In this document: positions 1 to 64,000 of the stretch, piece by piece
How the letters are laid out: each line of letters starts with the position of its first letter
Numbering within the stretch: position 1 is the stretch's first letter
From: Sphingopyxis sp. BE259
Lineage (GTDB): Bacteria > Pseudomonadota > Alphaproteobacteria > Sphingomonadales > Sphingomonadaceae
Assembly (NCBI RefSeq): GCF_031457495.1
Contig: NZ_JAVDWM010000001.1
Span: 3,460,001 to 3,524,000, forward strand
Length of the DNA stretch: 64,000 bases
Reading direction: 5' to 3'
Translations under genes and position numbers: made by a program
Notes under the pieces: generated by a model
What the model was told of the DNA's origin: nothing
The model's input: only the letters and a program-made list of their open reading frames with translations
Database searches by the model: none

Positions 1-61
1 GGAGGGGCCAGCCCGCCAGATTCTCTGGCGCGGCATCCCGAAACATAAGGACGCATTCCCA

Positions 62-712
62 ATGATCGACCCGCTCGCTGCCCTGGTTCCAGTCGTCGTC
101 GAACAGACGAGCCGCGGCGAACGCAGCTTTGACATTTTCTCCCGCCTGCTGCGCGAACGGATCATCTTTGTCACCGGCGAGGTCGAGGACAATATGGCGT
201 CGCTGATCACCGCACAGCTGCTGTTCCTCGAATCAGAAAATCCGAAGAAAGACATCTATATGTACATCAACTCGCCGGGCGGCGTCGTCACGGCGGGCAT
301 GGCGATCCACGACACGATGCAATATATCCGCCCGCGCGTCGGCACCGTATGCATCGGTCAGGCCGCATCGATGGGCAGCTTTCTGCTCGCCGCGGGCGAA
401 CCGGGGATGCGCGTTGCGCTGACCAATGCGCGCGTCATGGTCCATCAGCCGTCGGGCGGCGCGCGCGGCATGGCGTCGGACATTGAAATTCAGGCCAAGG
501 AAATTTTGCGCATTCGCAAGCGGATGAACGACCTGTATGTGAAATATACCGGCAAGTCGTTGAAAGACATTGAAAAGGCGATGGACCGCGACACGTTCCT
601 CGAGGCCGATGAAGCCAAGGCGTTCGGGCTGGTCGACCATGTCTATGACCGCCGCCCCGGCGCGCTGGAAGGCGACGCGGCCAAGGATCTTAGCGAAGGT
701 CCGACGCCCTGA
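62..712 (+). CDS. clpP: ATP-dependent Clp protease proteolytic subunit ClpP
   Basis: Serine peptidase (S14) that forms the tetradecameric proteolytic chamber and degrades substrates unfolded by ClpX or ClpA in the cytoplasm. The 216-aa product has the full catalytic triad at family positions: Ser103 in GQAASMGS, His128 in MVHQPSGG and Asp177 in MDRDTF. The oligomer motif NSPGG lies at 70-74. The start follows an aagga ribosome site at about 47-51. The gene precedes clpX in the same direction, separated by 256 bp that hold two inverted repeats, so clpX may have its own promoter. Length is normal and nothing is missing. The 61 bases before the start contain no gene. Confidence 0.98.
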
Positions 713-724
713 GTTGTTGAGGTT

Positions 725-801
725 GCGGCACCGGCCCGCTCCCCCACCGCTCTTAGACGCCACGCATCGTCTTCGAGCGGTGGGGGAGCGGCCGGTGCCG
801 C
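725..801. repeat. Large near-perfect hairpin between clpP and clpX
   Basis: Arms at 725-752 and 775-801 pair over 27 bp with a single extra C in the left arm; the loop is about 22 bases. The stem is very GC-rich (it contains CCGCTCCCCCACCGCTC) and has no adjacent T-run, so a classical intrinsic terminator is not obvious. It could act as an mRNA 3' end stabiliser for clpP or be an inserted repeat. Confidence 0.8.
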
Positions 802-881
802 GCGGTAGCCAAGAAGAAGGTTTAACCGCGTTTGTTGACGCCCGCTTGGCGGCTTGCTGCTAGGCGGGACATTGCCGCGAT

Positions 882-913
882 GTCACCCAATTGCCATATT
901 GTAATTGGGTGAC
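882..913. promoter_or_regulatory. Perfect 11-bp inverted repeat upstream of clpX
   Basis: GTCACCCAATT at 882-892 pairs perfectly with AATTGGGTGAC at 903-913 around an AT-rich 10-base centre. It lies 55 bp before the clpX start, with no T-run, and looks like a dimeric regulator site or promoter-overlapping operator. A smaller repeat (GACAT/ATGTC, 868-884) adjoins it. Function is inferred from position only. Confidence 0.45.
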
Positions 914-968
914 CGCGGACTAGGATAAGGACGGCACCGCCATTTCGGCGCCTGCCAGAGGAAGTTTT

Positions 969-2240
969 ATGACGAAATTGAGCGGCTCGGACAGCAAGAG
1001 CACCCTATATTGCTCCTTCTGCGGCAAGTCGCAGCACGAAGTCCGCAAACTGATTGCCGGACCGACCGTGTTCATCTGCGACGAATGTGTCGAGCTGTGC
1101 AACGACATCATCCGCGAAGAGATCAAGGGTGGGGTCGCGGCGCGCAAGGATGGCGCGGTGCCGACGCCGCTGGAAATCTGTCAGCATCTCGACGCCTATG
1201 TCATCGGCCAGAACACCGCCAAGCGCGTGCTGTCGGTCGCGGTACACAATCATTACAAGCGCCTCGCGAACAGTGGCCGCGGCGACGATGTCGAACTGGC
1301 GAAATCGAACATTCTGCTCGTCGGCCCGACCGGCAGCGGCAAGACGCTGCTCGCGCAGACGCTCGCCCGCTTCCTCGACGTGCCCTTCACCATGGCCGAC
1401 GCGACGACGCTGACCGAAGCGGGTTATGTCGGCGAGGATGTCGAGAATATCATCCTGAAATTGCTCCAGTCGTCCGACTACAACGTCGAAAAGGCGCAGC
1501 GCGGCATCGTCTATATCGATGAGATCGACAAGATCAGCCGCAAGGCCGAAAATCCGTCGATCACCCGCGACGTGTCGGGCGAAGGTGTGCAGCAGGCGCT
1601 GCTCAAGCTGATGGAAGGCACCACCGCGTCGGTGCCGCCGCAGGGCGGGCGCAAGCATCCGCAGCAGGAATTCCTGCAGGTCGACACGACGAACATCCTG
1701 TTCATCGCGGGCGGTGCGTTCAGCGGCCTTGAAAAAATCATCGGCGACCGCCTGCAGGGCAAGTCGATCGGTTTCGGTGCGCATGTCGCCGGGCCTGACG
1801 AGCGCCGCATGGGCGAAGTGCTGAAGAATATCGAGCCCGAAGATCTGCTGAAATTTGGCCTGATCCCTGAATTCGTCGGCCGCCTGCCGGTGATCGCGAC
1901 GCTCGAGGATCTCGACATCGACGCGCTTGTAAAGATCCTGGGTGAGCCCAAGAATGCGCTGGTGAAGCAATATCGCAAGCTGTTCGATCTGGAAGAGGTC
2001 GTGCTGACCTTTACCGACGATGCGCTGGTTGCGGTCGCCAAGAAAGCGATCGAACGCAAGACCGGCGCGCGCGGGCTGCGCTCGATCGTCGAGGCGATCC
2101 TGCTCGACACCATGTTCGACCTGCCCGACCTGACCGACGTCGTTGAAATCGTCGTCGACAAGGATGTCGTCGAGGGCCGCAAGGACCCGGTGCGCGTCTA
2201 TGCCGACAAGGCGAAAGAAGCGGCGGGCGACGCCGCCTGA
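969..2240 (+). CDS. clpX: ATP-dependent Clp protease ATP-binding subunit ClpX
   Basis: AAA+ unfoldase that delivers tagged or regulatory proteins to ClpP. The 423-aa protein starts with the four-cysteine zinc-binding domain (Cys15, Cys18, Cys37, Cys40). It continues with Walker A GPTGSGKT at 119-126, pore loop GYVG at 152-155 and Walker B VYIDEID at 181-187. Sensor and C-terminal small domains follow ([10 protein letters not shown]). Length and motif order match ClpX. The ATG follows a gagg site. Its TGA overlaps the ATG of the next gene by one base, which suggests translational coupling. Confidence 0.98.
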
Positions 2241-2836
2241 TGCGCCGGGCGCTGCCGCTCGCCTTTGCTGCCGGTATCGCCCTGTTCATTGCCGCGCCGG
2301 TCCACGCCGAACCGGTGACGACCCTGGTGGCTGATGTCGTCGATTCGGCCGATGTCCAGCGCGACGGCGAACGCTTTCGCCACGTCGGATCGAGCTATGT
2401 CTTTCCCAGCAGCCTCGGCGACATGCCGGCGCGCAAGGTGACCGTGTTCGGGCCCGGCGACGTGTCGGTCCAATATACCGTGGACGGCGGCGCCGCGGGC
2501 GATGCCTGGGTCGATCTCTATGCCTATCCGGCAAACGGCGAGAGTATCGCACAGACCGCCGCCGACGTTGTGGCGGCGATCACCAACACCTTTGCCGCCA
2601 CCCCGGCGTTGATGCCCGCGGGCATGGCCGTGCGCGCCGACGGCCTGCACAGCGGCTGGTTCGACGGGCGGCTGGGCGAACGTAGCCTGAAAACCGGATA
2701 TTATGTGGTCAAGCGCGGCGAATGGCTGATCAAGATTCGCGCCACCATGCCCTCGCCGCCGACGCCCGAGACGCTCGCGCGCACCGCCGCCGCGATCGGC
2801 GCGGTCCAGCTTGGCGCCCTGCCCGCGGCGCGCTGA
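2240..2836 (+). CDS. Secreted hypothetical protein downstream of clpX
   Basis: This 198-aa protein begins inside the clpX stop codon (TGATG). It has a clear Sec signal peptide: MRR, a hydrophobic stretch, and cleavage after VHA near residue 23. The mature part has no cysteine pairs, metal motif or membrane segment that I recognise. It contains short aromatic beta-type stretches (KTGYYVVKRGEWLIKIRA). A periplasmic location is likely. I do not recognise the family and assign no function. Start choice rests on the overlap and the intact signal peptide. Confidence 0.8.
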   Translation: MRRALPLAFAAGIALFIAAPVHAEPVTTLVADVVDSADVQRDGERFRHVGSSYVFPSSLGDMPARKVTVFGPGDVSVQYTVDGGAAGDAWVDLYAYPANGESIAQTAADVVAAITNTFAATPALMPAGMAVRADGLHSGWFDGRLGERSLKTGYYVVKRGEWLIKIRATMPSPPTPETLARTAAAIGAVQLGALPAAR

Positions 2837-2882
2837 ATCGCGACAGGAAAACAGCGACTCGACCGACTGCGCCCATGAAAAT

Positions 2883-3027
2883 TGTTGCATTGCAGCAACA
2901 GTAGCCGGGAAAAGCGCAGCCGCGCCTGTGGATAAATCCCGGGATCTTACGCAAATTCGCGATTTTTTGACCTTTCGCGCCAGCTTTCGCCCCGCGCCGC
3001 TTGCACTGTCACAATAGCTGTCACAAT
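2883..3027. promoter_or_regulatory. Putative control region of the TonB receptor gene
   Basis: The 281-bp gap 2837-3117 holds an 18-bp palindrome (2883-2900, TGTTGC-ATTGCA-GCAACA). It also holds two direct copies of CTGTCACAAT at 3006-3015 and 3018-3027, 12 bp apart. Both lie upstream of the receptor start and resemble protein binding sites. No confident -35/-10 pair was found. Confidence 0.35.
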
Positions 3028-3117
3028 CGTGCCACATGCGGGCTTCAGGGGCGCTCGCAAGACTTGCGCGCCCCGTTTCGCGCGCCTGCCGAACGACACC
3101 ACACCAAGGGGACATCC

Positions 3118-6100
3118 ATGAAACTTCGTTATTCGATCGCCGCCAGTCTGATGGCGATCAGCGTCGCGACCGTCGTCGCGGCACCCGCCCAGGCGCAGCA
3201 GATCACCACCGGCATCGAAGGCCAGGTCAATGACGACAACGGCGCGCCGATCGGCGGCGCGACGGTCGTCATTACCGACACCCGCACCGGCGCCGAGCGC
3301 ACGATCACGACCGGCGCCGACGGCCGCTTCAACGCGACCGGACTGACCACCGGCGGTCCCTACAGCGTGTCGGCCAACGCCGGCGCCTATGAAGGCCAGT
3401 CGCTCGCCGATGTCTACACGACGCTGCAGGGCAACACCTCGTTGACCTTCTCGCTGTCGTCGGGCGGCGGCGAAATCGTCGTCACCGGCAGCCGCGTTCG
3501 CGTCACCCAGCTTGCGGTCGGCCCAGGCACCAGCTTTACCAGCGAAGTCCTGGCCAATGCCCCCAGCTTCAACCGCGACGTGCGCGACATCATCCGCATC
3601 GACCCGCGCGTCAGCCTCGACCGTGACGATGGCGGTTCGGGCGTCGATCGCATCTCGTGCCTTGGCGGCAACGACCGCGGCAACGCCTTCACCGTCGACG
3701 GCATCAGCCAGGGCGACGTTTACGGCCTGAACGACACCGGCTTTTCGTCGCGCAGCTCGACCCCGCTGCCCTATGACGGGATCCGCGAAACGCAGGTCCA
3801 GTTCGCCCCGTTCGACGTCGATTATGGCCAGTTCACCGGCTGCGCGATCAACGTCGTCACCAAGTCGGGCACCAACGATTATCGTTTCGGCGGTTTCTTC
3901 GAATATTCGGACGCCGACCTGCGCGGTGACAGCGTCAAGGGACGCCCGGTCGCTCCGATCGAACCGGAAAAGCGTTGGGGCGTGTGGGCCGGCGGCCCGA
4001 TCATCAAGGATCGCCTGTTCATCTTTGGTGCCTATGAGCATCAGGAAGCCGGCCAGTCGCAGGACGACGGCCCGACCGGCGCTGGCTTTGCCAATCCGCA
4101 GACCGGTATCAGCGTCGATCAGTTCAACGCCATCTCCGATGTGCTGAGCAGCGTCTATGGCGTCGAAACCGGACCGCTGGTCACCAATCGTCCGTTCAAG
4201 AACGATCGCTATTTTGGCCGTCTCGACTGGCAGATCAACGACGATCATCGCTTTGAAGCCACCTATCAGCGCCTCGAAGAATCGGTGATCCGCGCCGACG
4301 ATCTGTTCACCGGCAACTCGCCGCAGGCCGTCGGCCTCAACACCTTTTACCTCAGCGGCACCAAGTCGAACTATTATTCGGGTCGTCTGTATTCGCAGTG
4401 GAGCGATATCTTCTCGACCGAGCTCCGCTATTCGCGCTCGGAAGTGCAGGATCTGCAGGATCCGGTAGGCGGCGGCGAAGCCCAGTCGGGCGATCCGATC
4501 CCGCGCATCATTGTCGGCATCGACAATGCGACCGGTATCGACGGCGCGGTCCTGGCAGGCCCGGGCACGTCACGTTCGGCGAACGACCTGAAGACCGAAA
4601 TCGATCAATATCGTGCGGTCGGCAAGCTCGATTTCGGCAATCACACGCTGAAGATCGGCGCTGAGCTTAACCGCGCCAACCTGTTCAACCTGTTCGTTCA
4701 GAACGCGACCGGCACCCTGGTGTTCCGCAACCTCGCCGACCTGCAGGCCGGCCTGCTGTCGCCGGGCACCGGCAACAACCAGACCAGCACGACCCCGGCC
4801 AATGTCATCAGCGGTGCAACCGAAGGCGCGTTCGGCAATGTCACCGCCACCGGCGATATCAACAGCGCTGCAGCCCAGTTCACGCGTAACCTCTATTCGG
4901 TGTTCGCGCAGGACGAATGGCAGGTTACCGACGCGCTGAGCGCGGTCGCCGGCGTGCGCGTCGATTGGTATTCGGGCGGCCAGCCCGACTATAACCCGGT
5001 GTTCCAGCGTCGTTACGGGATCACCAACACGACGGGGTTCAGCAATCTTGCCCCGATCGTGATGCCCCGCCTCGCGCTGACCTATGACATGAACGATTTT
5101 GCGGTGTTCAGCCGCGCGCAGCTGCGCGCCGGGGTCGGCATCTTCTCCGGCGGCGATCCGGTTGTGTGGTTCGGCAACGCCTTCCAGAACGACGGCAGCG
5201 CCTTTGCGCTGGGTTCGACCCAGGCGGCGGGCTGCCCGACCGGCCAGATCGACGTTGTCGTGAACGGCCAGTTCACCGGCGTTCCCACCTGCTTCCAGCA
5301 GGCGGCGTCGGCGACCGCATCGGCCAGCCAAGGCTTTACCCAGTCGATCGATCCGAACATCAAGATCCCGTCGGTGCTGCGCGCCAACATCGGGTTCTCG
5401 TCGGAGCTGAATTTTGCTCCGAGCGGCTTCTTCAGCGGCTGGAACCTCAACCTCGACTATATCTACAGCAAATACCGCGACGCCTACACGATCGTCGACC
5501 TGACGCAGGTTCCCGACATTCGCCGCGGTCTCGCTGGCTTTGCGATCGACGGTCGCCCGCTCTACACGACGATCGACCCGCTCAACGCAGGCTGTAGCGC
5601 GCAGTTGACGGGCATCACGCCGACCCCGATCTACACCGGCGTGACCGCACCCTGCTTTACCACGGCGCGCGAAGACGAACTGATGCTGACCAACGGCGGC
5701 AGCTTCCGCAGCCATTCGGCATCGTTCCTGCTGTCGAAGAATTTCGACGGCGGCATCATCACCGAAGGTGGCTCGGCTTACTTCAGCTTCGGCTATTCCT
5801 ATTCGGACTCGCAGGACCGCCGGAACATGTACAATTCGACCGCCGGGTCGAACTACGATCTGACGTCGGCATTCGACCGCCAGAATCCGGCGGCATCGCG
5901 TGGCTTCTACAACAGCAAGCACAATTTCTCGGTGTCGTCGTCGTTCGAAGAAACCTTCTTCGAAGATCTGGGCACGCGCCTGGGGATCACTTTCGTCGCG
6001 CGTTCGGGCCGTCCGTACAGCCTGACCTTCAGCGGCGGTTCGGTGTTCAACGACAATGCGTCGGGGACCGAAAACGCGCTGCTCTATATCCCGACCGGCG

Positions 6101-6543
6101 CCAACGATCCCAACGTCTCGCCGTCGTCGACCGCCGGGGTTGCCCAGACGGTCGCCGATTTCGCGAGCAGCCTGGGTTGCGCCAAGAAATATCTGGGTCA
6201 GACGATCGAGCGCAACACGTGCTCGAACGACTGGTATTTCGACGTCGATCTGTCGCTGTCGCAGGAACTGCCGGGACCGGGCCACCTGTTCGGCCGCAAG
6301 GACAAGATCAAGCTGTATGCGACGATGGATAACTTCCTGAACTTCCTGGATCAGGACTGGAACGTCCAGCGCCGCCGTGACTTTGCCGGTCGTCAGGACA
6401 TTGCCACCGTCAGCGGTGTCGATGCCCAGGGCCGCTACATCTTCACCAACGCCAATGGCCTGGCGAGCTTTGATACCGACAACGGCATCAACGTGTCGTC
6501 GTCGGTGTGGCGCCTGAAGGTCGGTGTGTCTTACGAATTCTGA
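3118..6543 (+). CDS. Oar-like TonB-dependent outer membrane receptor with carboxypeptidase-regulatory-like domain
   Basis: The 1141-aa outer membrane protein starts at the ATG after AAGGGG; the frame is open upstream, but this start gives a clean signal peptide ending AQAQQ. Residues of about 28-110 form a carboxypeptidase-regulatory-like beta sandwich (GQVNDDNGAPIGGATVVITD), followed by a plug domain (EIVVTGSRVR onward). A long beta barrel then ends in aromatic VSYEF, the usual outer-membrane C-terminus. This is the Oar/OmpA-related subfamily of TonB receptors; the substrate cannot be read from sequence. The gene stands alone and ends at a strong terminator. Confidence 0.9.
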   Translation: MKLRYSIAASLMAISVATVVAAPAQAQQITTGIEGQVNDDNGAPIGGATVVITDTRTGAERTITTGADGRFNATGLTTGGPYSVSANAGAYEGQSLADVYTTLQGNTSLTFSLSSGGGEIVVTGSRVRVTQLAVGPGTSFTSEVLANAPSFNRDVRDIIRIDPRVSLDRDDGGSGVDRISCLGGNDRGNAFTVDGISQGDVYGLNDTGFSSRSSTPLPYDGIRETQVQFAPFDVDYGQFTGCAINVVTKSGTNDYRFGGFFEYSDADLRGDSVKGRPVAPIEPEKRWGVWAGGPIIKDRLFIFGAYEHQEAGQSQDDGPTGAGFANPQTGISVDQFNAISDVLSSVYGVETGPLVTNRPFKNDRYFGRLDWQINDDHRFEATYQRLEESVIRADDLFTGNSPQAVGLNTFYLSGTKSNYYSGRLYSQWSDIFSTELRYSRSEVQDLQDPVGGGEAQSGDPIPRIIVGIDNATGIDGAVLAGPGTSRSANDLKTEIDQYRAVGKLDFGNHTLKIGAELNRANLFNLFVQNATGTLVFRNLADLQAGLLSPGTGNNQTSTTPANVISGATEGAFGNVTATGDINSAAAQFTRNLYSVFAQDEWQVTDALSAVAGVRVDWYSGGQPDYNPVFQRRYGITNTTGFSNLAPIVMPRLALTYDMNDFAVFSRAQLRAGVGIFSGGDPVVWFGNAFQNDGSAFALGSTQAAGCPTGQIDVVVNGQFTGVPTCFQQAASATASASQGFTQSIDPNIKIPSVLRANIGFSSELNFAPSGFFSGWNLNLDYIYSKYRDAYTIVDLTQVPDIRRGLAGFAIDGRPLYTTIDPLNAGCSAQLTGITPTPIYTGVTAPCFTTAREDELMLTNGGSFRSHSASFLLSKNFDGGIITEGGSAYFSFGYSYSDSQDRRNMYNSTAGSNYDLTSAFDRQNPAASRGFYNSKHNFSVSSSFEETFFEDLGTRLGITFVARSGRPYSLTFSGGSVFNDNASGTENALLYIPTGANDPNVSPSSTAGVAQTVADFASSLGCAKKYLGQTIERNTCSNDWYFDVDLSLSQELPGPGHLFGRKDKIKLYATMDNFLNFLDQDWNVQRRRDFAGRQDIATVSGVDAQGRYIFTNANGLASFDTDNGINVSSSVWRLKVGVSYEF

Positions 6544-6563
6544 TCACCGGTCAGACCGTCAAG

Positions 6564-6599
6564 AAAAAGGGCGCGGGAGGCAACTCCCGCGCCCTTTTT
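6564..6599 (+). terminator. Rho-independent terminator of the TonB receptor gene
   Basis: Perfect 16-bp arms (6564-6579 and 6584-6599) with a GCAA loop form a GC-rich stem with an A-run before it and a T-run after it. It can work in both directions, so it may also end transcripts from the minus-strand sufE side. Confidence 0.95.
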
Positions 6600-6645
6600 C
6601 GTGTGCGTCGAACCATGCTGCGCGGCGAACGCGGCGCGCGGCGGC

Positions 6646-7056
6646 TCAGCCCACAGCGAGGCGGCGGGCGGTATCCTGGACCAGCGCGATCATGTTGGGG
6701 ACGCCCTGGGTGCGGTTCGACGACAGTTGGCGGGTGAGGTCAAAGGGGGCGAGCGCCGCGGCGACATCCATGTCCGCGACGTCCGCGGCGGACTTGTCCT
6801 GCACTGCGGCAAGGACGAGCGCGACGATACCCTTGGTGATCGCGGCGTTGCTGTCGGCGAGGAAATGCAGGCGACCGCCGGGCTGGGGCACCGGATAGAC
6901 CCAGACACTGGCACTGCACCCGCGAACCAGTGTCGCATCGGTCTTCAGCGCGTCGGGCATTGGCTCAAGCTCGCGGCCCAGCTCGATCAGCAGGCGGTAG
7001 CGATCGTCGCCGTCGAGAAAGTCATATTCGTCGTGGATGTCGGTCAGGCTGCGCAT
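6646..7056 (-). CDS. sufE: SufE family cysteine desulfurase sulfur acceptor
   Basis: SufE accepts persulfide sulfur from the SufS desulfurase and passes it to the SUF Fe-S scaffold. The 136-aa protein has the acceptor Cys47 in the context VRGCSASVWV, the family signature, and the typical N-terminus (DIHDEYDFLDGDDRYRLLIE). Length is normal. No other suf gene is in the window, so it is a detached suf gene here. A composite palindrome separates it from the psp operon upstream. Confidence 0.93.
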   Translation of the reverse strand: MRSLTDIHDEYDFLDGDDRYRLLIELGRELEPMPDALKTDATLVRGCSASVWVYPVPQPGGRLHFLADSNAAITKGIVALVLAAVQDKSAADVADMDVAAALAPFDLTRQLSSNRTQGVPNMIALVQDTARRLAVG

Positions 7057-7102
7057 GGCGGCGGCACTGGCAGATTTGGCGGGGCGTGGAAAGTGCCTTG
7101 CC

Positions 7103-7190
7103 GTCGCCCCAGCGAAAGCTGGGGCGGCAGTCGACCTGTTCCTTCCTCGCCGCGCAAACCGCTGGCGGCCCCAGCTTTCGCTGGGGCGAC
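7103..7190. repeat. Composite palindromic repeat between sufE and the psp operon
   Basis: Outer arms at 7103-7125 and 7168-7190 are perfect reverse complements (about 23 bp). Each arm is itself a small hairpin (CCCCAGC-GAAA-GCTGGGG on the left, CCCCAGC-TTTC-GCTGGGG on the right). It belongs to the same architecture as several other intergenic repeats in this window. Confidence 0.9.
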
Positions 7191-7196
7191 GAAATC

Positions 7197-7451
7197 TTAC
7201 AAATCCACTCCCGCGGCAATCGCTTCCAGCTTGCGCAGCCGTTCTTTCAGGTCGGCAATTTCGATGCGCGATCCGGCGTGCGGGACCGCGGCGTCGTGGC
7301 CGATGCTGTGTCCCGCGGCGAGTTCTTCGCGCTTGAGCTGGATCCAGTCGCGCCAGCCGCGCAACGCCGCCAAGCTCATGATCGTCAGCGCGGTGAGCGC
7401 GACGGCGCTGACCATCAGGTTGGAGGCAAGATCGGACGTGATGGTGGCCAT
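7197..7451 (-). CDS. Small membrane/coiled-coil protein, last gene of the psp operon
   Basis: The 84-aa product has one hydrophobic segment (about residues 12-32) followed by a charged helix ending in a heptad-like ADLKERLRKLEAIAAG. That ending is a diverged form of the RxxVLERIAT motif shared by its neighbours. The start at 7451 is chosen because AAGGAG precedes it; the open frame extends further but without such a site. It is the most divergent of five PspB-like proteins after pspC. Its function is unknown; a structural or regulatory role with PspA/B/C is inferred from context. Confidence 0.7.
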   Translation of the reverse strand: MATITSDLASNLMVSAVALTALTIMSLAALRGWRDWIQLKREELAAGHSIGHDAAVPHAGSRIEIADLKERLRKLEAIAAGVDL

Positions 7452-7479
7452 CGTTCGGCTCCTTTCTTCGTCGGGGTCG

Positions 7480-7746
7480 TCAGGAGTGCGACCGGTCGCG
7501 CAGCTTCTCGATTTCCTCATCGAGTGTTACGGCGCGGTTGTGGTCGGTGGCGATGCGTTCGAGCACCTGGATGCGATCTTTGAGTGCGCGGATTTCGGCG
7601 AGCAGCGCCTTGGTCTCACCGGTGTCGGCCGGGGGGGCGAAAAATTCATTGCCCTTGTTGTCGCGGCGCACGCCATATTTGGCGCGGACGACGCTGCCGA
7701 TGGTGACGATCAGGACAATGCCGATTACCATTTCAAACGGGTTCAT
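7480..7746 (-). CDS. PspB-like small membrane protein (paralogue 4)
   Basis: The 88-aa protein has an N-terminal membrane segment (about 5-22), a short basic linker (RAKYGVRRDNKG) and a C-terminal coiled coil. The coiled coil contains DRIQVLERIATDHN and ends EIEKLRDR. The VLERIATD element and the EIEKLR end are shared with the two proteins encoded upstream. Topology matches PspB (membrane anchor plus cytoplasmic coiled coil), but this is not a PspB orthologue. It is in the operon after pspC. Function is not known. Confidence 0.75.
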   Translation of the reverse strand: MNPFEMVIGIVLIVTIGSVVRAKYGVRRDNKGNEFFAPPADTGETKALLAEIRALKDRIQVLERIATDHNRAVTLDEEIEKLRDRSHS

Positions 7747-7779
7747 GGGGGGATCCTTCCGTATTATTTTATAGTTGCT

Positions 7780-8028
7780 TCAGTTCAGCGGGGCGTCGCG
7801 CAGCTTTTCGATTTCGTCGGCGACGTCGATTCCCTTGTCGGTAACGATCCGCTCAAGAACGCGCACTCGCTGCTCCAGTCGTTCGGTCGCCGCCGCATAT
7901 TGCGCGGCCTTTTCGGCGGTCATTTCGGACTGCTTCTCGATCATCTTTTGCTGGTGCTTCGACCAGAAGATGAAACCGGCGAGCAGGAAGGGAGCGAGGG
8001 GGATCAGTATCCAGATGGCGTCGCCCAT
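7780..8028 (-). CDS. PspB-like small membrane protein (paralogue 3)
   Basis: An 82-aa protein with an N-terminal membrane helix (IWILIPLAPFLLAGFIFW) and a long coiled coil containing RVRVLERIVTDKG and ending DEIEKLRD. The last 25 residues are close to those of the 88-aa neighbour and similar to the 107-aa neighbour. A GGAG site precedes the ATG. The gene lies 11 bp after the preceding stop, so it is part of the psp operon. Role inferred only from operon context and PspB-like topology. Confidence 0.75.
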   Translation of the reverse strand: MGDAIWILIPLAPFLLAGFIFWSKHQQKMIEKQSEMTAEKAAQYAAATERLEQRVRVLERIVTDKGIDVADEIEKLRDAPLN

Positions 8029-8039
8029 GACGGGTCTCC

Positions 8040-8363
8040 TCAGTTCGCCGGGCGCCGCAGCGCCTCGATCTCGTGGCTCAGCCGGCTGCCTTCGTCGGTG
8101 ACGATGCGTTCGACCACCGCAAGGCGGTCCTTCACCGAACCCAGTTCGGCGCGCAGCTGGGCGTTTTCCTGGCTGAGCAGCTTGACGCGCTCCATCGCCT
8201 CGTCACTGGTCTTGGGATAGACCGCCTGACCCCAGGCACCGTCGAGCGGGTAGCCGTTCTTGACGCGGAGCCAAGTGGTAAAGACCCAGCCAGCGACCGT
8301 CAGCACGCCGATGATGGCGGCGGCGGGGGCAATGGCGTTTAGTAATTCAGCGTTCATCGTCAT
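8040..8363 (-). CDS. PspB-like small membrane protein (paralogue 2)
   Basis: A 107-aa protein with one membrane segment (about 12-30), then FTTWLRVKNGYPLDGAWG, then a coiled coil with AVVERIVTDEG and HEIEALRR. It is clearly homologous to the 99-aa protein encoded just before it: both have GW-FTTW-R-K-GYP, a WG pair, a QENAQL/DDNAKL segment and the VERI/LERI motif. The pair looks like a tandem duplication. It sits 5 bp after that gene. Function unknown; likely inner membrane with a cytoplasmic coiled coil. Confidence 0.8.
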   Translation of the reverse strand: MTMNAELLNAIAPAAAIIGVLTVAGWVFTTWLRVKNGYPLDGAWGQAVYPKTSDEAMERVKLLSQENAQLRAELGSVKDRLAVVERIVTDEGSRLSHEIEALRRPAN

Positions 8364-8368
8364 TCCCC

Positions 8369-8668
8369 TCAGCGCAGGCGGTCGATCTGGTCGGCGAGCT
8401 GCGCCGCCTGACCATTGGTTTCTGTCGCGATGCGTTCGAGCACCGAAATCCGCTCTTCCAATCGGCTGACCTGGCCTGCCAGCTTGGCATTGTCATCGGT
8501 CAGCAGCGCGATTTTTCGATCAGCGTCGGGGGCGGTTCGATGAACCGTGCCGCCCCACTCATTCTCGATCGGATAGCCGTGCTTGGCGCGGATCCACGTG
8601 GTGAACATCCAGCCGCCGATCGACAATGCGATAATGGCGAGGACGAAACCGGTACCACCGAAATTCAT
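8369..8668 (-). CDS. PspB-like small membrane protein (paralogue 1)
   Basis: A 99-aa protein with an N-terminal membrane helix (FVLAIIALSIGGWMFTTW), the conserved stretch IRAKHGYPIENEWGG and a coiled coil (DDNAKLAGQVSRLEERISVLERIATE). It is the nearest relative of the 107-aa protein next to it. The gene is the first of five after pspC in the psp operon; the gap from pspC is 67 bp. Function is not recognised. The WG and GYP residues kept between the pair suggest a specific contact surface beyond a simple coiled coil. Confidence 0.8.
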   Translation of the reverse strand: MNFGGTGFVLAIIALSIGGWMFTTWIRAKHGYPIENEWGGTVHRTAPDADRKIALLTDDNAKLAGQVSRLEERISVLERIATETNGQAAQLADQIDRLR

Positions 8669-8735
8669 CTGTCTTCTCCCTGTTGCTTCCAGCCCGCCCG
8701 GCGTCGCTGCATGTCGCCCGGTTCAACGCCCCGGA

Positions 8736-9116
8736 TTACCGGAGGGCGTCGATTTCGTCGGCGAGACGGCGGTTGTGGCTGGTGTAATATTGTTCGATGT
8801 CGGCCAGACGGCGGTCGATGTCGCGGAAGCGTGACTTGATGTCGCGGGTCGATGCGGTCGGATTGCTGCGCACCCCCTGCCAGAACTTCGCTTCCTCACG
8901 CGAGCCATAGAGCGCGAAAGGCTTGGGCGTGCCCATCCAGGCGATCATCCAGTAAGCGATCAGCGTCCAGGGAAAGCCGCCCATCAAGGTGAGCAGCACC
9001 GCGCCAACGCGGACCCAGAGGACGTCGACGCCGCTGTAGTCAGCGATCCCGGCGCACACGCCGCTCCATTTGGCGTTCTGCTTGTCGAGGTAGAATTTCG
9101 TGCGGCTGGCAGACAT
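8736..9116 (-). CDS. pspC: Phage shock protein C (PspC domain)
   Basis: PspC is an inner membrane protein that, with PspB, senses envelope stress and draws PspA away from PspF. The 126-aa product has the PspC domain near residues 4-65 (KFYLDKQNAKWSGVCAGIADYSGVD, then a membrane segment with GGFPWTLIAYWMIAW). Its C-terminal helix ends RRLADEIDALR, reminiscent of the ends of the downstream small proteins. The start at 9116 is preceded by GGAGGAA, much better than the upstream in-frame ATG. It lies one base from pspB. Confidence 0.93.
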   Translation of the reverse strand: MSASRTKFYLDKQNAKWSGVCAGIADYSGVDVLWVRVGAVLLTLMGGFPWTLIAYWMIAWMGTPKPFALYGSREEAKFWQGVRSNPTASTRDIKSRFRDIDRRLADIEQYYTSHNRRLADEIDALR

Positions 9117-9117
9117 C

Positions 9118-9393
9118 TCAATTCCTCCGGCTGGTATTTTCGAGTTGCGCCAGTTCTTCATCGCTACGCACCGCGGGGCGGAAGTCGGGATGGTCGGCGC
9201 TGATGATGCGTTCGACGGTGTGCAGGCGGCTTTCGAGCCTTCGCGCGGTGTCGTACAATTCGTCGAGCAGTTGCTCGTCCTCTCCGGTCAGCGTCTTGGC
9301 CTGTTTCCACTTGGTGATGTAGTGGAGGATCAGCCAGGGCAGACCGAGGAAGAGCGTTCCGATGACGATCGGGATAACGATGATTTCTTCCAT
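9118..9393 (-). CDS. pspB: Phage shock protein B
   Basis: A 91-aa inner membrane protein: one N-terminal membrane helix (EEIIVIPIVIGTLFLGLPWLIL), then HYITKWKQAK and a cytoplasmic coiled coil (LLDELYDTARRLESRLHTVERIIS). This matches the PspB layout including the ARRLESRLHTVERI segment, which is the likely ancestral form of the VLERI motif in the five later genes. It works with PspC to sense stress. The gene lies between pspA and pspC with gaps of 12 bp or less. Confidence 0.92.
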   Translation of the reverse strand: MEEIIVIPIVIGTLFLGLPWLILHYITKWKQAKTLTGEDEQLLDELYDTARRLESRLHTVERIISADHPDFRPAVRSDEELAQLENTSRRN

Positions 9394-9405
9394 CGGTCTG
9401 GTTCC

Positions 9406-10071
9406 TTATTGCTTGCTTGCTTGCGCGGCCTTCAGCGCGGCGAGTTCGTCGGCGACCTTGTCGGCGGCCTGCAACTCGGCAATCTCCTCGTCGAGCGACT
9501 TTTTGTAACCCAGGTTCAGCGCATCGGCGCGGCCTTCGGCTTCGTCGACGCGGCGTTCGAGGATGTCGAAACGCGAGAAGGCATCTTCGACGCGGTCGCC
9601 GTTGGTCATTTCGCGCAGCTTATACTTGTTCTCGGCGCTTTCGAGGCGGGTCGAGACGTTCGACTGGCGGGCGCGCGCTTCGCTGAGTTTTTTCTGCAGC
9701 TTGGCAATGTCGTCCTCATAGCCCTTGAGCGCGTCGTCGAGGACGGCGATCTCGCTCTTCAGACGTTCGGCCATGTCGCCAGCCTTCTGCTTTTCGACCA
9801 GCGCGGCGGTGGCCAGGTCTTCGCGGTCCTTCGACAGCGCGAGTTCGGCCTTTTCCTTCCAGCTGTCCTGGAGGCTTTCCAGCTTGGCGATGTGGCGGCG
9901 CATTTCCTTTTGGTCGGCGATCGTGCGCGCGGCAGAGGCGCGCACTTCGACCAGCGTCTCGTTCATCTCGAATATGATCTGGCGAATCATCTTTTCCGGA
10001 TCCTCGGCACGGTCGAGCAGATCGGTGACGTTGGCAGCGATGATGTCGCGGGTTCGTGAAAAAATACCCAT
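9406..10071 (-). CDS. pspA: Phage shock protein A (PspA/IM30 family)
   Basis: PspA is a peripheral membrane coiled-coil protein that stabilises damaged inner membrane and, when free, inhibits the sigma-54 activator PspF. The 221-aa sequence begins MGIFSRTRDIIAANVTDLLD, the family N-terminal amphipathic helix, followed by continuous coiled coil with the AEDPEKMIRQIIFEM signature at 22-36. Length is as in E. coli PspA. AGGAG precedes the ATG. A terminator-like hairpin (10114-10157) lies just upstream, so expression may be attenuated. Confidence 0.96.
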   Translation of the reverse strand: MGIFSRTRDIIAANVTDLLDRAEDPEKMIRQIIFEMNETLVEVRASAARTIADQKEMRRHIAKLESLQDSWKEKAELALSKDREDLATAALVEKQKAGDMAERLKSEIAVLDDALKGYEDDIAKLQKKLSEARARQSNVSTRLESAENKYKLREMTNGDRVEDAFSRFDILERRVDEAEGRADALNLGYKKSLDEEIAELQAADKVADELAALKAAQASKQ

Positions 10072-10108
10072 TGGACTAAACTCCTAATCGAAATTTTTGA
10101 GACTTGAA

Positions 10109-10157
10109 AAAGGCTGGTGCCGGGGCGGGGCAAGGGGGGAGAGTGCCCCGGCACCAG
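10109..10157 (-). terminator. Terminator-like hairpin (possible attenuator) before pspA
   Basis: On the minus-strand transcript, perfect 13-bp GC-rich arms (10145-10157 and 10114-10126, CTGGTGCCGGGGC) with an 18-base loop are followed by CC and five U. It stands between the 56-aa leader ORF and pspA. A second, mutually exclusive hairpin (10148-10163, CCGGCAC/GTGCCGG) starts directly after the ORF stop codon and shares bases with the first. Confidence 0.7.
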
Positions 10158-10163
10158 TGCCGG

Positions 10164-10334
10164 TCAGGCCAAAGCACTGACCGCCGGGGACATGACAGCG
10201 GCAACCAGCGGGCCGGCGGGGGTGCCGGTAACGCTGGCGGCGACCTGCGGCTGGTCGATCACACCGACGAGGATGGCCAACGCTCCGGCCGTGCTCAGCA
10301 CGAAAGTGGCGGCTTGGGCAAACATCGACTTCAT
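10164..10334 (-). CDS. 56-aa leader protein of the psp operon
   Basis: Short ORF translated by eye from the sequence: it begins MKSMFAQAATFVLSTAGALA and ends MSPAVSALA. An AAGGAAGG ribosome site lies nine bases before the ATG. The first half is a plausible membrane helix or weak signal peptide; the second half is rich in Ala, Pro, Gly and Val with no charged cluster. It is the first gene after the sigma-54 promoter, and its stop codon abuts overlapping alternative hairpins before pspA. I do not recognise a family. It may be a real small membrane protein of the Psp response, a leader peptide used for attenuation, or both. Confidence 0.65.
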   Translation of the reverse strand: MKSMFAQAATFVLSTAGALAILVGVIDQPQVAASVTGTPAGPLVAAVMSPAVSALA

Positions 10335-10395
10335 GGGTCAACCTTCCTTGGTTTTCGCTGCACCGGAACAATTCGTCCCGGTTCGTTTCCAACAA

Positions 10396-10411
10396 TGCAG
10401 ACACCGTGCCA
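10396..10411 (-). promoter_or_regulatory. Sigma-54 promoter of the psp operon
   Basis: On the minus strand the sequence is TGGCACGGTGTCTGCA. The -24 GG and -12 GC are exactly 10 bases apart, matching the consensus TGGCAC-N5-TTGCA except for one base in the -12 box. Transcription would start near 10384, about 50 bases before the leader ORF. The divergent PspF, a sigma-54 activator, supports the assignment. Confidence 0.88.
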
Positions 10412-10511
10412 ATTACGCCAAGGTTCACAAAACTGCGGTTTTTGGTACGCAAACGACGCCGCGCTGCGATTTGCCTTGCCAACCAGCGGGAAATTTTGCC
10501 AATGATTGGGA

Positions 10512-11546
10512 ATGGAGCGCGAGACCCAATTCATCGGCCAGTCGGCGGCGTTTCAGGATGCCGTCGAACGCGCCAGCCTGGCCGCCTCGCTCGATCGCCC
10601 GGTGCTGGTGATCGGCGAGCGCGGGACCGGCAAGGAACTGATCGCCGAGCGGCTCCACCGCCTGTCGACGCGCTGGGACCGGCCCTATGTCATCCTGAAC
10701 TGCGCCGCGATGCCCGAGACGCTGATCGAGAGCGAATTGTTCGGGCACGAGGCCGGCGCGTTTACCGGCGCGACGCGCACCCGCGCGGGGCGGTTCGAGG
10801 AAGCCGACGGCGGCACCTTGTTTCTCGACGAACTGGCGACGATGTCGATGGGGGCGCAGGAACGGTTGCTGCGCGCGGTCGAATATGGCGAGGTCACCCG
10901 CGTCGGATCGTCGCGCCCGATCCGCGTCGATGTCCGCATCGTCGCGGCGACCAACGAGCATCTGCCGGCGCTGGTCGAAGAAAATCGGTTCCGGGCCGAT
11001 TTGCTCGACCGGCTGTCGTTCGAGGTCATCACCCTGCCCCCGCTGCGCGCCCGCGAAGGCGATATCGAGGTGCTCGCGACCTATTTTGGCCAGCGTATGG
11101 CGGCGGTGCTCGGCTGGGAAGAATGGCCGGGCTTTGGCCCGCGCGCGCTCGCGGCGATGGAGGGGCATGACTGGCCGGGCAATGTCCGCGAACTGCGCAA
11201 CGTCATCGAACGCGCCATCTATCGCTGGGCCGATCCCGAGAAGCCCGTCGATGCGGTGAATTTCGATCCGTTTGCTAGCCCGTGGCAGCCGGTCGCGCGC
11301 CAGGGGCCAGCGCCCGCGGATAGTGCCGGTGCACCCGCGGCGCCCTCCAGCCCCGCGCCTGCGGCAACCGCGATGCCCACCGGCGCGGTCAGCGACATGC
11401 GCGCCGCGGTCGATGCCTACGAACGCCAGATCCTATCGGATACGATGGCACGCTGCCGCTTTAACCAGAAGGTCGCCGCCGAAGCATTGGGACTGAGTTA
11501 TGACCAGATCCGCCATGCGTTGAAGAAGCATGGGCTGAATCAATAG
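10512..11546 (+). CDS. pspF: PspF-type sigma-54-dependent transcriptional activator
   Basis: A 344-aa AAA+ enhancer-binding protein without an N-terminal receiver domain, as in PspF. It has Walker A GERGTGKE at 35-42, the sigma-54 contact loop GAFTGA at 82-87 and Walker B with Asp106-Glu107. An arginine-finger region (FRADLLDRLSFEVI) and a C-terminal helix-turn-helix (VAAEALGLSYDQIRHALKKHGL) complete it. A Pro/Ala-rich linker of about 40 residues before the helix-turn-helix is longer than in E. coli. It is divergent from the psp operon and should activate the sigma-54 promoter at 10396-10411, with PspA as its inhibitor. ATG is preferred over the TTG two codons earlier. Confidence 0.93.
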   Translation: MERETQFIGQSAAFQDAVERASLAASLDRPVLVIGERGTGKELIAERLHRLSTRWDRPYVILNCAAMPETLIESELFGHEAGAFTGATRTRAGRFEEADGGTLFLDELATMSMGAQERLLRAVEYGEVTRVGSSRPIRVDVRIVAATNEHLPALVEENRFRADLLDRLSFEVITLPPLRAREGDIEVLATYFGQRMAAVLGWEEWPGFGPRALAAMEGHDWPGNVRELRNVIERAIYRWADPEKPVDAVNFDPFASPWQPVARQGPAPADSAGAPAAPSSPAPAATAMPTGAVSDMRAAVDAYERQILSDTMARCRFNQKVAAEALGLSYDQIRHALKKHGLNQ

Positions 11547-11566
11547 ATGCACTTGTCGCTATCCAT

Positions 11567-11662
11567 CGTCATGCCGGACCCTCCGGCAGGCTCAGGACAG
11601 GCTTGATCCGGCATCCACTGCGGCGCTGAAGTCATGGACCCCGAACCAAGTCCGGGGTGACG
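11567..11662. repeat. Degenerate composite palindromic repeat
   Basis: Contains CGTCATGCCGGAC, GATCCGGCATCC and, at its right end, a hairpin ending GTCCGGGGTGACG. This is the same two-ended layout (gtcat/c outer ends with inner hairpins) as the repeat at 14149-14239, but more diverged. It fills the 124-bp gap between the convergent pspF and lipoprotein genes. Confidence 0.6.
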
Positions 11663-11670
11663 AAAGTGAG

Positions 11671-12192
11671 TTACTGCCCCGGCAACTGGCTGTTCAGCGC
11701 TTCCAGCACCGCGTCCTGCCCCGACACCATGTCCGCCAGCCGCTCGCGCAGCGCGTAGATGTCGGGCAGCCCGTCGATCGCTTCGTCGGCGCTGCGTTCC
11801 AGATAGAGCCTGTCGATGTCGGCGAGCGCCCCGGTCAGCGGGGCGCGGGTGGCAACCAGACGCGAGATCGCCTGCTGCGCCACCACCCAGCGTTCGCTGG
11901 CGACCGGCGCCCCGGCGGCGGCCGACACCAGCGAAGCAGCGCCGCTCCGTTCGGCGGCAAAGGCTTGCTGCGCCCCGGCGGCATCCGATTCCCAACGTGC
12001 GAGCCTGCCGCCCAGATCGGCGGGCAGCGGCCCCGGCGGAGTGACGACCACCGCGGGCGGCGCCACGTCGAATCGGCCCTCGACCGACCGTTTGGCCAGC
12101 GAGGGGGCGCCGCTGTTCTGCGCCGCGGCACAGGCCGACAGCGATAGCGAGGTAGCAAGAGCCAGCGGTAAGGTAACAAGGATGCGCTTCAT
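11671..12192 (-). CDS. Putative lipoprotein, Ala-rich, unknown function
   Basis: A 173-aa protein with a lipoprotein signal (MKRILVTLPLALATSLSLSAC, lipobox LSAC). The mature region is Ala-rich and largely helical (for example AQQAISRLVATRAPLTGALADIDRLYLERS), with no motif I recognise. Likely anchored in the outer or inner membrane leaflet facing the periplasm. Start 12192 is chosen because it begins the signal peptide; the open frame extends 19 codons upstream. Convergent with pspF and divergent from rplU. Confidence 0.75.
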   Translation of the reverse strand: MKRILVTLPLALATSLSLSACAAAQNSGAPSLAKRSVEGRFDVAPPAVVVTPPGPLPADLGGRLARWESDAAGAQQAFAAERSGAASLVSAAAGAPVASERWVVAQQAISRLVATRAPLTGALADIDRLYLERSADEAIDGLPDIYALRERLADMVSGQDAVLEALNSQLPGQ

Positions 12193-12303
12193 CGCCGACC
12201 CTGATATGGGGGCATAGGCGGCGCAGCAAGTGCCGAATCGGCGCGGCACCTGTGCAATCGGCTTCCGACCCGCTTTTCACGCGAAAAGCACGGGATTTGG
12301 CGG

Positions 12304-12332
12304 TTGACAGCGCGGGCCTGGCTCGCTAGTGG
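12304..12332 (+). promoter_or_regulatory. Candidate sigma-70 promoter of rplU-rpmA
   Basis: TTGACA at 12304-12309, a 17-base spacer and TAGTGG at 12327-12332, about 90 bases before rplU. The -35 box is perfect and the -10 box weak. Confidence 0.5.
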
Positions 12333-12422
12333 CGCTGACTTTCCCGCATGTCGGAAAAATCGCCTGCTTTGGTGGGTGGTCGGTAGCGCGGGTGATTTAG
12401 TTTTTTGATTGGATGGAAGACC

Positions 12423-12932
12423 ATGTTCGCAATCGTGCGCACGGGCGGCAAGCAGTATCGCGTCGCCGCCGGAGACAAGATCGCCGTTGAAAAGATCGAC
12501 GGCGAAGCTGGCGACACCGTGTCGCTCGGCGACGTCCTGCTGGCCGGTGACGGCGGCGAAGTGAAGAGCGCCGATGGCCTCGTCGTTTCGGCCGAAATCA
12601 TCGCCCAGACGCGCGGCGAAAAGGTCATCGTGTTCAAGAAGCGCCGTCGGCATAACTACCGCCGTCGCAACGGTCACCGCCAGTCGCTGACGCTGCTGCG
12701 TATCCTGGCCGTCGGCGAAGCCAAGAAGGCAGCGCCGAAAAAGGAAGCCGCTCCCAAGGCCGAAGCCGCTCCTGCGACCGAAGCCAAGGCTGCCGCACCC
12801 GCCAAGGAAGCTGCACCGAAGAAGGAAGCTGCGCCCAAGAAGGCTGCTGCTCCCAAGGCCGAAGCTGCCGAAAAGGCTGCCCCCGCCAAGAAGCCCGCTG
12901 CCAAGAAGGCAGCCCCCAAGAAGGACGCCTGA
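12423..12932 (+). CDS. rplU: 50S ribosomal protein L21 with a long Lys/Ala/Pro-rich tail
   Basis: Residues 1-97 are ordinary L21 ([20 protein letters not shown] to [24 protein letters not shown]), which binds 23S rRNA domain VI in the large subunit. About 70 further residues are almost only Ala, Lys, Pro and Glu, in repeats such as KKEAAPK, resembling histone H1-type tails. L21 is normally about 103 aa, so the 169-aa product is a clear C-terminal extension. The ATG at 12423 is the conserved start. rpmA follows, as usual. Confidence 0.97.
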
Positions 12933-12981
12933 GCGCGGCAACGCGGCTCGGCCCCTCCAAACGAATTAAGGAGCATCAGTC

Positions 12982-13251
12982 ATGGCACATAAGAAAGCAG
13001 GCGGTTCATCGCGCAACGGTCGCGACTCAGCCGGCCGCCGCCTTGGCGTGAAGAAGTTCGGTGGTCAGGAAGTGATCGGCGGCAACATCATCGTGCGTCA
13101 GCGCGGCACCAAGGTCTATCCGGGTGTCAACGTCGGCATGGGCAAGGACCACACGCTGTTCGCAACCGCGGAAGGCCATGTCCGATTCCACGACGGCAAG
13201 CTCGGCCGCAAATATGTATCGGTCGATGCCATGGCGGAAGCCGCCGAATAA
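12982..13251 (+). CDS. rpmA: 50S ribosomal protein L27
   Basis: An 89-aa L27 with the conserved N-terminus [20 protein letters not shown], whose tail reaches the peptidyl transferase centre, and the core motif [24 protein letters not shown]. An AAGGAG site precedes the ATG. It is the second gene of the rplU-rpmA operon and is followed by a terminator-like hairpin. Length and sequence are normal, with no N-terminal cleavage extension of the Firmicutes type. Confidence 0.98.
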
Positions 13252-13333
13252 CGGACGACTTTGTACGGGTCGCCCACCAAGGGATGACCCGGAACGGTCC
13301 TTTCCGCTTGCCGCGGAAACAAAGTTCGAAAAG

Positions 13334-13366
13334 AGGGAGACGGGTCACCCCCGGACTCCCTTTTTT
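13334..13366 (+). terminator. Probable intrinsic terminator after rpmA
   Basis: AGGGAG at 13334-13339 pairs with CTCCC at 13356-13360 around an inner GGGT-CACCC element and is followed by six T. Confidence 0.65.
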
Positions 13367-13490
13367 CTTGCCTGTTGTCGGCGACTTGGCCGACAGGCGT
13401 GAAAATCGGGCCATCCATCTCCCTCTGCAACGACTGTCGTCAAAGCGTCACCATCGGACGTCAGGGCGGCGGCAATTGGGAGTTAAAAGC

Positions 13491-14087
13491 ATGTTCGCGC
13501 GTACCGAAAGATTGTTGCTGCGGCCCGGCTGGCTTGAAGACGCCCCTGCGCTCGCCCGCGCGATCGGCGAAGAGGCCGTGGTCCGTAACCTGGCCACCGC
13601 GCCGTGGCCCTACGGCGAAAGCGAAGCGCAGGCGTTTCTGCGCCAGCCGATCGACCCCATGCAGCCGCGATTCCTGATCTTTGCCCGCACCGGCGGCGCT
13701 CCGCGGCTGGTCGGCGGCTGCGGCATCAAGCCCGACGAGACCGGCACTCCCGAACTGGGGTATTGGATTGCGCGGCCCTATTGGGGTCTGGGCTTTGCGA
13801 CCGAAGCCGGGCGCCAATTGATGGGCATTGCCCGCGCAATGCACCTGCCCAAGCTGACCGCAGGGCATTTCCTCGACAATCCGGCGTCGGGCGCGGTGCT
13901 GCGCAAGCTGGGCTTTCGTCCGACCGGCAAGGTCGCGCCGCGCTACAGTCTGGCGCGCGGCGGCGAAGCAGCCTGCGCGCTGTTTGAAGAGGGCGAAGCC
14001 GATGCCGATGGTCTTGTCACCCCGATGCGAAGCCGCATCGGGGTGGACGAGGATTTCCGTGAGGAATTGCGGCTGATGGCGGCATAG
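13491..14087 (+). CDS. GNAT family N-acetyltransferase (RimJ/RimL type)
   Basis: A 198-aa acetyl-CoA-dependent acyltransferase of the RimJ/RimL-like type. It starts MFARTERLLLRPGWLEDAP, has the GNAT core LGYWIARPYWGLGFATEAGRQLM (motif A, acetyl-CoA pyrophosphate loop) and the NPASGAVLRKLGF motif B typical of these enzymes. The substrate is unknown; relatives acetylate ribosomal protein N-termini or small amines. The ATG follows GGGAG; upstream in-frame codons run through the rpmA terminator and are rejected as start. It often follows rpmA in related genomes as I recall, so co-location may be conserved. Confidence 0.88.
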   Translation: MFARTERLLLRPGWLEDAPALARAIGEEAVVRNLATAPWPYGESEAQAFLRQPIDPMQPRFLIFARTGGAPRLVGGCGIKPDETGTPELGYWIARPYWGLGFATEAGRQLMGIARAMHLPKLTAGHFLDNPASGAVLRKLGFRPTGKVAPRYSLARGGEAACALFEEGEADADGLVTPMRSRIGVDEDFREELRLMAA

Positions 14088-14148
14088 GCCGACTTATCCG
14101 ACAAGTTGACCCGATCACATTGTGGGTGGGGAGCCGCCCTCAAGTCTT

Positions 14149-14239
14149 CGTCACCCCGGACTTGATCCGGGCTCCCTGACCGCTTGCACCGCCATAAGCG
14201 GCAATGGCAGATGGATCCCGGATCAAGTCCGGGATGACG
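14149..14239. repeat. Composite palindromic repeat
   Basis: Outer arms 14149-14171 and 14217-14239 are reverse complements with one mismatch. Each arm is itself a hairpin (CCCGGA-CTTGA-TCCGGG on the left, CCCGGA-TCAAG-TCCGGG on the right). It lies between the convergent GNAT and DUF937 genes. Confidence 0.88.
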
Positions 14240-14289
14240 ACGGTTTAGGTGCACAATCGGCCGTTAACCGACGATCCGCTTGACAGGCG

Positions 14290-14883
14290 TTACCCCCGCA
14301 TCTTGTTCACCATCCCCATGATGTCGTCGAGCGGGTTGCCGTCGCCGTCCATGTCGAGCATCTTGCCAAGGCCGCCGAAACCGCCAGCGGACGGCGCTGT
14401 GCCGCCGCCCATCGCGCCGCCCAGCACATTGCCAAGCATACCGCCCAAACCGCCCGAAAGCCCGCCGCCGCTCTCACCGGGCTGGCCGCCCTGCTTGGCC
14501 ATATAGCCCGCGACCATCATCGCCAGGATCGGCAGCATTTTCTTGAGCAGTCCCGCATCGAGCCCGGTCTGGCTCGCCGCCTGCCCCGCGACGGTGCGGC
14601 TGACATCCTTCGATCCGAAAATCTCGCCCAGCACGTCGTTGCCTTGGCTGACCGGCGTCGGCTGCGACCCCAGCACCGAATCGAGCAGACCGCCGCCGCC
14701 GAGCTGGCCAAGCAAGCCGCCCAGTCCTTCGATGCCGCCCGACTGCGCCTGTTTCTTGAACCCGCCCAAGATCGCCGGAAGCAGCGCATCGGCGCCCTGC
14801 TTTGCTATCGCGGGCGGCACGCCCAGCTCTTTCGCCATCGATTCGATGCCGCCGGCTTGCGCCAAAATGTCGGTCAGGTTCAT
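14290..14883 (-). CDS. DUF937 (YidB-like) domain protein
   Basis: A 197-aa protein that begins MNLTDILAQAGGIESMAKEL, has a helical region with PAILGGFKKQAQ and DVSRTVAGQAA, and then a Gly/Met-rich C-terminal half ending in DMDGDGNPLDDIMGMVNKMRG. This layout matches DUF937/YidB-like proteins of unknown role. The DMDGDGNPLDD stretch resembles an EF-hand-like calcium loop. No signal peptide or membrane helix. The start at 14883 follows GGGAG; an upstream in-frame ATG gives a 10-residue longer form. Confidence 0.8.
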   Translation of the reverse strand: MNLTDILAQAGGIESMAKELGVPPAIAKQGADALLPAILGGFKKQAQSGGIEGLGGLLGQLGGGGLLDSVLGSQPTPVSQGNDVLGEIFGSKDVSRTVAGQAASQTGLDAGLLKKMLPILAMMVAGYMAKQGGQPGESGGGLSGGLGGMLGNVLGGAMGGGTAPSAGGFGGLGKMLDMDGDGNPLDDIMGMVNKMRG

Positions 14884-15058
14884 CTGTCTTGCTCCCACTC
14901 CGGCGCCGATCACATGGCGCCCGCACCGATCACTATAACAGGAGCGGCGCGTGCGACGAGTCGTTCATTTGGCTGTCATTTTCAAATGCATAGTCCTAGC
15001 CTGCGGCCAACCGACTCGCCCGTTCCGGGCTGGGCCGCGCTTTAGTGGGAGTGAAATC

Positions 15059-15460
15059 ATGGGCATTTTCAGCAGCATCAAGGACGCGATTTTCGGCAAG
15101 AAGGCGGTCGCCGCCGAGCCCGCAGCCCCCGCCGCGCCGAACCCGGTAGGCAGCGCACTCGACGCCGCGACCAGCGCAATGGCCGCCGCCGCCGCGGCCC
15201 CACCCGCCGAGGTCGATGTCGATGCGATCCTGACCGCCGAGGCGGCGGGCAAAAACCTCAACTGGCGCACCTCGATCGTCGACCTGATGAAACTGCTCGG
15301 CATCGATTCGAGCCTCGCCAACCGCAAGGAACTGGCGACCGAGCTGGGTTACACGGGTGAACTCGACGGCAGCGCCGAAATGAACATCTGGCTGCACAAG
15401 GCGGTGATGCGCGAACTCGCGGCGAACGGTGGCAAGGTGCCTGCCGATCTGACCGACTGA
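15059..15460 (+). CDS. DUF3597 domain protein
   Basis: A 133-aa protein starting MGIFSSIKDAIFGKK, followed by an Ala/Pro linker (about 17-50) and a compact C-terminal domain. That domain contains LNWRTSIVDLMKLLGIDSSL and ELGYTGELDGSAEMNIWLHKAVM, which is the DUF3597 signature. Function unknown. The short N-terminal helix could be amphipathic and membrane-binding. GGGAG precedes the ATG. It is divergent from the DUF937 gene, with 175 bp between, and precedes a DUF885 gene. Confidence 0.82.
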   Translation: MGIFSSIKDAIFGKKAVAAEPAAPAAPNPVGSALDAATSAMAAAAAAPPAEVDVDAILTAEAAGKNLNWRTSIVDLMKLLGIDSSLANRKELATELGYTGELDGSAEMNIWLHKAVMRELAANGGKVPADLTD

Positions 15461-15574
15461 TCCCGTTTCGCCCCCCCCTTCAGGGGAGGGCAGCGAGACT
15501 TGCCAGCTTGCTGGCTTTAGTCGCAGCGGGTGGGGGCCATCGGCCTTGTGCAACCTCGACAGCCCCCACCCCAA

Positions 15575-15602
15575 CCCCTCCCCTGAAGGGGAGGGGCTTT
15601 TT
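15575..15602 (+). terminator. Terminator-like hairpin within a 15470-15602 palindromic region
   Basis: CCCCTCCCCT and AGGGGAGGGG pair (15575-15584, 15587-15596) and are followed by C and five T. A related half (CTTCAGGGGAGGG) near 15478 and GGGTGGGGGC/GCCCCCACCC halves make the whole region palindromic. Confidence 0.65.
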
Positions 15603-15678
15603 ATGTCGGCCCATTGACCGCCCCGCCGCGCCGCCTAGACAGGTTTCAGAAGAAACAAAGTCGCAAGGGAGCCGCCGC

Positions 15679-17553
15679 GTGCACGACAGCCTTTCCACTC
15701 CGCTCAGCCGCCGTCAGACGCTTGCCTCGCTTGGCGCGGGCGCCGCCACGCTCGCCCTGTCGGGCTGCGCGGGGCAGAGCGCCAGCGTCGCGGCTCCCGC
15801 TAGCCCCGCGCCTCCGACCGTGGGATACCCCGAGGTCAGCTTGCTCGACGATATTGCCGAAAGGCTGCTGGCCCATTCCCCGGAAGGCGCGACCGCGCTG
15901 GGCATCGATACCGGCGCGCGCGCCGCAATGCGCGGCAAGTTGAGCGATCGTTCGGCCGCCGGACAGCAAGCGCTTGCCGACACGCTGAAATATGACCTCG
16001 AACGCGTTCGCCTGGTCGGACGCTCCGGCCTGGATCACAAGACCCGCACCAGCCTGGCGGTCGTCGAAAGCGCCTATGGCGTCGCGCTCGACGGCTTTGC
16101 CCTGCCCTATGGCGACGTCGCGGTCGGTGGCTGGCGCAACACCCCCTATGTCGTGATCCAGAATGTCGGCGCCTATATCGATGTGCCGCGCCTGCTGACC
16201 AGCGACCAACCGATCAAGACGAGTGCCGATGCCGAAGCCTATCTCGCCCGCCTCGGCGCTTTTGCTGGCGTTCTTGATGGCGAGACCGAACGGCTGAAGG
16301 CGGCGGGCGGACAGGGTATGGTCGCGCCCGCCTTCCTGATCGACAAGGCGCTGCCGCAGATCGAGGCGACGCTGGCCGATGCCAGCCGCGGCGGCAGCCT
16401 GTCCGACACGTTGGCGACGAAAGCGCGCGCGGCGGGATTGGCGGGCGACTGGGGCGCTCGCGCGGCGGCCATTGCCCGCGGTCCGGTGCGTGCGGCGCTC
16501 GAACGCCAGATCGCCGAACTCAAAGCCCAGCGTCCGCGCGCGACGATGGATGCCGGGATGTGGGCGCGGCCCGGCGGCGACGCCTGGTATGCGTGGGGGC
16601 TGCGCGCCAGCACCACGACGCGGATGACCCCCGACGAGGTTCATGCGATGGGCCGCGAGGAGCTTGCCGACCTTCACGGCCAGATGGACCCGATTCTGAA
16701 GAAGCTCGGCTATACCAAGGGATCGGTCGGCGAACGGATGAACGCGCTCGCCAGTGATCCGCGCTACAAATTCCCCGACAATGACGCCGGGCGCGCCGAA
16801 ATTACCGCTTATATCCAGACCTGGCTGGGCAAGATCCGCGCCGAATTGCCGCGCGCCTTTCGCACTTTGGTCAAGGGCAATGTCGAGGTAAAGCGATTGC
16901 CGTTGGCCGAGGAACCGGGTGCGCCCGCCGCTTATGGCGGCGCCGGTTCGATCGACGGCAGCATCCCGGGCAAATTCTGGATCAACCTGCGAACCACCGA
17001 ATTGCACAGCAAATATTCGCTGCCCGACCTCACGATGCACGAGGCAATTCCGGGGCATGTGTGGCAGGGCGAATATGCCAACCAGATGCCGCTGATCCGC
17101 ACGATGCTGGCGTTCAATGCCTATAGCGAAGGCTGGGCGCTCTATGCCGAGCAGCTCGCCGACGAATTGGGGCTTTATGACGATTTCGAGGTCGGCCGCT
17201 TGGGCTATCTCCAGTCGCTGGCGTTCCGCGCTTGCCGCCTCGTCGTCGATACCGGGCTGCATGCCAAGCGCTGGACGCGCGAGCAGGGGGTCGAGTTTTT
17301 CGTCCAGGAAAACGGCTCGAACCCCCTCGAAGTCGCAAGCGAGGTCGATCGCTATTGCAGTTGGGCCGGACAGGCCTGCGGTTACAAGGTCGGGCACAGC
17401 GAGATCGTCCGCCAACGCGGGCTGGCGCAGGCGACGCTGGGGCCGAAATACGACCTGCGCGACTTCAACAATGTCGTGGTCGAGGGCGGCAATGTGCCGC
17501 TCGACGTGCTGGCGCAGAATGTCGACGCTTATGTGGCGGGGGCGAAGGGGTAA
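15679..17553 (+). CDS. Exported DUF885 family metallopeptidase-like protein
   Basis: A 624-aa protein starting at GTG, chosen because AAGGGA lies eight bases upstream and the start leads into a twin-arginine-type signal. The signal contains SRRQTLASLGAGAATLALSGC, with Tat-like SRRQTL and lipobox LSGC, so it is probably a lipoprotein. The mature part is DUF885, with the zinc-site-like motif HEAIPGH at 454-460 followed by further conserved acidic and His residues (EVDRYCSWAGQACGYKVGH). Family members are predicted peptidases; the substrate is unknown. It is a single gene ending near a GC hairpin at 17576-17594. Confidence 0.88.
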   Translation: MHDSLSTPLSRRQTLASLGAGAATLALSGCAGQSASVAAPASPAPPTVGYPEVSLLDDIAERLLAHSPEGATALGIDTGARAAMRGKLSDRSAAGQQALADTLKYDLERVRLVGRSGLDHKTRTSLAVVESAYGVALDGFALPYGDVAVGGWRNTPYVVIQNVGAYIDVPRLLTSDQPIKTSADAEAYLARLGAFAGVLDGETERLKAAGGQGMVAPAFLIDKALPQIEATLADASRGGSLSDTLATKARAAGLAGDWGARAAAIARGPVRAALERQIAELKAQRPRATMDAGMWARPGGDAWYAWGLRASTTTRMTPDEVHAMGREELADLHGQMDPILKKLGYTKGSVGERMNALASDPRYKFPDNDAGRAEITAYIQTWLGKIRAELPRAFRTLVKGNVEVKRLPLAEEPGAPAAYGGAGSIDGSIPGKFWINLRTTELHSKYSLPDLTMHEAIPGHVWQGEYANQMPLIRTMLAFNAYSEGWALYAEQLADELGLYDDFEVGRLGYLQSLAFRACRLVVDTGLHAKRWTREQGVEFFVQENGSNPLEVASEVDRYCSWAGQACGYKVGHSEIVRQRGLAQATLGPKYDLRDFNNVVVEGGNVPLDVLAQNVDAYVAGAKG

Positions 17554-17575
17554 GGCTTGCCCCCGTTCATCGTCA

Positions 17576-17605
17576 CCCCGGGGCTGACCCGGGGCCCGCC
17601 TTTTT
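17576..17605 (+). terminator. Weak terminator or half repeat after the DUF885 gene
   Basis: CCCCGGG-GCTGA-CCCGGGG forms a perfect 7-bp stem; CCCGCC and five T follow. It has the GTCAC outer end of the composite palindromes seen elsewhere but only one half. Confidence 0.5.
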
Positions 17606-17610
17606 CATCG

Positions 17611-18057
17611 CTAGGGCAAAGGCGCCAGATCGGGCTCGACAAACCCTCGCCGCGCTTCCACCGAAAACAGCCGTTCGCGGCTGTAGAAGCGCAGCGGCCA
17701 GTCGCGGCGGCCGACGTCGGATAGCAGCATCGCATTGACGCGTGCCGCCAGACCCGTTTCCGCCGTCTCCGACAGGAACCATCGCACTCCCGCGACATAG
17801 GCGCGGGTGATGCTGTCGTGATAGCCCTGCGTGTCGTCGTTCACCCCGCCGACGCTTTCGTTGAAGCGGCGGATGATCCCCGCGATTTCGGCATCGACAT
17901 CGATGTCGGGGCGTTCGCTGAGCAGCCACAGGCAGGCGCCCAGATGCGCCTCGTGCGTCCAGGCCTCGCGCGGCAGCGTGCAGGCGAGCAGCCCTTTGCC
18001 GATCGCGCGGATGTCGGAATCGCGCTCGAACAGGCGGGGTTTATAGTCGGTAGTCAT
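17611..18057 (-). CDS. Conserved hypothetical protein (148 aa)
   Basis: A cytoplasmic 148-aa protein with no signal peptide or membrane helix. Notable residues are WTHEAHLGACLWLL near 33-46 and DDTQGYHDSITRAYVAGVRWFL near 75-96. His and Asp/Tyr positions in both segments could form a metal or substrate site, but I do not recognise the family. The ribosome site GGAAGGA eight bases before the ATG overlaps a 10-bp hairpin, so translation may be controlled. It lies just after pckA on the same strand. Confidence 0.75.
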   Translation of the reverse strand: MTTDYKPRLFERDSDIRAIGKGLLACTLPREAWTHEAHLGACLWLLSERPDIDVDAEIAGIIRRFNESVGGVNDDTQGYHDSITRAYVAGVRWFLSETAETGLAARVNAMLLSDVGRRDWPLRFYSRERLFSVEARRGFVEPDLAPLP

Positions 18058-18067
18058 CGGTCCGGTC

Positions 18068-18093
18068 CTTCCGGGTGAATGAACACCCGGAAG
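18068..18093 (-). promoter_or_regulatory. Hairpin overlapping the ribosome site of the 148-aa gene
   Basis: Perfect 10-bp arms (CTTCCGGGTG and CACCCGGAAG) with a six-base loop. On the minus-strand transcript the 3' arm includes GGAAG of the GGAAGGA ribosome site. There is no U-run after the stem, so it does not look like a terminator for pckA. Confidence 0.55.
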
Positions 18094-18106
18094 TTGTCCG
18101 GGCTAT

Positions 18107-19708
18107 TTACGCTGCGACGGCGGCCTGCGGCGCTGCTTGACGGACGCCTTCGTCGACATGGCTTTCAAATTGCGCGAAATTGTCGATGAATTGGCCGACC
18201 AGCGTTTGCGCGGTGCGGTCGTACGCCGCCTTGTCGGCCCAGGCTTCACGCGGGTCGAGCAGACTGGCATCGACGCCCGGCACCGCCACCGGCACCATGA
18301 AACCGAAATTCGGATCCTTGCGGAATTCGGCGTCGTTCAGGCTGCCGTCGAGCGCGGCGTTGAGCAGCGCGCGGGTCGCCTTGATCGGCATCCGCTTGAT
18401 GCCGTCCATCGTCGCCATGCCGCCGGTCCAGCCGGTGTTGACCAGCCAGCACTGCACGCCGCCCTTGGCGATGCGTTCTTTCAGCAGGTTGCCGTACACC
18501 GACGGATGGCGCGGCATGAAGGGCGCGCCGAAGCAGGTCGAAAAGGTCGCCTCGGGCTCAGTCACGCCAATTTCGGTCCCGGCGACGCGCGCGGTGTAAC
18601 CCGACAGGAAGTGATACATCGCCTGATCGGGGGTCAGCTTCGCGATCGGGGGCAGCACGCCATAGGCGTCGGCGGTGAGCATGATGATATTTTGCGGTAC
18701 CGGACCCATGTTCTGTTCCGACGTGTTCGGAATGAAATCGATCGGGTACGAACCGCGGCTGTTTTCCGCTAGGCTCGCGTCGTCGAAATCGAGCTCGCGC
18801 GTGGCGGGGTCCATCACGACGTTTTCCAGCACGGTGCCGAACCGCTTCGTCGTCGCGAAAATCTCGGGCTCGGCTTCGGGCGACAGGCGGATCATTTTGG
18901 CATAGCAGCCGCCCTCAAAATTAAAGACCGCGGTGTCCGACCAGCCATGCTCGTCATCACCGATCAGCGTGCGCGACGCATCGGCCGACAGCGTTGTCTT
19001 GCCGGTGCCGCTGAGCCCGAAGAAAACCGCGGTGTCGCCGTTCGGTCCCATGTTCGCCGAGCAGTGCATCGGCATGACACCCTTCACCGGCAGCAGATAG
19101 TTCAAAATGCCGAACACCGATTTCTTCATCTCGCCGGCGTACTGTGTGCCGCCGATCAGGATCAGCTTTTCGGCGAAGTTGACCGCGACGACGGTTTCGG
19201 TGCGCGTGCCATGTTTCGCGGGATCGGCGCGGAAGCTCGGCAGATCGATGATCGTATATTCGGCCGCGAACGCCGCCAGCTCGGCCGCGGTCGGGCGGCA
19301 GAGCAGCGTGCGGATGAACTGGCTGTGCCAGGCGAATTCGGTGACGACCTGCACCGCGACGCGATGCTCCGCCTGCGATCCGCCGAACAGCTGCTGGCGA
19401 TAGAGGCGCGGGCGATCGGCGAGGTGCGCGAAGAAGTCGGCCTTCAGTGCCGCGAAATGATCGGGCGTCATCGGGACATTGGTCTTGCCCCACCAGATGG
19501 TGCCCGCCGTCTCGGCGTCCTGGACGATGAACTTGTCCTTCGCGCTGCGCCCGGTGTGCTTGCCGGTTTCGACGACCAGCGGACCGTCCTTGGCCAGCAA
19601 CCCTTCGCCGTGGCGGATGGCATCCTCGATCAGCGCCGACGTGCCCCAGTTTTCGGCCACTGTCGCTGCCGTTTTGACGGTCTCGCTGCCGATCGCTACC
19701 TTGGTCAT
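18107..19708 (-). CDS. pckA: Phosphoenolpyruvate carboxykinase (ATP)
   Basis: Catalyses oxaloacetate + ATP to PEP + CO2 + ADP, the first committed step of gluconeogenesis. The 533-aa protein carries the ATP-dependent enzyme's P-loop GLSGTGKT at 231-238 and kinase-2 motif LIGDDEHGW at 248-256. It also has [14 protein letters not shown] (oxaloacetate/metal site) and [10 protein letters not shown]. Start 19708 follows AAGGAAAGG; the frame extends upstream without support. It is divergent from chvI; in other alphaproteobacteria ChvG-ChvI controls pckA, so regulation through the 245-bp shared region is likely. Confidence 0.97.
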
Positions 19709-19953
19709 CTCTCTCGCCTTTCCTTCGCCCGCGGCCGCCTCGCATAGGTATGCAATGCATGTCATGCGAAAGCGAATGGGCCCGCATGAACATGGGGTGC
19801 CGACAGGTCGTCGATTCTGAAATCCCGGTCGCGTTAGCGAGGATGGACGGCGAGGTCAAAAGATTAAAGGGTGAATGACCGGCGAGCGGTGCGCGGTTGT
19901 CGCTTGGCGACGGATCGGCTAGTCCGTCGGCGGCCCCGCCCAACGGAAAGAGC

Positions 19954-20664
19954 ATGACGGCAACCATCGCGCTGGTCGACGACGACCGCAACATCCTGCA
20001 ATCGCTCTCGATCGCGCTCCAGGCAGAGGGGTTTGTGACGCGCGTCTATTCGGATGGCGAGGCGGCGCTGAAACCGCTGATCGACAATCCGCCCGACCTC
20101 GCCGTGTTCGACATCAAGATGCCGCGCATGGACGGGCTGGAACTGCTGCGCCGGTTGCGCGAAAAAAGCCAGCTGCCTGTCATTTTCCTGACCAGCAAGG
20201 ACGACGAGATCGACGAGGCGCTGGGCCTCGCGATGGGCGCCGACGATTATATCGCCAAACCCTTTTCGCAGCGCCTGGTCATCGCGCGCATCCGCGCCAT
20301 CCTGCGCCGCGTCGAACTCAACCAGAATGCCCCCGCCGCCGATGACGAGCCGGTGGCCGAACCGATCAACCGCGGACGGCTGACCATGGACCCGGCGCGC
20401 CACAAGGTCGCATGGGACGGCAAGGACGTGACCCTGACCGTCACCGAATTCCTGATCCTCGAGACGCTCGCGGCGCGCCCCGGCATCGTGCGCAGCCGCA
20501 ACCAGTTGATGGACGCCGCCTATCAGGACGATGTCTATATCGACGACCGCACGATCGACAGCCATATCAAGCGCCTGCGCCGCAAGTTCCGCGAGGTCGA
20601 TCCCGAATTTGACGGCATCGCGACGCTGTACGGCGCGGGTTACCGGTTTGCCGACGATGGCTGA
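19954..20664 (+). CDS. chvI: ChvI-type response regulator (OmpR family)
   Basis: A 236-aa transcription factor: receiver domain at 4-120 with phospho-acceptor Asp53 in [14 protein letters not shown] and conserved Lys in YIAKPFS, then an OmpR-type winged helix ending [15 protein letters not shown]...GAGYRF. In alphaproteobacteria ChvI with sensor ChvG controls acid, envelope and carbon responses. The start at 19954 is where the receiver begins; the longer open frame is rejected. It overlaps chvG by 8 bp and faces pckA. Confidence 0.93.
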
Positions 20665-22261
20665 GCCGCTGAAACCTGACGCGAGCATCGCCGAACAAGA
20701 GGAATCGCCGCTGGTCTGGTCGGCGCGCTGGTCGCTGACGACGCGGATTCTGGCGGTCAATATCCTGGCGGTCGCGCTGCTAGCGGGCGGGTTCTATTAT
20801 CTCGACACCTATCGTAGCCGCCTGGTCGACACGCGGATCGAGGTGATGAAGGACCAGCTGGCGATGCTCGACCGCGCGCTGGAGGCGGCGCGGCCCGACC
20901 AGCGCGCGACGCTGATCGACGAATTTGCCGCAGCGACCGAATCGCGGCTGCGCTTCTACGATGCCGACGGACGACGGATTTCGGATAGCTTTGCCACCGG
21001 CCCTGCCACCTACACGCTGCGCGACCCCAATTTGCAGGCGTGGCAGCGCGATGCGGCGCGCGCGATGGACCGCGGCATCGACTGGATCGTCGGCGCGCCT
21101 TCCTACCCCGATTTTCAGGAACCGGCGGTCGACCGCGCCGCGGCATGGCCCGAGGTGATCGAGGCGCAGCGCAGCGGGCTGGCCGCCAGCCGCTTCCGCT
21201 ACGCCCCCGAACGCACGCCCCTGCTCAGCGCCGCGAGCGTCGTCGATCTGGAAGCGCCGCAGACAGTGCTGATGACGCTGAACGCGCGCGACATCACCCG
21301 CACCGTGCGCGCCGAACGCTTCCGCCTGGCGGTGGTCGTCGCGGTGGTGCTGATGACCTCGATCCTGCTGTCGCTGTTCCTTGCCCGCACCATCGTCCGT
21401 CCGCTCCGGCGGCTGGCGCGCGCCGCGGTTCGCGTCAAGCTGGGCCGGGCGCGCGAGGTGGTGGTGCCGCGCCTGCCCAGCCGCCGCGACGAGATCGGGA
21501 CGCTGGCGCGCGCCTTGAGCGACATGACCCAGGCGCTGCGCGAGCGCATCGACGCCGGCGAACATTTCGCCGCCGACGTCACCCACGAGCTGAAGAACCC
21601 GATCGCATCGGTGCGCTCGGCGATCGAGGGTCTCGGGCGGGTCCAAAACGACGCCCAGCGCGCGCAGCTCTTGAGCATCGCCGACGAGGATGTCCGGCGG
21701 CTCGACCGGCTGGTCAACGACATCAGCGAAGCGAGCCGCGTCGACGCGCAATTGTCGCGCACGTTGTTCGAACCGATCGACGTCGGAATGATGATCGAAT
21801 CGATGCTGGCGGCGCGCGCGGCGCGCATCGACGCCGATGCGCCGCACCCGCGCATCGCCTTTGCCCGCCCGCGCAAGGGCACAACCTTGGTGATGGGCGA
21901 CGGCCACCGACTCGAACGTGCCATCGACAATGTCATCGACAATGCGATCAGCTTTTCGCCGCCGACCGGCCTCGTCTGCATCGCCGCGACGCGACTGGGC
22001 GACGAAGTGCATGTGCGCGTCGATGACGACGGCCCCGGCATCGATCCCGCGCAGCGCGAGGCCATTTTCCGTCGCTTTCACAGCGAACGCCCCGCCGGTG
22101 AAGCCTTTGGCCGCCACAGCGGCCTCGGCCTGGCGATTGCGCGGACGATCGTCGAGGGGCATAGCGGGACGATCAATGCCAAGGACCGCGACGACGCCAA
22201 ATCCGGTGGCAGCCTGCTGATCACCCTGCCCGCATGCGACGGCGGAACCGGCGCGAGCTGA
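20657..22261 (+). CDS. chvG: ChvG-type sensor histidine kinase
   Basis: A 534-aa inner membrane kinase. TM1 lies at about 31-48, a periplasmic sensor domain at about 50-222, TM2 at about 224-244, then HAMP. The dimerisation/phospho domain has His310 in DVTHELKNP, and the HATPase domain has N box [16 protein letters not shown] and GLGLAI. Partner of ChvI, whose 3' end it overlaps. In relatives the periplasmic protein ExoR restrains ChvG; no exoR is in this window. Downstream hprK lies 53 bp away, linking the two-component system with HPr phosphorylation genes. Confidence 0.93.
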
Positions 22262-22314
22262 AGTCTTCCGCCTATCGCCTTGCCGCATCGCTTCGTCGCC
22301 GGTAAGTCTGCGCC

Positions 22315-22761
22315 ATGTTTCCAACCCGGACCCACACCGAAATCGTCAACATTCATGGCAGCTGCGTCGCGGCGGGCAATGGCGGCGTGCTGATCCTCGG
22401 CAACAGCGGCCAGGGCAAATCGGACCTTGCGCTGCGGCTGATCGATCGCGGCGCCAAGCTGGTCGCCGACGATCGCTGCGACATCTGGTTCGAACGTGAT
22501 CGCCTGTGGTGCCGCCCGCCCGAGGCGCTGGCGGGGAAGCTCGAGGTGCGCGGGATCGGGATCGTCGAACGGGCATGGACCGCGCCGGTGCCGCTGGCGC
22601 TCGCGGTGCGGCTGACCGATCGTTACGACCGGATGCCCGCGATGAACCAGACGGAGATGGTTGCGGGCCACCGCTTGCCCGCGCTGCTGCTATCCGCGTT
22701 CGAGGCGTCGGCGCCGATCAAGATTCTCCTCGCCCTCGAACGGCTGGCGCCCGCCGCATGA
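22315..22761 (+). CDS. hprK: HPr kinase/phosphorylase, short alphaproteobacterial form
   Basis: A 148-aa protein corresponding to the catalytic C-terminal half of HprK. It has P-loop GNSGQGKS at 29-36, the DD pair in LVADDRCDIWF and the family signature LEVRGIGI at 76-83. Firmicute HprK is about 310 aa; alphaproteobacteria have this short form lacking the N-terminal domain. It phosphorylates and dephosphorylates HPr on serine (here Ser50 of the HPr encoded 1.4 kb downstream). It overlaps nothing and is 10 bp from rapZ. Confidence 0.93.
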   Translation: MFPTRTHTEIVNIHGSCVAAGNGGVLILGNSGQGKSDLALRLIDRGAKLVADDRCDIWFERDRLWCRPPEALAGKLEVRGIGIVERAWTAPVPLALAVRLTDRYDRMPAMNQTEMVAGHRLPALLLSAFEASAPIKILLALERLAPAA

Positions 22762-22771
22762 CCGGCCCGCG

Positions 22772-23713
22772 ATGAGCCTTGCCGCCGCCGAACCGCGCCT
22801 GCTGTTGGTCACCGGGCTGTCGGGCGCGGGCAAATCGACCGTGCTCAAGGTGCTCGAGGATCTGGGCTGGGAGGTGGTGGACAATCTACCGCTGGCGCTG
22901 CTCGAAACGCTGATCGATGCGCCGGTCAAGCGCAGCGAGGCGGGACGGCCGCTGGCGGTGGGGATCGACAGCCGCAGCCGCGGGTTTCGCCCTGCGTTGC
23001 TCGTGCAGCGGATCAAGGCGCTGCGCGAAGCGGGCGGGCGCGACATCCAGACGCTGTTCCTCGACTGTGCCGGTGCCGAGCTGGAACGCCGCTTTTCCGA
23101 AACGCGGCGGCGCCACCCGATGGCCGAGGATCGCCCCGCCGCCGACGGCATCGCGCGCGAGCGCGAAATGATGGAATCGCTGCGCCGCTGGGCCGAGCAT
23201 GTCGTCGATACGACCAATTACAGCAGCAACGACCTGCAACAAGAGGTTCGCCAGCGGTTCAGCGAGACCGGCCACGACGAACCGGTGCTCAATATCCTGA
23301 GCTTCGGCTTTGCCCGAGGGCTGCCGCGCAACGCCGACCTGGTGTTCGACATGCGCTACCTGCGCAACCCGCATTGGGATCCCGCACTGAAGCCGGGAAC
23401 CGGGCTCGACGCCGATGTCGCCGCATATGTAATGGCCGATCCCGCCTATGCCGACAGCGTGGCGCAGATCGAAAAGCTGATCCTCACGCTGCTGCCGCGT
23501 TACCGGGCGGAGGGCAAAAGCTATGTCACTATCGCCTTTGGCTGCACTGGCGGTCGTCACCGTTCGGTCCATGTCGCGGCGCGTGTTGCCGAAACGCTAC
23601 GCACGTCCGGATATGAGCCAACCCTGACCCACCGCAACCTTGACTCTGCCCCGCAAGATGGGCTTGAGGGCAAGCCCCCGCCCGCATCTGCTGCGGCCGG
23701 TGGCAAAACATAA
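22772..23713 (+). CDS. rapZ: RapZ/YvcJ family nucleotide-binding protein
   Basis: A 313-aa P-loop protein with Walker A GLSGAGKS at 15-22, DLGWEVVDNLPLALL near 30-45 and the conserved C-terminal YVTIAFGCTGGRHRSVHVA. Relatives act as an RNase adaptor for glmZ (E. coli RapZ) or as nucleotide-binding regulators, often beside HPr genes. The role here is inferred from homology; no GlmZ-type RNA is expected in this group. The start at 22772 follows 10 bp after hprK. The last 25 residues are low-complexity (Pro/Ala/Gly) and probably variable. Confidence 0.93.
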   Translation: MSLAAAEPRLLLVTGLSGAGKSTVLKVLEDLGWEVVDNLPLALLETLIDAPVKRSEAGRPLAVGIDSRSRGFRPALLVQRIKALREAGGRDIQTLFLDCAGAELERRFSETRRRHPMAEDRPAADGIAREREMMESLRRWAEHVVDTTNYSSNDLQQEVRQRFSETGHDEPVLNILSFGFARGLPRNADLVFDMRYLRNPHWDPALKPGTGLDADVAAYVMADPAYADSVAQIEKLILTLLPRYRAEGKSYVTIAFGCTGGRHRSVHVAARVAETLRTSGYEPTLTHRNLDSAPQDGLEGKPPPASAAAGGKT

Positions 23714-23727
23714 GGGTCTCGCATTTC

Positions 23728-24156
23728 ATGGCCACCGATAAAGCCTTGCCGTTGCTGGGAATGGTCCTGGTCACCCACGGCCGTCTGGCCGAGGAAATGG
23801 TACGCGCCATGGAGCACGTCGTCGGGCCGCAGCGCGCGATCGCCACCGTGTGCATTGGCCCCAACGACAATATGGAAATGCGCCGCCGCGAAATCGCCGA
23901 TGCCATCCGGGCGGTCGATGAAGGGCGCGGCGTCGTCATGCTGACCGATCTGTTCGGCGGCACCCCGTCGAACCTCGCAATCAGCCTGCTCGAAACGGGC
24001 CGCACCGAAGTGATCGCCGGGGTCAATCTGCCGATGCTGATCCGCCTGGAAAGCGCGCGCAAGTCGATGGAGCTGCGCGCCGCGGTGATCGCGGCCAAGG
24101 AAGCCGGGCAGAAATATATCTCGGTCGCCTCTGAAATGCTGGGGGTGGGACTATGA
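23728..24156 (+). CDS. PTS mannose-family EIIA domain protein
   Basis: A 142-aa single-domain EIIA of the mannose family: phosphorylatable His17 in GMVLVTHGRLAEEM, and DLFGGTPSNLAI near 75-86. In alphaproteobacteria such stand-alone EIIA-Man proteins have no permease and work as regulators that receive phosphate from HPr. No EIIB or EIIC gene is present here, which supports a regulatory role. Its TGA overlaps the HPr ATG (ATGA), so the pair is translated together. Confidence 0.93.
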   Translation: MATDKALPLLGMVLVTHGRLAEEMVRAMEHVVGPQRAIATVCIGPNDNMEMRRREIADAIRAVDEGRGVVMLTDLFGGTPSNLAISLLETGRTEVIAGVNLPMLIRLESARKSMELRAAVIAAKEAGQKYISVASEMLGVGL

Positions 24157-24431
24157 GCGAAATTTCCGAAACGGTCGAAATCACCAACCAGCGCGGACTC
24201 CATGCGCGCGCCAGCGCCAAATTCGTCACTTTCGTTAGCCGCCTGCCCGAAACCGTGTCGGTCGAGGTCGAAAAGGGCGGATCGCGCGTCAACGGCACCT
24301 CGATCATGGGATTGATGATGCTCGGCGCCGCGAAGGGCGACACGATCACGATCCACACCAGGGGCGACGGCGCCGACGCGGCGCTGCTGAAACTGGTCGG
24401 GCTGGTCAAGGACAGCTTCGGCGAGGATTGA
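24153..24431 (+). CDS. ptsH: HPr family phosphocarrier protein
   Basis: A 92-aa HPr. It has the EI phosphorylation site His17 in NQRGLHARASAKF and regulatory Ser50 in NGTSIMGLMML, the HprK target context. Having both sites with hprK upstream indicates dual phosphorylation, by EI (PtsP, not in the window) and by HprK. The start overlaps the EIIA stop. It is the last gene of the chvI-chvG-hprK-rapZ-EIIA-HPr run. A 30-bp-armed inverted repeat follows. Confidence 0.95.
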   Translation: MSEISETVEITNQRGLHARASAKFVTFVSRLPETVSVEVEKGGSRVNGTSIMGLMMLGAAKGDTITIHTRGDGADAALLKLVGLVKDSFGED

Positions 24432-24459
24432 CCGGAAGCGCAATTCGCCCTCACCCGCC

Positions 24460-24564
24460 GCGCCCCTGCGAAGGCAGGGGTCCATCACCCGAGGTCGAGA
24501 TGGCCAACGGGCGTAGCGGGCAAACGAGAGCTTAGGTGATGGGCCCCTGCCTTCGCAGGGGCGC
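24460..24564. repeat. Composite palindromic repeat, 30-bp arms
   Basis: Outer arms 24460-24489 and 24535-24564 are reverse complements with one mismatch. Each contains an inner hairpin (CCCCTGC-GAAG-GCAGGGG type). It lies between HPr and the rRNA methyltransferase gene, and its right end is 14 bp before the next start codon. Confidence 0.92.
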
Positions 24565-24578
24565 AGGAACGAGAAGAG

Positions 24579-25391
24579 ATGACCGGTCGCCGCAGCGTTA
24601 TCGAAAGCCTGTCCAATCCGCTGATCAAGCGGATGCGGCTCTTGCGCGAGAAACGCCACCGGCGCGCCGAGGGTCTGTTCCTGGCCGAAGGACTGCGGAT
24701 CGCGACCGAGGCGCGCGAGGCCGGGGTGCTGCCCCTGTGGCTGTTCATCGGCCCCGAGGGCGACACGCACCCGCTCGCCGCCGCGCTGGTGGCCGATACG
24801 CTCGCGGCGGGCGGCGAGGTGATCGATGCAACCCCCGCGATCCTGTCGAAGCTGTCGGGCAAGGACAACGCCCAAACCGTCGTCGGCATCTACGCCGAAC
24901 CCCAAACAACGCTCGCCGATCTCGACCGCGATGCCGCGCCGATCTGGCTGGTCGCCGAACGGCTGCGCGATCCGGGCAACCTCGGCACGATGCTGCGCAC
25001 CGGCGATGCGGTCGGCGCGGGCGGGCTGATCCTGCTCGACGAAAGCACCGACCCCTATGCGGTCGAGGCGGTGCGCGCGAGCATGGGGGCGATCTTCACC
25101 CAAAAGCTGGTGCAGGCGCGCTGGGACGAGTTCCTGCCGTGGCTGCGACAGGGGCCGGGGCAGCTCGTCGCGACCTGGCTGGGGGACGATACGCAGGATT
25201 ATCAGGCAGTGCGCTATGCGGCGCCGACCTTCATCCTGACCGGCAATGAATCGCAGGGGATGCCGCCCGCTTATGCCGACGCCGCCGACGTGAGGGTGAA
25301 GATGCCGATGCTGGGCAAGGCCGACAGCCTGAACGCCGCGGTCGCGACGGCGGTGATGGCATATGAGGTGTTGAACCAGCGGCGGGGCTGA
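24579..25391 (+). CDS. SpoU/TrmH family RNA 2'-O-methyltransferase
   Basis: A 270-aa SAM-dependent methyltransferase of the SPOUT (TrmH) class with an N-terminal substrate-binding domain (about 1-105, RHRRAEGLFLAEGLRI). The three SpoU motifs are present: LRDPGNLGTMLRTGDAVGAGG at about 129-149, FILTGNESQGMP near 217-228 and PMLGKADSLNAAVATAV near 243-259, the knotted SAM site. It resembles RlmB/TsnR-type rRNA ribose methyltransferases; the exact nucleotide target is not determined. GAGAAGAG precedes the ATG. Confidence 0.9.
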   Translation: MTGRRSVIESLSNPLIKRMRLLREKRHRRAEGLFLAEGLRIATEAREAGVLPLWLFIGPEGDTHPLAAALVADTLAAGGEVIDATPAILSKLSGKDNAQTVVGIYAEPQTTLADLDRDAAPIWLVAERLRDPGNLGTMLRTGDAVGAGGLILLDESTDPYAVEAVRASMGAIFTQKLVQARWDEFLPWLRQGPGQLVATWLGDDTQDYQAVRYAAPTFILTGNESQGMPPAYADAADVRVKMPMLGKADSLNAAVATAVMAYEVLNQRRG

Positions 25392-25454
25392 ACGAGGGGC
25401 GGCATTTTGGTTCAGCCGCCCGCCAACATCATGCTACTACCACATCCTCTCTTC

Positions 25455-25536
25455 CCGTTCGCATCGAGCGAAGTCGAGATGCCTCTCGACCTTGCGCAAC
25501 GCCGACGGGTGTCTCGACTTCGCTCGACACGAACGG
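25455..25536. repeat. Class-2 composite palindrome (ccgttcg...cgaacgg), copy 1
   Basis: Arms 25455-25483 and 25508-25536 share CCGTTCG ends and a GAGCGAAGTCGAG core. The arms differ at two positions, and each difference is compensated inside its own inner stem (GCATC/GATGC left, GTGTC/GACAC right). Two further copies lie at 26277-26356 and 35544-35623. Confidence 0.9.
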
Positions 25537-25552
25537 AGTAAAGGAGCTTGTG

Positions 25553-26260
25553 ATGATCCGCTTGTTGCCCCTGCTCACCCTTCCCGCGCTCGCCGCCTGC
25601 GCACCCGCGACCGAATCGCCGCCGCAGAGCCGCGGCGATCAGCCCACCACCTATCTGGCGCTCGGCACCGAGCCCGGCTGGACGCTCGAAATTACCCCCG
25701 ACCGCCTCAACTATGATGGCGACTATGGCGCGACCAAGATCATGGTGCCGAACCCCGGCGCCAAGCCGTCGCTGAACGGCCGGATTTACGCCACCGACCG
25801 GCTGTCGGTCGTGATCAAACAGGCGCCGTGCAGCGACGGGATGAGCGACCGCCGCTTTGCCGATACGGTGCGCGTGATCGCCGACGGCAAGACGCTGAAC
25901 GGCTGCGGCGGCACAATCCTGCCGCCCGACACGCTGGCGGGATCGAGCTGGACCTTTGTGTCGATCGGCGGGGTCGCGGTAGCAAAGGATCGCCCGACCG
26001 CGTTGCAATTCGACGGCGCGCGGCTGAGCGGCAGCGCAGGGTGCAACCGCTTTTCGGGCGGCTATACGGCCGCGGACGGAACCCTGACCGCCGGGCCATT
26101 GATGGCGACCGAAATGGCGTGTCCGGGTCCGGGCATGACGCAGGAGGCGGCGTTCTTCAAACTGATGGCAGCACCGGTCAGCCTGACCTTTGCCGACGAC
26201 GGGACGTTGATTTTGACCGGGAGCGGCGGGCAGACGGCGGTGCTGCGGCGGGCGATCTAA
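25553..26260 (+). CDS. META-domain lipoprotein
   Basis: A 235-aa lipoprotein (MIRLLPLLTLPALAAC, lipobox LAAC). The first half contains YLALGTEPGWTLEI and CGGTI, typical of a periplasmic membrane-bound domain seen with META (HslJ/YbaY-like) proteins. The second half (about 130-235) is a META domain: LAGSSWTFVSIGGV, GCNRFSGGY and TLILTGSGG. HslJ-type proteins are envelope proteins of unclear role. Start choice: ATG six bases after AAGGAG; a GTG lies directly before. It sits between two class-2 palindromes. Confidence 0.88.
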   Translation: MIRLLPLLTLPALAACAPATESPPQSRGDQPTTYLALGTEPGWTLEITPDRLNYDGDYGATKIMVPNPGAKPSLNGRIYATDRLSVVIKQAPCSDGMSDRRFADTVRVIADGKTLNGCGGTILPPDTLAGSSWTFVSIGGVAVAKDRPTALQFDGARLSGSAGCNRFSGGYTAADGTLTAGPLMATEMACPGPGMTQEAAFFKLMAAPVSLTFADDGTLILTGSGGQTAVLRRAI

Positions 26261-26276
26261 CGGCCACGTCCTAGTT

Positions 26277-26356
26277 CCGTTCGTGTGGAGCGAAGTCGAG
26301 ACACCGGGAAGGCGCGCGCTACCGATGGGTGTCTCGACTTCGCTCGACACGAACGG
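26277..26356. repeat. Class-2 composite palindrome, copy 2
   Basis: Arms 26277-26305 and 26328-26356, reverse complements with one mismatch. Same sequence family as 25455-25536 and 35544-35623. Lies between the META gene and the convergent rmuC. Confidence 0.9.
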
Positions 26357-26371
26357 CTTTATGGGTTTTGC

Positions 26372-27730
26372 TCATTCCCCCGCATCATTCACCGCCGCCG
26401 GGGCCACCGCTGCCAGCTTCGCCAGCGGCCGCGCAGATTGCTCGACCACCGGCAGCGCCGCTATCTCCTTGTCGCCGGTTTCGATGTCGAGCGCCTCGAA
26501 CCGCTTCGCCTGCGTCAGCACCTGCGATTCGAAACTGCCGACGAACGCGTTATACGCCCCGGTCGCCTGATCGAGATTGCGCCCGACCTTGGCGATATGC
26601 GCGCCCATCACCGACATGCGCGCATACAGCTCCTTGCCCAGCGCCGCGATTTCGCGCGCCTGATTGGCGAGCTTTTCCTGCCGCCACACCGCGGCGACGG
26701 TGCGCGCGATCGCGATCAAATTGGTCGGGGTCGCGAGCAGCACCTTGCGCTCGAACGCATAGTCCCAGAGGCCCGCATCTTGATCGAGCGCAGCGGCGAG
26801 GAAATGTTCGCCGGGGACGAACATCACGACAAAATCGGGGGTATCGTCGAACTGGTTCCAATAGGCCTTGGCCCCCAGCGTGTTGACATGCGCCTTCATC
26901 GCCGCGGCGTGCGCGGCCAGATGCAGTGCTTTTTCGCCCTCCTCGACAGCGCCGAACGCATCCTGATACGCGTTGAGCGAGACCTTGGCGTCGATCACCA
27001 GACTTTGTCCGCCCGGCACCTTGACGACGACATCGGGGCGCAGCCGTCCGCCGTCGCCGTCGGTCACGCTGACCTCGGTCTGGAAATCGGCATGTTCGGA
27101 CAGGCCGCAGCTTTCGAGGACGTTCTTGAGCTGCTGCTCGCCCCAGCGCCCGCGCGCCTTGGGGGCATTGCGCAGCGCGTTGACGAGCTTCGCTGCCTCG
27201 CTCGACACCCGTTCATTCTGGGTACGCATCGTTTCGATCTGACCCTGCAACATGCCGAACGCGCTCTGCCGCTCCGTCTCGACCTTCTTCACTTCGGTCT
27301 CGTATTTCTCCAGCCGCTCATGAACGGGTTGCAGCAGCGCCTTCAAATTCTGCCCCGCGGTCGCTTCGCTTTCCTTGAACCGCGCTTCGGCGCGTTCGAG
27401 GAACGCCTTTTGCGCGCCGTCGAGCACCACCTGCCCGACCTCGCGAAATTGCGCCGTCAGCGCCGCCTGCGCGTCCTTCAATTGCGCGATCTGCGCGTCA
27501 TGCGCGGCGTCGCGCGCGCGCTGTTCGCTGAGCAGCGAGGCGAGCTGGATGTCGGCGGCCTTGCGCGCCTCGGCCTCGGCGGCAAGGTCGGTGACCGCAA
27601 TTTTGAACCGCTCCGCCAGCCCGTCGCGCTCGGCCTTGAGCGCGCCCGACTGACGACCGGCGAACAGCCAGCCGATCAGACCGCCAATGGCGAGGGCAAC
27701 AAGGGCGACGAGCAGCGATAGTCCATCCAT
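26372..27730 (-). CDS. rmuC: RmuC family DNA recombination protein
   Basis: A 452-aa protein: N-terminal membrane helix (about 4-24), long coiled coil (about 30-180), then the RmuC domain with RGRWGEQQLKNVLE, LRPDVVVKVPGGQSLVIDAKVSLNAY and FVVMFVPGEHFLAAAL. RmuC limits inversions at short repeats in E. coli; the domain resembles restriction-type nucleases. The arrangement anchors a predicted nuclease domain at the inner membrane. It is 50 bp downstream of the 190-aa membrane protein gene and may be co-transcribed with it. Confidence 0.93.
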   Translation of the reverse strand: MDGLSLLVALVALAIGGLIGWLFAGRQSGALKAERDGLAERFKIAVTDLAAEAEARKAADIQLASLLSEQRARDAAHDAQIAQLKDAQAALTAQFREVGQVVLDGAQKAFLERAEARFKESEATAGQNLKALLQPVHERLEKYETEVKKVETERQSAFGMLQGQIETMRTQNERVSSEAAKLVNALRNAPKARGRWGEQQLKNVLESCGLSEHADFQTEVSVTDGDGGRLRPDVVVKVPGGQSLVIDAKVSLNAYQDAFGAVEEGEKALHLAAHAAAMKAHVNTLGAKAYWNQFDDTPDFVVMFVPGEHFLAAALDQDAGLWDYAFERKVLLATPTNLIAIARTVAAVWRQEKLANQAREIAALGKELYARMSVMGAHIAKVGRNLDQATGAYNAFVGSFESQVLTQAKRFEALDIETGDKEIAALPVVEQSARPLAKLAAVAPAAVNDAGE

Positions 27731-27780
27731 CAGCGGAACATAGGACGAACGCTGCCTATCTGGCTAGTCGGTATTTCTGA

Positions 27781-28353
27781 TCACAGCAGATAGATGACAA
27801 CGTAGCGCAGGATCAGCGCCGCGAGGATCGTGATGCTCCAGCGGCGATCCTTGACGATCATTGCCGCGGCCATCAGCGCGACGAGGACGATCGTCATGAT
27901 CCACGCGATCGGGCGCGCCAGACTGTCCGCGAGGTCGGGCTGCGCCAGGTAAAAGCCGAGCTGGGCGCCGAGCAGCACCAGCAGCAGGCCCAGCACGATG
28001 CACCGGACGCGGAAATAATGGACGTCGAGATTGGCGAAGCCCTCGGGATGCGAGGGAAAGACCAGCCGCGCCGCGAGGAAATAAACCGCGGCAAAGCCCG
28101 CAACCGCCATCAACACTGTGTTCGACACCGTCAGGCTGCCGCGCGCGGTCCATGCCGCGCTCCAGAAGGACAGGAGGTCGAGCATGACGAAGATCGCGAG
28201 CAGCGGGGTGAGCCAGCCGATCGAAAAGTTTTCGCGCTCCGCCTGTGCGGCAAAGCGCACTTCGATCGCGCGGCCGAGCCCGCCAAGCAGCTCGACCATC
28301 GAAAGACCGAGCAGAAGACTGTACAGCGCAAAGATAAATTCGAAATCGCTCAT
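27781..28353 (-). CDS. Polytopic inner membrane protein, unknown function
   Basis: A 190-aa protein with about five predicted membrane helices (for example FIFALYSLLLGLSMVELLGGL at the N-terminus and ITILAALILRYVVIYLL at the C-terminus) and few charged loops. The ATG overlaps the stop of the preceding gene (ATGA), so the two are coupled. Family not recognised. Context: third gene after a copper-chaperone-like lipoprotein and a putative metallopeptidase. Confidence 0.8.
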   Translation of the reverse strand: MSDFEFIFALYSLLLGLSMVELLGGLGRAIEVRFAAQAERENFSIGWLTPLLAIFVMLDLLSFWSAAWTARGSLTVSNTVLMAVAGFAAVYFLAARLVFPSHPEGFANLDVHYFRVRCIVLGLLLVLLGAQLGFYLAQPDLADSLARPIAWIMTIVLVALMAAAMIVKDRRWSITILAALILRYVVIYLL

Positions 28354-28826
28354 GCCGCATTCCATTCGGGCGGCAGGATAGCGCGATAGGCTTCGATCCC
28401 CGGCGCGCCGCCGACGACCATGCCTTGGGTCAGCAGCCAGTAATGGCGGACGATCTCGGCCTGTTGTTCCAGCCCGTAACGATCGAGCAGCCAGCCGGGT
28501 TTCAGGCTGTAGCTATAGATCGCGAACGGGTGGCGCATCAGCACCAGATACCAGCGCCCGCGCGTCTGCGCCTGCCACACATGGACCATTTCGTGGATGA
28601 ACAATCCCTGCAATCGTTGCGACGCGGCGCTGAAATCGTCGCAATAGAGATCGCCGTGCGGATTGAAATGCAGGCTGCCCATCGGCGCCATGACGACACC
28701 GCGCGGCTGGAAAAATATCCATTTGTGGTTGTTTACGCGCACCCGGTCATAAGCGATCGCGTCGCCGAACACCGTTCGGGCGATCGCAATTTCGCCGCTG
28801 GTCAGGGAGCGCGAGGGTCGCGGCAC
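28350..28826 (-). CDS. Putative zinc metallopeptidase-like protein (HEMVH)
   Basis: A 158-aa protein with HEMVHVWQ at 78-85, a zincin-type HExxH, and LEQQAEIVRHYW near 119-130 that could give the third ligand Glu. No signal peptide. It begins at GTG, 6 bp after the upstream stop; no better start is visible. I recall similar proteins labelled vgr-related in sphingomonads, but that label is not informative. A peptidase role is inferred from the motif only. It overlaps the following membrane protein gene by 4 bp. Confidence 0.75.
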   Translation of the reverse strand: MPRPSRSLTSGEIAIARTVFGDAIAYDRVRVNNHKWIFFQPRGVVMAPMGSLHFNPHGDLYCDDFSAASQRLQGLFIHEMVHVWQAQTRGRWYLVLMRHPFAIYSYSLKPGWLLDRYGLEQQAEIVRHYWLLTQGMVVGGAPGIEAYRAILPPEWNAA

Positions 28827-28832
28827 CCGCGC

Positions 28833-29366
28833 TTATTTCTTCGCCGCGTCCGGTGCCGCCTCGCCGCCGCCATGCCCCATCGCGCTATGGTCCATCGCCG
28901 TCTCGCCGCCCGCCGCGGCATCCTCCGCAGGTTTGATCACCATGTCGAACAGGATGCGTTCATTGTTGTTGTTGGTGAACACGAACGCCATCGGCAGTTT
29001 TCCGGCGCGCACCGCGGCGCCGTTGATGCCCCAGATCATCAGATGCTTGCCGCCCTGCTTGAACACCAGTTCGCCCTTGGCCGGAACGTCGGCGCGCGCC
29101 AGCGGCTTCATCGTCACCATGCCGTTTTCGCGCACGCTTTCGTGCATTTCGACGCGCTGGGCGAGGTCGGCGGTCACCGCGACCAGCTGCACCGGCTGCG
29201 GCCCGCCTTCGACCTTGAAATAGCCGACCGCGGGGCGATCATCGGTGACGCCCATCACGATATGGCCGCTGACGACATTGAGCGGCTGCCCCTTGCCCAG
29301 ATTTTCGCCGCATCCGGACAGGGTGAATGCCGTGGCGGCAAGGGCGGCGAGAGCAAGAGGTTTCAT
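28833..29366 (-). CDS. Copper chaperone PCu(A)C family lipoprotein
   Basis: A 177-aa lipoprotein (MKPLALAALAATAFTLSGC, lipobox LSGC) with the PCu(A)C copper-binding pattern: MHESVRENGMVTMKPL, then KHLMIWGI about 20 residues later (His-Met ligands). The C-terminal tail MDHSAMGHGGG adds further His/Met ligands. Family members carry Cu(I) to cytochrome c oxidase in the periplasm. It is the first gene of a minus-strand set with the HEMVH protein and the membrane protein. The start is set at the signal peptide. Confidence 0.9.
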   Translation of the reverse strand: MKPLALAALAATAFTLSGCGENLGKGQPLNVVSGHIVMGVTDDRPAVGYFKVEGGPQPVQLVAVTADLAQRVEMHESVRENGMVTMKPLARADVPAKGELVFKQGGKHLMIWGINGAAVRAGKLPMAFVFTNNNNERILFDMVIKPAEDAAAGGETAMDHSAMGHGGGEAAPDAAKK

Positions 29367-29423
29367 TTTGGGAGGACTCCGTGATGGCGTGTCATTTCCT
29401 GTCCCCGATAAGCCCTCAAAGCC

Positions 29424-29452
29424 CTTGTGCCAAGGATTAGCGCACCTATATC
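29424..29452 (+). promoter_or_regulatory. Candidate heat-shock (sigma-32) promoter of dnaK
   Basis: CTTG at 29424-29427, 17 bases, then CCTATAT at 29445-29451, close to the alphaproteobacterial sigma-32 pattern. The same bases also read as sigma-70 (TTGTGC-16-TATATC). It is about 70 bases before dnaK. Confidence 0.6.
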
Positions 29453-29520
29453 GCGCCCAGAACATCCATATCAGGCGCGCCTTTTCAGGGCGCCGCAGAA
29501 GCAACAAGGACGAGTAACAA

Positions 29521-31428
29521 ATGGCAAAAGTGATCGGGATCGACCTCGGCACCACCAACAGCTGTGTCGCGGTGATGGAAGGCGGCAAGCCCAAGGTTAT
29601 CGAAAATGTCGAAGGCACGCGGACGACCCCGTCGATCGTCGCCTTTGCCAAGGACGGCGAGCGCCTGATCGGCCAGCCGGCCAAGCGCCAGGCGGTGACC
29701 AATCCCGAAAACACCGTGTTCGCGGTAAAGCGCCTGATCGGCCGCCGTTTCGACGATCCGATCACCAAGAAGGACACCGAACTGGTCCCCTACACCATCG
29801 TCAAGGGCACCAACGGCGACGCATGGGTCAAGGCGGGCGGCGAGGATTATTCGCCGTCGCAGATTTCGGCGTTCATCCTGCAGAAGATGAAGGAAACCGC
29901 CGAAGCCTATCTGGGTGAAAAGGTCGAGCAGGCGGTGATCACCGTTCCCGCTTATTTCAACGACGCGCAGCGCCAGGCGACCAAGGACGCCGGCCGCATC
30001 GCCGGCTTGGAAGTGCTGCGCATCATCAACGAGCCGACCGCGGCGGCGCTGGCCTATGGCCTCGACAAGACCGAGAACAAGACGATCGCGGTCTATGACC
30101 TTGGCGGCGGCACCTTCGACATCTCGATCCTTGAGGTGGGCGACGGCGTGTTCGAAGTGAAATCGACCAACGGCGACACATTCCTGGGCGGCGAAGATTT
30201 CGACAGCAAGATTGTCGAATTCCTTGCTGACACCTTCAAGAAGGACGAAGGCATCGACCTGCGCGGTGACAAGCTCGCGCTCCAGCGCCTGAAGGAAGCC
30301 GCCGAAAAGGCGAAGATCGAGCTGTCGTCGGCGGCGACGACCGAGGTCAACCTGCCCTTCATCACCGCCGACGCCAACGGGCCGAAGCATCTGGTCAAGA
30401 CGATCACCCGCTCGGACCTCGAAAAGCTGGTCGAAGAGCTGGTCAAGCGTACCCTCGAACCGTGCAAGAAGGCGATCAAGGACGCCGGCATTTCGGCGAG
30501 CGCGATCGACGAAGTCGTGCTGGTCGGCGGCATGACCCGCATGCCGCGGGTGCGCGAAGTCGTGAAGGATTTCTTTGGCAAGGAACCGCACACCGGCGTG
30601 AACCCCGACGAAGTCGTCGCGATCGGCGCCGCGATCCAGGCCGGCGTGCTGCAGGGCGACGTCAAGGACGTGCTGCTGCTCGACGTGACCCCGCTGTCTC
30701 TGGGTATCGAAACGCTGGGCGGCATCATGACCAAGATGATCGACCGCAACACCACGATCCCGACCAAGAAGTCGCAGGTATATTCGACCGCCGACGACAA
30801 TCAGTCGGCGGTGACGATCCGCGTGTTTCAGGGCGAGCGCGAAATGGCGCAGGACAACAAGATGCTCGGCCAGTTCGACCTGGTCGGCATTCCCCCTGCG
30901 CCGCGCGGCGTGCCGCAGATCGAGGTGACCTTCGACATCGACGCCAACGGCATCGTGTCGGTCCATGCGAAGGACAAGGGCACCGGCAAGGAACAGCAGA
31001 TCAAGATCCAGGCTTCGGGCGGCCTGTCGGATTCGGACATCGACCAGATGGTCAAGGACGCCGAGCAGTTCGCCGAAGAGGACAAGGTGCGCCGCGAGGC
31101 GGCTGAGGCGAAGAACAACGCCGAAAGCCTGATCCACTCGACCGAGCGTCAGCTGGTCGAGCATGGCGACAAGGTTGACGCGGCGCTGAAGGCCGAGATC
31201 GAAGCGGCGGTGGCCGAAGCCAAGACCGCGGTCGAAGGCGGCGACAGCGCGGCGATGACCGAAAAGTCGCAGGCGCTGGCACAGGTCGCGATGAAGTTGG
31301 GCCAGGCGATCTACGAAAAGGAACAGCAGGCGGCCGCAGCCCCCGGCGGTGACGATGCGGGCGAGGCCAAGGCCGACGAAGATGTCGTCGACGCCGAATT
31401 CTCCGAAGTCGAAGACGACAAGAAATAA
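29521..31428 (+). CDS. dnaK: Molecular chaperone DnaK (Hsp70)
   Basis: A 635-aa Hsp70. The N-terminal ATPase domain has [17 protein letters not shown] at 6-22, the phosphate-2 motif [12 protein letters not shown] near 191-202 and the [10 protein letters not shown] adenosine loop. It is followed by linker [12 protein letters not shown], the substrate-binding domain and an acidic tail ending in EVEDDKK. It folds nascent and damaged proteins with DnaJ and GrpE. AAGGA precedes the ATG. dnaJ follows after a 153-bp gap filled by a palindromic repeat, so the two may be partly uncoupled. Confidence 0.99.
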
Positions 31429-31443
31429 GCGTTAGGGGCATGT

Positions 31444-31553
31444 CCTTCGAGACGCCATTTCGACAAGCTCAATGGCTCCTCAGGGCGAACAGCGGTTTTT
31501 TCGCCGTTCGCCCTGAGGAGGGACTGAGCGAAGTCGAAGGCCCGTCTCGAAGG
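31444..31553. repeat. Nested palindromic repeat between dnaK and dnaJ
   Basis: Outer arms CCTTCGAGACG (31444-31454) and CGTCTCGAAGG (31543-31553) enclose a perfect 15-bp inner pair, CTCCTCAGGGCGAAC (31476-31490) and GTTCGCCCTGAGGAG (31506-31520). The inner loop has six T. TTCGACAAGCTCA in the left half recurs at 48603-48615. Confidence 0.9.
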
Positions 31554-31581
31554 GCTGCCCCCTCAGGGGCATAAGCGGACC

Positions 31582-32700
31582 ATGAGTCTCGACATCGATT
31601 ATTACGAACTGCTCGAATGCGAGCGCACCGCCGACGAGGCGACGCTGAAGTCCAGTTACCGCAAGCTCGCGATGAAATTTCACCCCGACAAAAATCCGGG
31701 GTGCAAGGACAGCGAAGCGCGGTTCAAGGCGATCAGCGAGGCCTATGATTGCCTGCGCGATCCGCAAAAACGATCGGCCTATGACCGCTTCGGCAAGGAC
31801 GGCGTGCGCGGCGGCGGCGCGGGCGCAGGGGCCGATTTCGGCGACATCGGCGATATTTTCGAATCGATCTTTGGTTCGGCGTTCGGCGGCGGACGCCAGC
31901 AACGCGGTCCGGCGCGCGGCGCCGACCTGCGTTACGACATGGAAATCCGGTTCGAGGACGCCTTCACCGGTTGCAGCCGCGAGATTCAGGTCGATGTCGC
32001 TGCGCGCTGCGACAGCTGCGACGGATCGGGCGCCAAGCCCGGCACCCAGACCAGCCGCTGTTCGACCTGCGCCGGGCATGGCAAGGTGCGCGCGCAGCAG
32101 GGCTTTTTCATGGTCGAGCGCACCTGCCCGGCCTGTCAGGGCGCGGGCGAGGTCATCGCCGACCCGTGCAATAGCTGCCATGGCGAGGGCCGCGTCGATC
32201 GGCGCAAGACGCTGACCGTCAACATTCCCGCCGGGGTCGACGAAGGCACCCGCATCCGCCTGTCGGGCGAGGGCGAGAGCGGCGCGCGCGGCGCGGCGCC
32301 GGGCGACCTCTACATCTTCCTCCACATGGCGCGGCACAAGGTGTTCGAACGCGAAGGAACGACGCTGTTCACCCGCGCCCCGATCAGCTTCACGACCGCG
32401 GCGCTCGGCGGCGAGATCAGCATTCCCGGTCTCGACGGCGCCAAGCACGACATCAATATTCCCGCGGGCATCCAGTCGGGCAAACAACTGCGCCAGCGCG
32501 GCGCCGGGATGCCGGTGCTCAACGGCCGCGGCCATGGCGATCTGGTGATCCAGGTCGACGTCGAAACCCCGACCAAATTGAGCGCCCGGCAAAAGGAACT
32601 GCTCGCCGAATTTCGCGAAACCGAGACCGGCGACGAATGTCCCGCAAGCCAGGGCTTTTTCGGGCGCATCAAGGATATGTGGGACGATCTGACCGATTGA
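31582..32700 (+). CDS. dnaJ: Chaperone protein DnaJ
   Basis: A 372-aa type I J protein: J domain with HPD at 34-36, Gly-rich segment (about 75-105), four CxxCxGxG zinc motifs (CDSCDGSG, CSTCAGHG, CPACQGAG, CNSCHGEG) and C-terminal beta domains. It stimulates DnaK ATPase and delivers substrates. Length and domain order are normal. Start is ATG at 31582. It is the second gene of the dnaK locus, with a palindrome in between that could affect processing of a joint mRNA. Confidence 0.98.
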   Translation: MSLDIDYYELLECERTADEATLKSSYRKLAMKFHPDKNPGCKDSEARFKAISEAYDCLRDPQKRSAYDRFGKDGVRGGGAGAGADFGDIGDIFESIFGSAFGGGRQQRGPARGADLRYDMEIRFEDAFTGCSREIQVDVAARCDSCDGSGAKPGTQTSRCSTCAGHGKVRAQQGFFMVERTCPACQGAGEVIADPCNSCHGEGRVDRRKTLTVNIPAGVDEGTRIRLSGEGESGARGAAPGDLYIFLHMARHKVFEREGTTLFTRAPISFTTAALGGEISIPGLDGAKHDINIPAGIQSGKQLRQRGAGMPVLNGRGHGDLVIQVDVETPTKLSARQKELLAEFRETETGDECPASQGFFGRIKDMWDDLTD

Positions 32701-32777
32701 CCGGCGGCGGGCGGACTTTCTTTTGACCGCTGTCTTGGTTAGCCTTGGCTGCACGCAGCAGCAGAAGGGGTACACCC

Positions 32778-33149
32778 ATGCAACTCGGCGTTTTCTCGCT
32801 CAGCCTCGCGGTGAAGGATCTGGCCGCCTCGCACGCCTTTTATCAAAAGCTCGGTTTCGAGGATCTCGGCGGCAATGCCGAGCATGGCTATCTGATCCTG
32901 AAGAACGGCGCGACCGTCATCGGCCTGTTTCAGGGGATGTTCGAAAAGAATATCCTGACCTTCAACCCCGGCTGGGACGAAAAGGCGCAGAATGTCGATC
33001 CCTTCACCGACGTCCGCGAACTCCAGAAACGGCTCAAGGCGGCGGGGGTCGAACTGACCTCGGAGGCCGACGAGGACGGCAGCGGCCCGGCGAGCATCAC
33101 GCTGGTTGACCCCGACGGCAACGCAATCCTCATCGACCAGCACCGCTAG
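32778..33149 (+). CDS. VOC (glyoxalase/bleomycin resistance) superfamily protein
   Basis: A 123-aa protein with a paired beta-alpha-beta-beta-beta fold pattern: [20 protein letters not shown] at the start and [16 protein letters not shown] at the end, both hallmarks of the VOC fold. Metal ligands are only partly evident. Function cannot be set. The ATG at 32778 is preferred over an upstream frame start. Its TAG overlaps the patatin gene's stop on the other strand (shared CTAG). Confidence 0.85.
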
Positions 33150-35458
33150 CGGGCAGCCCCGATCTCGCCGCGCAGCTCGGCGATCAACGCCGCGACCTTC
33201 GGCAACCGCCCCTCCTCCTCATCCAATATCGCGTGGAATGCCCGGCGCTTCAACGCCTTCAGCTCGTCAGTCGACAGTCCCTTCTCCCCGCCGACGCTGC
33301 TCGCCACAATATCGATCAGCCGGTCGGCGCCGTGCAGGCGGCCCCAAAGATAATCATTCTCGCGGTACGCGCGGCTGAAAAAGGCGCCGAAGCTGTTGAA
33401 CTCGATCCCCTTCAGCATCGCCGCCGCACCCCCGGTGCGGATCGCGGTGGCGTCGGAGGGCGAGATGCGGTCGATCTTGATCGGGTCGAACTCGTCGAAC
33501 CCCTCCCCTTGCAGCAGCGGCAAGGTCGCGATGTCGTAAAAGGGATAGCCGAGATAGGCGAGCAGCAGCGTCCGCCGGTCGTCCTTGGGCATCGCGCCCA
33601 GCGCGGCGGCGATCAGCGCGTCGGCTTCGCCGTCGATGGCGGTCAGATCGCGCCGCACCGCGACCGCGTCGATCCAGTCGCCCGGTCCGGCATCGGTGGG
33701 CAGGTCGAGACCCGCGAGCGACGCATCGCCCTGCCGGTCGAGATAGAGGCCGAGCGCGGTAAAGATCGCCGTGCGCATCTCCTCACACACCGGATCGCGG
33801 CCGTCGCGCGTCGCCTCGACCGCGGTGTCGAGTTCGCGCGCCAGAAAGCGCAGGCGGCGGATACGAAAGCCCAGGTCGTGGGTGCGGAAAAAGGCGATCG
33901 CATCGCCGCTCGCCCCGGCGCCCTTGCGGCCCGAAATCCGGTCGAGCCCGCGCGCCCGCGCTTCATCCCACAGCGCCCGCCGCCGGTTCGTCTGATGCAC
34001 CTCGCCCTCGGGCGGCAGCAGCCGGTCGATCAGCGACGCCAGTTCCTCGATCACCGCCGACAGCTTGAGATGACCGTAGGGCGCATAGGCAAAGCCAGCG
34101 CGCGCCGCGGCCTGATCCTGCGCCTTGGCGCGCCATTTTTCGAGCCGCGCCACCGTCGGCGTATCGAGAAAGAAGGTGCTGCCGAACAGCGCCGCGACCT
34201 GTTCCTCGACCTCGACCTTCATCGCGTCGACGATATGCTGCATCCGCCGGATGCGCCGCGACATGCCCTCGATCGCCTCGACATTTTCGCGGATCGGTTG
34301 TTCGCGGGGGATTTCGGACAGCGCCCCGAGGATCGTCGGCAGAAAGCCGGGCAGCTGTGCCTCGCCTGCGGCGGCGGGTTTGCCGAAACTGATCGCGCGA
34401 TAATCCGGCTTGGGGTCGATATAGACGAAGCGTCGGTCGATCTCGCGCCGCGCCGGGCGCTGCTTGAGCGCCGCGATGGCGGGGCGGAACGGCGCGTTGG
34501 CGAGCACCGAGCCGTCGATCAGCACGCGGTCGGCGGGATCGAGCTCGGCGGTCGCGGGCAATTGGGTGCGGATGAAGCTGTCGCGGCCCGGCCAGTCAAT
34601 CCGGCGCTTGTCCAGCACCCGGTCGAGTTCGCGCAAGGTAAAGGGCGGGAACGCGCCCGGAAAGCTGGCGGTCGCGCGCGCCGCGGCGGTCAGTCCCGGC
34701 ACATCGTCGAGCCGTGCGCCGGTGCGGCTGTCTTCGCGGAAATGCAGCATCAGCCGATGCTCGTCCTCGGTCACCCGCGCCGGGCTGTTGAGCGCCAGCG
34801 GGACACTGTGTCCGGCAAAATCGGTGACCGACACGAACAGGTCGACCGGCTGGCCACCGGGAACCAGCACCGGCCCACGCGGCCCCTGCTCCATCGCGTC
34901 GAAGGCATCGAGCAGCAGGTTCACGAACGTCTCGCCGCCGAACGGCGGTTCGAACCAGCGCGCGCGCACGAAGCGCGACAGCTTGGCGCGCACCTCGTCC
35001 TGTGCGCCATGCCCAACGGTGCGGTCGATGACATTGCCGCGCTTTTTCATCATCCACCCGGCGATCGGCACCGCCCAGAATTTGGTCGCCGCCGACAAAG
35101 GCCGCGCGTCGGGGTCGATGAGCCGGTCGACGTCGGCGCTGTCAAGCCACAGGTCGGTCAGCGGGTCGAGCGACTGCCCGGTCGCGAGCGCGCGCGCGAG
35201 GAAAATTCCGTTGATCCCGCCCGCGCTGGCACCCGCGACGATGTCGGCAAGGACGCGCAGGCGGACGTTGCTGCGCGCGGCGATCTGCGACAGCAACTCG
35301 CCGTAAATCGCGCCCGACCCTTGTTGGGGGGCGCCGTCATGAAAGGCGCGCGACGCCGCGGCGAGGCGCCAGACTTCCTTGGTGATGCCGTGCATATAGA
35401 CGGCAAGGCTGATGCCGCCGTAGCAAATCAGGGCGAAGCGCAGTTCCTTTTCCCGCAT
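33146..35458 (-). CDS. Patatin-like phospholipase (patatin-related protein, DUF3376-like)
   Basis: A 770-aa protein. It has an oxyanion-type glycine loop ([14 protein letters not shown]), the nucleophile Ser78 in GASAGG and the dyad Asp in [12 protein letters not shown]. These three define a patatin catalytic domain spread over the first ~330 residues. The last ~400 residues are helical with no motif I recognise, as in the large patatin-related family. No signal peptide. It may act on membrane lipids. It is convergent with the VOC gene and overlaps it by 4 bp at the stops. Confidence 0.88.
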
Positions 35459-35543
35459 GCGAAAGGGTGTAGCGCGGTTTAGGGTGCGACGTCACCCTCT
35501 CCGCCAGAGGTCTGGCTGGAAGTTAAAGCGTCACCCTCAATTT

Positions 35544-35623
35544 CCGTTCGTGTCGAGCGAAGTCGAGACACCCATCGTTGGCGCGCGCCTTCGACGTGTC
35601 TCGACTTCGCTCGACACGAACGG
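35544..35623. repeat. Class-2 composite palindrome, copy 3
   Basis: Arms 35544-35572 and 35595-35623, nearly perfect, of the same family as 25455-25536 and 26277-26356. It lies in the 268-bp gap between the patatin gene and the divergently transcribed TonB receptor gene. The rest of that gap has no gene. Confidence 0.9.
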
Positions 35624-35726
35624 GGCTGGGAAGCTCCCTCAACAGGCATCGCCAGCCAAAAGCCCCTCGAAAGCCCTTGCATCTGCAAATCCTTCGCATT
35701 AGCGGCGCTCCGAACAGGAGTTAAGA

Positions 35727-37916
35727 ATGATTCGCAAATTGATCGTCGCCGCGCTGGCCTCCACCGCGCTGTCCGCCCCCGCTTTGGCGCAGGAGACGGA
35801 CGACACCGCCACCGGCGAAGACACGATCATCGTCACCGCCGCGCGCACCATCCTGCCGCCGAGCGCGCTGCCGCTGACCATCGACGTCATCGGCAAGGAC
35901 ATGCTTGACCAGCAGCTCGCGATGGCAGGCTCGGTCACCGACGCGGTCGCCAATCTGACCCCCAGTTTTTCGCCGACGCGGCAGAAATTGTCGGGCGCGG
36001 GCGAAACGCTGCGCGGGCGTTCGCCGCTCTATGCGATCAACGGCATCCCGCAATCGACCCCGCTGCGCGACGGCAGCCGCGACGGCTTCACCATCGACGG
36101 CTTTTTCGTCGACCGCGTCGAGCTGATCTATGGCTCGAACGCCTTGCAGGGGATCGGCGGCACCGGCGGCATCGTCAACCAGGTCACCGTCGGCGCGCCG
36201 ACCGACGACGGCATCAGCGGCCGCACGCTGGTGCAAGGCACCGCCGACAATGATTTTTCCAAGGCCGGGATGGGCGGCAAGCTCGCGGGACTGATCCAGT
36301 ACAAGGCCGGGGCGTTCGACGCGACCGTCGGCGCCGCCTATGAAATCCGCGGCGTGTTTTCGGACGCCAAGGGCCGTCCGGTCGGGCTCAACCTGACGCA
36401 GGGCGAGACGCAGGATTCCAAGACGCTCTCGCTGTTCGGACGCTTTGGCTATGAATTGTCGCCCAGCGCCCGCATCGACCTGATCGCCAGCCGCTTCGAG
36501 CTGAAGGGCGACGGCGATTATGTCGCGATCGCGGGCAACCGCACGCTTGGCACCCCGACCAGCGCGGTGCGCGGCAACCCGCCGGGCAAGTCGGCGCAGA
36601 ACCGCACCGAAAGCATCGCTCTGTCCTTGACTGATACCGACCTTGGCGGCGGCAATCTGGTCAGCCAGATTTTCTTCAACCGCAGCCGCGACACCTTTGG
36701 CGGCGAAATCCTGACCCAAGCGGCGTTCCAGGACGTCCGCATCGCGCCGATCGGCACCTTGTTCGACCAGTCGCAGAACCGCAGCCGCAAATTCGGCGGC
36801 AAGCTCAGCTACGAACGCGGCGTCCCCGGCTTCGACGACCTGACCCTGACCTTAGGCTTCGACGCCTTGTGGGACACCACCGAACAGCGATTGATCGCCA
36901 CCGGCCGCACCTGGGTGCCGCCGACCGATTTCCGCAGTCTCGCGCCTTTTGCGCAAGCGAACCTCAAGCTCTTCGACGGGCTGATCCGTGTCGCGGGCGG
37001 CGCGCGCTATGAAAATGTGAAGATCACGATCGACGATTATACGACGCTGGCGACGACCACGACGCCGCGCGGCGGGGTGTCGGTCGCGGGCGGCTCGCCG
37101 ACCTTTGACGATGTGCTGATCAACGGCGGCGTCATCATCGAGCCGATCGACGGCATCCGCGCTTACGCCAGCTATGCCGAGGGCTTCACCGTCCCCGACG
37201 TCGGCCGCATCACCCGCGCCATCGGCACCCCCGGGGTCGATATCGATACGTTCCTCGACATCTCGCCGATCGTGTCGAACAACCGCGAGATCGGGTTCGA
37301 GGTCAAGCGCGGCCCGCTCGACGCCAGCGCCTCTTACTTCTGGTCGTCGAGCGACAAGGGCCAGTTGCTGATCGCCCGCCCCGACCGCACCTTCGACGTC
37401 CAGCGCCTGCGCGTCGAAATTCAGGGGCTCGAACTCAACCTCGGCATCCAGACCCCGATCGACGGGCTGAAGCTCAACGTCGGCTACGCGCATCTGATCG
37501 GCCGCTTCGACAGCGACGCGGTGCCCGATGGCAGGGTCGATAGCGACCTCGACGGCACCAACATCTCGCCCGATCGCCTGAACCTGGCGGCGAACTACAA
37601 CAGCGGGCCGTTCTCGGCGCGCGTCCAGACGCAGGTGTATTTCAAGCGCCGCTTCGACAGTAAGGCGCGCGCCGCCGACGACGCCAACCCGCTGCGCCCG
37701 CTGAAACTCGCCGACAATGATTTCGGCGGCTACACGCTGACCGATGCCAATGTCCGCTACCAGACCGCGATCGGCGGGATCAGCCTGTCGGTGCAAAATC
37801 TGTTCAACAAACAATATATCGATTATTCGAGCGACACGCGGCTGCCGACCGACCAGCTGTCCTATTTCGCGGGGCGCGGGCGCACCTTCACCTTGGGGTG
37901 GGATTACCGCTTCTGA
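35727..37916 (+). CDS. TonB-dependent siderophore-type receptor
   Basis: A 729-aa outer membrane receptor: signal peptide ending PALAQ, TonB-box-like EDTIIVTAAR, plug with GRSPLYAINGIPQSTPLRDG and VDRVELIYGSNALQGIGGTGG, and a barrel ending DYRF. The layout and plug sequence match siderophore receptors. AGGAG precedes the ATG. It is directly followed, with a TGATG overlap, by a PepSY membrane protein gene, a pairing typical of iron-siderophore uptake. A TTGCAT-N17-TAGCGG element (35677-35705) is a weak promoter candidate. Confidence 0.92.
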   Translation: MIRKLIVAALASTALSAPALAQETDDTATGEDTIIVTAARTILPPSALPLTIDVIGKDMLDQQLAMAGSVTDAVANLTPSFSPTRQKLSGAGETLRGRSPLYAINGIPQSTPLRDGSRDGFTIDGFFVDRVELIYGSNALQGIGGTGGIVNQVTVGAPTDDGISGRTLVQGTADNDFSKAGMGGKLAGLIQYKAGAFDATVGAAYEIRGVFSDAKGRPVGLNLTQGETQDSKTLSLFGRFGYELSPSARIDLIASRFELKGDGDYVAIAGNRTLGTPTSAVRGNPPGKSAQNRTESIALSLTDTDLGGGNLVSQIFFNRSRDTFGGEILTQAAFQDVRIAPIGTLFDQSQNRSRKFGGKLSYERGVPGFDDLTLTLGFDALWDTTEQRLIATGRTWVPPTDFRSLAPFAQANLKLFDGLIRVAGGARYENVKITIDDYTTLATTTTPRGGVSVAGGSPTFDDVLINGGVIIEPIDGIRAYASYAEGFTVPDVGRITRAIGTPGVDIDTFLDISPIVSNNREIGFEVKRGPLDASASYFWSSSDKGQLLIARPDRTFDVQRLRVEIQGLELNLGIQTPIDGLKLNVGYAHLIGRFDSDAVPDGRVDSDLDGTNISPDRLNLAANYNSGPFSARVQTQVYFKRRFDSKARAADDANPLRPLKLADNDFGGYTLTDANVRYQTAIGGISLSVQNLFNKQYIDYSSDTRLPTDQLSYFAGRGRTFTLGWDYRF

Positions 37917-39007
37917 TGATGAAGCTGCTCGACACGCTGCACCGGTGGACGGGAGGGCTGATCGGCCTTATCCTCGCGCTGCTCGGCCTGTCGGGCGCGA
38001 TCCTGGTCCACAAGGAAGAGTGGATCGGCCTGCCGCACGCGGGCGACGCGCAGGTCACCGACCTCGCCACCGTCGCGGCGACGACCGAAAAGCTGATGGC
38101 GATGTCCGGCGATCCGCAGGGGATCATCTACGCCAGCCAGCGCCTCGGGCTGCACCAGATGCGGTTTGACGAGGGCGCGGGGCTTTACGCGAACCAGTCG
38201 GGCGAGGTTGTCGCGCGCTGGACGAGCCAGTGGGAGCGCCCCGAAATCTGGCTGTTCGATTTCCACCATCATCTGTTCACCGGCGATGCGGGCGAATGGG
38301 TGATCGGGATCGCCGGCCTTGCCGGATTGTTTTTCGTCATCTCAGGCGTCATCCTGTGGTGGCGCACCCGCAAGACTTTCAAGCTGCGCCTGTGGCCGAA
38401 ACGCATGAGCCGCCCCGCGATCGTCACCCAGCACCGCGACCTGGGCGTCGTGGTCGCGCCGCTGTTGCTGCTGTCGGTCGTCACCGGCACTATGATGATC
38501 TTCCGCCCCTTTGCCGCGATCGTCGTCGCACCGTTCGGACCTGTTTCCGAAACCGCCAAGGCGCTTGAGCCGCCAAAGTATAAAAGCGGACCGCTCGCCG
38601 CCGACCCCGATTGGACCGCGATGCTGACCACCGCGCGGGCGCGTTTCCCCGATGCCGAATTCCGCATCCTGAGCAAACCGCGCCAGCCCGGCGACCCGAT
38701 CAGCCTGCGGATGAAACAGCCCGGCGAATGGCTGCCCAACGGCCGCTCGACCCTGTGGTTCGATGCGGCGACGGGCGAATTGCTCGGATCGCGCGACGCG
38801 CTGGCCATGCCCGCCGGGGCGCAGGCGTTCAACATGGCCTACCCCCTCCACGCGGCCAAGGTCGGCGGGCTGCCCTATCGCCTGCTGATGACCGCATCGG
38901 GACTCGTGCTGGCGCTGCTGGGGAGCCTGACGGTGTGGACCTTCTGGTTTCGTCGGCCGAAGCCGACGAAGCGGGCGGTGAAAAAAGTGGCATTGGCCTC
39001 GGCGTAG
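37916..39007 (+). CDS. PepSY-associated membrane protein (putative siderophore reductase partner)
   Basis: A 363-aa inner membrane protein with about four membrane helices: LIGLILALLGLSGAIL near 18-33, the FDFHHHLFTG segment, then IAGLAGLFFVISGVILWW, VVAPLLLLSVVTGTMMIF and a C-terminal helix. His-rich and PepSY features suggest a heme-binding ferric-siderophore reductase-like protein. Its ATG overlaps the receptor stop, so both are made together. The reductase role is inferred from family and context. Confidence 0.88.
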   Translation: MMKLLDTLHRWTGGLIGLILALLGLSGAILVHKEEWIGLPHAGDAQVTDLATVAATTEKLMAMSGDPQGIIYASQRLGLHQMRFDEGAGLYANQSGEVVARWTSQWERPEIWLFDFHHHLFTGDAGEWVIGIAGLAGLFFVISGVILWWRTRKTFKLRLWPKRMSRPAIVTQHRDLGVVVAPLLLLSVVTGTMMIFRPFAAIVVAPFGPVSETAKALEPPKYKSGPLAADPDWTAMLTTARARFPDAEFRILSKPRQPGDPISLRMKQPGEWLPNGRSTLWFDAATGELLGSRDALAMPAGAQAFNMAYPLHAAKVGGLPYRLLMTASGLVLALLGSLTVWTFWFRRPKPTKRAVKKVALASA

Positions 39008-39045
39008 CGACGAATTGGGGTGGGGAGCTGTCGTCCCCCACCCTC

Positions 39046-39122
39046 GTCATTCCCGCGAAAGCGGGAACCCAGGGCTGGGTCAGTCGACGCGCGCGCTGGG
39101 TTCCCGCTTTCGGGGGAATGAC
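39046..39122. repeat. Composite palindromic repeat
   Basis: Outer ends GTCATTCCC and GGGAATGAC enclose two arms, each with an inner hairpin (CCCGC-GAAA-GCGGG type). It lies in the 214-bp gap before priA. Confidence 0.88.
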
Positions 39123-39221
39123 GAAGTAAAAAACGCGTGACGTCGTTTATCGGTCGCTAGCGGCCATCGCCAACCTCCGCGCTTTCCTATTTCACCGCGC
39201 AACCTATATCCTCCCCCACCC

Positions 39222-41390
39222 ATGACCCGCGCCCGCGTTCTCCTGCTCACTGCCGCCCTCGGCCCGCTCGACTATCGTGTCCCGCAGGGCAGCGAGGCAC
39301 CGCTCGGCAGCGTCGTCATCGCCCCGCTCGGCCCGCGGCGGATGGGCGGCGTGGTGTGGGAGGATGCGAGTTTTGGCGCGCCCGAGGCGGTCGGCGACAA
39401 CCGGCTGCGCAGTCTTTACGAAGTCGTCGCCGTCCCGCCGATCGCGGCACCGCTGCGCCGCTTGGTCGAATGGACCAGCGACTATTATCTCGCGCCGCCG
39501 GGGTCGGTGCTGCGCATGGTGCTGCCGGGGGTTGCCTTTGCCGACGCCAAGCGCCCGATCGTCGAATATCGCGCCACCGGCGAACTCCCCGCGCGGATGA
39601 CGCCGCAGCGCATTGTCGCGCTGGAAAAGATCGGCGACCGGCAAGGCATGGTGCGCGAACTCGCCGCGCTCGCCGAGGTCAGCGAGGCGGTGATCCGCGG
39701 TCTGGTGAACACCGGCGCGCTCGAACCGGTAACGGTATCGGCTGACCAGCCCTACCCCGAACCCAACCCTGCGTTCGCGCCGCCCGACCTGTCCGCCGAA
39801 CAGACCGCCGCTGCCGCGCAGCTAACCGACGCGGTTGCCGCCGAGAAGTTCGAAACGCTGCTGCTCGACGGCGTCACCGGTTCGGGCAAGACCGAAGTCT
39901 ATATGGAAGCGATCGCCGCCGCGATCGACGCGGGCAAGCAGGCGCTCGTCCTGCTCCCAGAAATCGCGCTCACCGAACCGATGCTAACCCGCTTTGCGGC
40001 GCGTTTCGGTTGCGAGCCGGTCGCGTGGCACAGCGGTTTGCGCTCGACCGAACGACGCCGCGCCTGGCACGCCATCGCGGCGGGCGAAGCCAAGATCGTC
40101 GTCGGCGCACGCTCGGCCTTGTTCCTGCCCTACGCCAGCCTCGGCGTGATCGTCGTCGATGAGGCGCATGAGACGAGCTTCAAGCAGGAGGACGGCGTCC
40201 ATTATCACGCGCGCGACGTCGCGGTGATGCGCGGGCATTTCGAAGGGTTGCCGGTGGTGCTCGCCAGCGCCACACCGGCGCTCGAAAGCCTCGCGATGGT
40301 CGAGGCCGGGCGCTACCGCCATATCCAGCTGCCCGCACGTTTCGGCGGCGCGACGCTGCCTGATCTTGCCGCGATCGACATGCGCAGCGATCCGCCCGAC
40401 CGCGGCCGCTGGCTCGCGCCGCTGCTGGTCGATGCGCTCGCCGACCGCTTGGCGAAGGGCGAGCAGAGCCTGCTGTTCCTCAACCGCCGTGGTTTTGCGC
40501 CGCTGACCCTCTGCCGCACCTGCGGCCACCGCATCCAATGCCCGAACTGCACCGCGTGGATGGTCGAGCACCGCCTCGTCCACCGCCTCGCCTGCCATCA
40601 TTGCGGCCATGTCATGCCGCCGCCGCGGCTCTGCCCCGAATGCGGCGACGAGGACAGCCTGGTCGCCTGCGGGCCGGGGGTCGAGCGGGTTGCCGACGAG
40701 ATTGCGCTGCGTTTTCCGGCGGCGCGCGTCGCGATCGTCACCAGTGACACCTTGTGGTCGCCCGCCAAGGCCGCCGAGTTCGTCGACAATGTCGAGGGCG
40801 GGCTGGTCGACATCATCATCGGGACGCAACTGGTCACCAAGGGCTATCATTTCCCCAACCTCACCCTCGTCGGGGTCGTCGATGCCGACCTCGGGCTCGA
40901 CGGCGGCGATCTGCGCGCATCGGAACGCACCTTTCAGCAGATCGCGCAGGTCGCGGGGCGCGCCGGTCGCGGGGTCAAGCCCGGCGAGGTGTTGATCCAG
41001 ACGCGCGTGCCCGACGCGCCGGTGATGGCGGCGCTCGTCGCCAACGACCGCGACGGTTTTTACGCCGCCGAGGCCGCATCGCGCAAACAGGCGGGCGCCC
41101 CGCCCTATGGCCGCTTTGCCGCGCTCGTCATCTCGTCCGAAGACATCGAAGTCGCGCGCAGCGTCGCGCAGCGGCTGGGCGCCAGGGCGCCCGTCGCCGA
41201 AGGGCTCGCGGTCTATGGCCCCGCCCCCGCCCCGCTGGCGATGCTGCGCGGCCGCCACCGTTTCCGCCTGCTTCTCCACGCCCCGCGCAGCTTCGACCTG
41301 CAAGGGACCATCCGCGACTGGGTCGCCAGCATCGACTGGCCCAGCAAGGCACGGCTGGCGATCGACATCGATCCGTACAGCTTCGTCTGA
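39222..41390 (+). CDS. priA: Primosomal protein N' (replication restart helicase PriA)
   Basis: A 722-aa DNA helicase that reloads the replisome at stalled forks. It has an N-terminal DNA-binding domain, Walker A GVTGSGKT near 217-224, DEAH near 313, the four paired-cysteine zinc modules (CRTCGHRIQCPNC, CHHCGH, CPECG) near 427-475, and C-terminal helicase motifs (QVAGRAGRG). Start is the ATG after a pyrimidine-rich leader with no clear ribosome site. The single gene has normal length. Confidence 0.97.
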   Translation: MTRARVLLLTAALGPLDYRVPQGSEAPLGSVVIAPLGPRRMGGVVWEDASFGAPEAVGDNRLRSLYEVVAVPPIAAPLRRLVEWTSDYYLAPPGSVLRMVLPGVAFADAKRPIVEYRATGELPARMTPQRIVALEKIGDRQGMVRELAALAEVSEAVIRGLVNTGALEPVTVSADQPYPEPNPAFAPPDLSAEQTAAAAQLTDAVAAEKFETLLLDGVTGSGKTEVYMEAIAAAIDAGKQALVLLPEIALTEPMLTRFAARFGCEPVAWHSGLRSTERRRAWHAIAAGEAKIVVGARSALFLPYASLGVIVVDEAHETSFKQEDGVHYHARDVAVMRGHFEGLPVVLASATPALESLAMVEAGRYRHIQLPARFGGATLPDLAAIDMRSDPPDRGRWLAPLLVDALADRLAKGEQSLLFLNRRGFAPLTLCRTCGHRIQCPNCTAWMVEHRLVHRLACHHCGHVMPPPRLCPECGDEDSLVACGPGVERVADEIALRFPAARVAIVTSDTLWSPAKAAEFVDNVEGGLVDIIIGTQLVTKGYHFPNLTLVGVVDADLGLDGGDLRASERTFQQIAQVAGRAGRGVKPGEVLIQTRVPDAPVMAALVANDRDGFYAAEAASRKQAGAPPYGRFAALVISSEDIEVARSVAQRLGARAPVAEGLAVYGPAPAPLAMLRGRHRFRLLLHAPRSFDLQGTIRDWVASIDWPSKARLAIDIDPYSFV

Positions 41391-41395
41391 CCCCT

Positions 41396-42154
41396 TCAAT
41401 AATCGGGTTCGGCGCCGCCCAGAACCTGCGCCGCCTGCGCCATCAACCACGCCATCGCTGCCGCCCACGGCTGATGCCCGTGGCTGATCCGCGCGACCCC
41501 CAACGCGGCAAGTTCCTGGTGCGTCGGCCCGCCCTGGCCGCGCAGGATGTTCACCGGCAGCGGCGAGCCGTTACAGATCGCGCCGATATGTTTCGGATCA
41601 AGCAGGAACGGCACGAACAACGATCCGGCACCGGCGTCGGCATAGGCGCGGGCGCGTTCGAGCGTCGCGGCAACCAGCGCGTCACCATCCAGTGCCACGT
41701 CGCGGCCGCGGAAGGTGTCGCAGCGGGCGTTGACGAAAATGCCGGTGGCGGTCGCGGCGCGGTAACGCGCGGCGGCTTCGGCGATCGGCAACAGGTCCGA
41801 TTGGCCGGGCAGCCGGTCCTCCATATTGATCCCCGCCGCGCCCGCCGCCTTGGCGCGGCCGACCGACGCCCCGACCGCCGCCGGATCGGCGCCATAGCCC
41901 GATTCCATGTCGATGGTGACCGGCAGGTCGGTCACCGCCAGGATACGCGCCAGATTTTCGAAGACATCGCCCAGCGGGAAGTCCTCGCCATCGGCACGGC
42001 CCTGCGCGCCCGCGACGCCGAAACTGCCGGTCGCGATCGCCTTTGCGCCCGCCGCGGCCACCGCTTTCGCACTGCCCGCATCCCAGATGTTGACGAGGAT
42101 CAGCGGATCGCCGGGAATATGCAGCGCTTTGAAGTCAGCGATTTTATCGGTCAT
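41396..42154 (-). CDS. Isocitrate lyase/PEP mutase family protein
   Basis: A 252-aa TIM-barrel protein with NIWDAGSAKAVAAAGAKAIATGS near 23-45, DMESGYG, AAGINMEDR and NARCD, which match the phosphonopyruvate hydrolase/PEP mutase-like branch of the isocitrate lyase superfamily. The reaction cannot be assigned from motifs alone. Start 42154 is internal to a longer open frame and begins the conserved domain. It is convergent with priA, with 5 bp between the stops. Confidence 0.88.
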   Translation of the reverse strand: MTDKIADFKALHIPGDPLILVNIWDAGSAKAVAAAGAKAIATGSFGVAGAQGRADGEDFPLGDVFENLARILAVTDLPVTIDMESGYGADPAAVGASVGRAKAAGAAGINMEDRLPGQSDLLPIAEAAARYRAATATGIFVNARCDTFRGRDVALDGDALVAATLERARAYADAGAGSLFVPFLLDPKHIGAICNGSPLPVNILRGQGGPTHQELAALGVARISHGHQPWAAAMAWLMAQAAQVLGGAEPDY

Positions 42155-42275
42155 GTCTTTGGGCTTCCTCGGTAAAAAAGAGTCAGGTCGGCGGTTCGAT
42201 TGATCGAACATCCATTGCTGCCGCCATTTGCTGCGCTATGGTGGTGTGGGACAAGAATAACCGGGGAACAATGGG

Positions 42276-43874
42276 ATGTTGGCATATGTGAGATTCGCCG
42301 TGCTGGGCATGGCGGCGCTGGGTCTGTTCACGGCCGCGACCGCGGCACGCGCCGAATGGTGGCAGGCGGAAACGAGCCATTTCATCATCATCTCCGAGAG
42401 CGACAAGGCCGACGTTGAGAACTTCGCGACGCGGCTCGAACGGTTTGACAACGCCCTGCGCCATTTGCAGCGGCTCCCCATCCCCGGCCCCGACGTCGGC
42501 CCGACCAACAAGGTTCGCGTCTATCGCTTTGGCGACCCGTTCGAAATCGGCGAGTTGGCGACGAGCGGCGGTGGCCGCGGCGGCATCGCCGGATTCTATG
42601 TGCCCCGCGCCGGTGCGTCGGTGGCATTTGTGCCGACCAAATCGGATGATCGCATGCGGTTCGACCGGAACCTCGACCGGCGACAGCTGATCCAGCGCAC
42701 CGCGCTGTCGCCCGAGGGGACGTTGTTCCACGAATATGTCCATCATTTCATGCTGCAACGCTTCAACACCACCTATCCGCACTGGTATGTCGAAGGGTTT
42801 GCCGAACTTTACGCCACGATCGAACTGCTCGACGGCGGCGCGTTCAAGGTCGGCGTCGTGCCGCAGCACCGTGGCCCCGATCTGGAACGGCTTGGCGACG
42901 TCAAGCTGACGAAATTGCTCGATCACAGCAAAAAATTGAGCGGGCAGGAAACCTATCAATCCTATTCCTTTGGCTGGATGCTCGCCCATTATCTGAACTT
43001 CAACAAGGAGCGGCAGGGTCAGCTGGCGCAATATCTGAAGGCGCTCAATGCAGGCGAGGACAGCCTGACCGCCGCGACGCGCGTGTTCGGCGATCTCGAC
43101 AAGCTGCAGAGCGAGCTGCAGAAATATAAGGACGGCCCCTTTCCGGGTTACGAAGTCATCCCGGCCAAATATGTCGCGCCGGTGGTGACGATGCGCCGGT
43201 TGACGCCCGGCGAAGAGGCGGTGATCAAAGCCCATATCCGCAGCGAGCGCGGGGTCAGCCGAAGCCAGGCGCGCAGCGTCGTGAGCAGCATCGAGGGCAA
43301 AGAGCTGGCTTATCCCGACGATCTTGCCGTGCAACTGATCGCCGCCGAAGCCTATGCCGACGCCCGCGATTTCGACAAGGCCGAAGCGACGCTGAAACGC
43401 GCGCTGGCGATCAATCCCGACTCGCAAAAGGCACATGTCCTGATGGGCGCGGCGATTTCCGCGCGGGCCGAAGAAGAGAAGAACCCGGCGCTGTATGCGA
43501 CGGCGCGCACCTGGTTCCAGGATGCAGTCCGGCTCGACCCAAAGGATCCGCGCGCCGCGATCGGGCTGTACATGACTTATTACGAGGCACGCGAGGCGAT
43601 TCCCGAATCGGCGCTGCTCACCCTGGAGGGCGTGTTCGATTCGTCGTCGCACGACGCCGGGTACCGGATGATATTGGCGCGCCAGTTGCTCGACGAGAAC
43701 CGCGGCAAGGTTGCCCGCTCGATCCTGGCGCCGCTGGCCTTCTCGGCCCACAAACAGGAGGAGGCGAACAAGGTCGCCAAGATCGTCGAAGAGATCGACG
43801 CCGAAAAAATCCCTGAAGCGCGCACGACGATGGCGGCCGTATTCGCCGAAGGGAAAAAAGACGCCGAGAAGTGA
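42276..43874 (+). CDS. Exported protein with HExxH peptidase-like motif and TPR region
   Basis: A 532-aa protein with a signal peptide (cleavage near TAARA|EWW). The first ~320 residues resemble DUF1570-type gluzincins: FHEYVHHFM near 150-158 and WYVEGFAELYA near 171-181 provide HExxH and the third ligand Glu. Residues of about 340-500 are tetratricopeptide-like helices (DFDKAEATLKRALAINPDS, WFQDAVRLDPKDPRA). A periplasmic peptidase or scaffold is inferred. Two overlapping ATGs occur at the start; the in-frame one at 42276 is used. Confidence 0.85.
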   Translation: MLAYVRFAVLGMAALGLFTAATAARAEWWQAETSHFIIISESDKADVENFATRLERFDNALRHLQRLPIPGPDVGPTNKVRVYRFGDPFEIGELATSGGGRGGIAGFYVPRAGASVAFVPTKSDDRMRFDRNLDRRQLIQRTALSPEGTLFHEYVHHFMLQRFNTTYPHWYVEGFAELYATIELLDGGAFKVGVVPQHRGPDLERLGDVKLTKLLDHSKKLSGQETYQSYSFGWMLAHYLNFNKERQGQLAQYLKALNAGEDSLTAATRVFGDLDKLQSELQKYKDGPFPGYEVIPAKYVAPVVTMRRLTPGEEAVIKAHIRSERGVSRSQARSVVSSIEGKELAYPDDLAVQLIAAEAYADARDFDKAEATLKRALAINPDSQKAHVLMGAAISARAEEEKNPALYATARTWFQDAVRLDPKDPRAAIGLYMTYYEAREAIPESALLTLEGVFDSSSHDAGYRMILARQLLDENRGKVARSILAPLAFSAHKQEEANKVAKIVEEIDAEKIPEARTTMAAVFAEGKKDAEK

Positions 43875-43895
43875 TCGGGCGCGGCGGGGCGGCGA

Positions 43896-44933
43896 TCAGC
43901 ATCCTTCGCGCTTGAGCAATTCTTCCTTGATCGGCAAGCCGTAGGCATAGCCGCCGAGCGTCCCGTCGCTGCGCACGACCCGGTGGCACGGGATCAGCAC
44001 CGCAACATTATTGGCGCCATTGGCGCTGCCCGCGGCGCGCACCGCCTTGGGCTTGCCGACCGCGGCGGCGATGTCGGCATAGCTGCGCGTCTCGCCCGCC
44101 GGAATCTTGCGCAATTCGCGCCACACGGCTTCCTGAAAGGCGGTGCCCTTCACATCGATGGGAATATGATCGAAGCCGTCGGTGGGCGCTTCGACCGCCG
44201 CGACCACCTGTTGCAGCAGCGCCGCGAAATCGGCGCCGCCCTCAACCAGATCGGCGGCCGGGAAACGATGTTCCAATGCCTCGCGGCCTTCCGCAAAGCT
44301 CAAGCGGCACACCCCCTTGTCCGTCGCGGCGACGAGCATGTCGCCGAGACTCGTCGGCACGACCGCCCAATGAATCTCGACGCCTTGGCCGCCATTGACC
44401 CATGCCGAAGCCGTCATCCCCATCCGTCCCTCCATATTGCCGTAGAAACGCGACGGCCCCGAAAAGCCCGCGTCGTAAATCGCGTCGGTCACCCGGGCGC
44501 CGTCGCTCAGCGCCTGCCGCGCCCGTTCGTCACGCAGCGCGCGGGCATAAGCGGCGGGCGACAAGCCGGTGTGGCGGGTGAAGACGCGCTGGAAGTGCGT
44601 CGGCGAATAGCCGGTGCGACGCGCCAGATCGGCAAGCGCCAACGGCTCCTCGCTCGCCTTGATCGCCTGGATCGCCGCCAGCACCGCGCCTTCATCGCGC
44701 GCGACATCGTCGGGCAGGCAGCGTTTGCAGGCGCGCAGCCCGGTCGCGCGCGCCGCCGCACCGTCGGCAAAGAAGCGGACGTTATCGCGCAGCGGGTGCC
44801 GCGCGGCGCAGCTTGGCCGACAATAGATGCCGGTGGTCAGCACCCCGGTGACGAAGCGCCCGTCAAGCGCGCGGTCGCGGCGCAGCACCGCCGCCCAGCG
44901 CCCATCGTCGGTCATCGTATCGGCGGCGCTCAT
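43896..44933 (-). CDS. ada: Ada bifunctional DNA repair methyltransferase and transcriptional regulator
   Basis: A 345-aa protein with all Ada domains. The N-terminal zinc domain uses Cys38, Cys42, Cys69 and Cys72 (methylphosphotriester acceptor Cys38). An AraC-type helix-turn-helix (about 95-185) and the O6-methylguanine transferase domain with acceptor Cys316 in IPCHRV follow. It repairs alkylated DNA and, once methylated, activates the adaptive response. It is second in a two-gene unit; its ATG overlaps the DUF1203 stop. Confidence 0.97.
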   Translation of the reverse strand: MSAADTMTDDGRWAAVLRRDRALDGRFVTGVLTTGIYCRPSCAARHPLRDNVRFFADGAAARATGLRACKRCLPDDVARDEGAVLAAIQAIKASEEPLALADLARRTGYSPTHFQRVFTRHTGLSPAAYARALRDERARQALSDGARVTDAIYDAGFSGPSRFYGNMEGRMGMTASAWVNGGQGVEIHWAVVPTSLGDMLVAATDKGVCRLSFAEGREALEHRFPAADLVEGGADFAALLQQVVAAVEAPTDGFDHIPIDVKGTAFQEAVWRELRKIPAGETRSYADIAAAVGKPKAVRAAGSANGANNVAVLIPCHRVVRSDGTLGGYAYGLPIKEELLKREGC

Positions 44934-45400
44934 ACCCCTTCCCTTTCGATCCGCGCCGCGAAACAGCCATGCGCGGCATTGTGAGCATCGATATAGGATA
45001 TGCCCGGGTCGGCAAACAGATCGCGGATCGCCGCATCCGCCTCGCCCGGACCCGCGAGCCGTGCGGTTTGCAGCATCCCCGCTGTATCGAAAGCGCGCAG
45101 CGCGATCGGCCGCCCCGCAAACACCGGCGGCACTTGATTGTGGTAACTGGCCGCATCGACGTCCGGCCGCACATAGATGGCATAGGCACTGCGATAAGGC
45201 GTTTCGACATCATGGCTGACATGATGCAGCAGGATCAGCTGTTCACCCGCCTGTGCATCCTGAAGGCTGATCCGGCAGGGGAAGCCTTTGTCGGACGTGG
45301 CCGTGACGCGGCGCGCGTTGATCGCGGTGAGCTCGGCGTCGCCGAGTGCGAACAGCGGGGCAAAACGGTCGGGGCTGAGCCCGTGGATCTGGTAGGTCAT
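44930..45400 (-). CDS. DUF1203 domain protein upstream of ada
   Basis: A 156-aa protein starting MTYQIHGLSPDRFAPLF, with GFPCRISLQDAQAGEQLILLHHV, SAYAIYVRP and DAHNAAHGCFAARIER. This pattern matches DUF1203. Function unknown. Two ATGs compete (45406 and 45400); 45400 gives better spacing (nine bases) from AAGGA. The stop overlaps the ada start by 4 bp, so it is made together with Ada and may be part of the alkylation response. Confidence 0.82.
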   Translation of the reverse strand: MTYQIHGLSPDRFAPLFALGDAELTAINARRVTATSDKGFPCRISLQDAQAGEQLILLHHVSHDVETPYRSAYAIYVRPDVDAASYHNQVPPVFAGRPIALRAFDTAGMLQTARLAGPGEADAAIRDLFADPGISYIDAHNAAHGCFAARIEREGV

Positions 45401-45503
45401 GCGCATCGTTCCTTCTGATTGCGTGGCAGAACTCTTGCCATGCCGGGCCAACTGGTGCGTCCCGATGCTTGCGTTCAAACTTGGCTCGGCTAGGTTCCGC
45501 GCC

Positions 45504-47030
45504 ATGACCCGCATCTTGCCCCTGCTGTTCGCCCTCTTCGCTCTCATTCTGCCCGCGCACGCCGCCGACGACATCAGCGCCGCGTCGCGCAGCGTAGTGC
45601 GCGTCGTCACCGTCGCGATGGTCGACGGCGAGGTCGTCGGCTTCGGCCATGGCAGCGGCATCGCGATTTCGCCGACGCGAATCATCACCAACGCGCATGT
45701 CGTCGAATCGGCGGTCCAATATCCGAACAATGTCGCGCTGGGCGTCGTGCCGTCGGAGGGGCAGAAAAGCTATGCCGCGAAACTGATCGCGATCGACACC
45801 GCGCGCGATCTGGCGCTGATCGAGATCACCGAGGCGCGGCTGCCCGCCGCCGCAGTCTATACCGGTCCGCTCGAATCGGGCGCCGACATCGTCGCGCTGG
45901 GCTATCCCGGCAATGTCGATCTGGCCACGGCCCGCAGCGCCAATGATTACATCACCCCGCGCACCCCGACGCGCAGCGAAGGCAATCTGTCGAACACCCA
46001 AAGCGTCGACGGCGTCGCGATGCTGATCCACACCGCCAAGATCTCGCGCGGCAATTCGGGTGGGCCGCTCGTCGACGCCTGCGGCCGCATCACCGGGATC
46101 AACACCGCGATCACCCGCGCCGACGACGGCGATTCGCCCTTTGCCTTTGCGATTTCGGCGCGCGAGCTTACCCGCTTTCTGACCGACGCCGACCAATCCT
46201 ACGCCAGTGTCGGCACCCCCTGTTTGTCGCTCGCCGAAGCCGACGCCCGCGACCGCGCCGCGATGGATGCCGAGGCGCGCGCCAGCGCCGAGGCGAATGC
46301 CGCGAAAAACGCCGCGGCGCAGCTCGACCGCGATCTGAAACAGGCCCGCGCCGAAGAAGATGCGCTGGCATCGCGCGAAAACCGCATCGCGCTGGCTGGG
46401 GTGCTGTTCGTGATCGGTGCGCTCGCGGGGGGCGCCGGGCTGATGTTCTATGGTCAGAAGAATATGCGTAACGCCAAGATCGCCGGCGGCGTCGGCGCGG
46501 TGCTGGTGATCGGCGCCGCGATCCTGTTCGTCACCCGCCCCGACGCACGCGCCGAAATCGACGCCGAAACGACCGCCCCGGACACCGCCACGGCGCCGAA
46601 ACTGGCCGAGGGGAATTTTGTCTGCACGATCCGCCCCGACCGCAGCCGCATCACCGTGTCGGCGACGACAGACGTGCCGGTGACGATCGGCGCGGCGGGC
46701 TGCGTCAACGATCGCACCCAATATACGATGGGCGCCGACGACCGCTGGCAACGCATCCTCGTCCCCAATGACGAGGCAACGGTCACCGTCGCGTCGATCG
46801 ATTCGACCGGCCGCGATTATCGTGTCGAACGCTATCTGCTCGATGCAGAGGCGATGACCAAGGCCCGCGAAACCCGCGCCGCGGTGACCCTGAAAAGCTG
46901 CACCGCCGACCCCGACGCGCTCGCGGGCCTCGCCGCACAGCAGGACGCCATCCGCAGCAGCCTGCCCGCCAGCCCGAATGAGCGGCTGGTCTATCGTTGT
47001 CAGCCCGCAGCGGGCGGCGGCGGCAACTAG
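45504..47030 (+). CDS. Trypsin-like serine protease with a C-terminal transmembrane and beta region
   Basis: A 508-aa exported protein: signal peptide (MTRILPLLFALFALILPAHA), then a DegP/trypsin-type domain with His in ITNAHVV, Asp in DTARDLALIEI and Ser in SRGNSGGPL. The triad is complete. After about residue 245 come a charged coiled coil (AEARASAEANAAKNAAAQLD), two adjacent membrane helices (about 295-315 and 327-347) and a C-terminal segment with paired cysteines. No PDZ domain is seen, so it is not DegP. The start is chosen at the signal peptide; an in-frame ATG lies 13 codons upstream. Confidence 0.85.
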   Translation: MTRILPLLFALFALILPAHAADDISAASRSVVRVVTVAMVDGEVVGFGHGSGIAISPTRIITNAHVVESAVQYPNNVALGVVPSEGQKSYAAKLIAIDTARDLALIEITEARLPAAAVYTGPLESGADIVALGYPGNVDLATARSANDYITPRTPTRSEGNLSNTQSVDGVAMLIHTAKISRGNSGGPLVDACGRITGINTAITRADDGDSPFAFAISARELTRFLTDADQSYASVGTPCLSLAEADARDRAAMDAEARASAEANAAKNAAAQLDRDLKQARAEEDALASRENRIALAGVLFVIGALAGGAGLMFYGQKNMRNAKIAGGVGAVLVIGAAILFVTRPDARAEIDAETTAPDTATAPKLAEGNFVCTIRPDRSRITVSATTDVPVTIGAAGCVNDRTQYTMGADDRWQRILVPNDEATVTVASIDSTGRDYRVERYLLDAEAMTKARETRAAVTLKSCTADPDALAGLAAQQDAIRSSLPASPNERLVYRCQPAAGGGGN

Positions 47031-47845
47031 CTTTCCGATTGTAGCGGCGGGTCCGCCAGCCCATTGACCCAATCGACCAGAATCGCCTGCGCCGCGGCGG
47101 TATAGGCCAGTTCATGCCCCGCCCCTGCGACCAGCGCCACGGTCGCGTCGGGCCGTGCGCGCCGCAGTCGTGTCAGGTTCGCGGGCGTCACCAGCGTGTC
47201 CGCGTCGCCGTGCATCAGAAATACCGGCGCCTTGACCCGCGCCAGCTTGTCGGCGTTGTCGAAGCGGTCGCGGACCAGCGCGCGCGGGACGAAGGGCATC
47301 GCTTCGCCGACCACGTCGGGCAGGCTGGAAAAGCCCGACACCAGCATCAGCGCCGCGACATCGTGGCGCAATGCCATTTCGGTCGCTGGCCCCGATCCGA
47401 TCGAATTGCCGACGACGATGACGTCGCGCGCCGCAACCCCGGCATCGTTCAGCCAGCGCATCGCCGCCTCGCCATCGCGGTACAGCCCCGCCTCCCCCGG
47501 CGAACCGGGGTTACCGCCATAGCCGCGATATTCGACGAGCAGCAGCCCGTTGCCATTCGCGGCAGGGCCGCGCGTCGCCTCGATCGCCCCGAGCAGATTG
47601 TCGCCATTGCCGTGGAAGAAGAGGATGGTGCGCTGACCCGGCTGGGCGGCGCGGTAGAAGGCGGACAACCGCAGGCCGTCGTCGGTCTGCGTGGAAACCA
47701 GCCGTAACCCTGACGGCGCCGCCTGCGGATATTGCGCGGGAGCCGGAAAGATCAGCCGCCGTTGCTGCGCGTAAAGCAGCGCCGTCGCCGCCACGAAAAG
47801 AACCAGGACGAACAGGCCAAGCCTGGCAAGGCTCACCCGCCGCAC
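47027..47845 (-). CDS. Alpha/beta hydrolase, membrane-anchored
   Basis: A 272-aa hydrolase of the BEM46/YqkD type. It has an N-terminal membrane helix (LFVLVLFVAATALLYA), HGNGDN oxyanion loop, nucleophile Ser in GNSIGSG, Asp in MHGDADTLV and His in GAGHELAY. The substrate is unknown. It starts at GTG and overlaps the preceding DLH-type gene by 13 bp; at the other end its TAG shares CTAG with the convergent protease gene. Confidence 0.88.
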   Translation of the reverse strand: MRRVSLARLGLFVLVLFVAATALLYAQQRRLIFPAPAQYPQAAPSGLRLVSTQTDDGLRLSAFYRAAQPGQRTILFFHGNGDNLLGAIEATRGPAANGNGLLLVEYRGYGGNPGSPGEAGLYRDGEAAMRWLNDAGVAARDVIVVGNSIGSGPATEMALRHDVAALMLVSGFSSLPDVVGEAMPFVPRALVRDRFDNADKLARVKAPVFLMHGDADTLVTPANLTRLRRARPDATVALVAGAGHELAYTAAAQAILVDWVNGLADPPLQSES

Positions 47846-48513
47846 GCCTTGAACAGCATCAACGTCCGCTCGCGCGCCAGATCGGCGCTGGCCTCGTGAT
47901 AATCCTTGCGGCGATCGCTGTTGAACCCGTGGTTCGCATCATAGACGAATATCTGCGCGGTCGGATGGTCCTTCGCGATCAGCGCCTCGACACCCTCCAT
48001 CGGGATGCCCGCATCATAGCGTCCGAAATGCGCGATCGTGGCGCAGGCGGGCGCTTCATCCTTGAACATCGTCGGCACCAGACTGCCATAATAGGCGCTC
48101 GCCGCGGTAAGGTCGGGGCTGATCTGCGCCATCCGCCACGCGACCGAGCCGCCATAGCAATAGCCGGTGATGAAGACCGGCCTCCCAGAACCGTTGACGC
48201 CTTTGAGCGCATCAATGCACGTCTGCGCGTCCTTCAGGCTCTGCTCGAACGGGTGCAGCTCGCGCGCCAGCTGCACCGCGCGCTCGAACTGCGGCCCCGA
48301 ATAGTCGCTCTCGAACCCCGGATGCTCGCGGTCGAACAGCGCGGGCGACAGCACTTCATAGCCATCAGCGGCATATTCGTCGCACAACTCGCGGATATGG
48401 TCGGTGACCCCGAAGATTTCCTGGATCAGGACCAGCCCGCCCCGGCGTTCACCGGTCGGCCGGGTGTGATAGACGGCAATTTCGGCGCCATCGTCCATCG
48501 TCATCCGGATCAT
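47833..48513 (-). CDS. Dienelactone hydrolase family protein
   Basis: A 226-aa alpha/beta hydrolase with a cysteine nucleophile in GYCYGGS, the Glu loop IQEIFGV, Asp in RYDAGIP and His in DANHGFN. These define the dienelactone hydrolase family, which hydrolyses the lactone in beta-ketoadipate-type chlorocatechol degradation, though many members act on other esters. Start 48513 skips an upstream low-complexity stretch in a repeat. It overlaps the following hydrolase gene. Confidence 0.9.
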   Translation of the reverse strand: MIRMTMDDGAEIAVYHTRPTGERRGGLVLIQEIFGVTDHIRELCDEYAADGYEVLSPALFDREHPGFESDYSGPQFERAVQLARELHPFEQSLKDAQTCIDALKGVNGSGRPVFITGYCYGGSVAWRMAQISPDLTAASAYYGSLVPTMFKDEAPACATIAHFGRYDAGIPMEGVEALIAKDHPTAQIFVYDANHGFNSDRRKDYHEASADLARERTLMLFKACGG

Positions 48514-48548
48514 CCCGCCCACGCGCCTACCCCTCTTCCGTTCGTGCC

Positions 48549-48614
48549 GAGCTTGTCGAAGCACTGCTCTTCCTTGATCCGACTTTGAAGAAAGAACAGC
48601 CCTTCGACAAGCTC
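48549..48614. repeat. Palindromic repeat with GAGCTTGTCGAAG ends
   Basis: GAGCTTGTCGAAG (48549-48561) and CTTCGACAAGCTC (48602-48614) are perfect inverted repeats. The right half resembles part of the dnaK-dnaJ repeat. Followed by a CGCGAAGGCGGGGG half-element. It lies in the 288-bp gap before atpH. Confidence 0.85.
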
Positions 48615-48683
48615 AGAGCCTGCCCTCGCGAAGGCGGGGGGCGAATGGGGTTGGGAGGGGCGTAGGATTCATCCGACCCCGCC

Positions 48684-48712
48684 TTGCATTGCAGCAAAAT
48701 CGTTGCTAGGCG
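48684..48712 (+). promoter_or_regulatory. Candidate promoter of the atpHAGDC operon
   Basis: TTGCAT at 48684-48689, a 17-base spacer and TAGGCG at 48707-48712, about 90 bases before atpH. The -10 is weak, so this is tentative. TTGCATTGCAGCAA here is also found at 2885-2898. Confidence 0.4.
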
Positions 48713-48801
48713 CGCCGCGACTTCGCGCGGGGCATATTCGACGAATCTCCCGGTAAAGCGCGACCCATCCCCCACGGGATAGCAACAAAGGACTTTCACG
48801 C

Positions 48802-49368
48802 GTGGAGAATTCCGGCGGCATTCAGGGCAACATCACGGCGGGCCTCGCGGGCCGTTATGCAGTCGCTTTGTTCGATCTGGCCCGCGAATCGAACGCGATC
48901 GACGCGGTCGCCAAAAGCCTGAGCGACTTGCGCGCGGGCCTCGCCGAATCGGCCGACCTGTCGGCGCTGATCGCCAGCCCGGTTGTCGGCCGCGGCGATG
49001 CCGCGAACGCGGTGGGCGCGGTCGCGCAAGCGATGAAGCTCGATTCGCTGACCGCCAAGTTCCTCGGCGTGCTCGCCGACAACCGCCGTCTTGCCGATCT
49101 TCCCAAGATGATCGACGCGTTCGACGCAATTGTCGCGAACCACCGCGGCGAAGTGACCGCCAAGGTCACCAGCGCCCACCCGCTCACCGCCGAGCAGCTC
49201 AAAGAGCTGACCGCCAACCTCAAATCCCGTGTCGGGCGCGACGTGACCGTCGCCACGACCGTCGATCCCGCCATTCTCGGCGGCCTCGTCGTCCAGCTGG
49301 GCAGCCAGCTGATCGACGGCAGCATCCGTACCCGTCTCAACAGTTTCGCCCAGGCGATGAAGGGCTGA
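48802..49368 (+). CDS. atpH: ATP synthase F1 subunit delta
   Basis: A 188-aa subunit of the peripheral stalk that links F1 to F0. N-terminal helical domain (GLAGRYAVALFDLA) and C-terminal IRTRLNSFAQAM and VDPAILGGLVVQLG are family features. It starts at GTG, 11 bases after AAAGGA. First gene of atpHAGDC; in alphaproteobacteria F1 and F0 genes are in separate operons, consistent with no F0 gene here. Confidence 0.95.
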   Translation: MENSGGIQGNITAGLAGRYAVALFDLARESNAIDAVAKSLSDLRAGLAESADLSALIASPVVGRGDAANAVGAVAQAMKLDSLTAKFLGVLADNRRLADLPKMIDAFDAIVANHRGEVTAKVTSAHPLTAEQLKELTANLKSRVGRDVTVATTVDPAILGGLVVQLGSQLIDGSIRTRLNSFAQAMKG

Positions 49369-49404
49369 AAAGCCCTACGCCCAATTTGCCCGATGAAAGG
49401 CTAA

Positions 49405-50937
<1,533 letters not shown>

Positions 50938-50943
50938 TTCTGT

Positions 50944-50992
50944 TCCCCGGCTGAGGCCGGGGCCCACAGCGATCCCGGTTTTCGCCGGGACA
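50944..50992. repeat. Pair of GC hairpins between atpA and atpG
   Basis: CCCCGGC-TGAG-GCCGGGG-type and TCCCGGT-TTTC-GCCGGGA hairpins side by side. This is a compact form of the composite repeats, lying inside the atp operon without a T-run. It could act in mRNA processing between atpA and atpG. Confidence 0.65.
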
Positions 50993-51007
50993 CAAGGATA
51001 GGGCTTA

Positions 51008-51883
51008 ATGGCCAGTCTGAAGGAACTCAAAGGGCGGATCGTCTCGGTCAAATCGACCCAGAAGATCACCAAGGCCAAGAAAATGGTCGCCGCCGCCAAG
51101 CTGCGCAAGGCACAGGCAGCGGCCGAAGCCGCGCGTCCTTACGCCGAGCGGCTTGAGCGTGTCGTCGCCAGCCTGGCGTCGAAGGTCGGCGGGTCGGACA
51201 GCGCACCGCAGCTTTTGTCGGGCACCGGCAAGAGCGACACGCACCTGCTCGTCGTGCTCAACAGCGACCGCGGCCTCGCCGGTGCGTTCAACTCGAACAT
51301 CGTCAAGGCGGCGCGCGACAAGGCACTCGAACTGCAGGCGCAGGGCAAGAAGGTCATCTTTTACCTGATCGGCCGCAAGGGCCGCCCGGTGATCGCGCGC
51401 CTGTTCGCCGGCCAGATCGTCGAGCAGTACGAGACGACCGGTATCCGCGACATCGGTTTCGAACAGGCGCACGACATCTCGGCCAAGGTGATGGAGCTTT
51501 ACGAAGCCGGGGCGTTCGACGTGGCGCACCTCTTCTATTCGAAGTTCCGCTCGGCGCTGCTGCAGGAAGCAACCGGCCAGCAGCTGATCCCGGTTCCCGC
51601 CCCGGTCGACGTTCCGGTATCGAGCGGTGCGGCGGTCGAATATGAGCCCGACGAGGAAGCGATCCTCGCCGACCTGTTGCCGCGCAACATCACGATCCAG
51701 ATCTTCAAGGGTCTGCTGGAAAACGCCGCGTCCGAACAGGGCGCATCGATGACCGCGATGGACAATGCGACGCGCAACGCAGGCGATCTGATCAACAAGC
51801 TAACCATCATTTACAACCGCACGCGTCAGGCGGCGATTACCACTGAACTGATTGAAATCATCGCGGGCGCCGAAGCGCTCTAA
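51008..51883 (+). CDS. atpG: ATP synthase F1 subunit gamma
   Basis: The 291-aa rotor shaft of F1. Conserved N-terminus ([29 protein letters not shown]) and C-terminus ([39 protein letters not shown]) match the gamma subunit. Third gene of the operon, followed 24 bp later by atpD. Length is normal. Confidence 0.98.
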
Positions 51884-53443
<1,560 letters not shown>

Positions 53444-53488
53444 CAAACCTACACCCCTCCCCATGCGGGAGGGGTTTAAGGACATATC

Positions 53489-53746
53489 ATGGCTCTGAAA
53501 TTCGAACTCGTCACCCCGGCCCGCCTTGAGCGGTCGATCGATGTGTACATGGTCACCGTACCCGGCAGCGAAGGCGATTTTTCGGTGCTCGAAGGCCACG
53601 CGCCGTTCATGGCGACGCTCCGCAACGCGCCGCTGACCATCTATGCCGCCCAAGGCGCCACGCCCGAAGTGATCGAAGTCGAAGGCGGCTTTGCAGAGGT
53701 TAACGAGTCGGGCCTGACTGTCCTTGCCGAGCATATCGCCCGCTGA
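53489..53746 (+). CDS. atpC: ATP synthase F1 subunit epsilon, short form
   Basis: An 85-aa epsilon subunit that contains only the N-terminal beta-sandwich ([37 protein letters not shown]). The usual C-terminal helical domain of about 50 residues, which in E. coli inhibits ATP hydrolysis, is absent. Such short forms occur in some alphaproteobacteria. Last gene of the atpHAGDC operon, followed by a strong terminator. Confidence 0.95.
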
Positions 53747-53769
53747 TTTTTCGCCCGTCCACGGCGATC

Positions 53770-53806
53770 AAAAGCCCGCATCCCGCCGGATGCGGGCTTT
53801 TTTGTG
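53770..53806 (+). terminator. Terminator of the atp operon
   Basis: AAAAGCCCGCATCC (53770-53783) pairs with GGATGCGGGCTTTT (53788-53801) and is followed by more T. Strong intrinsic terminator. Confidence 0.95.
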
Positions 53807-53932
53807 TCCGCGCGGCAATCGCCCCGCGCATTAGGACAATGTCAAAGTTTCCACTTTATTCACCGTATCCGATGGGGGTGAGGCAGCCAGTAGCGCCAAT
53901 CCTCCGACAGACATGAAAGCAGGACAAAGCGA

Positions 53933-55429
53933 ATGAGTGCATTCGGACGCCGACCCGGAACCGCTGGCCGCCCCGCCTTTGGCGTGGCAAAGCCGATGCA
54001 GGGTGGATCCGGCATGGGTGGCGGCGCGCAATTCCCCGCGATCGACACACCGCCCGCGATCGACATTCCGCAAATGCCGTCGAACCTGTCGCCCGAAGAA
54101 GAGGCGATGGAGCGGCTGAATCAGCGTTCCACGTCGGACATGGCCGAGCCCGAAAAGGCCCAAGGATTCGAAGCCAGCGTCCACAAGATCAAGGAACAGG
54201 TGCTGCCGCGCCTGCTCGAACGCGTCGATCCCGAAGCCGCGGCGACGCTGTCAAAGGACGAACTGACCGAGGAATTCCGCCCGATCATCCTCGAGGTGCT
54301 GGCCGAACTTCGCATCACGCTCAATCGCCGCGAACAATTTGCGCTCGAAAAGGTGCTGGTCGACGAACTGCTCGGCTTCGGCCCGCTCGAAGAATTGCTC
54401 GCCGACCCCGATATTTCGGACATCATGGTCAACGGCCCGTACCAGACCTACATCGAAAAAAAGGGCCAGCTGGTCATCGCGCCGATCCAGTTCCGCGACG
54501 AACAGCATCTGTTCCAGATCGCCCAGCGCATCTGCAATCTCGTCGGCCGCCGCGTCGATCAGACCACGCCGCTCGCCGACGCCCGCCTCAAGGACGGCTC
54601 TCGTGTGAACGTGATCGTCCCGCCGCTCAGCTTGCGCGGTACCGCGATCTCGATTCGTAAATTCTCGGCCAAGCCGATCACGCTCGACATGCTGTGCCAA
54701 TGGGGCGCGATGAGCCAGAAGATGTGTACCGCGCTGAAAATCGCGGGCGCCAGCCGCTTCAACATCGTCATCTCGGGCGGCACCGGCTCGGGCAAGACCA
54801 CCATGCTGAACGCGTTGTCGAAGATGATCGACCCCGGCGAGCGCGTGCTGACCATCGAGGATGCCGCCGAACTTCGTTTGCAACAGCCGCACTGGCTGCC
54901 GCTTGAAACGCGCCCCGCGAACCTCGAAGGCAATGGCGCGATCCACATGGGCGACCTCGTCAAGAACGCGCTGCGTATGCGTCCCGACCGCATCATCATG
55001 GGTGAGGTCCGCGGCGCCGAATGTTTCGATCTGCTCGCCGCGATGAACACCGGTCACGACGGGTCGATGTGTACGCTGCACAGCAACAGCCCGCGCGAAT
55101 GCCTCGGCCGTATGGAAAATATGGTGCTGATGGGCGACGTGAAGATCCCGAAGGAAGCGATCTCGAAACAGATCGCCGATTCGGTCGACATGGTCATCCA
55201 GATCAAGCGTCTGCGCGACGGGTCGCGCCGCGTCACCAACGTGACCGAGGTGATCGGCATGGAAGGCGACGTCATCGTCACCCAGGAATTGTTCAAGTTC
55301 GAATATCTCGACGAGGACAAGGACGGCAAGATCGTCGGCGAATATCGCGCGATGGGCCTGCGTCCCTACACGCTGGAAAAAGCGCGGCAGTACGGGTTCG
55401 ATCAGCCGTATCTCGAGGCGTGCCTGTAA
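53933..55429 (+). CDS. cpaF: CpaF/TadA family pilus secretion ATPase
   Basis: A 498-aa type II/IV secretion ATPase. A disordered Gly/Pro-rich N-terminus (1-75) and helical domain precede GFGPLEELLADPDISDIMVNG, Walker A GGTGSGKT at 282-289, MRPDRIIMGEVRGAE and the HSNSPRECLGRMENM motif. CpaF powers Flp/Tad pilus assembly. No other tad/cpa gene is present in the window, so it is separate or the locus starts elsewhere. AGGACA precedes the ATG. Confidence 0.93.
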   Translation: MSAFGRRPGTAGRPAFGVAKPMQGGSGMGGGAQFPAIDTPPAIDIPQMPSNLSPEEEAMERLNQRSTSDMAEPEKAQGFEASVHKIKEQVLPRLLERVDPEAAATLSKDELTEEFRPIILEVLAELRITLNRREQFALEKVLVDELLGFGPLEELLADPDISDIMVNGPYQTYIEKKGQLVIAPIQFRDEQHLFQIAQRICNLVGRRVDQTTPLADARLKDGSRVNVIVPPLSLRGTAISIRKFSAKPITLDMLCQWGAMSQKMCTALKIAGASRFNIVISGGTGSGKTTMLNALSKMIDPGERVLTIEDAAELRLQQPHWLPLETRPANLEGNGAIHMGDLVKNALRMRPDRIIMGEVRGAECFDLLAAMNTGHDGSMCTLHSNSPRECLGRMENMVLMGDVKIPKEAISKQIADSVDMVIQIKRLRDGSRRVTNVTEVIGMEGDVIVTQELFKFEYLDEDKDGKIVGEYRAMGLRPYTLEKARQYGFDQPYLEACL

Positions 55430-55487
55430 AGGCAGGTGATTGCCGAAAGCTAGGTCGGCGTTGGGGTGGAGAGCGGACCTCTAATCT

Positions 55488-55590
55488 CGTCATGCTGAAC
55501 TTGTTTCAGCATCCATGGCCCGGACTCGAAGCTGGCGCTGCGCCGCAGGAAACGGCAGGCTATGGATCCTGAAACAAGTTCAGGATGACG
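55488..55590. repeat. Composite palindromic repeat with compensatory changes
   Basis: Outer arms 55488-55515 and 55563-55590 (CGTCAT... and ...ATGACG). Two mismatches between the arms are a reciprocal G/C swap, and each keeps the inner stem of its own arm paired (GCTGAA/TTCAGC left, CCTGAA/TTCAGG right). Confidence 0.92.
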
Positions 55591-55642
55591 ATGCCGTAAA
55601 CGTCACGTTCGGGTCGCTAGCCACCGTGACACCTGCCATGGC

Positions 55643-55816
55643 TCAAGGCTTCAACGCCAGCGCCGCCGCCAATATCGCCACCGCCACCCCTACCAGCGCA
55701 ATCCCCCGCCACGGCATAAACCCCACCGCATCGACGTCGCGCCGGTTGCGGCGGCGATAGTCGGCGACTTCCGCCGCGACCGCGACGGCGGCGCCCGCAG
55801 CGCTGACAATCAGCAT
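55643..55816 (-). CDS. 57-aa small membrane protein
   Basis: Short protein starting MLIVSAAGAAVAVAAEVADY, then a basic stretch (RRRNRRD), then a second hydrophobic segment (IALVGVAVAILAAALAL). This gives two membrane-spanning helices with a cytoplasmic basic loop. AAGGG lies four bases before this ATG, which is why it is preferred over the longer open frame. It is divergent from the exported methyltransferase-like gene. Family not recognised. Confidence 0.55.
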   Translation of the reverse strand: MLIVSAAGAAVAVAAEVADYRRRNRRDVDAVGFMPWRGIALVGVAVAILAAALALKP

Positions 55817-55884
55817 CGACCCTTGCATTGACGCGCGCACCTTCGCAAACAGGGGACAGTCCCCCCAAGAGAGAGGTTGCCCAT

Positions 55885-56712
55885 ATGCGTTCGTTGATCC
55901 TGGTTGCAAGTACCGCCCTTGCCCTCGCCGTCCCCGCGGCGGTTCTCGCCGACCATCATGGCGGCGGCCATGCCGCCAAAACCGGCGATGCCATCGCCGC
56001 CGCGGTCGCCGCGCCGACCCGCACCCCCGCTAACCTCGCGCGCGATGCCTATCGCCACCCCGCCGAAACGCTCGCCTTTTTTGGCGTCAAGCCCGGCGAC
56101 ACGGTGGTCGAGCTGTGGCCCGGCGGCGGCTGGTACAGCGAAATCCTCGCCCCGCTGGCCAAGGCTGGCGGCGGCACGCTGTACGTCGCGGCGCCGTGGG
56201 AGCGCGGGCTCAATCGTTTCAAGACCAAACAAGCTGAAAACGCCGATGTCTATGGCGCAGTGAAACTCGCCGAATTTCCGAATGCCGGGACCAATCCCAA
56301 AGTGCCCGATGGCAGCGCCGACGTTGTGCTGACGTTCCGCAACGTCCACAACTGGCGCTTCGACGGCGCCGACAACACCACCAATGCCTTCAAACAGATT
56401 TTCGCGATGTTGAAACCCGGCGGCACATTGGGCGTCGTCGAGCACCGGCTGAACGAGAGCGATGATGCCGCGAAGGAAGAAAAATCGGGCTATATGAAGG
56501 AAAGCTCGATCATCGCCTTTGCCGAAGCGGCCGGGTTCAAGCTGGCGGGCCGCAGCGAGATCAACGCCAATCCCAAGGATAGCAAGGATTATCCGAAGGG
56601 CGTCTGGACGCTGCCGCCCAATCTGGCCGAAGGCGACACCGACCGCGCCAAATATGTCGCGATCGGCGAATCGGATCGCATGACCCTGAAATTCGTGAAG
56701 CCCGCGAGCTGA
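55885..56712 (+). CDS. Exported SAM-methyltransferase-like protein
   Basis: A 275-aa protein with a clear signal peptide (MRSLILVASTALALAVPAAVLA, cleaved before DHHGGG). The mature part has a class I methyltransferase-like fold: FFGVKPGDTVVELWPGGGWYSEILAPL (modified motif I, with GGG), DVVLTFRNVHNW and MLKPGGTLGVVEHR. It resembles predicted exported methyltransferases; SAM is not expected in the periplasm, so catalysis is doubtful. GAGAGG precedes the ATG at 55885. The His/Gly stretch after cleavage may bind metal. Confidence 0.85.
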   Translation: MRSLILVASTALALAVPAAVLADHHGGGHAAKTGDAIAAAVAAPTRTPANLARDAYRHPAETLAFFGVKPGDTVVELWPGGGWYSEILAPLAKAGGGTLYVAAPWERGLNRFKTKQAENADVYGAVKLAEFPNAGTNPKVPDGSADVVLTFRNVHNWRFDGADNTTNAFKQIFAMLKPGGTLGVVEHRLNESDDAAKEEKSGYMKESSIIAFAEAAGFKLAGRSEINANPKDSKDYPKGVWTLPPNLAEGDTDRAKYVAIGESDRMTLKFVKPAS

Positions 56713-57494
56713 AACATTTCGAATCCATCGACCCTGCGCTGCTGCTGAGTGCTTATGCGCAGGGGATTTTCCCGATGGCCGACGGGGCGGACGACCCGTC
56801 GGTCCATTGGGTTGAACCGCGGCTGCGCGCGATTCTGCCGCTGGACGGGTTCCGGCTCTCGCACAGCCTGAAAAAGACGCTCGTCGCCGACCGCTTTCGT
56901 GTGACCACCGACGCTGCCTTTGCCGACATGGTGGCGCTGTGCGCCGATCCGGCGGACGACCGGCCGACGACGTGGATCAACCCGGTGATCAAGGCGAGTT
57001 ACGATCGGCTGTTCCAGATCGGCCATGCCCACAGCATCGAATGCTGGCAGGGTGATAAGCTGGTCGGCGGTCTCTACGGCGTCTCGCTCGGCCGCGCCTT
57101 TTTCGGTGAATCGATGGTCAGCCGCGCGCGCGATGCGTCGAAGGTCGCGCTCGCGCATCTGATCGCGCGGCTGCGCGCGGGCGGGTGGAAATTGCTCGAT
57201 TGCCAGTTCATCACCCCGCACCTCGCCAGCCTGGGCGCGATCGAAATCCGCCAGGCCGACTATTTGGCACGGCTCTATTCGGTGTTGGCGGGCGGCGACG
57301 CGGGCGGCGCCTTGGGGACGGCCGTCGGAGCGGGCGCGGCAGGCGTTTCGGTGCCTTCGCCGCCGTTCGTCGCGGGCGACTGGGGCGCACTCGACGCCTT
57401 TGGCGCTGCCGCGGCGCCCGATTTCGTCGCCGCGGGTGCCACCGGCTCGCCGCCGGGATATGTCATCGCACAGCTTTTGACGAACACATCATAG
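56709..57494 (+). CDS. aat: Leucyl/phenylalanyl-tRNA--protein transferase
   Basis: Adds Leu or Phe to N-terminal Arg/Lys of proteins in the N-end rule pathway. The conserved N-terminus DPALLLSAYAQGIFPMADG lies before the first ATG (56775). With no in-frame ATG, GTG or TTG after the preceding stop region, a CTG at 56709, overlapping the upstream TGA, is the best start (261 aa). Core motifs include GVSLGRAFFGESMVSRARDASK and LLDCQFITPHLASLGAIEI. The Ala/Gly-rich C-terminus, ending GYVIAQLLTNTS, overlaps the DUF2155 gene on the other strand. Confidence 0.9.
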   Translation: MKHFESIDPALLLSAYAQGIFPMADGADDPSVHWVEPRLRAILPLDGFRLSHSLKKTLVADRFRVTTDAAFADMVALCADPADDRPTTWINPVIKASYDRLFQIGHAHSIECWQGDKLVGGLYGVSLGRAFFGESMVSRARDASKVALAHLIARLRAGGWKLLDCQFITPHLASLGAIEIRQADYLARLYSVLAGGDAGGALGTAVGAGAAGVSVPSPPFVAGDWGALDAFGAAAAPDFVAAGATGSPPGYVIAQLLTNTS

Positions 57495-57931
57495 ATCGGA
57501 TGCTGGATGATGTTGCGGTCTGGCCGCTCGCGGAAAATCCAGCCCGAAAAGACGCGGCGCCATGTGTCGTCGCGCTGATCCTGCACGGTCAGCTGAACGA
57601 ACGCGCCGGTTTCGGGCGGGTCTTCCCACGGCGCGGTCGCCTCGCATGCCCGCAGGCGCACGATCGCGCGCCCAACCCGCGCCGATTCGCCAGGCTTCAT
57701 CTCGAGGTCGCGGACCAACCCGTTGCGTTTGTTGAGCAGGCCGACGACCGCGACCCGCTCGGCCATCGGAGTCGCGCCTTCGATCCCGCCGACCTCTTGC
57801 GGCACCCGTTCCGATTTGGCGACCGTCGACACCGTCGCGCTGCCATTGCCCTTGGACGGGGTCCGATCGCAGCCCGTCAGCGCGGTTGCCGCGAGCAGCG
57901 CGATCAGCGCGGTCGAAATCCGGCGCGACAT
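57275..57931 (-). CDS. DUF2155 lipoprotein
   Basis: A 218-aa lipoprotein (MSRRISTALIALLAATALTGC) with a DUF2155 core from about 35 to 155 (VGLLNKRNGLVRDLEMKPGE, RVFSGWIFRERPDRNIIQHPIYDVFVKSC). The last ~65 residues are Ala/Pro-rich low complexity. In alphaproteobacteria DUF2155 genes often adjoin the complex I accessory gene. The ATG overlaps that gene's TAA (TAATG). The 3' 220 bp lie antisense to the end of aat. Confidence 0.88.
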   Translation of the reverse strand: MSRRISTALIALLAATALTGCDRTPSKGNGSATVSTVAKSERVPQEVGGIEGATPMAERVAVVGLLNKRNGLVRDLEMKPGESARVGRAIVRLRACEATAPWEDPPETGAFVQLTVQDQRDDTWRRVFSGWIFRERPDRNIIQHPIYDVFVKSCAMTYPGGEPVAPAATKSGAAAAPKASSAPQSPATNGGEGTETPAAPAPTAVPKAPPASPPANTE

Positions 57932-58314
57932 TATTCGCCGGGCCGCCAGGCCTCATAATCGCCGGTCGCTGCGGCGCGCTGGCCGCCGCGCTCGAGCGCC
58001 CCGGCGGGGCGATAGGCGCCGGTGCTGCCGGTCAGGTTCGCGGTCGCTTCCTTTTCCCACGCGCGCGGCGCGGGCAGCATGTCGGTCGGCAATTCGTCAA
58101 AGGTGCGGTGCAGCCAGCCGTGCCATTCGGGCGGCACCCGGCTCGCGTCGTTCGATCCGTTATAGATCACCCAGCGCCGATCGCCCTTTTTGGCGCGGAA
58201 ATAGCGATTGCCGAGGCTGTCCTCGCCGACCTTTTCGCCGGTGCTCCAGCTGTTCAGCAGCGTGCCGACGGTCGCGCCGTCCCACCAGGTGAAAATCTTG
58301 CCCAGGATGCTCAT
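57931..58314 (-). CDS. NDUFA12 (B17.2) family complex I accessory protein
   Basis: A 127-aa protein starting MSILGKIFTWWDGATVGTLL, with GNRYFRAKKGDRRWVIYNG and VPPEWHGWLHRTFDELP. These are hallmarks of the mitochondrial/alphaproteobacterial complex I subunit NDUFA12. It is expected to bind the peripheral arm of NADH:ubiquinone oxidoreductase at the inner membrane. The start at 58314 opens the conserved domain. Overlaps the DUF2155 start by one base. Confidence 0.95.
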   Translation of the reverse strand: MSILGKIFTWWDGATVGTLLNSWSTGEKVGEDSLGNRYFRAKKGDRRWVIYNGSNDASRVPPEWHGWLHRTFDELPTDMLPAPRAWEKEATANLTGSTGAYRPAGALERGGQRAAATGDYEAWRPGE

Positions 58315-58363
58315 GGCGTGGCGTTTACAGGCAAGGGTGCGGGCTTCGCAAGCCATTTACTCG

Positions 58364-58450
58364 TCGCCCCCGCGAAGGCGGGGGCCGCTGGAGTCTTTAT
58401 GCAGCGAGGATGGATGAGGACGTTGGCGGCCCCCGCCTTCGCGGGGGCGA
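58364..58450. repeat. Composite palindromic repeat with perfect 25-bp arms
   Basis: Arms 58364-58388 and 58426-58450 are perfect reverse complements, each with an inner CCCCCGC-GAAG-GCGGGGG hairpin type. It lies between the DUF192 and NDUFA12 genes. Confidence 0.93.
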
Positions 58451-58466
58451 TGGGAGAGCTTTCGCC

Positions 58467-58955
58467 CTATTTCTTCCACGTCACCTTCGCGGTCTCATCG
58501 ATGTTCAGCCGCGCCGCGGTGCCGCCCGCGAGTTCGAGCACGGCCGACACCTCGCCCCCGCTGACCACCGGCTCCAGCGATTCGGGGATCGTGTTCTCCG
58601 CAATCCGGTCGATGCTGCCGTCAGCGCGGATGAAGATGATGTCGAGCGGGATCAGCGTGTTCTTCATCCAGAAACTGCCGATCCGCGGCTTGGCGAACGG
58701 GAACAGCATGCCGCCATCGGCGGGCAGGCTGGTGCGGAACATCAATCCCTTGTCCTGCTCGGCATCGGTGCGCGCAACTTCGACATTGAACCGGTGCGTC
58801 TGGTCCTTGGCGGTAATCGTCACCGGAACCGTCGCCACGCTTTCTGCCGGTTCGTCCCCATCCGCGGCGGTTTCGGAAGGCGGGTTCGAAGCCGTGTTGC
58901 ACCCCGCAATCGGCAGCGCGAGCGTCAGAGCGAGGGCAGTCAAAATGGCGCGCAT
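58467..58955 (-). CDS. DUF192 family lipoprotein
   Basis: A 162-aa lipoprotein (MRAILTALALTLALPIAGC, lipobox IAGC). The DUF192 domain covers about 65-162, with FNVEVARTDAEQDKGLMFR, FWMKNTLIPLDIIFI and AVLELAGGTAARLNI. DUF192 proteins are small exported beta proteins of unknown function. AAGGA precedes the ATG at 58955. It is 34 bp after recX in the same direction, probably one transcript. Confidence 0.9.
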   Translation of the reverse strand: MRAILTALALTLALPIAGCNTASNPPSETAADGDEPAESVATVPVTITAKDQTHRFNVEVARTDAEQDKGLMFRTSLPADGGMLFPFAKPRIGSFWMKNTLIPLDIIFIRADGSIDRIAENTIPESLEPVVSGGEVSAVLELAGGTAARLNIDETAKVTWKK

Positions 58956-58989
58956 CGGCAAATCCTTGTCCCGGCGAAGTCGGCCAGCC

Positions 58990-59562
58990 CTAATCGACCC
59001 CCGCTGCATCGTCCAGCGCCGCCAGCGCGGCCTCGTCGCCGGGCTCGATCGCCAATATGCGCCGCGCGGTCGTCATGCTGTGGCCCGCGCGCAGAAACGC
59101 GGCCACCTGACGCTCGCGCAGTTTGGGATCGGTGACCGCCGTCGCCCCGAACGGCCCGAACCGCCGCCGCCGCGCAAAGCCGAGCGCCGCCGTCAGCGCG
59201 GCACCCTCCGCAGTCTCGATCGCCTCGCCGCTGTCCGCGGCGGCGATGCCATCGACGTAAAGCTGTGCCTTGACCCGCCGCACCCCCAATCCGCGCCGCG
59301 TCATCGCCCCGGCGCGCATCGCGGCATATTGGCGGTCGTCGAGGAACTGCAGCCGCTCCATTCGGTCAGCCACCGCCTCGCACGCCGTCATGGCGTCCAT
59401 GTCGTCTATCCATTCGGATTCGCGGACTTTTCGCGACAAATAGCGCGTCAGCTTCGCCCGGCTCGTCGCGAATCGCGCGACATAGGCAAGCGCCAGCTCA
59501 TCGAGTTTTGCTGCGCCCAAAGGCCTTTTGGATCGGTCGGACGGGGCGCGGCGATTGGCCAT
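58990..59562 (-). CDS. recX: RecX family regulatory protein
   Basis: A 190-aa helical protein with RecX repeats: LDELALAYVARFATSRAKLTRYLSRKVRES, RMERLQFLDDRQYAAM and RRGLGVRRVKAQLYVDGI. RecX caps RecA filaments and limits recombination. Start is the ATG at 59562, which has a poor ribosome site; an in-frame ATG further upstream would add 21 residues. Not adjacent to recA here. Divergent from the FAAL gene. Confidence 0.88.
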   Translation of the reverse strand: MANRRAPSDRSKRPLGAAKLDELALAYVARFATSRAKLTRYLSRKVRESEWIDDMDAMTACEAVADRMERLQFLDDRQYAAMRAGAMTRRGLGVRRVKAQLYVDGIAAADSGEAIETAEGAALTAALGFARRRRFGPFGATAVTDPKLRERQVAAFLRAGHSMTTARRILAIEPGDEAALAALDDAAGVD

Positions 59563-59679
59563 ATGCCATGTTTGTGCCACAGTCGGGCCTGATTGAGAAC
59601 GATCAACACCGCCATATCGGGTCATAAAGCCCGGAAACGGGCGATTGTTCAAACAACATAGGGCTCGCGCACGGACACC

Positions 59680-61494
59680 ATGGCTCAGAAAGATGACATG
59701 CTTGTTGCCGCGCGGCCCGGATCGCGGGATGTCGCACCCCTTATGACCGATACCATCGCACTTGCGGCGGACGAGCTTCAGCCGACGCCGACCCTTTGCG
59801 CCCAGCCGCGCCGCTTTTCGGATTTCGCCACCGTCGGCGAAGCGCTCGATTACGCCGCTAACGGCACCCGCGGGCTCAATTTCCACGACCCGCGCGGCAA
59901 GCTGGTGCGCCCTTACCCCTATCGCGAACTGCGCGACGATTCGTTGCTGACCGCGTATCGGCTGATCGCCGCAGGGGTAAAGCCCGGCGACCGCATCGCG
60001 CTGATCGCCGAGACGGGCGCCGAATTCGCCGCGCTGTTCTTTGGCACCATCTATGCCGGAGCGTGGCCGGTGCCGTTGCCCCTGCCGACCAGCTTTGGCG
60101 GCCGCGACTCCTATGTCGGCCAGCTCGTCGTCCAGCTCACCAGCTGCGACCCGACGATGCTGTTCTTCCCGCCCGAAATCGCGGCGATGGCGGTCGAAGC
60201 CGCCGAGGCGCAGAATGTGCTGCCGGTCGACTGGAGCGAATTCGCCGCCCAGCCCGCCCCGGTAACCGACCTGCCGCCCCAGCAATCGGACGAAACCTGC
60301 TATCTGCAATATAGCAGCGGCTCGACGCGCTTCCCGCACGGCGTCGCGGTCACCCACGCCGCCTTGCTCAACAACCTCGCAGCGCACTCGCACGGCATGG
60401 AAGTGCGCGACAGCGATCGCTGCATCTCGTGGCTGCCCTGGTATCATGACATGGGCCTCGTCGGTTGCCTGCTGTCGCCGGTCGCCAACCAGGTGTCGGT
60501 CGATTATCTGAAGACCGAAGATTTTGCCCGCCGTCCGCTCGCCTGGCTCGACCTGATCAGCCGCAACGAGGGGACGACGCTCAGCTATTCGCCGACCTTT
60601 GGCTACGACATCTGCGCGCGCCGCGTGTCGAGCCAGACGCATGTCGCCGACCGTTTCGACCTGTCGCGCTGGCGCGTTGCGGGCAACGGCGCCGACATGA
60701 TCCGCCCCGATGTGATGCAGAGCTTTGTCGATGCCTTTGCCGACGCGGGGTTCAGCGCCAGCGCCTTCCTGCCCAGCTATGGCCTCGCAGAGGCGACGCT
60801 GGCGGTCAGCATCATGCCGCCGGGCGAGGGCATCGTCGTCGAACTGGTCGAGGAAACCGAGCTGTCGGGCGCCGCCAATGATGTCGGCCGCCCGACCCGC
60901 TATCGCGCCATCGTCAACTGCGGCCGCGCCGCGCGCGACATGGTGATCGAGGTCCGCGATGAACTTGGCGGCGTCCTGCCCGACCGGGCGGTCGGCAAGG
61001 TGTGGTGCACCGGCCCGTCGCTGATGACCGGCTATTATCGTGACCCCGAATCGACCGCCGCCTGCCTGGTCGATGGCTGGCTCGACACCGGAGATATGGG
61101 TTATCTGTCAGACGGTTACATCTATATCGTCGGCCGCGCCAAAGACATGATCATCATCAACGGCAAAAACCATTGGCCGCAGGACATCGAATGGGCGGTC
61201 GAACAATTGCCGGGGTTCAAATCAGGCGATATCGCAGCCTTTGCGATCACCGCACCGGGGGGTGAGGAAACCCCCGCCGTGCTCGTCCAGTGCCGCACCA
61301 GCGACGAGGCCGAGCGGGTCGCGCTGCGCGAGACGATTCGCGACCGCGTCCGCGCGATCACCGGCATGAATTGCCTGATCGAACTGATCCCGCCGCGCAC
61401 CTTGCCGCGCACCAGTTCGGGCAAACTCAGCCGGTCGAAAGCGCGCGCCCAATATCTGGCCGGAGAAATCCAGCCCTTTGCGATGGCCGCCTAG
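59680..61494 (+). CDS. Fatty acyl-AMP ligase (FAAL)
   Basis: A 604-aa adenylate-forming enzyme that activates fatty acids as acyl-AMP for an acyl carrier protein. Core motifs are YSSGSTRFPHGVAVTH (P-loop; the usual Gly-Pro-Lys is Arg-Phe-Pro-His as in FAALs), LPWYHDMGLVG, PSYGLAEATLAV and GWLDTGDMGYLSDGYIYIVGR. The catalytic Lys is in RTSSGKLSR. No ACP, PKS or NRPS gene is in view. In-frame Met residues at 7 and 22 are alternative starts. Confidence 0.9.
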   Translation: MAQKDDMLVAARPGSRDVAPLMTDTIALAADELQPTPTLCAQPRRFSDFATVGEALDYAANGTRGLNFHDPRGKLVRPYPYRELRDDSLLTAYRLIAAGVKPGDRIALIAETGAEFAALFFGTIYAGAWPVPLPLPTSFGGRDSYVGQLVVQLTSCDPTMLFFPPEIAAMAVEAAEAQNVLPVDWSEFAAQPAPVTDLPPQQSDETCYLQYSSGSTRFPHGVAVTHAALLNNLAAHSHGMEVRDSDRCISWLPWYHDMGLVGCLLSPVANQVSVDYLKTEDFARRPLAWLDLISRNEGTTLSYSPTFGYDICARRVSSQTHVADRFDLSRWRVAGNGADMIRPDVMQSFVDAFADAGFSASAFLPSYGLAEATLAVSIMPPGEGIVVELVEETELSGAANDVGRPTRYRAIVNCGRAARDMVIEVRDELGGVLPDRAVGKVWCTGPSLMTGYYRDPESTAACLVDGWLDTGDMGYLSDGYIYIVGRAKDMIIINGKNHWPQDIEWAVEQLPGFKSGDIAAFAITAPGGEETPAVLVQCRTSDEAERVALRETIRDRVRAITGMNCLIELIPPRTLPRTSSGKLSRSKARAQYLAGEIQPFAMAA

Positions 61495-61576
61495 GTTCAG
61501 GACACCCAAGTCGCTGACCTGGCGTCCAAATTCCTGTCCCGCTACTGGACAAAAAAGGCGTCAAATGAGGTCGCTG

Positions 61577-61592
61577 GTTACCTTCGGGTAAC
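61577..61592 (+). promoter_or_regulatory. Small hairpin with UUCG loop before the GGDEF-EAL gene
   Basis: GTTACC-TTCG-GGTAAC forms a perfect 6-bp stem with a UUCG tetraloop, 23 bp before the GTG start. It could stabilise the mRNA 5' end or end FAAL transcription; no T-run follows. Confidence 0.4.
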
Positions 61593-61614
61593 ACCCCCGC
61601 GCTAAACAGGCCGG

Positions 61615-63966
61615 GTGACGAGCTTGTTGGACCAGATAGCTGCCGAAGAGATTCCTGCGCGGACCCTGTTGGGGCTGGGGCCGCGTGATGCGGACATCGG
61701 CAACCTCCGCCAGCTTCAGCTTGCGCCATTGCGCGGCCGCGGCGCACTGCGGCTGTTCATGGGGCTGGGCATGGCGCTGGTCGCCGCCTTCACGATGATC
61801 CACAGTGTGCCGCTGCCGGTCGCCGGCGGGTGGCTGGGCTGCGCCATCTTGTTCAGTCTGTGGTCGTATAGCCGGTTTCGCAACCTGCCGCTGGGCGACC
61901 CAAAATTGTCGGGAGTCGCCGAATATCGGCTCTGTAACCGCCACGGTCTCTATTCGGCGTTACTATGGGGGGCGCCCTTCTGGCTCCACGGCCTGACCCC
62001 GCCGCTCGACCACGTCCTGTCGATGTGGACGATCGCGGTGCTGATGATGGTCACGCTGGCCATCGTCGCACACAGCGTGCCAATGGCGTGCATCCTGTTC
62101 ATCGCCCCGGTCAGCCTGTCAGCGGCCGCGGCGCTGGTCCGCGCCGGGGCGCCGCATCTGGCCGCTGTTGCGCTGGTTGCCGGATTGCTGCTCTGCCTGT
62201 TCTGCGTCCGCTTTGCCCAAAGTCATATCCGCTATCGCCGCGCCGAAGAAACGCTGCACGAAAAGACCGAAACGGTCAGCCTGCTGCTGCGCGAATTCGA
62301 AGAAACCTCGGCCGACTGGTTGTGGCAGACTGACAACAGCCGCCGCCTCGTTCATGTCTCGCCGCGCCTCGCCTATGCACTGGGCGCGACCGCCGAAACG
62401 CTCGAAGGTGTGCCGTTGTTGCAGGCGCTGTCGGGCGATGCCTGGGACACCGGACTGTTTCCCAAAAGCCTGCACGAAATGGCCGAACGGATGAAGCGGC
62501 GCGAGAGCTTTTCGAACCTGATCGTCCCGGTCACGATCGGCGGCGCACCGCGCTGGTGGGAGCTGTCGGCGTCGCCGCGCCTCGATGAAGCGGGCAAGTT
62601 TCTCGGTTTCCGCGGCGTCGGGTCGGACGTCACCGAACAGCGCGCGACCGCCGAACAGATCGCCAAGATGGCGCGTTTCGACAATCTGACCGGCCTGCCC
62701 AATCGCCTCAGCCTCAACGAAGATCTGGCGCGCGCGCTGACCAATGCGATCGACGCCAAGTCGCGCTGCGCGATGCTGATGATCGATCTCGACCGGTTCA
62801 AGGCGGTCAACGACACGCTGGGCCACCCGGTCGGTGACAAGCTGCTGGCGCAGGTCGCGGCGCGGCTGAAAGGATTGATGGAACGCGGCATGACCTGCGG
62901 GCGGCTGGGCGGCGACGAATTCGCCGTGGTGCTCCACAATGTCCCGTCGGCCGATGCCGCAGAAGAACTGGCGCAGCGCCTGATCACGACGATCAGCCGT
63001 CCCTATGTCGTCGACAATCACCAGTTGTTCGTCGGCGCCAGCATCGGCTTTGCGATCGGGCCGCAGGACGGCGCAACCGTCGAAACGCTGACCCGCAACG
63101 CCGATCTTGCGCTCTACAAGTCCAAGGATCGCGGCGGCAACGTCGTCGCCGGATACGTCGCCTCTCTCCACGCCCAGGCCGAGGAACGGCGGGTGATGGA
63201 ACAGGAATTGCGCGGCGCGCTCGAACGCCGCGAATTCGAACTTTATTACCAGCCGGTGGTGATCGCAGCCGACGGCACGCTGAACGGCTTCGAAGCCCTG
63301 ATCCGGTGGAACAACCAGAAACTGGGCAATGTGTCGCCGGGCCGTTTCATCCCGCTGGCCGAAGACGCACGGCTGATCTCGCCGATCGGCGAATGGGTGC
63401 TGCGCACCGCGTGCCACGAAGCGATGAAATGGCCGTCGAACCTGAAGGTCGCGATCAACGTGTCGGCGGACCAGCTCACCGATCCCAATTTTGCCTCGGT
63501 CGTCGTGTCGGCGTTGGCGCAAAGCGGGCTGCCCCCGCAAAGGCTGGAGATCGAAGTCACCGAAAGCGTGTTCCTGCGCGACGGCGGTGGTGCGGCCCAG
63601 CTGCTCGATCAGCTGATCGGCCTCGGCATCCGGCTGTCGCTCGACGATTTCGGCACCGGCTATTCGTCGCTCGGTTATCTACGCAAGACGCAATTTTCGA
63701 CGATCAAGGTCGATCGCAGCTTTGTCGTCGGTGCCGCCAAGGGCAGTATCGAATCGATCGCGATCATCCGCGCCGTCGTCGCGCTTGCCGACAGCCTGGG
63801 CATGTCGACGACCGCCGAGGGCGCCGAAACCGAGCTGGAGGTCGAAACGATCCGGGCGATGGGGTGCAGCAATATCCAGGGCTATTATTACGGCCGCCCG
63901 ATGCCCGCGACCGACGTGCTCGCACTATTCCGTTCGACCGAATCCGCGTCGAGCGCCGCAGCCTGA
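61615..63966 (+). CDS. Membrane PAS-GGDEF-EAL cyclic-di-GMP enzyme
   Basis: A 783-aa protein starting at GTG. About five membrane helices (residues about 45-200), a PAS-like domain (about 225-345), GGDEF domain with intact RLGGDEF near 430 and EAL domain with intact FEALIRW near 560. NVSADQLTDPNF, EVTESVF and DDFGTGYSSLGYLR follow. Both catalytic motifs are complete, so it could make and degrade c-di-GMP; the membrane part is likely the sensor. The last 34 bases of the window after it contain no gene. Confidence 0.93.
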   Translation: MTSLLDQIAAEEIPARTLLGLGPRDADIGNLRQLQLAPLRGRGALRLFMGLGMALVAAFTMIHSVPLPVAGGWLGCAILFSLWSYSRFRNLPLGDPKLSGVAEYRLCNRHGLYSALLWGAPFWLHGLTPPLDHVLSMWTIAVLMMVTLAIVAHSVPMACILFIAPVSLSAAAALVRAGAPHLAAVALVAGLLLCLFCVRFAQSHIRYRRAEETLHEKTETVSLLLREFEETSADWLWQTDNSRRLVHVSPRLAYALGATAETLEGVPLLQALSGDAWDTGLFPKSLHEMAERMKRRESFSNLIVPVTIGGAPRWWELSASPRLDEAGKFLGFRGVGSDVTEQRATAEQIAKMARFDNLTGLPNRLSLNEDLARALTNAIDAKSRCAMLMIDLDRFKAVNDTLGHPVGDKLLAQVAARLKGLMERGMTCGRLGGDEFAVVLHNVPSADAAEELAQRLITTISRPYVVDNHQLFVGASIGFAIGPQDGATVETLTRNADLALYKSKDRGGNVVAGYVASLHAQAEERRVMEQELRGALERREFELYYQPVVIAADGTLNGFEALIRWNNQKLGNVSPGRFIPLAEDARLISPIGEWVLRTACHEAMKWPSNLKVAINVSADQLTDPNFASVVVSALAQSGLPPQRLEIEVTESVFLRDGGGAAQLLDQLIGLGIRLSLDDFGTGYSSLGYLRKTQFSTIKVDRSFVVGAAKGSIESIAIIRAVVALADSLGMSTTAEGAETELEVETIRAMGCSNIQGYYYGRPMPATDVLALFRSTESASSAAA

Positions 63967-64000
63967 CGGCGACCAAGCGAAGCTGCCGCGCGACGAATTG

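Follow-up and report, generated by a model that had tools for sequence, protein, structure and literature searches.

A conserved array of small membrane protein genes with likenesses to PspB and PspC lies behind pspC in Sphingomonadaceae

Introduction

Psp is a textbook stress response of the inner membrane. No settled account is known to us of the way in which PspB and PspC detect damage. In Escherichia coli, PspB is described as associating with itself and binding PspC, independently of the PspC zipper, while that zipper is required for contact with PspA and for induction; the same paper regards the PspC tail as a putative periplasmic domain and has evidence that two topologies occur (PMC3068692). 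Zipper-independent binding and a putative periplasmic tail make a poor fit with simple docking through cytoplasmic zippers, which counts against the reading favoured below.

“PspB duplicates” within psp operons have already been published, in one clause that gives AOL22920.1 as an example, and PspC fused to a “divergent C-terminal PspB” is described in the same source (PMC11237479). The locus presented here likewise has more than one PspB-like gene per operon, but orthogroups, lineage limits, a PspC-type end, the protein that we call P5 and mosaicism were not found in the available part of that paper.

Our best explanation of the locus, to which we assign a probability of roughly 0.5, has three parts: the five small genes P1 to P5 make up the promoter-distal end of the psp operon, which has a sigma-54-like promoter site in front of it; the P proteins would be accessory membrane anchors, co-induced with the operon, that enter the PspB/PspC assembly and supply it with further ends of the PspC type; and P5, which has the layout of P1 to P4, is a partner that has either diverged further or just converged on them.

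Results and Discussion

Organization of the locus. The window, the whole stretch of 64,000 nucleotides of Sphingopyxis sp. BE259 DNA that was analysed, contains the following features.

10506 to 11546, plus strand: pspF, sigma-54 enhancer-binding activator (TIGR02974, 473 bits; cut-off 443.55)
10397 to 10411, minus strand: sigma-54 promoter-like site TGGCACGGTGTCTGC, 9 of 10 consensus positions
10164 to 10334, minus strand: leader ORF of 56 aa, hydrophobic stretch judged by eye, without a family match in Pfam or NCBIfam
9406 to 10071, minus strand: pspA (TIGR02977, 268.7 bits; cut-off 242.95)
9118 to 9393, minus strand: pspB (PF06667, 96.7 bits, cut-off 25.6; TIGR02976, 91.5 bits, cut-off 51.7)
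8736 to 9116, minus strand: pspC (TIGR02978, 120.5 bits; cut-off 104); array profiles match its C-terminal tail
8369 to 8668, minus strand: P1, 99 aa, one transmembrane (TM) segment, FTTWIRAKHGYP, coiled coil with Asn at an “a” position, end module
8040 to 8363, minus strand: P2, 107 aa, one TM segment, TTWLRVKNGYP, coiled coil with invariant Asn, end module
7780 to 8028, minus strand: P3, 82 aa, one TM segment, EKAAQYAA coil, end module, mosaic gene
7480 to 7746, minus strand: P4, 88 aa, MNPFEMV TM segment, coil, end module
7197 to 7451, minus strand: P5, 84 aa, one TM segment, GWRDWIQLKREEL, C-terminal RIEIADLKERLRKLEAIAAGVDL, last gene

All five small genes that a preliminary description had placed downstream of pspA-pspB-pspC are present as ORFs on the minus strand with the lengths claimed (99, 107, 82, 88 and 84 aa), and a longer start at 7520, which would overlap P4, is possible for P5. 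The interval 7197 to 9393, given there for the feature, takes in pspB and pspC; pspA falls outside it. The motifs ascribed to these proteins were also found: VLERIAT in P1 and P4, VLERIVT in P3, VVERIVT in P2, FTTW-R-K-GYP and WG common to P1 and P2, and RLHTVERI in PspB. P5 carries KLEAIAA in place of the VLERI(A/V)T-type motif.

A match to pspC was found in 142 genomes, from which 60 comparison loci were fetched, hand-picked to span most genera. A sigma-54-like site scoring 9 or 10 of 10 lies upstream of pspA in 59/61 loci, and in 38 of the 40 from Sphingomonadaceae. Leader ORFs of like form, chosen by eye, occur in 35 of those 40, and the 56-aa ORF is probably the first gene of the psp operon. 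Within the array, 143 of 154 intergenic gaps are 40 bases or shorter and 61 are overlaps, with starts as trimmed by script. A sigma-54-like promoter site, co-directional genes and tight spacing, the marks of a psp operon, are thus all found for the array, and the genes from pspC to P5 are predicted to share one transcript under PspF.

P1 to P4 form a paralogue family. The suspicion that at least two of the proteins were duplicates could be extended to four: pairwise hhalign comparisons of P1 to P4 gave probabilities of 98.6-99.9% over nearly the full length. Searched against the 3.67-Mb genome at E<=10, the P3 profile returned only five matches, P1 to P4 and the PspC tail. Among 3836 ORFs from the 61 loci, phmmer with P1 to P4 at E<1e-3 found 162: two are PspB, and all the others, 160 in number, belong to the array that follows pspC.

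The family falls into four orthogroups, with P1 (26 proteins) in 25, P2 (36 proteins, one per locus) in 36, P3 (53 proteins) in 39 and P4 (34 proteins) in 34 of the 40 Sphingomonadaceae loci; ten array members, eight in Sphingomonadaceae loci and one each in L051 and L057, were assigned to none. P2 precedes P4 in all 31 loci that have both, and P1 stands immediately before P2 in 21 of the 24 that have those two. Judged by their sequences, P1 to P4 are true paralogues of an old tandem family. The copies might instead be near-redundant, maintained by drift in the service of dosage, and copy number does vary, from one to six P1-P4-like genes per locus, with P3 doubled or tripled in several. Against this stand the retention of separate orthogroups across Sphingomonadaceae in near-constant order and dN/dS values that are low except in the mosaic P3, and we consider dosage very improbable.

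Relation to PspB and PspC. The preliminary description had called the family PspB-derived. Layout and coil do tie P1 to P4 to PspB: they share an N-terminal TM helix, a coiled coil whose ERI motif is in register with that of PspB, and the operon, and hhalign gave 84-96% (reversed decoys, <=4.4%). The tie stays below all curated cut-offs, however; none of P1 to P5 passed those for PspB, the best being P3 with 17.2 bits for PF06667 (25.6) and 20.6 bits for TIGR02976 (51.7). Among P3 orthologues, 13 of 52 matched PF06667 at E<=0.01, the best at 5.2e-5.

The conserved end of the proteins (ERIxTD...EIExLR) is of the PspC-tail type. The tail of PspC, part of TIGR02978, resembles P1 to P4 in its coil and T[DS]...E(I/F)xxL end, and residues 63-99 of P1 align with its residues 27-63 in hhalign. 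An end-module pattern was found in 140/149 P1-P4 proteins, 47/61 PspC and 6/60 PspB (shuffled tails, 2-9%). A first, stricter pattern, given up because it left no room for the Gln that P3 has, gave 99/149, 55/61 and 18/60 and separated PspB less well; both patterns were designed with the sequences already in view. PspC differs in having the domain PF04024, which is absent from P1 to P5 up to E=1, and no P protein in the window passed the PspC cut-offs. Nor did P1 to P5 have a match named PspD, PspE or PspG in Pfam and NCBIfam at E<=1, a result valid insofar as those libraries contain such models. Since the C-terminal end module of P1 to P4 is that of PspC, descent from PspB alone is not established, and PspB as the sole source of the array was rejected.

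Profile searches of the locus ORFs and of the whole genome bear on how far these likenesses exceed what coils produce by chance. A first HMM picked up 317 members by drift, and the one used instead was made from direct array matches only; 20 of the 160 array ORFs, those longer than 125 aa, were excluded from building but scored, and L007, near-identical to L004, was omitted from alignments A1 to A5. Among the 3836 ORFs, the array profile matched 50/60 PspB, 57/61 PspC, 36/36 P5, three PspA and one other at E<1. At the same threshold the PspB profile matched 139/160 array members and no ORF beyond PspB and the array; PspB and PspC themselves are only weakly similar in our profiles (hhalign 10%). 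In the genome of the window, a profile broader than that of P3 found P1 to P4, then the PspC tail at E=0.006 and PspB at 0.52, with a single unrelated frame between these two at 0.023. Generic coiled-coil chance as the only cause was rejected on the searches of the locus ORFs and the genome search with the P3 profile.

Coiled coils nevertheless mislead profiles, as several results indicate: the unrelated frame above PspB; reversed decoys of P2, which reach 73-81% in hhalign against PspC or its tail; matches in a class-level search, several of which look like long unrelated coiled-coil proteins; and matches of the array profile to influenza HA2 coils in the PDB (E=0.002), the sole match type among the best 60 of 115 listed, which we take as a coil artefact. 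PspB had no sequence match in the PDB at E<=0.1. Generic single-TM coiled-coil proteins could thus have been duplicated beside pspC and have converged on PspB and PspC, kinship being limited to P1 to P4 among themselves. This reading draws on the scoring reach of decoys, HA2 and long coils and on the fact that every direct match of the window's P proteins to PspB or PspC is below cut-off. We find it quite improbable: of the 3836 ORFs it is PspB and PspC that the profiles select, the alignments preserve both the register of LERI and the succession of TM segment and coil, and an orphan gammaproteobacterial relative (L101) reaches the PspB model TIGR02976 at 2.2e-10 over model positions 1-69 of 75, albeit still below cut-off.

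P5. The profile link expected among all five proteins and to PspB held for P1 to P4 but only in part for P5. With hhalign, P5 shows no link to PspB (0.3%) or to PspC (0.2%); it is tied to P3 (93%) and P4 (91%), less to P2 (56%) and P1 (14%). The end module is missing, its pattern occurring in 2/36 P5 proteins. P5 was found in 36 of the 40 Sphingomonadaceae loci, as the last gene in all 36; one ambiguous ORF (L015:4420-4731) was taken out of the group.

Distribution. Synteny with pspC proved conserved: array genes stand behind pspC in 40/40 Sphingomonadaceae loci, 39 with three or more. Of the two outcomes named beforehand as counting against that description, lack of a profile link and lack of synteny, neither was found for P1 to P4. 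The array is no obligatory part of a psp locus, being absent from 19 of the 21 that were fetched from other families. Counting matches anywhere in the genome, 240/249 Sphingomonadaceae genomes have at least two, and two have none, versus 6/48 with at least two in other families of Sphingomonadales; with at most 16-17 candidates scored per genome, copy numbers from these searches are lower bounds. AOL22920.1 is, we presume, an Erythrobacter protein.

Outside Sphingomonadaceae, we took the stronger matches and examined 20 neighbourhoods from 18 genomes, mostly of other Alpha- and Gammaproteobacteria. These orphans are small proteins with a TM segment and ERIxTD, in the layout of P1 to P4 and with the same end module; they differ in that pspA, pspB and pspC were not found within 7-8 kb of any of the 20 and in numbering one to three matches per genome, a lower bound with at most 16-17 candidates scored per genome. 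They suggest that the array family may be older and separate.

The domain can therefore function without an adjacent psp operon, and the P proteins might be effectors and not sensors: small proteins of the inner membrane, co-induced with the operon, that would brace or remodel it much as effectors like PspG do and would make no contact with PspA or PspC, their similar tails being inherited but idle, or used for self-assembly. PspG is described as an inner-membrane effector dispensable for induction (PMC3068692), and varied membrane segments on a constant coil would also suit a scaffold. However, the array is fixed behind pspC in Sphingomonadaceae, two other loci from Alphaproteobacteria (L072 and L075) have a member flanked by pspC and a short gene with a PspC domain, and the end module is common to P1-P4 and PspC, and we regard an effector role as somewhat unlikely.

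At least 7048 database proteins match the P4 profile and at least 8000 the P5 profile, and the best 120 of each are nearly all unnamed or “hypothetical”; the present analysis offers a likely meaning for thousands of such entries.

Membrane segment, coil and selection. One membrane helix and a coiled coil had been assigned to each protein, and each group indeed has just one segment of strong hydrophobicity, the group means of the best hydropathy over 19 residues being 1.90-2.41. AF2 models of the monomers give helices at 5-35 and 54-103 for P2 (pLDDT 80.8) and at 2-47 and 59-80 for P5 (pLDDT 80.5). The C-termini of the P proteins are predicted from charge to be cytoplasmic, although the charge of P1 favours neither topology. 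The heptad register of the coil relative to the LE(R/A)I motif is identical in all five P groups. At the same “a” layer, Asn occurs in 36/36 P2 and 25/26 P1 and Ala in 44/52 placed P3, whereas PspB has Leu in 24/31 placeable proteins; 29/60 PspB, 50/61 PspC and 1/53 P3 could not be placed by the motif.

Against four relatives, dN/dS was 0.03-0.37 except for P3 versus two of them (0.54 and 0.93), the two comparisons in which the membrane half has been replaced. P3 is a mosaic in which the membrane half has been exchanged within one genus and the coil half retained. The array genes look protein-coding and constrained.

P1 to P4 each combine an N-terminal TM helix in the layout of PspB with a linker and a coiled coil ending in the PspC-tail module. 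Under the accessory-anchor reading that we favour, the P proteins would become part of the PspB/PspC complex and add to the number of PspC-type ends that it displays, and several anchors with differing membrane segments would read the damaged membrane and capture or release PspA. Hetero-oligomers of P proteins, contact with PspA or PspC and a role in sensing are predicted on this basis. Retention of the array in nearly all the relatives examined suggests that damage sensing is wired through many anchors and not two. A bolder version, which we think unlikely and offer tentatively, is a combinatorial membrane-stress antenna in which P1 to P5, PspB and PspC form mixed coiled-coil assemblies; swappable membrane segments, exchanged by recombination between paralogues as seen in P3, would read different states, coil layers (buried Asn in P1 and P2, Ala in P3, Leu in PspB) would set pairing, and the common PspC-type end would signal to PspA.

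The sensor side of Psp appears to have been multiplied, across a large environmental lineage, into conserved, non-identical anchors with one common end module. Membrane segment and docking tail are naturally separated in them, which provides a set of variants for asking which senses and which signals.

In 16 of the 40 Sphingomonadaceae loci, PspA has an in-frame N-terminal stretch bearing a motif like the end module, which hints at cooperation between this module and PspA.

Organization of the psp locus

The five small genes P1 to P5 (99, 107, 82, 88 and 84 aa) close a compact psp locus whose features are as follows.

Features of the psp locus in the window
Plus strand: pspF, divergent from the psp genes, above its NCBIfam cut-off
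10397-10411, minus strand: sigma-54-like site, from a site search upstream of pspA
10164-10334, minus strand: leader ORF of 56 aa, between the sigma-54-like site and pspA
Minus strand: pspA, pspB and pspC, in that order after the leader ORF, each above its NCBIfam cut-off
Minus strand: P1 to P5, open frames directly after pspC, followed by a sufE-like gene
7107-7124 (plus) and 7169-7186 (minus): exact copies of CCCCAGCGAAAGCTGGGG, between P5 and sufE

None of P1 to P5 matched a family above cut-off. In 59 of 61 loci, the 600 bases ahead of pspA contain a sigma-54-like site agreeing at 9 or 10 of 10 positions, and its score was equalled by 0 to 4 of 100 shuffled upstream stretches. Consecutive array genes are separated by a median of 11 bases, with gaps of at most 40 bases in 143 of 154 cases and overlap in 61, as measured after over-long starts had been trimmed by script.

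In 35 of 40 loci from the same family, Sphingomonadaceae, a leader ORF of 45 to 81 aa follows the sigma-54-like site and precedes pspA; both the ORF and its hydrophobic stretch were picked out by eye, and in a few cases the ORF taken was the second one listed. The sequences are divergent, yet alanine is the last residue in all 35, with -LA or -IA as the final pair in 27; the ORF may be a first operon gene that has been overlooked, or it may encode a peptide bearing a degron at its C terminus. In certain other families of Sphingomonadales the leader ORF looks rich in arginine instead. The 18-base near-palindrome CCCCAGCGAAAGCTGGGG occurs five times in the whole genome (backwards control, 0) and is a REP-like element.

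A lineage-specific expansion

The array is a real, old, lineage-specific expansion. With P1 to P4 as phmmer queries (E<1e-3), 162 matches were obtained among 3836 ORFs in 61 loci, of which 160 sit in the array after pspC and the remaining 2 are PspB. Alignment of the P1 to P4 orthogroup profiles with hhalign gave 98.6 to 99.9% over almost their full length (reversed decoys, at most 15%), and the P3 profile, searched against the whole 3.67-Mb genome at E<=10, found five places: P3, P1, P2, P4 and the tail of PspC. By sequence, P1 to P4 are related to one another, which bears out the duplicated family proposed in the preliminary description. Its extension to all five genes is less certain, since P5 is linked to P3 (93%) and P4 (91%), less so to P2 (56%) and P1 (14%), and the P5 profile recovered only P5 itself from the genome; P5 does have the same heptad register as P1 to P4. 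Among the 240 matches listed for P4 and P5, the closest named one was a Sphingopyxis protein, P0081 (91% to P4).

The preliminary description had also made its case depend on synteny with the psp genes in relatives, and P1-P4-like genes follow pspC in all 40 same-family loci (the window and 39 others), numbering six in 3 loci, five in 7, four in 17, three in 12 and one in 1. P3 is present in 39 of these loci, P2 in 36, P5 in 36, P4 in 34 and P1 in 25; P5 is the last gene wherever it occurs (36/36), and the complete order P1-P2-P3-P4-P5 is found in 11. Loci from the order's other families mostly lack the array: of 21, 19 have no array gene and 2 have one. A search of 297 genomes of the order at 1e-6, with totals counted from the table and copy numbers per genome representing lower bounds, found a match in 247 of 249 same-family genomes, at least two in 240 and at most seven, and in 37 of 48 genomes from other families (31 with one match, 6 with two).

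At 1e-3, matches were found in 16 of 289 genomes at class level and 44 of 299 at phylum level. Outside the family, the class-level matches came from 11 genomes: three (L069, L072 and L075) encode a small protein with the expected layout, in one (L079) the match is the tail of a PspC, and in seven (L070, L071, L073, L074 and L076 to L078) the matches look like long unrelated coiled-coil proteins. pspA, pspB and pspC were not found in 20 neighborhoods (18 genomes) around the stronger matches outside the family. In the alphaproteobacterial loci L072 (1471-1695) and L075 (1474-1695), a family member lies inside a psp operon, flanked by pspC on one side and a short PspC-domain gene on the other. 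Tandem pairs of family members occur in L110 and L117 (same class) and L101 (same phylum, another class), with no pspA, pspB or pspC found in the 8-kb stretch at each.

Relationship to PspB and PspC

At E<1, an HMM made from array members alone matched 50 of 60 PspB, 57 of 61 PspC and 36 of 36 P5 proteins, together with 3 PspA and 1 other ORF; the part of PspC matched was its C-terminal tail. Conversely, the PspB HMM (E<1) matched 139 of 160 array members but nothing among the PspC, PspA, P5 or other ORFs, and the PspC HMM matched 128 of 160 array members plus 6 PspA, 6 PspB and 5 others, four of the last at 1e-16 to 1e-17 and, by sequence, further PspC-domain proteins. The PspA matches were due mostly to an N-terminal stretch before MGIFSR. 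A broader profile ranked places in the window's own genome as P2, P1, P4, P3, the PspC tail (0.006), an unrelated frame (0.023) and PspB (0.52). Two more PspC-domain matches above cut-off lie away from the psp operon in that genome (1679357-1679524 and 2958547-2958687), one of them a minimal protein of 64 aa.

Direct matches of the window's P proteins to families all fell under cut-off, and influenza HA2 coils in the PDB match the array profile at E=0.002. Intermediates help the link to PspB: L101, an orphan gammaproteobacterial relative, aligns with TIGR02976 (PspB) over positions 1-69 of 75 at 2.2e-10, below cut-off, and PF06667 is hit at E<=0.01 by 13 of 52 P3 proteins, the lowest E value being 5.2e-5. 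The P4-like UniRef entry P0056, among the matches listed, bears the name "Phage shock protein B."

In hhalign comparisons, in which reversed decoys of P2 reached 73 to 81% against PspC, P3 scored higher with PspB (96%) than with PspC (88%), and P1, P2 and P4 scored slightly higher with PspC (92 to 94%) than with PspB (84 to 93%). The best separator of PspC-like from PspB-like sequence is the C-terminal end module (ERIxTD...EIExLR), a pattern devised with the sequences already in view.

Proteins carrying the end module (shuffled tails, 2 to 9%)
P1-P4: 140/149; stricter, earlier pattern, 99/149
PspC: 47/61; stricter, earlier pattern, 55/61
PspB: 6/60; stricter, earlier pattern, 18/60
P5: 2/36; stricter, earlier pattern, 6/36

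Together, these counts and scores indicate that P1 to P4 join a PspB-type layout to a PspC-type end: they have the layout of PspB, in which the end module is rare, and share with PspC the end of its C-terminal tail. The proposal that the family is PspB-derived thus holds for the profile link but not for the C-terminal end.

Constraint and a mosaic P3

Against four relatives, dN/dS was 0.10 to 0.23 for P1, 0.25 to 0.28 for P2, 0.11 to 0.37 for P4 and 0.03 to 0.20 for P5. For P3 it was 0.08 and 0.13 against two relatives and 0.93 and 0.54 against L010 and L005, from which P3 differs at the DNA level mainly in its membrane half (49 and 40% identical; coil half, 89 and 87%). The L010 and L005 copies are alike in both halves (81 and 88%), and in L021 tandem P3 copies carry the two membrane types next to each other. 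The simplest reading is that P3 became a mosaic by exchange between tandem copies, the coil half being retained. A GVPL-like extension past the end module is often common to P1 and the first P3 (L016, L018, L026, L030, L034 and L036); in L016 the tails of two P3 copies are nearly identical, hinting at gene conversion.

Predicted anatomy and possible function

AF2 monomer models place helices at 5-35 and 54-103 of P2, joined by a low-confidence linker (mean pLDDT, 80.8; pTM, 0.35), and at 2-47 and 59-80 of P5 (80.5; pTM, 0.44), the placement of helix against helix being uninformative in both. Throughout P1 to P5, 71 to 85% of a/d residues are hydrophobic, against 20 to 32% elsewhere, and the chosen register was the best of seven in every group. 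One "a" layer is Asn in P2 (36/36) and P1 (25/26), Ala in P3 (44/52) and Leu in PspB (24 of 31 placed). Buried Asn is a specificity mark of parallel two-stranded coils, and from the shared Asn layer we infer that P1 and P2 may pair in register. Positive charge is greater in the stretch after the membrane helix than in the one preceding it in P2 (36/36), P3 (52/52), P4 (29/34) and P5 (34/36), which suggests cytoplasmic C termini for these proteins; P1 (11/26) is not assigned either way.

In E. coli, PspB binds itself and PspC, and PspA contact and induction require the PspC zipper (PMC3068692). In Yersinia, sequestration by PspBC keeps PspA from PspF, and PspBC separately shields against mislocalized secretins (PMC5596341). 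The P proteins share an operon with PspB and PspC and combine the anchor type of the one with the end type of the other; in the simplest view they would add further anchors to the PspB/PspC complex, a step from anatomy to function that fits poorly with the zipper independence of PspB-PspC binding reported in PMC3068692.

The text available of PMC9239133 does not mention PspB arrays, and none of the best 2 to 25 titles listed per paper search was a study of the array genes from sphingomonads; an unremarked listing in supplements or web tables is possible. As far as seen, the array has appeared in print only as one clause on "PspB duplicates" in the accessible part of PMC11237479. New here are its extent, the orthogroups, the PspC-type end, the P5 companion and the mosaic P3.

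A possible N-terminal stretch of PspA

In 16 of 40 same-family loci (L014-L018, L026-L030, L034-L036, L038, L040 and L042), the reading frame of pspA extends unbroken ahead of MGIFSR, with a conserved stretch of the form SRLDxE(I/V)ExLRRSPTPT, a pattern devised after the sequences were known and found in 0 of 3100 shuffled stretches. The frame of the window's PspA begins at MGIF and lacks the stretch. The loose pattern G(V/A)(P/A)(L/F) directly precedes MGIF in 14 of the 16, and in several of them GVPL is found in the tails of P1 and P3 as well. The first array gene is P3 in 15 of the 16 and an unassigned member in the other. The motif is similar to the array end module (xLxxEIExLR). If translated, it would give PspA of these loci an end-module-like piece of its own, a hint that the end module may act together with PspA.
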